Shown here piece after piece: positions 1 to 36,942 of a stretch of 36,942 nucleotides of DNA. Made by a program: the position numbers and the translations under genes. Position 1 is the first letter of the stretch. Each line of letters opens with the position of its first letter. The notes beneath the pieces are model-generated. The model was not told the DNA's origin. It saw nothing but the letters and a program-made list of their open reading frames with translations, and did not search any database. Source of the DNA: an uncultured Bacilli bacterium (GTDB lineage: Bacteria > Bacillota_I > Bacilli_A > RFN20 > CAG-826); the NCBI GenBank assembly GCA_947625975.1, contig CANQQL010000011.1, positions 1 to 36,942 on the forward strand, read 5' to 3'.

Positions 1-87
1 TTTTATAAACGGCATTTTATCTGATAATGATTTAATATCCCTTATTTAACGGACTTTACTCTAAAAATTTACGAATTATCATATGAA

Positions 88-1866
88 TTATTTTGGAAAA
101 CGTTCTCTTTTATTGTAGGAAGTATGTAACAACTCATGGGCTCTATGGCCATTTGGTTCACCCAAATAATCTTTATATAATGCTTGAATTTGGGTGTTGT
201 TGTGAGATTGTCTTACTTTTTGTTTTTCATCTTCACTATATAAAACTTTTGCTCGTTTCTCCCGATATGTATCTAAAATATCTGAATCTTCGTTTGGTAA
301 AAAGCATGGTTTAACATATGGTTGTCCACCACCATTAATACATCCACCTGGGCATCCCATGATTTCAATAAAGGTATAAGGGGATTTTCCTGCACGTATA
401 TCATCTAATAATGGTTTGGCATTCTTCATGCCGTGTGCTATTGCAACTTTAATTACTGTACCATCAATATCAATAGTGGCTTCTTTTATACCATCAAATC
501 CACGAACAGATTCAAATTTAATTAAATCGTGTTCTTTACCGGTTAATGCATGATAAGCTGTTCTTAAAGCGGCTTCCATAACACCACCTGTAACACCAAA
601 TATGACTCCAGCACCTGTATATTCACCTAATAAGTCTTGATCGAATTCTTCATCTGGCAAACGTGTAAAGTCAATACCAGAACGTTTAATGAGTTTGGCA
701 AGTTCTCTGGTCGTCAAAACAGCATCAACATCTTTTAAACCATCCTTATTAGCATTTTGAGGTCTTTCTTTTTCATATTTCTTTGCTGTACAAGGCATAA
801 TAGAAACAACAAAAATATTTTTTGGATCTAAACCATTTTTTTCAGCAAAATAAGATTTAATAATTGCACCCATCATCTCATGTGGTGATTTGCAACTTGA
901 TAAATGGTCTAATAAATCTGCATAATAATATTCAGCATAATTAACCCATCCTGGTGAACAAGATGTAATCATTGGAAGTTTTCCACCATGTTTTATACGA
1001 TGAAGCAATTCGGTTGCCTCTTCCATAATTGTCAAGTCAGCTCCAAAGTTTGTGTCATAGACTCTGTTAAAGCCTAAGCGCTTTAAGGCTGCGACCATTT
1101 TACCAGTAACCGAGGTGCCAATTTTCATTCCAAATTCTTCTCCTAAAGCCGCACGAACAGCAGGAGCAGTTTGTACAACAATAAATTTGCCCTCTTTACG
1201 AGCTTGGTCAACTAAATCAATTTCGCTCTTTTCCATTAAAGCACCAGTTGGACAAACATTAACGCATTGTCCACACAAAATACAAGGAGATTCTGCCATG
1301 GAACGATTGTAAGCAGGTCCGACAATTGCTTTAAATCCGCGATTTTCAAATCCTAAAATTCCTGTTCCTTGAGCATTTTTACATCTTTCAACACAACGTC
1401 CACATAAAATACATTTTGAAGTATCACGAATAATAGATGGTGTCAATTGATCTAAGGTAGTTGGAGTCTTAACTCCTTCATACATATCATCTCTTGCTCC
1501 GGTTATTTTGGCAACATGCAGTAATTCACATTGTCCATTTTTTGAACATTGTTGACAATTTTTAGAGTGATTAGAAAGCAATAATTCAACACTTGTACGA
1601 CGTGCTGCAACTGCTTTTGGTGATGAGATAGTAATTTCCATACCTTCAGCAATTGGATATACACAAGAAGCGACTAATCCTCTTGCACCAGTTGCTTCTA
1701 CTAAACAAACACGGCAAGAACCTCTTGAGCATTCACCATGATTAAAATGACACAAAGTTGGAATTGTGTATCCACAACGTTTGCATGCTTCAAGAATTGT
1801 TAAGCCTTTTTCAACTTGATAAGGGTGACCTTCAATTTTAATATTTACCATTTCCATTTTTTTCAC
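88..1866 (-). CDS. hydA: [FeFe]-hydrogenase catalytic subunit (HydA/HndD-type, NAD(P)-linked multimeric hydrogenase)
   Basis: ORF with N-terminal 2Fe-2S ferredoxin domain, 4Fe-4S motifs (CILCGRCVERC, CILCGQCVNVCP) and H-cluster motifs TSCSPGWVNY, MPCTAKKYE, MGCPGGCINGGGQP; C-terminal small-subunit motif LGEPNGHRAHELLH. Confidence 0.95.
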   Translation of the reverse strand: MKKMEMVNIKIEGHPYQVEKGLTILEACKRCGYTIPTLCHFNHGECSRGSCRVCLVEATGARGLVASCVYPIAEGMEITISSPKAVAARRTSVELLLSNHSKNCQQCSKNGQCELLHVAKITGARDDMYEGVKTPTTLDQLTPSIIRDTSKCILCGRCVERCKNAQGTGILGFENRGFKAIVGPAYNRSMAESPCILCGQCVNVCPTGALMEKSEIDLVDQARKEGKFIVVQTAPAVRAALGEEFGMKIGTSVTGKMVAALKRLGFNRVYDTNFGADLTIMEEATELLHRIKHGGKLPMITSCSPGWVNYAEYYYADLLDHLSSCKSPHEMMGAIIKSYFAEKNGLDPKNIFVVSIMPCTAKKYEKERPQNANKDGLKDVDAVLTTRELAKLIKRSGIDFTRLPDEEFDQDLLGEYTGAGVIFGVTGGVMEAALRTAYHALTGKEHDLIKFESVRGFDGIKEATIDIDGTVIKVAIAHGMKNAKPLLDDIRAGKSPYTFIEIMGCPGGCINGGGQPYVKPCFLPNEDSDILDTYREKRAKVLYSEDEKQKVRQSHNNTQIQALYKDYLGEPNGHRAHELLHTSYNKRERFPK

Positions 1867-1868
1867 CT

Positions 1869-3734
1869 CTATCTTTTAATAATTGCGTGGAATGGACATG
1901 CACTTATACACATACCACATTTGATACATTTATTTGGATCAATCACAAATGGAGTTTTACCAACTTCACCAGAAATTGCTGTGACAGGACATCCACGTGC
2001 ACATTTACTACATTTTTTACATTTATCTGGGACAATATAATATTCCATTAAATTTTTACAGACCTTAGCCGGACATTTTTTGTCTACAACATGAGCAATA
2101 TATTCATCTCTAAAGTGCGTAAGAGTGGAAATAATTGGGTTTGCCGCTGTTTGACCTAAGGCACACAAGGAACCAGCTTGGACAGCTTGTCCTAACTCTT
2201 CAAGTTTTTTAATATCTTCTAAAGTGCCTTTCCCATCCGTAATTTTGGTTAATGTTTCTAACATTCTTTTAGTACCAATACGACATGGAGAACATTTTCC
2301 ACATGATTCATCACAAATAAATTCCATATAGAATTTTGCAACGTCAACCATACAGTTATCTTCATCCATGACAATCGCGCCACCAGATCCCATCATTGAG
2401 CCCAATGCTACTAAATTATCAAAATCGATTGGTGTGTCAAGGTATTCTGCAGTTAAACATCCTCCAGATGGTCCACCTGTTTGAATGGCTTTGAATTGCT
2501 TACCATTTGGTATTCCACCGCCAATATCATAAATCAATTCGCGAATCGTGGTTCCCATTGGAATTTCTACTAATCCGACATTGTTGATTTTACCACCAAG
2601 AGCGAATACTTTTGTACCTTTAGATTTTTCTGTTCCATATTTTGTAAAAGCTTCAACGCCTTCTCTTAATATGTATGGAACACAAGCCAAAGTTTCAACG
2701 TTATTAACAATAGTTGGTTTATCCCATAATCCCTTAATAGCAGGAAATGGTGGTCTTGGGCGTGGCATACCACGTTGCCCTTGAATAGAATTCAATAACG
2801 CAGTTTCTTCACCACATACAAATGCTCCAGCACCAAGACGCAAATGGCAACGGAAACTGAATCCTGTTCCCAAAATGTTATCACCGAGCAAGCCTAATTC
2901 TTCCGCTTGTTTAATTGCTACTTGTAAACGATGGACAGCAATTGGATATTCAGCTCGGACATAAAAATAGCCATTTTTCGCACCTATTGCATAACCAGCA
3001 ATCATCATACCTTCAATAACGGCAAGTGGGTTTCCTTCTAAAATAGAGCGATCCATAAATGCACCTGGATCTCCTTCATCGCCATTACATACTACATATT
3101 TTTCATCATTTTCTTGATTATATGCGAATTGCCATTTTCTACCGGTTGGGAATCCTCCGCCTCCACGACCACGTAATCCAGAATTCAAAATGATATTAAT
3201 AACTTCTTGTCGATCCATTTTTAGTGCTTTTTCCAAACCTTGGAATGCACCATAGCCGAGAGCTTCATTAATATCTTCTGGATTAATAAGACCACAGCCA
3301 TGTAAAGCAATACGAACTTGTTTTTTATAAAACGTTAAGTCATCTTGTTTTGCTACTTTAGTTTTGGTAATGGGATCTTCAATTAATAAACGATTTACTA
3401 TTTCATTACCCATGATATCTTTAGCAATTATTTCTTCACAATCTTCGACTTTAACGCCGTGATATAATGTGTCTTCTGGAAAAATCTTGACAAAAGGTCC
3501 TTTTGAGCAAAAACCAAAACAACCGACTTGATTAACTGTTACTTTGTCCTCAAGATGATTTTCCTTGATTAATTCCAGTAAGCGATTTTTAATTTGGTCA
3601 GAATTTGATGATAAGCATCCAGTTCCTCCACAAACCACAATAGCGCGTTTGCCATCAGTACTATTAAATTTAATATCTAAGCATTTAGTACATTTGCTAA
3701 TTCTTTCCTTAAGTTCATCATCCGTCTTAATCAT
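1869..3734 (-). CDS. hydB: NuoF-like hydrogenase subunit (HydB/HndC), FMN/NADH-binding with C-terminal 2x[4Fe-4S] ferredoxin
   Basis: SGLRGRGGGGFPTGRKW FMN/NAD motif, GDEGDPGAFMDRS, ESCGKCSPCRIG, C-terminal CxxCxxCxxxCP repeats; N-terminal thioredoxin-like 2Fe-2S cysteines. Confidence 0.94.
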   Translation of the reverse strand: MIKTDDELKERISKCTKCLDIKFNSTDGKRAIVVCGGTGCLSSNSDQIKNRLLELIKENHLEDKVTVNQVGCFGFCSKGPFVKIFPEDTLYHGVKVEDCEEIIAKDIMGNEIVNRLLIEDPITKTKVAKQDDLTFYKKQVRIALHGCGLINPEDINEALGYGAFQGLEKALKMDRQEVINIILNSGLRGRGGGGFPTGRKWQFAYNQENDEKYVVCNGDEGDPGAFMDRSILEGNPLAVIEGMMIAGYAIGAKNGYFYVRAEYPIAVHRLQVAIKQAEELGLLGDNILGTGFSFRCHLRLGAGAFVCGEETALLNSIQGQRGMPRPRPPFPAIKGLWDKPTIVNNVETLACVPYILREGVEAFTKYGTEKSKGTKVFALGGKINNVGLVEIPMGTTIRELIYDIGGGIPNGKQFKAIQTGGPSGGCLTAEYLDTPIDFDNLVALGSMMGSGGAIVMDEDNCMVDVAKFYMEFICDESCGKCSPCRIGTKRMLETLTKITDGKGTLEDIKKLEELGQAVQAGSLCALGQTAANPIISTLTHFRDEYIAHVVDKKCPAKVCKNLMEYYIVPDKCKKCSKCARGCPVTAISGEVGKTPFVIDPNKCIKCGMCISACPFHAIIKR

Positions 3735-4222
3735 TACTTAGCACCTCCTAACGCACGATATTCATTAATAATTGTTTGCACTTGATTAACAGTCATTTTT
3801 GGATAAACTTTACCATTAATACTTACTGCTGGAGCAATACCACACGCTCCGATACAGCGCAAAGCATCAATTGTAAAAAGTCCATCTCCCGTTGTCTCAC
3901 CAGGTTTAATTCCCAAAATTTCTGAGAATTTGTCACACACTTGTTGAGCTCCTTTAACATAACAAGCGGTACCAAGGCAGACACCAATTACAAATTTTCC
4001 CTTTGGTTTTAAAGAGAAAAATGAGTAAAAAGTAACAACACCATATATTTCGGCAACCGGAATGTCTAGTTTTTCCGAAATAATTTCTTGTACTTCAAAA
4101 GGAATATAACCAAATTCTTTTTGCACAGCACTTAAAATCATCATCAAAGGTGTAGGTTCATCTTTATACTCAGCGATGATTTCATCAACTCTTTTTACAG
4201 CAGTTGAACTTAATTTTGCCAT
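3734..4222 (-). CDS. hydC: NuoE-like 2Fe-2S hydrogenase subunit (HydC/HndA)
   Basis: Thioredoxin-like 2Fe-2S family (GVVTFYSFFSLKPKGK, CLGTACYVKGA, CIGACGIAPA). Start placed at MAKLSS because AGGAGG lies just upstream (gtataggaggagttttATG); the ORF track extends to 4279. Confidence 0.93.
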   Translation of the reverse strand: MAKLSSTAVKRVDEIIAEYKDEPTPLMMILSAVQKEFGYIPFEVQEIISEKLDIPVAEIYGVVTFYSFFSLKPKGKFVIGVCLGTACYVKGAQQVCDKFSEILGIKPGETTGDGLFTIDALRCIGACGIAPAVSINGKVYPKMTVNQVQTIINEYRALGGAK

Positions 4223-4291
4223 AAAACTCCTCCTATACGCCATTTTATTGTTATTATAAAAAATAATAACAAAGAGCAAAATACCGATTAG

Positions 4292-4320
4292 ATTATATCA
4301 TAGATAATATTTTTTTTTAA
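4292..4320 (-). promoter_or_regulatory. Putative sigma-70-type promoter of the hydCBA operon
   Basis: Minus strand TTAAAA - 17 nt - TATAAT (-35 at 4315-4320, -10 at 4292-4297) upstream of hydC. Confidence 0.5.
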
Positions 4321-4416
4321 CATAAATGTAATTTTTGTAAAAATTACCAAAAGAAAGACAATATTTTAGCCTTTGAAAATTTTTAAAATTACAAAAATTA
4401 ATGTGAATTTGCTTAT

Positions 4417-4439
4417 AAAAAAGAGGTCAAAGACCTCTT
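4417..4439 (-). terminator. Rho-independent terminator downstream of preA
   Basis: AAGAGGTC-ttt-GACCTCTT stem followed on the minus strand by TTTT, immediately after the preA stop at 4443. Confidence 0.75.
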
Positions 4440-4442
4440 ATT

Positions 4443-5679
4443 TTATAAACTAACTTTGTGTGGTTTTGTCCCTTGTTTAAATTGCAAATTACCTTTTTCT
4501 ATTGCCGATACCGGGCAAACGGTTGCACATAAATGACAGCCAACACATTTATTCTCATTTATTTCCGGACGACGTGATTCTACATTCCAAGAAATTGCTT
4601 GATGCCCGCCATCAAAACATGAAATGTAACATCGCCCGCAGCCAACACATTTTTCACTAACAACTTTAGGATAAATTATATAACTACGATCTAACTCTTC
4701 GCAAGGAATGATGTTTTTGTTAGCTAGCCCCACTAATTCATCTAAAGAATCCAGCCCTTGATCATCCAAATAATGCGATAATCCATTACATAAATCTTCA
4801 ACAATTCGATATCCGTATTGCATAATCGCAGTCGTAACCTGTAAAGTTTTTGCTCCCAACAAAATAAATTCTGCTGCGTCTTCCCATGTTTCAATTCCCC
4901 CAATACCGGAAATCTCCAAGTCTTTAATACCCGTTCTTAGCTGTTGGATAAAACGCAACGCTATCGGTTTAACTGCCTTACCGGAATAACCGGAAATGGA
5001 AGATTTCCCATTGACAATTGGTAATCCAATTTTTTTGTTTAAATCTAGATTACAAATAGATTTAACGGTATTAATAGCCGAAATTCCATCTGCCCCACCT
5101 TCTAAACAGGCTCTGGCAATTGGAATCATATCAGTCACATTTGGTGTCATTTTTGCCATCATTGGTAAAGCGGAACCTTTTTTTTACAGCCTGACAATAT
5201 TTTTTACACAATTCTGGATTTGTGCCTACATCTGATCCCATTTCATGTGAAGTCATTTGCGGGCATGACAAATTCATTTCAATCATATCCGCACCAGCTT
5301 CCTCGACAAGTCTAGCCAGTTCGGTCCAATCGTCTTCATTTGTTCCCATGATTGAAGCAATAAGCACTTTATGAGGATATTTTTCTTTCAATCTTTTTAA
5401 ATCGCGGAGATTTTCCTCTAAACTATGTTCTGCAATTTGCTCCATATTTTTAAATCCAATAAAAGGCGTATCTTCTTTTGTTAAAGCGTCAAATCTTGGA
5501 GAAACTTCATTTATCAAAAAATGCTTTGGACCAATTGTTTTAAACACTACGCCCGCCCAGCCGGCATCATAAGCTTTTGCACACATTTCATAGCAATTTC
5601 CGACCGGTGAAGAAGATAAACAAAACGGATTTTCGAATTTCACACCCAAAAAAGTTATGGATAAATCTTTATGTTTCAT
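4443..5679 (-). pseudogene. preA: NAD-dependent dihydropyrimidine dehydrogenase subunit PreA, interrupted by a +1 frameshift in an A8 run
   Basis: Two overlapping ORFs in different frames (5131-5679 N-terminal DHOdehase-like half; 4443-5162 C-terminal half with two 4Fe-4S motifs). Removing one A from the A8 run (5178-5185) yields ...[23 protein letters not shown]..., a continuous protein. Confidence 0.85.
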
Positions 5680-6902
5680 TATCTTTTTGCCTCCAAATAC
5701 TCATGTATTGCATAAGCTGCTTCTTTACCATATTTTACGGCCGCAACAACTAGCTTTTCTCCATCTATAATATCGCCCGTCGCAAAAATTTTTTCATCAC
5801 TGGTTTGATATTTATTAACCTCAACAATTCCTCGCTTACTAGTAATATTATCAAACATTTCGACTTTTGACATTTGACCAATAGCTAAAATAATTTTATC
5901 CGCTTTTATTTTAAGCGTGGCATTTAAAGACACATGTTTAAATGTAACTGTTTTGCCTTTTATTTTAACAGGAGTATATCCCGAAATAATTGAAACATCA
6001 TTTTCAATTGTCTCATTAAACTCTTTCTTAGAAGCGGGAAATTCTTTCATCTCTTCGCGTGCAACGGCGGTTACATCTTTACATCCAAGCATTTTAAGGC
6101 TTGTAGCTACATCCATAGCGACATCTCCGCCACCTATGATTAAAACATGATCTTTTAATTTAATTTTTCCTTTTTTCTCTTTTATTTTTGCTAAAACATC
6201 CACCGCTAATTCAACATTTTTATTATTAGCAAACAGCGGTAATGATTTACCATAACTTGCACCGATTGCCAGTAAAACCGCGCGATATTCATTTTTTAAA
6301 AGAGTTAAATCGCTAATTTCACAATCAGTAATAAAAGTTACTCCTAAATCTTTAATCCGTTTAATCTCCAAATCTAACACATTACTTGGTAAACGATATT
6401 CAGGAATTCCGTATCGTAAATATCCCCCTGGTTTTTTTCTTTTTTCATAAATAGTAACATCATATCCAAGCAAAGCTAAAGTTGCTGCCGCTTGTAATCC
6501 AGATGGCCCTGAGCCCACTATTGCAATTTTACCCAGATTCTTTGCCCCCGGATCTAATATTTTCATGCCAATCGATGATTCAAAATCAGTTACAAATCTT
6601 TGAATCCGTCCTATTTCTATCGGGCGATCAATACCAGATCTGGAACAGCCTAACTGACACAGTTTTTCCGTTGGACATACTCGTGCACAGATTGAGCCAA
6701 GTGCATTATTTTCTCTAATAGTTTCTGCTGCTCCTTTGAAATTACGAAAACGAACAGATCTTATGAATTTTGCGGGATCTGTACCTGCTGGGCATGCTTT
6801 AGAACAAGGTGCATCATAACATAACAAGCACCTTGCTGCTTCATGAATTACCGTTAAAGGCGTCAAGGCACGCTCATATTCTTCCAGATATGATTTTTTC
6901 AT
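5679..6902 (-). CDS. preT: NAD-dependent dihydropyrimidine dehydrogenase subunit PreT (GltD-like flavoprotein)
   Basis: [66 protein letters not shown]; adjacent to preA. Confidence 0.9.
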
Positions 6903-6976
6903 TGTAATTCTCCTTTAATGCTATTAAATATTTTAACGTATTTTTTATTATTTAAGCAACAAATACTAAAAATAAA

Positions 6977-7435
6977 TCAATTTAAAATAGCAATAGAAAA
7001 ATTTAAAAAAGTCGCAAATAACAACCAAATTATATAAGGTAATAAAATATAAGCAAAATTTCCATATTTACTTTTAACATAAAAGAATAGCCATATCACA
7101 AGTACAAGGAGTAGTGCAATTAAAATTAAACCAAAAACAGGAGATTTTAGTCCAAAAAACACTGGTGTCCAGAGAAAATTTATTAATAGTTGTGCATAAT
7201 AAAGTTTTTCGCCTTTTTCATCATTGTTTTGTGATAATTTATAACCGACAAATCCCATCATAATATAAAGTATTGTCCACACTATCGGAAAAATAATAGG
7301 TGGAACCCTAACTAAGGTTACAAGACTATTATAATAAGTTGTAAAATTTGGTAAGGTCATTGATATAACAAAACTGATAAATAAGGGAAAAAGTAAATTA
7401 AAGGCTAAATCTAAATTTAAATTAAGTTTTTTCAT
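6977..7435 (-). CDS. tspO: TspO/MBR family membrane protein
   Basis: PPIIFPIVWTILYIMMG and YYAQLLINFLWTPVFFG motifs, about five hydrophobic helices. Confidence 0.85.
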   Translation of the reverse strand: MKKLNLNLDLAFNLLFPLFISFVISMTLPNFTTYYNSLVTLVRVPPIIFPIVWTILYIMMGFVGYKLSQNNDEKGEKLYYAQLLINFLWTPVFFGLKSPVFGLILIALLLVLVIWLFFYVKSKYGNFAYILLPYIIWLLFATFLNFSIAILN

Positions 7436-7485
7436 ATAATATGCTCCTAATCAATTATATTCAAAACTAAGTTTTTCATACGTAA

Positions 7486-7512
7486 AAAGGTTCCATCTAA
7501 TGTGGAACCTTT
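7486..7512 (-). terminator. Rho-independent terminator at the end of the S10-spc-alpha operon
   Basis: Perfect 10-bp stem AAAGGTTCCA / TGGAACCTTT with 7-nt loop and T run on the minus strand, just after the rplQ stop. Confidence 0.85.
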
Positions 7513-7532
7513 ATCAATTTAGTCATTTTTCT

Positions 7533-7940
7533 TTATTTTACAAATTCTACAAGAGCCATTTCAGCATTGTCACCGCGACGTGGCACCATTTTTAAGATTC
7601 TGGTGTAGCCACCTTTACGATCTTTATAACGTGGGCCAATCTCTGTAAATAATTTGTCAAGTGCAGTTACTTTCTTTTCAGAATCAACATATACTTCCGG
7701 ACGAATAACCGCAGCAGCTAAACGTCGATTATGCAAATCACCATTTTTAGCTTTTGTGACCATTCTTTCTGTCAAATTTTTAACATCCTTGGCAACTCCA
7801 AATGTTACAACCACTCTCTCATGAACGATTAATTCGGTTACAACATTTCTTAACATTGCTTTATGTTTGCTTGATGTATAAGCGGCTTTAAAACGAACGC
7901 CCGTCTTACCATGTACATTTTTTCGACCTTGTGCAGCCAT
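7533..7940 (-). CDS. rplQ: 50S ribosomal protein L17
   Basis: L17 family sequence with an internal extension; position after rpoA. Confidence 0.97.
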   Translation of the reverse strand: MAAQGRKNVHGKTGVRFKAAYTSSKHKAMLRNVVTELIVHERVVVTFGVAKDVKNLTERMVTKAKNGDLHNRRLAAAVIRPEVYVDSEKKVTALDKLFTEIGPRYKDRKGGYTRILKMVPRRGDNAEMALVEFVK

Positions 7941-7952
7941 TTAAACTTCCTC

Positions 7953-8927
7953 CTAATCCACGTAATCCTTGAAGCTTAAACCAATTGCAAGAAGCTTTTC
8001 TTTAACTTCTTTAAGTGATTTCTTACCAAGGTTACGTACTTTCATCATATCTTCTTCAGTTCTTTGTGTTAACTCTAAGACTGTAGCAATACCCGCTCTT
8101 TTTAAGCAGTTATATGAACGAACTGATAAATCCAATTCTTCAATAGTCATGTCTTCATATTTATTAGTTGCTTGTTCAACTGGTTCAGCAACAATATTCA
8201 TATCACGAGTAATTTCATTAAGAACTAAAAATTCTTCAAAATGCGCAATCAAAATTTTTGCTGCCAAAGCAACGGAATCTTGTGGTAAAACCGAGCCATT
8301 AGTCCAAACCTCTAATTCTAAGTTTTCATAATTAGCGTTATGTCCTACACGGGTTGGCTTTACTTCATAATTAACTTTGGTTATTGGTGAATAGTTAGAA
8401 TCAGTAGCTATTGTACCAACGACTTGATTGCCTGTTCGAAGAGCTTTATTCCCTTCAGAAGTAACATATCCTCTTCCGTTACGTGCAAATAACGACATTT
8501 TTAATTTGCCGCCTTCGGCAACATGAGCCAAAACTAAATCCGGATTTACTACTGTAACATCACTTGGCACAACTAAATCCGCAGCGGTAACAACTTTAGG
8601 TCCTTCAACTTCAAGTTCTAATCTTTTTGTGGAAGAATCATCACAATCTATTCTAAGTACCAAATCTTTTAAAGAAAGTACAATCATCGTTACATCTTCT
8701 TCAACACCATCTAAGGCAGAGAATTCATGTCTTGCGCCTTCCACTTCAATCGCAAATACTGACGCACCTGGTAATGATGATAACATGACTCTTCTTAAAG
8801 AATTACCAATTGTTAATGCATAGCCTCTTTCTAATGGTCCTACAACAAACTTTCCATAATTCGTGTTACCATCAAATTCCGCAGTATCAAAACTAATTTT
8901 CGTAAATGGATTTACAATTTTTTTCAT
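7953..8927 (-). CDS. rpoA: DNA-directed RNA polymerase alpha subunit
   Basis: GPLERGYALTIGNSLRRVMLSSLPG; C-terminal domain NCLKRAGIATVLELTQRTEEDMMKVRNLGKKSLKEV. Start set at MKKIVNPF with GGGAGG upstream. Confidence 0.98.
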   Translation of the reverse strand: MKKIVNPFTKISFDTAEFDGNTNYGKFVVGPLERGYALTIGNSLRRVMLSSLPGASVFAIEVEGARHEFSALDGVEEDVTMIVLSLKDLVLRIDCDDSSTKRLELEVEGPKVVTAADLVVPSDVTVVNPDLVLAHVAEGGKLKMSLFARNGRGYVTSEGNKALRTGNQVVGTIATDSNYSPITKVNYEVKPTRVGHNANYENLELEVWTNGSVLPQDSVALAAKILIAHFEEFLVLNEITRDMNIVAEPVEQATNKYEDMTIEELDLSVRSYNCLKRAGIATVLELTQRTEEDMMKVRNLGKKSLKEVKEKLLAIGLSFKDYVD

Positions 8928-8974
8928 TTCTTTTCCTCCCTTTTGCAATCGTTAGTAGATTAATTATTTAATTA

Positions 8975-9367
8975 TTATCCACGTGGACGCTTTGGTGGGC
9001 GGCAACCATTGTGTGGAATTGGTGTAGTATCAGTAATCATTTGGATGGTTAATCCAGCAGCCTGCAAACTACGAACAGCAGAATCACGACCGGATCCAGG
9101 GCCTTTAACATTCACATCAACGGTTTTAATACCTTGATCAACCGCAACTTTTGCACAAGCTTCTGCGGCCAATTGTGCGGCAAAAGGCGTAGATTTTTTT
9201 GCCCCTTTGAATCCTAATGCACCAGCACTAGACCAAGCAATTACATTTCCAGCTTCATCAGTGATAGTAACAATCGTGTTGTTAAATGTTGAATGGATGT
9301 GAGCGACACCTTTAGTATAGGCTCTCTTGATTTTTTTCTTTTTAGAAACAACTTTTTTATTAGCCAT
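8975..9367 (-). CDS. rpsK: 30S ribosomal protein S11
   Basis: [46 protein letters not shown]. Confidence 0.98.
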
Positions 9368-9386
9368 TTTACCTTATCCTCACTTT

Positions 9387-9761
9387 CTATTTAACTGCTT
9401 GCTTCTTATTCGCAATAGTCTTTCTTGGTCCTTTGCGAGTACGAGCATTAGTTTTTGTACGTTGTCCACGAACTGGTAAACCTTTTCGATGGCGTAAGCC
9501 ACGATAACAACCAATTTCCGTAAGACGTTTGATGTTTAAAGCAACTTCACGGCGTAAGTCACCTTCAACTCTGTATTTAGCCACTTCATTTCTAATTGCA
9601 GTTAATTGATCTTCGGTCAAATTTTTAACACGAGTATCTTCATTAACTTTAGCAGCTGCTAAAATTTTCTTTGCAGTTGTAGGTCCAATACCATAAATAT
9701 AGGTTAAAGAGACAACAACTCTTTTATCATTTGGAATATCTACTCCAACAATACGTGCCAT
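9387..9761 (-). CDS. rpsM: 30S ribosomal protein S13
   Basis: [51 protein letters not shown]. Confidence 0.98.
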
Positions 9762-9776
9762 ATAGCAATATCCTCC

Positions 9777-9893
9777 TTAATTACCTTGTCTTTGCTTATG
9801 CTTTGGATTTTCGCAAATAACCATTAATCGGCCTTTTCTACGAATTACTTTGCACTTATCGCAAATTGGTTTAACTGAAGGTCTAACTTTCAT
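9777..9893 (-). CDS. rpmJ: 50S ribosomal protein L36 (not in the supplied ORF track)
   Basis: Manual translation: [38 protein letters not shown], 38 aa, between infA and rpsM. Confidence 0.97.
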
Positions 9894-9924
9894 AATAATA
9901 ATCCTCCGTTTGACTTTCTTTCTT

Positions 9925-10143
9925 TTATTTGTATCTAAATGTTATTCTGCCACGTGTTAAATCGTATGGCGATATTTCTACCGTAACTCTATCACCTGGT
10001 AAAATGCGAATGTAGTTCATACGGATTTTACCAGAAACGTGGGCTAAAATTACGACACCGTTTTCTAACTTTACATTAAACATAGCATTAGGTAAAGTTT
10101 CGACGACTACCGCTTCTACTTCAATTACGTCTTCTTTTGACAT
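9925..10143 (-). CDS. infA: Translation initiation factor IF-1
   Basis: [29 protein letters not shown]...[34 protein letters not shown]. Confidence 0.98.
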
Positions 10144-10149
10144 AGTTAA

Positions 10150-10920
10150 TTAATTAACACTCCTTTTATTGTCATTTTCCAATGTTAAGATTTCATATCC
10201 ATCTTTTGTAACAACAATTGTATTTTCATAATGACTACATAATTTTCCGTCAACTGTTTTTACAGTCCAATCATCAGACATTACTTTGGTATTGTATTTT
10301 CCTTGATTAACCATTGGCTCAATCGCCAAACACATACCTTCTTTTAGAATTGGACCATGTCCAGGCAAACCATAATTTGGGATAGCCGGGTCTTCGTGTA
10401 AATCTCTTCCAATACCATGGCCTGTATAATCTCGTGGTAAGGAATAACCATGTTTTTCACAATATTCTTGAATTGCGTACGAAACATCTGACAAATGAAT
10501 ACCGGGTTTTATAATTTTCATTGCTTCAAAAAAGCTTTCTTCTGTAACTCTCACAAGTCTTTCTGCTTCTTCTGAAACTTTGCCGACAAGATAAGTTCTT
10601 GCTGCATCTCCATTGTAGCCTTTATATACTGCTCCAACATCGATAGAAATAATATCTCCTTCTTTGAGTCTTGTGTTATCCGGAATTCCATGCACTAATG
10701 TATCGTTAATAGAAGTACATATAGAGCCCGGAAATCCACCATAACCTAAGAAACCAGGTACTGCGCCTTGATTGCGTATAACCTTTTCGGCAAGGCAATC
10801 AAGTTCTTTAGTTGTAACGCCCGGTTTGATATGTGGCCTAAGTGCAGTAAATACACTAGCCACAATCTTACCAGCTTCGCGCATCAACACAATTTCTCGT
10901 GGTGATTTTACGATAATCAT
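10150..10920 (-). CDS. map: Methionine aminopeptidase type I
   Basis: GFPGSICTSINDTLVHGIPD, DVGAVYKGYNGDAARTY, GHGIGRDLHEDP, IEPMVN. Confidence 0.97.
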   Translation of the reverse strand: MIIVKSPREIVLMREAGKIVASVFTALRPHIKPGVTTKELDCLAEKVIRNQGAVPGFLGYGGFPGSICTSINDTLVHGIPDNTRLKEGDIISIDVGAVYKGYNGDAARTYLVGKVSEEAERLVRVTEESFFEAMKIIKPGIHLSDVSYAIQEYCEKHGYSLPRDYTGHGIGRDLHEDPAIPNYGLPGHGPILKEGMCLAIEPMVNQGKYNTKVMSDDWTVKTVDGKLCSHYENTIVVTKDGYEILTLENDNKRSVN

Positions 10921-10923
10921 ACT

Positions 10924-11577
10924 TTATTTAATCTCCTCAAAAATATCACAAACAGTTTTGAAGACGTTTTCTAGACCAATCAGGCCATCAATATTATGAA
11001 GTAACTTTTTATCTTCATAAAATTTAACTAATGGAAGAGTTTGGTTTTCATAAGCTTCTAATCTTACCGCCAAACTTTCTAATGTATCATCTTTTCTTTG
11101 CATGAGTTCACCACCGCAATAATCACAAACTCCTTCAACTTTTGGTTTTAGAGTCTCGATATGGAATGGCGCTCCACACTCTTTACATACACGTCTTCCG
11201 GTAATTCTTTTTACAAGAACTTCTTTATCCGCAGTAATATTTATAACTGCGCTGATTGGTCGATTGATTTCTTTTGTTAATTTTTCTAAAGCTTCAGCTT
11301 GAGGAATTGTTCTTGGGAATCCATCAAGTAAAAATCCCTTTGCACAATCATCTTTTGCTAAACGCTCTTTTACTAAATCGATAGTCACATCATCAGGTAC
11401 TAACAAACCTTTTTCAATGTAACCTTGTGCTAAAACTCCAGCAGGCGTTTTAGCGGCTATCGCTTCCCTAAACATATCCCCGGTTGAAATATGTGGAATA
11501 TGATAAGTAGCTATAATTTTTTTTGCTTGTGTTCCTTTACCCGCTCCAGGTGGCCCCATTAAAATGATATTCAACAT
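10924..11577 (-). CDS. adk: Adenylate kinase, Zn-binding lid type
   Basis: MGPPGAGKGTQAKKI, DGFPRT, lid CKECGAPFH...CDYCGGEL. Confidence 0.98.
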   Translation of the reverse strand: MLNIILMGPPGAGKGTQAKKIIATYHIPHISTGDMFREAIAAKTPAGVLAQGYIEKGLLVPDDVTIDLVKERLAKDDCAKGFLLDGFPRTIPQAEALEKLTKEINRPISAVINITADKEVLVKRITGRRVCKECGAPFHIETLKPKVEGVCDYCGGELMQRKDDTLESLAVRLEAYENQTLPLVKFYEDKKLLHNIDGLIGLENVFKTVCDIFEEIK

Positions 11578-12917
11578 TATTCTGCGCTCCTTCTTTGCAC
11601 TTCTTCAAAACTCTTCCCAGCAACAAGACCATCAATTTGGGTACTAATCTCAATAGCAACACCAACTACGATGATTAAACCAGTGCCACCAAGTGCCAAT
11701 GATTGAGGAAGCAATCCAGTAAGCACTAAGACAACAGGTAGAGCTGCAATAAACGCTAAAGCCATTGCTCCTATAAACGTTACACGGTTAAGAACTTTAC
11801 GTACATATCTTTCCGTTTCATTACCCGGTCTAATACCAGGAATGTAAGAACCATTTTTTTGGAAATTCTCTGCCATTTGTTCGGGATTAATTTGTAATGA
11901 TGAATAAAAGAATGTAAAAGCAATAATAAGAGCTATATAAATTACTAATCCAAATGGGAATCGGAAATTACCGATAGTTGTCATCTTCGAACTAGAAAAT
12001 ATATTTAACCACTCTGCGCTTGTATCTGCACCTTCAATAAAACTTACAATTACTTGTGGTGCCATCATAATAGAAGAAGCAAAAATGACAGGGATAACGC
12101 CAGCGGAATTAATCTTAATTGGTAAGAAACTCGCTTGACTATACTTTTGTCCACCACCAGATTTACCAGCGTGTTGGACAGGAATTTTTCTTTTTGAACT
12201 TTCAATGAAAATTACGAAGGTAATTATAGCAATATAGGCCAGAATATATAATAAGAATCTGCCCGTGCCACTAAGAATTAACGATGCTTCTTCAGTTGGA
12301 ATCGAAGCGCTTAAATATGTTTGGAATGCACCTATAATTTGTTGAGGTAAGGAAACAACGATACCAGCAAAAATAATTACGGAAATACCATTACCAATAC
12401 CTTTTACAGAAATTTGGTCTCCTAGCCACATAACAAGCATGCCACCGGAAACAAGAACAGTAACAATATAAACATAAGTAAAGAATTCTGAATTTGCAAT
12501 TGTTGCAACTTCAATATATTCCGTCGCTTGCATGGTTTTTATAATACCATAGGCTTGAACAGCACCAAGTAAGAGTGTTAAATATCTGGTTGCCATTTCA
12601 ATTTTTTTACGTCCATATTGGCCTTGCTTATTTAATTCTGATAAAGCAGGCAAAACATCCATTGAAAGCAATTGTACAATAATTTGTGATGTAATGTATG
12701 GTGAAACACCCAAGGCAAAGATGGAAAAGCTAGATAAGGCTCCACCGCCTAAAAGGTTCATCATGGATAAGGCATCAGAATCTGACCAGTCTCCAACAAC
12801 TTTAACGCCTGGAACCGCAATTGCTGCTCCAATTCTGAATACCAATAAAATCATTAATGTAAAGAATATACGATCAACGATTTCTTTATTTTTGAAGATT
12901 TGCCCGAGTTTTTTCAT
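11577..12917 (-). CDS. secY: Preprotein translocase subunit SecY
   Basis: Ten-helix SecY family sequence (ISVKGIGNGISVIIFAGI, PGNETERYVRKVLNRVTFIGA); start set at MKKLGQIF. Confidence 0.97.
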   Translation of the reverse strand: MKKLGQIFKNKEIVDRIFFTLMILLVFRIGAAIAVPGVKVVGDWSDSDALSMMNLLGGGALSSFSIFALGVSPYITSQIIVQLLSMDVLPALSELNKQGQYGRKKIEMATRYLTLLLGAVQAYGIIKTMQATEYIEVATIANSEFFTYVYIVTVLVSGGMLVMWLGDQISVKGIGNGISVIIFAGIVVSLPQQIIGAFQTYLSASIPTEEASLILSGTGRFLLYILAYIAIITFVIFIESSKRKIPVQHAGKSGGGQKYSQASFLPIKINSAGVIPVIFASSIMMAPQVIVSFIEGADTSAEWLNIFSSSKMTTIGNFRFPFGLVIYIALIIAFTFFYSSLQINPEQMAENFQKNGSYIPGIRPGNETERYVRKVLNRVTFIGAMALAFIAALPVVLVLTGLLPQSLALGGTGLIIVVGVAIEISTQIDGLVAGKSFEEVQRRSAE

Positions 12918-12918
12918 A

Positions 12919-13359
12919 TTATAATACCTCGATTGTTCCGCCAGCATTCTTAATTGCTTCTTCGGCTGTCTTGGAGAATTTATGGGCAGAAACGGCTAAC
13001 TTAACTTTAAGTTCTCCCTTTCCCAAGATTTTAACTCCATCATATTCTTTACGAACTAAGCCAGATTCTTTCAACAATGCAGGGGTAACATTTGTGCCTT
13101 CTTCGAACTTGTTGAGCATTTCAACATTAACAATAGCGTATTCAACACGCGATATATTGTTAAATCCACGTTTTGGTAAACGACGATAAAGTGGATTTTG
13201 TCCACCTTCAAATCCTAAACGGACTCCACCGCCACTTCTAGAATTTTGACCTTTGGTACCTTTACCAGCAGTCTTTCCATTTCCGGATCCAATTCCACGA
13301 CCAACGCGGAAATTTTTTCTACGAGATCCTTCAGTGTATTCGAGTTCATGCAGTTTCAT
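12919..13359 (-). CDS. rplO: 50S ribosomal protein L15
   Basis: [47 protein letters not shown] at 13359 has a GGGAGGT site upstream (upstream GTG in the ORF track less likely). Confidence 0.97.
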
Positions 13360-13403
13360 ATGTTGCACCTCCCTATTTAATTAATGTAAATTTCAGTTAT
13401 AAA

Positions 13404-14012
13404 TTATTTACGTAATGTTTTGACTACGTTATATGATTTGACATTATTTAAGCCACTTACTGTAGCGCGAATAACGTTAATAGGTGTACGCGAGCCATAA
13501 ACTTTTGAGTAAATGTTCTTTATACCAGCTAATTCTAATACAGCACGGACAGGACCACCAGCAATAATACCGGTACCTTCAGGTGCAGGTTTTAATAAAA
13601 CTTTACATGCTCCAAATTCACCAATTATTTCATGAGAAATTGTATCACCTTTAACTAAAGTAACACGGAACATATTCTTCTTAGCTGCTTCAGTTGCTTT
13701 TTTAATAGCGTCTGGTACTTCGCCAGCCTTACCGGTTCCATATCCAAAACGTCCTTTTCCATCACCAACAACCATAAGAGCAGCAAATCTCATATGACGT
13801 CCACCTTTGACAGTTTTACTAATACGATTGATTGCCACAACACGTTCAGTAAATTCTTTTTCAGGTTTTTCGCGACGGAACTCTTTACGGTTTCCACGAT
13901 CTTTGCGATCACCACGTGGATGACGTTCAGGTCTAGGTGTCTTCGTCTCTTCAGGAGCAGCTTCTGTTTCTTTTACTTCTTCAGTAACTTGTGTTTCTTG
14001 TTCTTCTAACAT
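13404..14012 (-). CDS. rpsE: 30S ribosomal protein S5 with a long charged N-terminal extension
   Basis: S5 core [50 protein letters not shown]; preceded by about 50 charged residues. Confidence 0.96.
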
Positions 14013-14023
14013 AACTAAACCTC

Positions 14024-14380
14024 CTAGAATTCTAAGCCAGCTTCGCGAGCGGCTTCTGCAACTGCTTTGACTCGACCATGGTATACATAACCAGAGCGAT
14101 CAAAAACAACTTTTGTAATTCCGGCCTTAAGAGCTTTTTCAGCAATATCTTTACCAACTGCTGACGCAGCTTCAATATTGCCACCATTTTTTAACTTAAG
14201 AGCAACAGATGATGAACTTACCAAAGTAACACCTTTAACATCGTCGATAATTTGAGCATGAATATTTGCATTAGCACGATAAACACTTAGACGAGGTGCT
14301 TCAGCTGTTCCACTTACTTTTGCACGTACACGTTTATGACGTCTTGTACGAACAATATTTCTTGATTCTTTATTAATCAT
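14024..14380 (-). CDS. rplR: 50S ribosomal protein L18
   Basis: L18 family sequence and synteny. Confidence 0.96.
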
Positions 14381-14401
14381 GTGTCATTTCCTCCTTATCG
14401 A

Positions 14402-14944
14402 CTATTTCTTACCAGCACGTTTTCCTTCTTTACGAAGAATAACTTCATCGGTATACTTAATACCTTTACCTTTATAAGGTTCAGGTTTACGAACTGCACG
14501 AATTCTTGCTGCAGTTTGACCAACAGCTTGACGATCAGCACCTTCTACTACAACTTCAGTTGCTGAAGGTGATGAGATTTTAACACCGGCATCAGGTGTA
14601 ATAACTACTTCATGAGAATAACCAATATTTAAAACAAGATTTTCTCCTCTCATAGCAGCACGATAACCTATACCGACGATTTCTAATTTTTTCTTAAATC
14701 CTTCTGAAACACCAACGACCATATTATGCAACAAGGCACGAGTTGTACCATGGATTGTTTTCATCGCAATAGTGTCATCAGGGCGAATAACTGTTATTGT
14801 ATTTCCTTCAACTTTATAAGTAATGTGGGGATTGAATGTGTTTTCTAAAGTTCCTTTAGGTCCTTTGACTGTAACATGATTTTCGTTAAAATCCACTGTT
14901 ACACCAGCAGGAATTGTAATAATTTTATTTCCAATACGTGACAT
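14402..14944 (-). CDS. rplF: 50S ribosomal protein L6
   Basis: MSRIGNKIITIPAGVTV...EPYKGKGIKYTDEVILRKEGKRAGKK. Confidence 0.97.
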   Translation of the reverse strand: MSRIGNKIITIPAGVTVDFNENHVTVKGPKGTLENTFNPHITYKVEGNTITVIRPDDTIAMKTIHGTTRALLHNMVVGVSEGFKKKLEIVGIGYRAAMRGENLVLNIGYSHEVVITPDAGVKISSPSATEVVVEGADRQAVGQTAARIRAVRKPEPYKGKGIKYTDEVILRKEGKRAGKK

Positions 14945-14957
14945 AATTTATTACCTC

Positions 14958-15353
14958 CTACCATACATAAGCGATAACTTCGCCACCTACGCCTAAAGCG
15001 CGAGCTTTCTTATCACTCATAACACCTTTTGAGGTAGAAATAATAGCAATACCTAATCCTCTTAAAACACGTGGTAATTTATCATGAGACACATTGACGC
15101 GTAAACCTGGTTTCGAAATCTTCTTTAAGCCAGAAATTACTCGAATGCCTCCTTCCGCATATTTCAGAGTAATAGTTAACTCTTTTTTCGTATCTCCAAG
15201 TACAACGAAATCGGTAATAAAACCTTCTTCTTTTAAGATTTCAGCGATTCGAACTTTCATATTTGAACTTGGCATTGTAACGGATTCGTGATGCATTGCA
15301 TTAGCATTGCGAATTCTTGTAAGCATATCTGCAATAGGATCTGTCATAACCAT
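14958..15353 (-). CDS. rpsH: 30S ribosomal protein S8
   Basis: [16 protein letters not shown]...[31 protein letters not shown]. Confidence 0.97.
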
Positions 15354-15373
15354 AACTTGTCTTCCTCCTTTGC

Positions 15374-15559
15374 CTACCAGCTTGCCTTTTTCATGCCTGG
15401 AATTTCGCCTTTATAAGCTAATTCACGTAGGCAGATACGGCATAGTTTAAATTTACGAATAACAGCATGAGGACGACCACAACGTTCACAGCGTGTATAT
15501 TCTCTGACTTTAAATTTTTGTGGTCTCGATTGTTTAACCTTAATTGATGTTTTAGCCAT
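15374..15559 (-). CDS. rpsN: 30S ribosomal protein S14 type Z (zinc-binding)
   Basis: 61 aa, [38 protein letters not shown]. Confidence 0.97.
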
Positions 15560-15574
15560 TTATTTCGTCCTCCT

Positions 15575-16114
15575 TTATTTATGGAATGGCATACCGATTA
15601 AATTGAGCAATGTAAATGCTTCTTCATCAGTATTTGCTGTTGTTACAACAACAATATCCATACCACGTACTTTTGAGACTTTTTCATAACTAATTTCTGG
15701 GAAAATAATTTGTTCCTTTACTCCTAAAGTATAATTTCCACGACCATCAAAAGCATTTTTGCTTACGCCACGGAAGTCTCTGACACGTGGCAAGGAGATA
15801 GAGATAAGTTTGTCTAAAAATTCGTACATTCTTTCTCCTCTTAAAGTAACTTTACAACCAATTGCTTGTCCTTCACGCAATTTGAATGATGCAATTGATT
15901 TTTTAGCTCTTGTAATAACAGGTTTTTGTCCAGTGATTTGAGCTAACTCTGCTACAGAGTCATCTAATAACTTAGAGTTTGTGGTCGCATCACCAACACC
16001 GATGTTAATAACAATTTTTTCGATATGTGGAACTTGCATTTTGGAATCGTAATGATATTTATCCATCAATGCAGGAACAATTTCGGTAACGTATTTCTCT
16101 TTTAATCTGTTCAT
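15575..16114 (-). CDS. rplE: 50S ribosomal protein L5
   Basis: [20 protein letters not shown]...[31 protein letters not shown]. Confidence 0.97.
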
Positions 16115-16129
16115 AATACCTTTACCTCC

Positions 16130-16438
16130 CTATTTAATAACACTCTTGCTGGCTTTAGAGACACGAACTTTTTCGCCCTTAATAACTTCATAGCCGACAC
16201 GAGTCGCTTTCTTTGTTTTTGGATCAACCAACGCCACATTACTAACGTGAATTGGAGCAAAGATATCTAAAATTGCACCCTCTGGGTTAGCTTGTGTAGG
16301 TTTCTTATGTTTTTTGTGAACGTTTACGCCTTCAACAACAACACGATTTAAACGTGGATAAGCTTTTTGAACAATCCCCGTTTTACCTTTGTCGGCACCA
16401 GCGATAACGATAACCTTATCACCTTTTTTAATTTTCAT
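16130..16438 (-). CDS. rplX: 50S ribosomal protein L24
   Basis: [24 protein letters not shown]. Confidence 0.97.
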
Positions 16439-16456
16439 TTTCTTTTCTCCTTTCCG

Positions 16457-16831
16457 CTATAATACTTCGTTTGCTAAGGAAACAATTTTCATAAATTTGT
16501 CACCATAATCACGAAGTTCACGAGCTACAGGTCCAAAGACACGTGTACCACGTGGAGCGCCATCATCATTAATAATAACTACTGCATTATCATCAAAAGC
16601 AATTGTAGAACCATCAGGTCGATTATAAGCTTTTTTAGTTCTGACGATGACAGCTTTAACGATATCACCTTTTTTAACTTTTCCATTTGGAATAGCATCT
16701 TTTACAGCACATAAGACGATGTCCCCAACACCAGCACTTTTGCGGTGGGAACCACCATATAGGCGGAAGGCACGAACTGATCTAGCACCTGTATTATCTG
16801 CTACAACTAGATTTGTTTCTGTTTGTATCAT
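16457..16831 (-). CDS. rplN: 50S ribosomal protein L14
   Basis: [33 protein letters not shown]. Confidence 0.97.
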
Positions 16832-16849
16832 AAATAACTAATCCTCCTA

Positions 16850-17113
16850 TTATTTTTCTAAATCTCTATTAACAACTGCCACTAAGCGATAACGTTTTCT
16901 TGCGGATAATGGACGAGTTTCCATTATGGTAACAACGTCTCCTACCTTTGCAGTGTTGTTTTCATCATGTGCTAAGTATTTTTTAGCATACTTTACTCTT
17001 TTACCATACTTTGGGTGTCTTTTATGAGTTTCGACTAAAACAGTAATTGTTTTGTCCATTTTGTCAGATGTAACTACACCTTGGATTACACGACGTGTAT
17101 TTCTTTCTTCCAT
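16850..17113 (-). CDS. rpsQ: 30S ribosomal protein S17
   Basis: [33 protein letters not shown]. Confidence 0.97.
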
Positions 17114-17125
17114 GTTTCAGTCCTC

Positions 17126-17323
17126 CTATTTAATTCCCAATTCACGTTCTCTAAGAACGGTATTGATGCGAGCAATATCCTTACGAATAAAATTTAATTG
17201 CTTTGGGTGGTCAAGCTGTCCGACTGCTTGCTTACGGCGTAAATTGAATAGTTCCTCTTTCAACTGATAAACTTTTTCATTAAGTTCACTCGTGCTCATT
17301 TCTCTAATTTCACTTAATTTCAT
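17126..17323 (-). CDS. rpmC: 50S ribosomal protein L29
   Basis: MKLSEIREMSTSELNEKVYQLKEELFNLRRKQAVGQLDHP. Confidence 0.97.
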   Translation of the reverse strand: MKLSEIREMSTSELNEKVYQLKEELFNLRRKQAVGQLDHPKQLNFIRKDIARINTVLRERELGIK

Positions 17324-17325
17324 GT

Positions 17326-17745
17326 TTATTCACCCTTTCCTTCCTTAGCAATTACTTTGGTTCTAACTGGAAGTTTGTAAGCAGCTAAACGCAATGCTTC
17401 ACGAGCCATTGCTTCTGGTATACCTCCAATTTCAAACATAACGCGTCCTGTTTTAACAACCGCAACCCATGATTCAGGACTACCTTTACCGGAACCCATA
17501 CGAACTTCGGCAGGTTTCTTGGTTTTTGCCATTTGTGGAAAAATACGAATCCAAACTTGACCCTGTCTCTTTGTATATCTTGATAAGACAACACGAGCAG
17601 CTTCAATTTGACGAGCAGTTACGTAATTTCCAGAGGTTGCTTGGAGACCGAATTCACCGAAAGATACTTCGTTACCGGCCTTTGATTTTCCTTCGTATTT
17701 AAGACTATGTGGTCTTCTATACTTAACTCTCTTTGGTTGTAACAT
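17326..17745 (-). CDS. rplP: 50S ribosomal protein L16
   Basis: [24 protein letters not shown]...[27 protein letters not shown]. Confidence 0.97.
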
Positions 17746-17750
17746 GTGAA

Positions 17751-18419
17751 TTACTCTCCCTTCTTTTCAACTTTAGTGGGGCGAACTTCACCGCGGCAGA
17801 TCCAAACTTTGACACCTAAACGGCCATAAGTTGTAGCTGCTTCTGCTAAAGCATAGTCAATATCTGAACGAAGTGTATGAAGAGGAATGATACCTTCTTT
17901 ATAGCCTTCGCCACGAGCAATATCAGCGCCACCTAAACGGCCGGACACTAATGTTCTACAGCCTTTTGCCCCAGCCTTACGAACATCTCTAATTGCCATT
18001 TTTTGTGCAGTTCTAAACGAAGCACGTTCTTCTAATTTACGTGCAATAATTTGAGCAACAATATTAGCATCGAGATTTGGTTCTTTAACTTCAATAACTT
18101 CTAGATTGAATTTTTGTTTTTTAAGAATTTTGCTTAATTTTTTCTTCACAGCGTTAATATTATCACCATTTTGACCAAGAGCGACACCTGGACGCGCTAC
18201 ATGAATCATAATTTTAACAAAATTACTTGTTTCAGTTTTTTGTCTTTCAATATCGATATGTGATACTAAAGCATCTTTTAAAGCTGTCTTTAAGAATTCT
18301 CGAATTTTAATATCTTCGTTTAAGAAAGTTGCAAATTCTTGGTTATTTGCATACCATCTTGAATGCCAATCACGATTGACACCAAAACGCATACCATTTG
18401 GATTAACTTTTTGACCCAT
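17751..18419 (-). CDS. rpsC: 30S ribosomal protein S3
   Basis: [26 protein letters not shown] domain, GEVRPTK C-terminus. Confidence 0.97.
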
Positions 18420-18433
18420 AAACTTGCTTCCTC

Positions 18434-18817
18434 CTATCTCTCTTTAACCACGACTGTAACGTGGGCTGTTCTTTTTACTAAGCCTGATGCCGAACCTTTC
18501 GCACGAGGCAAATATCTTTTCATGCGTGGTCCTTCATTAGCAAATATTTCAGCAATATATAATTTATCTTCATCCATTTCGTGGTTGTTAACAGCATTGG
18601 CCGCTGCAGACTTGATTAATTTCTCAACCATCGGTGTAGCTGATCTGTTAACATTTGCTAAGATACCTAGTGCAACCTTGACATCTTTACCACGAACTAA
18701 ATCGATAACTAAACGACATTTTCTAGGAGTAATTCTCACTGATGTAACTGTGGCTTTAGCTACTTTTTCATTAGTGACCTTAGCTTCTGTTACTTTATTT
18801 TCTTTTTCTTTCTTCAT
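18434..18817 (-). CDS. rplV: 50S ribosomal protein L22 with short charged N-terminal extension
   Basis: VRITPRKCRLVIDLVRGKDVKVALGIL...PRMKRYLPRAKGSASGLVKRTAHVTVVV. Confidence 0.97.
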   Translation of the reverse strand: MKKEKENKVTEAKVTNEKVAKATVTSVRITPRKCRLVIDLVRGKDVKVALGILANVNRSATPMVEKLIKSAAANAVNNHEMDEDKLYIAEIFANEGPRMKRYLPRAKGSASGLVKRTAHVTVVVKER

Positions 18818-18830
18818 GTTTCTCTACTCC

Positions 18831-19124
18831 TTACTTTCCAGCATTAGCAGCTTTATCTTCTGCTGTATGACCTGTATGACCTTTGTAAGTACGTGTTGGT
18901 GCAAATTCACCTAATTTATGACCGACCATATCCTCAGTTACATAAACTGTAATATGTTCATGACCATTATAAACAGCAAAGGTATGCTCAACGAATTCTG
19001 GATAAATCACTGATCTTCTTGACCATGTTTTAATGATTTCTTTCTTGTTTGCAGCATTAAGTGCTTCAACTTTTTTCATTAAGTGTTCATCACAAAATGC
19101 GCCTTTTTTCAAACTACGAGCCAT
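18831..19124 (-). CDS. rpsS: 30S ribosomal protein S19
   Basis: [19 protein letters not shown]...[15 protein letters not shown]. Confidence 0.97.
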
Positions 19125-19146
19125 GTTTCATTTCCTCCTTTGCCAA

Positions 19147-19977
19147 TTAATGGTCTCTTCTTCTAATAATTAGTTTATTAGAAGCTTTCTTTGTATTTCT
19201 TGTCTTAACACCAAGTGCTCTCTTGCCCCAAGGTGTACGTGGAGCATCACGGCCAACAGGTGTTTTTCCCTCTCCACCGCCATGGGGGTGATCACATGGA
19301 TTCATGACCGAACCACGAACGGTTGGGCGAACGCCATACCAGCGATTTTTACCAGCCTTACCAAAGTTTACTAAGTTCCAGTCTTCATTGCCAACTTCGC
19401 CGACTGTTGCACGACAAGTGGATAAAACTTTACGAACTTCGCCACTAGCAAGACGAACAATAACATATTTTCCTTCATTACCAAGAACTTGAGCACTTGT
19501 ACCCGCTGCACGGCATAATTGACCGCCTTTACCAGGGTATAACTCAATGCTATGAATCAAAGTACCTTCAGGAATATTACCAATTTGCATAGCGTTACCG
19601 ACTTTAATATCGACAGCGTCACCTGATACAACTTTATCTCCAACTTTTATACCTTTAGGCGCAAGAATATAAGCTTTTGCTCCATCAGCATAGTTGATTA
19701 AACAAATATTTGCATTTCTGTTTGGATCATATTCAATTGTAGCAACAGTTGCTACGACTCCATCTTTTACTCTCTTGAAGTCAACAAGACGATAACGACG
19801 TTTATTACCTCCACCAATATGGCGAGTAGTTATGCGACCATTATTGTTACGACCACCGGTCTTTTTAATGCTAACTAATAAACTTTTTTCAGGAGTACTT
19901 GTTGTAATTTCTTCAAATGTCGAGTTTGTCATTTGACGACGACTAGGTGTCGTCGGTTTGTATGTTCTAATTGACAT
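19147..19977 (-). CDS. rplB: 50S ribosomal protein L2
   Basis: [47 protein letters not shown]. Confidence 0.98.
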
Positions 19978-20026
19978 AATTTCTTTCTCCTATATTTGAT
20001 TTTTTTATTATCCTATATATTAAGGA

Positions 20027-20368
20027 TTATTCTTTAAATAAGTCTAAGGCTTCGCCCTCAGCAAGTGTTACCACTGCTTTCTTAAATCCCGAAATTGTTC
20101 CAGGATAACGTGTTCCTCTTTTTGCTGCCTTAGCGTGAACATTAAGAATGTTGACTTCTTTAACTTTAACCTGAAATACAGATTCAAAAGCTAATTTGAT
20201 TTCAGTACGTGTTGCATTTTTTAAAACCTCGACAACAATTTTATTTTGATTTTGGGCCATTGCCATGGTCTTTTCGGTTATAACCGGACGAACAATGACA
20301 TCGAATTGTTTAATTGTTGGTTTTGCGAAGCGCTTTTCTGTTGCAACTTCTTTTTTCTTTCTAGGCAT
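20027..20368 (-). CDS. rplW: 50S ribosomal protein L23
   Basis: DVIVRPVITEKTMAMAQNQNKIVVEVLKNATRTEIKLAFESVFQVKVKEVNILN. Confidence 0.96.
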   Translation of the reverse strand: MPRKKKEVATEKRFAKPTIKQFDVIVRPVITEKTMAMAQNQNKIVVEVLKNATRTEIKLAFESVFQVKVKEVNILNVHAKAAKRGTRYPGTISGFKKAVVTLAEGEALDLFKE

Positions 20369-21012
20369 TAATCAAGCGCCTCCTCTACTAATTTGATAGC
20401 TGCTTTTGTTGTGACAACAGTATCAACATTTAATAAATCATATACACACACATTGGTAGTTGGGACTATCATTGTGCCTTCAACATTTCTTGCAGCCATA
20501 ATTACATTTTCATTTGTATCTTCTAAAACAATAAGAACTTTTTTGCCAACTTTAAGAGCTTTTAATACTGCAACCATAGTTTTAGTTTTAGGCTCTGCTA
20601 ATTCCAGATTATCAACGACAACAATCGCCTTGTCTTTTGCTTTAAGGGATAAAGCACTACGCATTGCCAAATTATGAGCAGCCTTATTCATAGAAAGGCT
20701 ATAGTTTTGTCTGCCATCTGGTCCAAAAACAGTTCCACCGCCAACCCAAATTGGAGAACGATTTGATCCTGAGCGAGCACGTCCAGTGCCTTTTTGTTTC
20801 CATGGCTTTTTACCTCCACCACTAACTTCAGAACGAACTTTGGTTTTGGCTGTGGCTTGGCGTTTGTTAGCTTGATAGACTTGAACAGCTTCAAACATAA
20901 CTTCTTTATTAGGTTCAATATTGAAAACATTACCATTAACAGTTATTGAACCGGCTTCTTCACCGGTCATTGTAACTACCGGAAGTTTTATATTTTTTAC
21001 TTTCTCTGCCAT
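20368..21012 (-). CDS. rplD: 50S ribosomal protein L4
   Basis: GGGKKPWKQKGTGRARSGSNRSPIWVGGGTVFGP. Confidence 0.97.
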   Translation of the reverse strand: MAEKVKNIKLPVVTMTGEEAGSITVNGNVFNIEPNKEVMFEAVQVYQANKRQATAKTKVRSEVSGGGKKPWKQKGTGRARSGSNRSPIWVGGGTVFGPDGRQNYSLSMNKAAHNLAMRSALSLKAKDKAIVVVDNLELAEPKTKTMVAVLKALKVGKKVLIVLEDTNENVIMAARNVEGTMIVPTTNVCVYDLLNVDTVVTTKAAIKLVEEALD

Positions 21013-21026
21013 AGTAATAAACCTCG

Positions 21027-21713
21027 CTATTCTGCTACAGCTTCAGTGTTGTTTACTAAGTCCTTAACAACTTTAGCGCCTTTTTGGGCTTTAACAGCAC
21101 TTCTTACTGTAACGATTGATTTTGTAGGTCCCGGGATAGCTCCTTTAACTAACAAAGCATTTTTTGTTGGGTCAACAGCAACAATTGTCAAATTGAGAAT
21201 TGTAGCATTTTTTCCACCATGGTGACCAGGCATCTTCTTACCTGGATGTACTCTGTTATTTGTTCTACCGACAGTAGCGTAAGAACCAGCACCTCTATGA
21301 TATCCGGAACCATGTCCCTTTGGTCCAATAATGTAATGGAAACGCTTAATTGCACCAGAGAAACCTTTTCCTTTGCTGACGCCTGTAATGTCGACTACTT
21401 CACCAGCCGTGAAGATATCTACGGTAATTGCATCGCCAACATTGTATTTAGTCATTTCATCACCTTTGAGTTCTCTTAACTCATACTTAGGTGTTGTGTT
21501 GGCTTTTGCAAAAATTCCCTTTTCAGCTTTATTGCAGCGATTTTCTTTCTTTTCTTCATAGCCAACTTGAATTGCATCATAACCATCATGTTCGACAGTT
21601 TTCTTTTGTGTTACAACATTTGGTAAGACTTCGATAACGGTAACAGGGTACATTGTGCCATCAGTAGCAAAAACTTGTGTCATGCCCATCTTACGTCCGA
21701 CTATTTGTTTCAT
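21027..21713 (-). CDS. rplC: 50S ribosomal protein L3
   Basis: MKQIVGRKMGMTQVFATDGT, GVSKGKGFSGAIKRFHYIIGPKGHGSGYHRGAGS. Confidence 0.97.
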   Translation of the reverse strand: MKQIVGRKMGMTQVFATDGTMYPVTVIEVLPNVVTQKKTVEHDGYDAIQVGYEEKKENRCNKAEKGIFAKANTTPKYELRELKGDEMTKYNVGDAITVDIFTAGEVVDITGVSKGKGFSGAIKRFHYIIGPKGHGSGYHRGAGSYATVGRTNNRVHPGKKMPGHHGGKNATILNLTIVAVDPTKNALLVKGAIPGPTKSIVTVRSAVKAQKGAKVVKDLVNNTEAVAE

Positions 21714-21731
21714 AATCTTGTCCTACCTCCT

Positions 21732-22043
21732 TTATAACTTGATATCGATGTTAACCCCGCTTGGTAAAGAAAGCCTACGCAATGCATCAACTGTTTCCTT
21801 AGTTGGGTTTACGATATCAATTAGTCTTTTGTGTGTTCTAATTTCAAATTGTTCACGAGCATCTTTATCTTTGTGAACAGCTCTCAAGATTGTATAAACT
21901 TGTTTTTCCGTTGGAAGTGGAATAGGACCTACAACCTTAGCCCCGGATTTAGTTGCCGCTTCAATAATCTTTTCAACAGATACATCAACCAATTTGTGAT
22001 CATATGCTTGTAAGCGGACTCTAATCTTTTTGCTTTTAGCCAT
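21732..22043 (-). CDS. rpsJ: 30S ribosomal protein S10
   Basis: [42 protein letters not shown]. Confidence 0.98.
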
Positions 22044-22060
22044 GAATAATTTCCTCCTTT

Positions 22061-22204
22061 GTCTAAATCAGGCTTAGACGTTGCTCCATGTGAATTCCCT
22101 AATACGCACTATTCATGACAACAGCTCAAGGCGTATCAGCAACCTCACATATCAATGCAAGCATCAAACATTGAAAGTCTACTATACTTGTTGCTTATAG
22201 TCAA
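22061..22204 (-). promoter_or_regulatory. Putative S10-operon promoter and structured leader
   Basis: Minus strand TTGACT (22199-22204) - 17 nt - TAGACT (22176-22181), then about a 130-nt leader with a GTCTAA...TTAGAC hairpin (22061-22079) directly before the rpsJ AAAGGAGG. Confidence 0.45.
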
Positions 22205-22338
22205 GCATTATTTAAAATTTTATAATTTATTTATAAATATAAACAGTCAAAACAAACTCAAAAAAATCTCTTAAACTATTTCTTAAAATTACAAAAAAAG
22301 CCAGAGAGTTATTACACTTCACTAGCTATATTTTTAAA

Positions 22339-22992
22339 TTATTTTGCTAAAATTTTGCCACTTTTTTGTGCTTTTTCGTAAGTATATTTACACCCACAAT
22401 AAAGTTGATTGTAAAGATTATAATAAATGCGCATATCGTGCGCTTCATCAATACCTTTTTTCTTCTTGAAATCGGAATAAAAATATTTTGTGTAATTGTA
22501 TTTCTTAGCAATTTCTCGTCCAATTTCATTAATTTTTTGACTATTTTTTTGTCTTGAAATTGTCATCACAGTTGTGAAATAGTCAAATTTATGGTCATTC
22601 GCATATTTAAAGCCTTCATCCATGCGTTTTTTATAACAAACAAAACAACGCATCATGCCTTCATCTAAGTCCTTATATGGCTCCAAATCCTCATTGTATT
22701 TTTCGTTGTTATATTCGGTTTCAAGAACCGTAACTTTTACACCATAATCACGATAAAAATAGTTTAAAAATTTATACATTTCCTCTTTGCGACGCAAATA
22801 TTCTTCTTTAGGATAAATATTTGAGTTGTTATAAAATACCGTCACATCAAAATATTGAGTTAAAAATTTAATGGGAAAAGTCAAACAAGGTCCACAGCAT
22901 GCATGCAAAAGTAATGTTGGTTTTTTACCTTCTGCTTTTATTTTGTTGATTTCTTTAATCGATTCTAGATAATAGTTAATTTTCGTTTCCAT
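22339..22992 (-). CDS. queH: Epoxyqueuosine reductase QueH (DUF208)
   Basis: [50 protein letters not shown]; adjacent to queA and tgt; start set at METKINYY. Confidence 0.9.
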
Positions 22993-24012
22993 AAATAAAC
23001 ATTGCATCTCCAAAAGAAAAAAAGCGATATTTTTCTTTTATTGCTTGCTGATAGCATTCTAATATGAATTCTCTCCCCGCCAAAGCCGAAACTAACATTA
23101 ACAGGGTAGATTTTGGTAAATGAAAATTTGTAATTAATCCATCTATAGCCAAATATTTATAACCGGGATATATGTAAATAGAAGTATTACCCGAACAAGC
23201 TTTGAACTCACCATATTTCTGCATAACTGTTTCTAATACTCTTGTGGAGGTTGTTCCAATAGAAATAATACGGCGATGCTCTTTTTTGGCTTTATTTAAA
23301 ATCTTTGCTGTTTCTTCACTCATTACATAATATTCCGAATGCATATGATGTTGTAAGACATCGTTAACTTTAACAGGTCTAAAAGTTCCTAAGCCAATAT
23401 GCAAAGTAACATCAACCACAATAACCCCTTTAGTTTGCAATTTTTCAAATAGTTCCTCAGTAAAATGAAAACCTGCTGTCGGCGCAGCCGCACTTCCTTC
23501 AACTTTGGCATAAACTGTTTGGTATCTGGAGTTATCTTCGCATTGTTTTTGAATATATGGTGGAAGCGGCATTTTTCCTAATTTATCCAAAACTTCCAAA
23601 AATACGCCCTCATAATGCATTTTAAAATGGCGAATTCCTTCATCACCTATTTTAATACACTCTGCTTTTAATTCCCCGTTCCCAAACTTAACAATAGTGC
23701 CAATTTTTACAGTTTTAGCATTCCCTACCAAACATTCCCAAGTATCATTCTCCATTTGCTTTAAAAGCAATAATTCCACATGAGCATGGGTTTCCTCTTT
23801 TTCTCCTAATAATCTCGCCGGTATAACTTTGGTATTATTGCGCACTAAAACATCGCCCTTATGCAAATAATCCACAATATCAAAAAAGTGTTTATGTTCA
23901 AAAGTTTTCGTGTCCTTATTAATTGCCATTAAACGTGATTGATCACGTACTTTTGCAGGAGATTGAGCAATTAGCTCTTCTGGCAAATAAAAATCAAATA
24001 AATCTATATCCA

Positions 24013-24013
<1 letters not shown>
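22976..24013 (-). CDS. queA: S-adenosylmethionine:tRNA ribosyltransferase-isomerase
   Basis: [68 protein letters not shown]. Confidence 0.97.
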
Positions 24014-25413
<1,400 letters not shown>

Positions 25414-25417
<4 letters not shown>

Positions 25418-26028
25418 ATCGCTCTCTTAATAATTTGAACCAGTTTTTCAACTTGTTTTTCATCTAACCCATTGTTTTGATTATTGTTAAAAATAAAATC
25501 ACAATCATACTTACTTGGTTCAATGAATTCATAATGGCTAGGTTTAACAGTTGTTAGGTATTGTCTAATGACTGATTCTGGTGTACGCCCTCGTTCTTTT
25601 ATATCACGAAGCAAACGACGCGATAATCTTAAATCTGCATCAGCATCGACAAATATCGATAAATTAATTTCATCTAAAAGTTCTTTCACCTGAAGAACCA
25701 AAATTCCTTCGATTATTATAATTTTTCGCGGTAATATCTTAACAAATTCTTTTGTTCTTGTATGCGTAGTAAAATCGAATGTTGGTCTTTCAATTTCTTC
25801 TCCGGATTTTAAAGCTTTTATTTGCTGTGCAAAGAGTTTGCTATCATAGGAAGAGGGAATATCATAATTAACTTTGGTCCGTTCTTCCATAGAAATATTA
25901 CTACAATCCTTACAGTAATTATCATATGTTATCTGCACCAAATCATCTTGAAAAATTTCTTTCAATCGATTGGATAAAGTTGTTTTTCCCGCTCCTGAAC
26001 CTCCGCTAATAGCAATTAAAAAATTCAT
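25414..26028 (-). CDS. udk: Uridine kinase / phosphoribulokinase-family kinase
   Basis: IAISGGSGAGKTTLSNRL Walker A, YDNYCKD, NYDIPSSYD, RPTFDFTTHTRT, IIIEGIL, RLSRRLLRDIKERGR. Confidence 0.85.
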
Positions 26029-26030
26029 AT

Positions 26031-27008
26031 CTATCTCCCTACTTTTTTTAGCAATTCTTTTTTAGTTTCCTCATCGGCAAATGAGATTTCTATAGCATTT
26101 CTAAGTAATTTTCTTTTTTCGCCATCGGTTAAATGCAATTCTTTTTCTAATAATTGAAACTCCTTCTTTAATGTGGTTTGTGATACCACCATATTATCAG
26201 TATTTACCGTCACAAGTATACCTTTTTTAAGAAAAGTTTTGAGCGGGTATTCTTGCAAATTTTCTACGGCTTTTGTTTGTAAATTACTTGTTGGGCACAT
26301 TTCGATGCCAATTTTTTTATTTGCTAAGTATTCCATAAACCTCTCATCATCTATGGCACGAATACCATGTCCAATTCTTTTGGCTCCAAATTTAACTGCA
26401 AATCTTATTGAATCAATTGAATCAGATTCACCAGCATGTATGGTAAAAGGTATATTTAATTTTCTAGCAAATTCAAACTCTTTTTCAAACATTGATGTTT
26501 TAAATAAACCTTCAGCACCTGCTAAGTCAAGAGCACATACACCTTGTCCTAAAAATTTTTTTGCGACATTTATTGTCTCAAAATTTAAATTATGATTATC
26601 CTTTCCACGCATGCAACACAAAATAACTTGTGCTCTTATCGGATACTTTTTCATTGCTCTATTCATTCCAGCAAGAACTGCTTCTACTACTTCAAATTGT
26701 GTTAAACCTTTTTTTAAATGTAGTTGTGGTGCAAATCGCACTTCGGTATAAAAAATATTTTGCTTATTTAGACGTTTTAATAAATCATACATTACTTCGC
26801 TTAAACCATATTTCGTCTGCATTGCTAAACCCGGAAGTTCAAATCTTGTTAAATAATCATTTAAATTAGCGCAATCAATTGGACATTGTAAAAATTTTAA
26901 TAATTCTTGTTCGTTATAAGTAGGCAAAATAATGTTTTCTTTTTTAGCAATTTTTATCAAAGTATCAGGAAATACTGATCCATCTAAATGCAAATGTAAA
27001 TCAATCAT
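26031..27008 (-). CDS. add: Adenosine deaminase (housekeeping size, 325 aa)
   Basis: IDLHLHLDGS, IPFTIHAGESDSIDSI, RIGHGIRAIDD, VTVNTDNMVVS. Confidence 0.93.
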   Translation of the reverse strand: MIDLHLHLDGSVFPDTLIKIAKKENIILPTYNEQELLKFLQCPIDCANLNDYLTRFELPGLAMQTKYGLSEVMYDLLKRLNKQNIFYTEVRFAPQLHLKKGLTQFEVVEAVLAGMNRAMKKYPIRAQVILCCMRGKDNHNLNFETINVAKKFLGQGVCALDLAGAEGLFKTSMFEKEFEFARKLNIPFTIHAGESDSIDSIRFAVKFGAKRIGHGIRAIDDERFMEYLANKKIGIEMCPTSNLQTKAVENLQEYPLKTFLKKGILVTVNTDNMVVSQTTLKKEFQLLEKELHLTDGEKRKLLRNAIEISFADEETKKELLKKVGR

Positions 27009-27101
27009 ATTTTCACCTCTTTTTTATTATATCAAATAAAAAATATATTTAAATGTCTCAATTTCAAAGTCGAAATACTCTAAATATTATAATAAAATAA
27101 A

Positions 27102-27145
27102 TTTAGTCTTACAATTCTGTATAGAGAATTTTGTGTATGACTAAA
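27102..27145. repeat. Long imperfect inverted repeat / hairpin between add and the RdrA-like gene
   Basis: TTTAGTC t TAC AATTCT-gtatag-AGAATT (TTGT) GTA t GACTAAA: 7-bp, 3-bp and 6-bp paired segments around a 6-nt loop. Confidence 0.75.
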
Positions 27146-27203
27146 TACATTTATACTGTCATTTTACGAGATTAGCAAAATGTAATTTTTTATAATTAAC
27201 TAT

Positions 27204-27231
27204 TTGAAAATATAAGAAGCTATGCTAATAT
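27204..27231 (+). promoter_or_regulatory. Candidate promoter for the RdrA/RdrB-like operon
   Basis: TTGAAA (27204-27209) - 16 nt - TAATAT (27226-27231), followed by GGGGG Shine-Dalgarno-like site before ATG at 27252. Confidence 0.4.
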
Positions 27232-27251
27232 AAAAAATAGGGGGCATAATT

Positions 27252-29111
27252 ATGAGTAAATATTTTTTTCTTGATCCACATCCTTATGAAATTGATGAAA
27301 ATCCAGCATATAAAGATTTTTTTAGATGTATTTCAGAAATAAGCAATGATACATTTTATTATAACGAAAGCTGTGCAGTAAAAGATTCTATCTGCACCTC
27401 TAACATTGAGCATTCTAATATAATTACAGTGTTAGGAGGAAGAGGTTCTGGAAAGACTTCTTTTTTGCTTTCTGTTAAAGAACATATTAAAAAGAAAAAT
27501 GTAGAATATTATGTAATAAATGAGTTGATAGAACCAGGTGGAATTTTAGATTCTAATAATATTTTGAAATTAATATTATCTGCGGTTTTTAATGATTACA
27601 TAAATATAACCGAACAAAACAATAAAGATAAAAACCCAGAATTATTAGAACAATTTGTGAAAATAAACAAATATGTAACAAGACTTACTAAAAACAATAA
27701 TACATTTGATGATTCTGATGACCTTTTTGCTTTGAGACATATTTTTAAAATTAAGCAAGAATTTTATAAATTATTTTCTTTGTTCCTTAATGAAGTCAGT
27801 ATTAATAACACTACAAAAACAGTAATTATAATGATTGATGATATGGATTTAAATAGCAGTGATTGCTATGATATGTTAGAACAAATAAGAAAATACCTAT
27901 CTATACATAATGTAATAATAGTTTTATCTGGCAATAAGAGTGATTTTGAATATTCTGTTAAAAATGAATATGTTAAAAATTATAAAATCTTACTTGAAGG
28001 CAGAAATAATAATCTTTTTATAAATTATACCATTATAGAAGATATGACTAAGAACTACTTAGTTAAAGTGTTACCAGAAGTATACCGGATTGAACTTAAA
28101 ACTAATTTTCTTGATATAGTTGAAAAAGAATCGTTGAAAAAAATATTTAATTATATTTATATTGATTTTGATGGTTTTAAGTCTGTTTTTAAACTTGACA
28201 TCTTTACTAAAATTTTAGGTAATAACCTTAGGGAAAGAATACAATTTTTTTATAAATGTACTCGGGAGATTCTTGATATTAATTTAAGTGAAGAGGAAAA
28301 AAGAGCAAGGGTTATTGAGATTTTTTTAACTAAACTTGAAAATGAATGTGATTTAAATTTAAGTCAATTTACTAAAGTCGATTTAGAATTTTTTCAAAAA
28401 ACAGCTATTAATAGGCAAACTAATTTAATATCATTTGATTCTGTATATTTAGGAATTGTGTTTGCAAATTATGTTAATAATATCTCTATACCTATTAGGC
28501 AATTTTATAAAATTTTCGAAAAACCAGAATTCTCAATCTGCGACAAATCTTTTTTGCAAAACAAATTCACTACTATTAATTTGCCAGACACAATATATTT
28601 ATGGGATTTTTTAACTGATGATGAGCTAAAATACTATGCCTTTTTTGTATATCAATTTATGTATTATGTATACCTAGTAAATATTAGCGTTTTTAAAAGA
28701 AAAGATCGTGGCCTATTATATGAAATTTCCAAATTTAATTTTAAAAATAAAAGTATTATTAGTGTAGCTATAATTAACATAATTCAAAAAGTAGATAACA
28801 TGAAAGTGCTTGGAGTAGAATTAGATTTTTCAAAAATATCAAAGATTATAGATAAGCTTAAACGTGCTAAAAATACTTATTTTAAATTAAATGATGTTTT
28901 TAAAGACATTAAAAAAATTGATAATCTTGCAACTATAAATAAAATTAGAGAATTAATAACTTCAAGAACTAATGTAACAAAAAATAGATTTAATAAAATT
29001 CAAAGAACAAATTATGAAGAGCATACTAAAATGTCTAAAAGCAAAAAAGATGAATTTAACGCGGATTATAATCAAATAATTGATTGCCTTATTGACGAAT
29101 ATAATATATAA
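27252..29111 (+). CDS. RdrA-like P-loop ATPase (RADAR-type defence)
   Basis: Walker A GGRGSGKTS (residues 62-70), Walker B-like VIIMIDDMDL (191-200), sensor-1-like VIIVLSGNKSDF; 12-nt gap to a large adenosine-deaminase-family gene. Confidence 0.75.
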   Translation: MSKYFFLDPHPYEIDENPAYKDFFRCISEISNDTFYYNESCAVKDSICTSNIEHSNIITVLGGRGSGKTSFLLSVKEHIKKKNVEYYVINELIEPGGILDSNNILKLILSAVFNDYINITEQNNKDKNPELLEQFVKINKYVTRLTKNNNTFDDSDDLFALRHIFKIKQEFYKLFSLFLNEVSINNTTKTVIIMIDDMDLNSSDCYDMLEQIRKYLSIHNVIIVLSGNKSDFEYSVKNEYVKNYKILLEGRNNNLFINYTIIEDMTKNYLVKVLPEVYRIELKTNFLDIVEKESLKKIFNYIYIDFDGFKSVFKLDIFTKILGNNLRERIQFFYKCTREILDINLSEEEKRARVIEIFLTKLENECDLNLSQFTKVDLEFFQKTAINRQTNLISFDSVYLGIVFANYVNNISIPIRQFYKIFEKPEFSICDKSFLQNKFTTINLPDTIYLWDFLTDDELKYYAFFVYQFMYYVYLVNISVFKRKDRGLLYEISKFNFKNKSIISVAIINIIQKVDNMKVLGVELDFSKISKIIDKLKRAKNTYFKLNDVFKDIKKIDNLATINKIRELITSRTNVTKNRFNKIQRTNYEEHTKMSKSKKDEFNADYNQIIDCLIDEYNI

Positions 29112-29123
29112 AAATTCATTAAT

Positions 29124-31745
29124 ATGAAAGATTTTGAAAGAATATATGCGCTTTTAGATATATCACTTGAAAAGGATCTCATAAATTTTTATTTAACAAA
29201 TACATCGAACATATATGTGAATTTATTAGAAAATATTGATAATAAATTTGTTGCAAGATTAAACAATATTTTATTAGAAAATTATTCAAATACCCACAAC
29301 ACATTTGACGAAATAAATAATTATATAAGATTTTCAAAAGATTATAGTAAAATATCTGGAATTAAATCTAATTACAATCTTGTTGATTATATTTTAGAAA
29401 TTTCTAACGATTTTATTAGATTATTGCCTGAACCTCACATTGATCAATGCAAAATTATTGATTGGCGCAGTTTAGTTCACCATTGCGGAGAAGATATTTT
29501 TATTGTTGCACAATTAGCGCAATCACATCTAAGCAATATTAAGTTTAATTGGACGCCAATAATAACATCTGATGATCGAAGATTAGATATGGTATTATCG
29601 AAAGGAATCTCTGAAAATCATAATCACATTTATGGAGCCGCGCCTGTATGTGATTGCAATTGGTACATTTTGCATAATAAGAAAATGTCTGTGGATAAAC
29701 TTATTAGCTTAGACAAAGTTCAAACTGACTCAAATAATTTATTTAGAATTCACATGATGCGTGCTATTTTAATTAGAAAGTATTTTTTTACAAAATTCTT
29801 TTATCCAACTAACGAAGTGAATAGTGAATATATTTGCACGGAGAAAAAAAAGATAGAATCTTTTTTATCAATTAACGATTATACTACTATGCTCTGTGAT
29901 TTTTATGAATTAAATAATATCCCCACTACCTTTAACGAAAAAACACTAAATTCATACGATGATTACGCTATGGCATTGTGTAAAGGTGAAAACATTTGGG
30001 AGGGCGAAAGAGCATTACTTTATTATATGTTTTTAAATTACAATAATAAAAAAATGTTTAATGATAAAGATAAAATCTTGATGCACCTATATTTAATTTA
30101 TAGAAATGAATTTTATTCTAATTTTATTGAAAGTAGAAAAAGCCCCGGTTTTCATGTCTTTTCGTTATATGATGAAAACAAAACTATGTTATTAAGCGAA
30201 AAAGATGATAGTTTATTAATAAATTATGCAGTTAGATCCATAAAAGAATGTCATATTAAAAACTATGAATTACGGATTACTCCTTCTAGAATATCGAATA
30301 TAAATAATATTATTAAACAATTAATAAAATCGCAAAGCTATAATAAAAATAATAAAAAATGGATAGATAATTATTATTACGGTAACATCCAGGATTTAAA
30401 AAAAGCAATTTTAAATAATCATTTAGTAGTACATTTCATAAAAAAATACGAAAAAATGAAAATATATGATAACGAAATTGCTGAACCAAGAAACTATTAT
30501 TTAAGATGCACATTAAAGCAAAATGCTACACAGCTTTATAACTATCTAATATCTTCATGTTTTTCTGCAAAATTTATTACCGGTATCGATGCCGCGAATA
30601 AAGAAATAAACTGTGGCCCAGAAGTATTTGGGCAATGTTTTAGATATTTATCTCAGGCTAAATATAAAGATTTTTATAGCGATGAAATTAAAATGAGTTT
30701 AAATGGTTTAACTTTTCATGTGGGCGAAGATTTTATTGATATTCCTGGTGGACTGCGGGCTATTTTTGAGGCTGTTCTTTTTTTGGGATTACATCCAGGC
30801 GACAGATTGGGTCATGCAATTGCTTTAGGTATCAATGCAGAAGAATATTATTCACTAAAAGATTATACAATTTTTAAAGATAAACAAATGGCACTGGACG
30901 ACTACGTTTGGATGATATATAAACTGCGCTTTTTAGGAAAACTTAATACATTATGCGAAGATTTAAAATATGAGGCTAGCAGATTACTAAATGAATTATA
31001 TTGTCATGATTCTAATAGTGTTTATTCCTTATCTGATTATTATGACTCTATGAAACTACGCGGTGATAATCCCGAAGTTTATAAACAATGGTATTTAAAT
31101 CAAAAAGAGGTTAATAAAAATGAAAAAATTGAAGATTTCTTTTCAAAAACAAATTTTTTAACACCAAATAGCTACAATTTTTATGCTTTATCTAATAATG
31201 AATCTGTAAGCAAATCTAGAAAAAATCTTAAAGCAGTTGAATTATATTATAAATATCATTATTGTGTAAAGACACGAATTGAGGGTAAAAAAATAATAAA
31301 AATCAACATATCAAGTGAATATGTGAAAGCAATCTCTGATTTACAAAACTTATGTAAAACTCGTTATATTAATGGGAATAGATTAATAGTAGAAGTAAAT
31401 TTGACATCAAACTATTTAATAGGCTCATATAGGGGCTATAAATTTTCTACATTGTACAGCTTTAATCAGTACAAATTAAATGACTCCAAGAACGATAATA
31501 TACAAGTGTGCTTAAACACAGATGACTCTGGCGTTTTTGCAAGTAATTTATTTACAGAATACTCTATTTTACTTTCAATATTAACAAATAAAGAAGATCA
31601 TCTAGATGATACGCCAAAATACGATATTGAAAGAGTATATAATTATATTGATTACCTTAGGGAAATGAGTAATACTTTCTCTTTCTATTGTGAAGGAAAA
31701 GTAAATATAGATTTTTTTATAAAAACAAATTTATATCTCGACTAA
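29124..31745 (+). CDS. RdrB-like large adenosine-deaminase-superfamily protein (RADAR-type defence)
   Basis: ADA-family metal/catalytic motifs: SENHNHIYGA (H166, H168), FHVGEDF (H532, E535), GDRLGHAIALG (H564), NTDDS (D800, D801); 873 aa; paired with upstream P-loop ATPase. Confidence 0.82.
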   Translation: MKDFERIYALLDISLEKDLINFYLTNTSNIYVNLLENIDNKFVARLNNILLENYSNTHNTFDEINNYIRFSKDYSKISGIKSNYNLVDYILEISNDFIRLLPEPHIDQCKIIDWRSLVHHCGEDIFIVAQLAQSHLSNIKFNWTPIITSDDRRLDMVLSKGISENHNHIYGAAPVCDCNWYILHNKKMSVDKLISLDKVQTDSNNLFRIHMMRAILIRKYFFTKFFYPTNEVNSEYICTEKKKIESFLSINDYTTMLCDFYELNNIPTTFNEKTLNSYDDYAMALCKGENIWEGERALLYYMFLNYNNKKMFNDKDKILMHLYLIYRNEFYSNFIESRKSPGFHVFSLYDENKTMLLSEKDDSLLINYAVRSIKECHIKNYELRITPSRISNINNIIKQLIKSQSYNKNNKKWIDNYYYGNIQDLKKAILNNHLVVHFIKKYEKMKIYDNEIAEPRNYYLRCTLKQNATQLYNYLISSCFSAKFITGIDAANKEINCGPEVFGQCFRYLSQAKYKDFYSDEIKMSLNGLTFHVGEDFIDIPGGLRAIFEAVLFLGLHPGDRLGHAIALGINAEEYYSLKDYTIFKDKQMALDDYVWMIYKLRFLGKLNTLCEDLKYEASRLLNELYCHDSNSVYSLSDYYDSMKLRGDNPEVYKQWYLNQKEVNKNEKIEDFFSKTNFLTPNSYNFYALSNNESVSKSRKNLKAVELYYKYHYCVKTRIEGKKIIKINISSEYVKAISDLQNLCKTRYINGNRLIVEVNLTSNYLIGSYRGYKFSTLYSFNQYKLNDSKNDNIQVCLNTDDSGVFASNLFTEYSILLSILTNKEDHLDDTPKYDIERVYNYIDYLREMSNTFSFYCEGKVNIDFFIKTNLYLD

Positions 31746-31912
31746 TTAATAAATTATCTTTCTTAGCATAGCTTTTTAATACGAATATTATAAAGACAAA
31801 AGTACTATATCAAAATTTTTGATATATTATTTATAATTTATTATTAAGAAAGCAAAATATTTTGATATCCTTATTAGTGCAAAAGGCAATGAACATTTAA
31901 AGATTACTTTTA

Positions 31913-32449
31913 TTAGTAAATATATTTATTTCTATAATTTTTTTTAATATATAGAAATGTTAATTTTTCCCCATTATATTTTAATTTTTCTAACCATTCT
32001 AGCATTATTTTAGCGCTTTCAGGATGCATTCTCTTTATCGCTGTATGTGTAACAAAATAATCAAAAGGACAAGAATCTGTGTATTCTTTGCCTTTATAAA
32101 CTTTGGAGGCCGCAATACGATCTGCAAACATTTCCTTTAAATATTTTATAGGTATTTTTACAGCCTCATATTGATTGGACTTTAAGTTTACGTCAAACCA
32201 ATATTCATAATGATGCTTATTTCTTCCTTTATGATGCATCCACGCTTTTGAATAACCTTTTATTTCTCTTTCCTTATCATTTGGACTTCTACTACCTTGA
32301 TAATATTTGGCACCATTAAAAAATTCTATTGGTGCATATTTAGATAAGTCATGCACTAAACCTTGCCAGCCAATTCCTAATTTAAAACAATATTTCATTA
32401 CTAAATGTCGATGTTTTGTTATTGTCCAAAAATGTTTAAAAATGTGCAT
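31913..32449 (-). CDS. DUF5662-family protein
   Basis: MHIFKHFWTITKHRHLVMKYCFKLG...GLVHDLSKYAPIEFF...GYSKAWMHHKGRNKHHYEYW; family name from recall. Confidence 0.7.
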   Translation of the reverse strand: MHIFKHFWTITKHRHLVMKYCFKLGIGWQGLVHDLSKYAPIEFFNGAKYYQGSRSPNDKEREIKGYSKAWMHHKGRNKHHYEYWFDVNLKSNQYEAVKIPIKYLKEMFADRIAASKVYKGKEYTDSCPFDYFVTHTAIKRMHPESAKIMLEWLEKLKYNGEKLTFLYIKKNYRNKYIY

Positions 32450-32529
32450 ACCAATCTCCTTTAATTAATATAGCAAATTTAGCCAATATTATTAAAGAGT
32501 TTTTGACAAAAAATATTAGGGGTGAAATT

Positions 32530-32730
32530 ATGAAAAAAAGACAAAAACAAAATATTAAGCATTATGCAAATGTTAGCTTTTTAAGCGAAAGAGAGCGAAT
32601 GTTAAACGAACTATCTGATGATGTAATCTATGAAGAATCACAAACCGGTCCCCAAGAAGAACCAACACTAAAAGAAATACATTTAACCATCAAAGATATA
32701 GAAAAGAATAAAAAACATTCCAAAAAATAA
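32530..32730 (+). CDS. Small charged hypothetical protein, 66 aa
   Basis: ATG at 32530 preceded by TAGGGGTGAAATT; lysine/glutamate-rich; followed by terminator. Confidence 0.5.
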   Translation: MKKRQKQNIKHYANVSFLSERERMLNELSDDVIYEESQTGPQEEPTLKEIHLTIKDIEKNKKHSKK

Positions 32731-32747
32731 ATTAAAAGTTATACTTG

Positions 32748-32771
32748 AGAATCCTTATGGATTCTTTTTTT
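32748..32771 (+). terminator. Rho-independent terminator
   Basis: AGAATCC-ttat-GGATTCT followed by T run. Confidence 0.8.
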
Positions 32772-32814
32772 AAACATTTATCACTTGTTTGCCCGCTTTT
32801 CATAAAATAAACTG

Positions 32815-33600
32815 GTGATATTTATAGATTGGTTTATTAAATTAAGTCCCATACTTCAAGGACTTCTTGCTACTTTATTTACGTATGGTGTTACAGCACT
32901 CGGGGCTTCATTTGTGTTTTTATTTAAAAATTATAACCAAAAAGTTCTGGACGTCATGATGGGAATGGCAGCAGGAATCATGATTGCGGCATCATTTTGG
33001 TCTCTTTTAGCTCCCGCTATTTCACTATGTGCATCACTGAATCGCCCTGCCTATCTTGAAACATCTCTTGGATTTATTTTTGGCGGTGGCTTTATTATAG
33101 TTTCTGACATAATATTGAGTAAAAAAAGCAAAGTAAAAGATAAACATAAAAAGACTTTGCTAATCACTAGTGCTGTTACACTACATAATATACCGGAAGG
33201 TATGGCAATTGGCGTGGCTTTCGGAAGTGTTGCTTTAAACATCCCAGAAGCTTCAATATTCAGTGCCATTTTTTTGGCAATCGGAATTGGTATCCAAAAC
33301 TTTCCTGAAGGTTTATGCGTTGCTTTGCCACTAAGAAAACACGGCTTTTCTAAAAGTAAAGCCTTCTTTATTGGACAAGCATCAGGAATTGTCGAGCCAA
33401 TAAGTGGAGTTATTGGTGCACTGTTTGCCATGAAAGTACAGAATATAATGCCTTTTTTGCTTTCCTTTTCAGCAGGAGCAATGATTTCGGTAGTCGCTAG
33501 CGAATTAATTCCCGATTCTTTTAAAGATAATAAAAACCTAGCATCAATTGGCTTGCTACTAGGTTTTGCAATTATGATGATACTTGATGTAGCTTTATAA
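32815..33600 (+). CDS. ZIP family metal transporter
   Basis: VTLHNIPEGMAIGVAFG and GIQNFPEGLCVALPL metal-binding helices, SGIVEPISGVIGAL; GTG start with no clear SD so start uncertain. Confidence 0.88.
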   Translation: MIFIDWFIKLSPILQGLLATLFTYGVTALGASFVFLFKNYNQKVLDVMMGMAAGIMIAASFWSLLAPAISLCASLNRPAYLETSLGFIFGGGFIIVSDIILSKKSKVKDKHKKTLLITSAVTLHNIPEGMAIGVAFGSVALNIPEASIFSAIFLAIGIGIQNFPEGLCVALPLRKHGFSKSKAFFIGQASGIVEPISGVIGALFAMKVQNIMPFLLSFSAGAMISVVASELIPDSFKDNKNLASIGLLLGFAIMMILDVAL

Positions 33601-33628
33601 AGAATAGTGCTTATTACTATTCTTTTTT
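33601..33628 (+). terminator. Rho-independent terminator after the ZIP gene, overlapping the 3' end of the DtxR/MntR gene
   Basis: AGAATAGT-gcttatt-ACTATTCT then T5 on the plus strand. Confidence 0.75.
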
Positions 33629-33982
33629 CATATGACTTTTAATAGCTTCAAACGATTCATCACTTAAATCATGCTCAATTTTGCAGGCATCAATTTTAGC
33701 GTTTTCTTCAGAAACACCAAGTTTTGTCAAAATTTCTGTTAAAATTATATGCCTTTCATAAGTTTTATTTGCCACTTCTTTACCTAATTCCGTTAATGTA
33801 ATAAAACCATTATCATCTACAATTATATAGCCATTTTCTCTTAATTTTTTCATAGCTACACTGACACTTGGTTTAGAAAAATTCATATCATACGCAATGT
33901 CAATTGACCGAACATATCCTTTTTCTTTTTGAATAATTAAAATTCTTTCAAGATAATCTTCTGATGATTTATATAATTTCAT
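33617..33982 (-). CDS. DtxR/MntR family metal-dependent transcriptional regulator
   Basis: SSEDYLERILIIQKEKGYVRSIDIAYDMNFSKPSVSVAMKKLRENGYI, LTELGKEVANKTYERHIILTEIL, DACKIEHDLSDESFEAI. Confidence 0.9.
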   Translation of the reverse strand: MKLYKSSEDYLERILIIQKEKGYVRSIDIAYDMNFSKPSVSVAMKKLRENGYIIVDDNGFITLTELGKEVANKTYERHIILTEILTKLGVSEENAKIDACKIEHDLSDESFEAIKSHMKKE

Positions 33983-34008
33983 TGCTATTACCACCTAAGA
34001 ATATAAAA

Positions 34009-34037
34009 AGTGTACCACACTAGTTATCATTTTTCAA
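34009..34037 (-). promoter_or_regulatory. Putative promoter with overlapping operator upstream of the DtxR/MntR gene
   Basis: Minus strand TTGAAA - 17 nt - TACACT; inverted repeat AGTGT-3-ACACT at 34009-34021 overlaps the -10. Confidence 0.45.
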
Positions 34038-34048
34038 CTTATCGCTTC

Positions 34049-34249
34049 TTATTGGGCTTTATAACCCTCTTCTTCAATCGCATGAATTAATACATCTCTG
34101 TTAACATCTTTAAACAACTCCACAACAACATTTTTTTCCTCTAAAGATGCAACTGCAGACTTAACACCATCCACTTGAAGTAAGGCTTTTTCGACATGTG
34201 CTTTACAATTTCCACACATCATTCCTTCTACTTTTAAGGTAATTTTCAT
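34049..34249 (-). CDS. copZ: Candidate internal in-frame ORF for a free CopZ-like copper chaperone (66 aa)
   Basis: In-frame ATG (MKITLKVEGMMCGNC...) preceded by AGAAAGGAG with 9-nt spacing inside the copA ORF. Confidence 0.55.
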   Translation of the reverse strand: MKITLKVEGMMCGNCKAHVEKALLQVDGVKSAVASLEEKNVVVELFKDVNRDVLIHAIEEEGYKAQ

Positions 34250-36502
34250 ACTATCTATCTCCTTTCTTTTCTTAATTCTTTTTGGCTTAAATAAATTTAT
34301 TGTAAGTGCATTAGTTACTACAAACACACTTGATAAACTCATGGCAAGAGACGCTATCATAGGATTTAAACTGAAATTCCAAATTGGATATAAAAGTCCA
34401 GATGCTACAACAATTCCTACACAGTTGTAAAAATATGCCCAAAATAAATTTCCTTTAATGGTTGCTAAAGTTTTCTTGCTTAATTGTATGACGTTCACGA
34501 CATCCAAAAGATCGTCTTTTAAGAGAACAATATCACTAGTTTCTTTGGCAATATCGCTACCACCTTTAAGAGAGATTCCCAAATCGGCATAAGTTAAAGC
34601 TAATGCATCATTAACTCCATCTCCTACCATTGCCACAAGATGTTTGTCATCCTTTTTTAAACTATCAACAATATCTTTTTTATCGATGGGCAAAACTTCA
34701 GCAATTACATCGTCAATTCCCACTTCTTTAGCTATTTGCTTAGCTGTTCTTTCATTGTCACCAGTTAGCATAACAACTTTAATGCTCATCTTTTTTAATT
34801 CATTTATAGCGGTTATAGAATTTGGCTTAATTTGATCTTTTAAAGTTATTACTCCTATTAATTCTTCGTTACAAGTAATAAATAAAATAGTTTTTCCTTC
34901 GCTTGTAAATAAATCTAGTTGTTTACTTAAATCAGAAGTATAAGCATTTTTTAAAATTCTTTCGTTACCAATCGAATATAAATTATTTTTATAAACGCCG
35001 GAAATTCCTTTTCCATCCATTGAAACAAAATTTTCAATATCTAATAGTTTTGCACTATTTTGTGTACTATATTGAATAATTGCTTGTGCTAATGGATGCT
35101 CAGACTTATTTTCTAAGGAATAAACGATAGATAATAATTCTTTATTATCTGTTAAAGTAATAAAATCCATAACTTGTGGTTTACCATATGTAATTGTACC
35201 GGTTTTATCTAACACAACGGTTTTAATTAAATGGGTTTTCTCTAAAATTTCCGCGTTTTTAATTAATAATCCATTTTTTGCTCCAACACCTGTTCCAACC
35301 ATAATTGCTACTGGTGTCGCAAGTCCTAAAGCACAAGGACAAGCAATCACAAGTACGGAAACCATAAAATTAAACGCTAATTCAAATGTTGCTCCTGCAA
35401 GCGAAGAAATAATCAAGCTTAACAAAGATATGGCCATCACTATAGGCACGAAAACGCCTGAAATTTTATCTACAAGTTTGGAGATAGGTGCTTTTGAATT
35501 ACTAGCTTCCTCCACCATTTTAATAATTGTGGCTATCGAGGTGTCTTCTCCAACTTTTTTTGCACATACCTTTACGTAACCATTGATATTTATTGTGGAA
35601 GAGAAAACTTTATCATTAATATTTTTTAATACCGGCATACTTTCGCCTGTCACATTTGATTCATCTAAAGAACATGTGCCTTCAATTATAACGCCATCAA
35701 CCGGCACCATAGCACCTTTTTTTACCACAACAATATCATTTACTTTAACTTCCTCAATATCAACTTCAATCTCCTGATTGTTTCTAACAACAATTGCTTT
35801 TTGTGGAGTCAAGTCTAACAACTCTTGCAGCGCTTTTTTTGTCTTACTTTTCGATGCACCTTCCAAATACTTTCCCAAACTAACAAAAGTTAAAATCATT
35901 CCGGCCGATTCAAAATATAAATTTTCATGATAATGCTTAACGATTTCCATATTATTTGTACTTAATCCATAAATCATCATGGCTATAGCAAAAATCCCAT
36001 AAATAAGCGAACTTGATGCACTTAAAGCAATCAGAGAATCCATATTAGGGGATAACTTAAATAATTTTTTATAGCCAGAAATAAAAAAACGTCGATACAT
36101 AATAACGATTGGTAAAATTATTATTAACTGAACTAGCGCAAAATAAACAGCGTTTTGATGCCCACTTAAAAAGGAAGGAAGAGGCAAATTTATCATATGT
36201 CCCATTGAGACATACATTACTAATAAAAGCAAAACAAAAGAGACAATTAATTTTATTAAAGGAATATTTTTTGTATTCTCTTTTTTTTCTTTTTGAAAAT
36301 CTTTCGCCTCATATCCGACATTCTTAACAGCCTTAAATATCGAAAAATCGTCCACAATACTTTCATCAAATTCTACTTCCATCGAGTTTGATAAAAGATT
36401 AACATTTACATTTTTAACGCCATCAATGCGTTCAACAGCCTTTTGTACGTGTGCTTGACAAGCCGCACATGTCATTCCTAACACACTATACTTTTTTTTC
36501 AT
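34049..36502 (-). CDS. copA: Cu+-exporting P1B-type ATPase with N- and C-terminal HMA domains
   Basis: GMTCAACQAHV N-terminal HMA, CPCALGLATP, DKTGTITYGKP, VGDGVNDALAL; C-terminal GMMCGNCKAHV HMA. Confidence 0.93.
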   Translation of the reverse strand: MKKKYSVLGMTCAACQAHVQKAVERIDGVKNVNVNLLSNSMEVEFDESIVDDFSIFKAVKNVGYEAKDFQKEKKENTKNIPLIKLIVSFVLLLLVMYVSMGHMINLPLPSFLSGHQNAVYFALVQLIIILPIVIMYRRFFISGYKKLFKLSPNMDSLIALSASSSLIYGIFAIAMMIYGLSTNNMEIVKHYHENLYFESAGMILTFVSLGKYLEGASKSKTKKALQELLDLTPQKAIVVRNNQEIEVDIEEVKVNDIVVVKKGAMVPVDGVIIEGTCSLDESNVTGESMPVLKNINDKVFSSTININGYVKVCAKKVGEDTSIATIIKMVEEASNSKAPISKLVDKISGVFVPIVMAISLLSLIISSLAGATFELAFNFMVSVLVIACPCALGLATPVAIMVGTGVGAKNGLLIKNAEILEKTHLIKTVVLDKTGTITYGKPQVMDFITLTDNKELLSIVYSLENKSEHPLAQAIIQYSTQNSAKLLDIENFVSMDGKGISGVYKNNLYSIGNERILKNAYTSDLSKQLDLFTSEGKTILFITCNEELIGVITLKDQIKPNSITAINELKKMSIKVVMLTGDNERTAKQIAKEVGIDDVIAEVLPIDKKDIVDSLKKDDKHLVAMVGDGVNDALALTYADLGISLKGGSDIAKETSDIVLLKDDLLDVVNVIQLSKKTLATIKGNLFWAYFYNCVGIVVASGLLYPIWNFSLNPMIASLAMSLSSVFVVTNALTINLFKPKRIKKRKEIDSMKITLKVEGMMCGNCKAHVEKALLQVDGVKSAVASLEEKNVVVELFKDVNRDVLIHAIEEEGYKAQ

Positions 36503-36798
36503 TATTGAAACCTCTTAAAGAGATTAACTATCTCATCAATTACTTCAAGTTTGTTCTCTTTTAAATCGCGAACCAGACACGTATGCATATGACTATCCAA
36601 AATTAGATTTGCCAAGCTTTTAATAGATTTATCTATTGCAGAAAGTTGAATTAAAATGTCGTCGCAATAACGATCTTCGTTGACCATTGATTTGATGCCA
36701 TTCATCTGACCTATGATTTTATTTAAGCGCGATGTAATTGCTTTTTTTTCTTCTATTGGTCTTATGGTGTTTTTTGTTTCACAACAATGTTTTGTCAT
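36502..36798 (-). CDS. csoR: CsoR-family copper-sensing repressor
   Basis: KKAITSRLNKIIGQMNGIKSMVNEDRYCDDILIQLSAIDKSIKSLANLILDSHMHTCL; conserved Cys/His/Cys ligands; adjacent to copA; start set at MTKHCC. Confidence 0.9.
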   Translation of the reverse strand: MTKHCCETKNTIRPIEEKKAITSRLNKIIGQMNGIKSMVNEDRYCDDILIQLSAIDKSIKSLANLILDSHMHTCLVRDLKENKLEVIDEIVNLFKRFQ

Positions 36799-36819
36799 AA
36801 TATGTCGCCTCATAAATAG

Positions 36820-36838
36820 TATACCCCTATAAGGTATA
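36820..36838. promoter_or_regulatory. CsoR operator-like palindrome
   Basis: TATACC-ccctataa-like spacer-GGTATA inverted repeat (TATACCCCTATAAGGTATA) just upstream of csoR. Confidence 0.65.
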
Positions 36839-36942
36839 TTTGTATACAAAAAAATAAAGCAATTTTAATTTTGTTAAGTGACAAAGTAAACGCAACGGAA
36901 GAGAGATATTGACAAAAAGACAATTTGATTATTTCCTTTTGA

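Follow-up and report, generated by a model that had tools for sequence, protein, structure and literature searches.

In the RADAR system of E. coli, a heptamer of the ATPase RdrA docks by its crown on a dodecamer of the deaminase RdrB, and ATP and dATP are converted to ITP and dITP during infection with little RNA editing (PMC9994260). In vitro, ATP and dATP are substrates of E. coli RdrB, whereas AMP, adenosine and hairpin RNA are not deaminated (PMC9994260). The RADAR system of C. rodentium was first claimed to edit RNA, and it gave a weak A-to-G signal (PMC9994260). The average length of RdrA is ~900 aa and its C lobe is a suspected sensor only (PMC9994260). Here we analyze a gene pair found in a contig of an uncultured Bacilli bacterium (GCA_947625975.1, CANQQL010000011.1); the whole stretch of 36,942 nucleotides that was analyzed is referred to as the window.

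Results

A tandem of RdrA-like and RdrB-like genes

An earlier note, made by reading the window, had described a P-loop ATPase ORF followed by an 873-aa ORF 12 nt further on, and had claimed that together they form a RADAR system (RdrA plus RdrB). Both ORFs were confirmed; rdrA precedes rdrB in tandem on the + strand. The features of the locus are:

27204..27231, + strand: putative promoter-like site upstream of rdrA (TTGAAA-16-TAATAT), a consensus match only
27240..27245, + strand: GGGGGC, ribosome-binding-like leader of rdrA, 6 nt before the ATG, read in the sequence
27252..29111, + strand: rdrA-like gene, 619 aa, KAP/AAA+ P-loop ATPase (NCBIfam NF041743, PDB 8hr7, Walker A/B)
29124..31745, + strand: rdrB-like gene, 873 aa, ADA-superfamily deaminase (NCBIfam NF041744, PADLOC RdrB, PDB 8fnw, residue map)

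The RdrA-like protein is composed of an AAA+ core (residues ~55-285), a crown-like helical insertion (~101-185) and a C lobe of ~275 aa (~346-619). Walker A (GGRGSGKT at 62-69, with lysine K68) and Walker B (IDDMD, D196/D197) are present, and K68 and D196/D197 are invariant in an alignment of 10 RdrAs. Residues 101-185 align with the crown insertion region, the predicted fold of this segment being of low confidence. The sensor residue D253 of E. coli RdrA aligns to N228, an assignment that is not reliable, and no credible position was found for the sensor residue R377 in the residue alignment; a candidate counterpart of R377 is R327, in a conserved NLRE motif. In the RdrB-like protein, the deaminase ligands listed by the earlier note are all present: HNH (H166/H168), HVGE (H532/E535), GH (H564) and TDD (D800/D801), and their His, Glu and Asp residues are invariant in 11 RdrB homologues. 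Residues H152, H154, H498, E501 and H530 of E. coli RdrB (numbering of PMC9994260) map one-to-one onto H166, H168, H532, E535 and H564, so that the histidine tetrad and the catalytic glutamate E535 are intact. The glutamates E595-E597 of the E. coli 3-fold interface are not conserved and align to N, S and V. AlphaFold models built on two-row alignments were uninformative (pLDDT 38 for RdrA and 30 for RdrB).

Profile searches, suggested in the earlier note as a check, gave matches to the NCBIfam models of both proteins and to the PADLOC model of RdrB, and none to the PADLOC RdrA models. RdrA scored above the cut-off of Pfam KAP_NTPase and matched NF041743 with E=2.7e-20 (72.5 bits; equivalog cut-off 600 bits), while RdrB matched NF041744 with E=2.8e-36 (125 bits; equivalog cut-off 800 bits) and PADLOC RdrB with E=3e-20. 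When single sequences were searched against the PDB, the sole matches up to E=1 were RADAR proteins: 8hr7/8fnt for RdrA (best 2.7e-9) and 8fnw/8fnv for RdrB (best 2.8e-20). Profiles made only from the proteins of the window and of a sister species (see below) retrieved the same entries from the whole PDB (8fnw/8fnv, E=3.7e-23; 8hr7/8fnt, E=4.6e-8), with one further match that is marginal and irrelevant (E=0.08). All plasmid matches to RdrA with E<=0.01 were RADAR loci; a scan of viral contigs with RdrA gave no match. RdrB was also considered as a canonical add product (~330-aa ADA) and this was rejected (TIGR01430 27.8 bits, cut-off 216.55).

To calibrate the NCBIfam scores, a Pantoea plasmid pair was used as a stand-in for the E. 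coli system. Its RdrB is 799 aa long, equal to 8fnw_A, its catalytic residues carry the E. coli numbers, and its DNA is 89-95% identical to genes in four E. coli genomes. This E. coli-type pair also scores below the cut-offs (RdrA 128 bits, RdrB 115 bits), and scores under the cut-off are therefore no argument against RADAR membership. As this case shows, annotation based on such models (NCBIfam cut-offs, PADLOC RdrA) overlooks RADAR systems of this kind.

The residues tested do not by themselves reveal the substrate. The deaminase of a RADAR-like pair could act mainly on RNA adenosines, AMP, adenosine or a nucleotide signal and not on ATP/dATP; the RNA editing first claimed for C. rodentium would be a precedent, and RdrB is only ~18-32% identical to other RdrBs, the sister copy aside. 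We consider this unlikely, as the ADA-type His/Glu site is the same as that of E. coli RdrB, which in vitro acts on ATP and dATP and on none of AMP, adenosine and hairpin RNA (PMC9994260). Where the earlier note had spoken of action on RNA or nucleotides, conversion of (d)ATP to (d)ITP is thus the favoured part and RNA editing the less favoured one (PMC9994260).

The pair recurs in relatives in different contexts

A sister pair (locus L006) was found in the same-genus genome G003 (Erysipelotrichales bacterium HAN092), with RdrA 51% and RdrB 68% identical to the window proteins; it was the only match of a single-sequence query over the genome contigs. A third pair is present in genome G756, from the same order. 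Conservation in relatives, whose absence the earlier note had named among the grounds for rejecting its reading, was therefore observed: gene order and strand are the same in the three loci, with gaps of 12 nt in the window, 3 nt in L006 and ~20 nt in G756. Another locus, L002, was discarded as a false match to phage-type proteins. Next to the L006 pair lie a tyrosine recombinase gene (Pfam Phage_integrase, E=1.9e-39) and genes of sugar-transferase and epimerase type, a context unrelated to that of the window.

The RADAR pair was found in 2 of the 225 genomes of the family and was absent from two other genomes of the same genus. In the order, where the G756 pair was found, the sensitive 11-row profile also matches ordinary add in ~65 genomes, and matches were counted only if they covered most of RdrB. 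The rarity of the pair is normal, since the published frequency of RADAR is <1% of genomes (PMC9994260).

Between the window and L006, dN/dS is 0.08 for RdrB, indicating strong purifying selection, and 0.39 for RdrA. Split by region, RdrA gives 0.15 both for the crown by itself and for core and crown together, as against 0.64 for the C lobe; all these ratios are rough because synonymous sites are near saturation. Amino-acid identity, which is independent of saturation, follows the same opposition: ~75% in core and crown (76% in the crown region 101-185) and ~32% in the C lobe. At the level of sequence, this contrast would fit a conserved engine and docking surface combined with a fast-changing sensor. 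Conservation of the ORF pair at 51%/68% identity in a sister species, with dN/dS of 0.39 (RdrA) and 0.08 (RdrB), argues that it did not arise by chance.

Signals upstream of rdrA were also compared. A GGGGGCAT leader precedes rdrA in both the window and L006, a AACTATTTGAAAA-like stretch is also found upstream of rdrA in L006 and the -35-like TTGAAA is common to both loci; the number of promoter-like consensus matches in the region is not above that in shuffles. An exact 12-nt inverted repeat, AAGCTATGCTAA, which may be due to chance, flanks the window pair at 27217-27228 (+) and 31763-31774 (-), its upstream copy overlapping the putative -10 region. As the repeat is absent from the L006 locus, no claim of a mobile element is made.

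The window pair lies at the variable edge of a conserved block

The neighbours of the pair include an adenosine deaminase gene (add, 26031-27008; TIGR01430 302.9 bits) and a uridine-kinase-family gene, and the earlier note had placed the pair in a housekeeping neighbourhood. More exactly, the pair sits at the edge of a conserved block running from the ribosomal-protein operon to add, an edge at which the sister species differ in gene content. The order rpsJ-queH-queA-tgt-udk-add is kept in the sister species G001, G002 and G003 with no RADAR beside it, and G003 retains a second block, DUF5662-ZIP-MntR-CopA-CsoR, on a different contig. As the two blocks are conserved separately, the window pair is located at their junction. 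To the right of add (window 27009 onward; L029, L030, L031), the genes differ in each of four species of the genus. A clean empty site was not found, the two junction blocks not being adjacent in G003. Contig chimerism was considered and no sign of it was seen: for RdrB and for each flank there are relatives in the same genus at 68-79% identity. Elsewhere in the window (4443-5679, - strand), a preA-like dihydropyrimidine dehydrogenase gene appears to be broken into two ORFs, 5131-5679 and 4443-5162, which overlap and lie in different frames; the frameshift is either real or due to sequencing.

Because adenosine deaminase and uridine-kinase-family genes directly adjoin it, the pair might be taken for a metabolic nucleotide deaminase with a chaperone-like ATPase, serving nucleoside salvage beside add and udk with no role against phages. 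This is very improbable: the rpsJ-to-add block is kept in three sister species that lack RADAR beside it, the sister pair is located elsewhere, and the pair is sporadic in the family. The adjacency of the adenosine deaminase gene to the RADAR-like pair is most likely a coincidence. Both add and DUF5662 were rejected as RADAR accessories since they occur without RADAR in sister species. In agreement with the earlier note, which had seen no evident accessory membrane protein gene, no accessory gene was detected in the gaps around the window pair or beside the L006 copy.

A monophyletic group with short RdrA proteins

Complete RdrA proteins are 619 (window), 619 (L006) and 655 aa (G756) long compared to 789-1178 aa in all other clades sampled, a small sample biased to plasmids, viral contigs and Bacillota, within which they are the shortest. 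In these compact RdrAs the C-terminal lobe is roughly halved, and none of the three matched the PADLOC RdrA models. In the RdrB tree, the three compact systems are monophyletic (support 98/97) and nested in a larger branch (100/99) that also includes Aureibacter, other Bacilli and some viral contigs; the RADAR systems of genomes G092, G266 and G779 fall in another RdrB branch.

The short RdrA could be the sign of a decaying, non-functional RADAR remnant with a truncated gene. Such a reading has very little to recommend it, as the sister RdrA is also 619 residues long, the third (655 aa) belongs to the same supported clade, no catalytic residue has been lost, purifying selection on RdrB is strong and the leader has been kept. 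Combined, the profile searches, the conservation of the pair, the residue map and the tree support placing the proteins in RADAR, as the earlier note had claimed, and the gene pair is very probably a genuine, complete and divergent two-gene anti-phage system of compact form.

Similarity between RdrAs of different clades ends after residue ~285-355, and no resemblance could be detected between the C lobe of the window RdrA and those of other RdrAs. No C-lobe similarity was detectable between the established E. coli-type and Aliivibrio-type clades either; an unrelated C lobe is thus normal and a short one is not. The earlier note was right in calling the system divergent within a low-GC Firmicutes (Bacillota) lineage, the short RdrA being the notable divergence. 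Its suggestion of a novel or poorly described system was too generous for what is a divergent variant of a structurally solved one; the new part is modest and consists of a monophyletic sub-branch with a short RdrA. We tentatively raise the possibility, on which we remain doubtful, that small-genome Bacilli have a compact RADAR subtype of their own, whose RdrA works with a C lobe of about half the usual size, so that its trigger, and perhaps also the assembly of its ring, would not be those of the E. coli and S. suis systems. If true, this subtype would define a minimal sensing module of RADAR. With RdrA core and crown nearly the same, and with C lobes that are the shortest in the sample and only ~32% identical, the two sister systems offer a small protein on which the proposed sensing role can be tested directly.

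Discussion

By analogy with the solved E. coli system, RdrB would form a multimeric deaminase on which an RdrA ring would dock via its helical crown. RdrA, probably through its C-terminal lobe, would respond to a phage cue, and RdrB activity would rise; ATP and dATP would then be converted to ITP and dITP, and the poisoned nucleotide pool would block phage replication.

Additional genes and carriers were observed at other RADAR loci. A conserved protein of ~270-280 aa with several hydrophobic segments is encoded directly upstream of rdrA at four loci of one Bacilli family (L020:4065-4871; L083, reverse complement, 3253-4065; L084:2132-2971; L085:1591-2430; 37-90% mutual identity). No Pfam family matches it significantly and PADLOC gives no more than a weak match (PDC-M48A, E=6e-4), which leaves it as a candidate for an accessory membrane protein in this branch of RADAR. 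Genome G779 carries two RADAR systems (L083 and L084) that belong to different sub-branches, and a separate membrane-protein gene lies upstream of each. On a Cetobacterium somerae plasmid, a VanZ-family gene (L008:10362-10793, Pfam E=3.4e-21) is found 72 nt downstream of RADAR; in this single case it is a possible accessory membrane protein. Four viral-classified IMG/VR contigs of 15-46 kb (L037, L039, L040, L041) carry E. coli-type pairs, which suggests that RADAR is carried on prophages or similar elements.

Among described systems, CARF-ADA/Cad1 is a type III CRISPR effector whose ADA-type deaminase makes ITP in defence (PMC11645235); the window protein has no CARF domain and only a C-terminal ADA motif matches (E=7e-4). 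The S. suis RdrA (PDB 8fnu) is likewise a KAP-type NTPase RADAR protein and is matched by the ten-sequence RdrA profile; however, it is 907 aa long and is not matched by the profile of the compact clade itself. With the systems that typify the NCBIfam models (Aliivibrio/Salmonella plasmid; NF041743/NF041744), the window pair shares both families with significant matches, but it scores below the equivalog cut-offs and lies in a different branch of the RdrB tree. It belongs to the same larger RdrB branch (100/99) as the Aureibacter-like RADAR (L007), IMG/VR L036 and L038, G870 and G974; RdrB identity to this group is ~25-33% where measured, RdrA is longer in the group (789-962 aa where complete), and Aureibacter RADAR has a SLATT-type third gene that the window pair lacks. 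The E. coli P0304799.3 system (PDB 8fnt, 8fnv, 8fnw; the 8hr7 series matches too) differs by an RdrA of 947 aa instead of 619, an unrelated C-lobe sequence, an RdrB whose E. coli-type stand-in aligns with the window RdrB at only ~20% identity, and an E595-E597 motif absent here. Both systems nevertheless share the tandem RdrA-RdrB arrangement, an AAA+ core with Walker A/B and an insertion at the crown position, and an identical RdrB His/Glu site in the same order.
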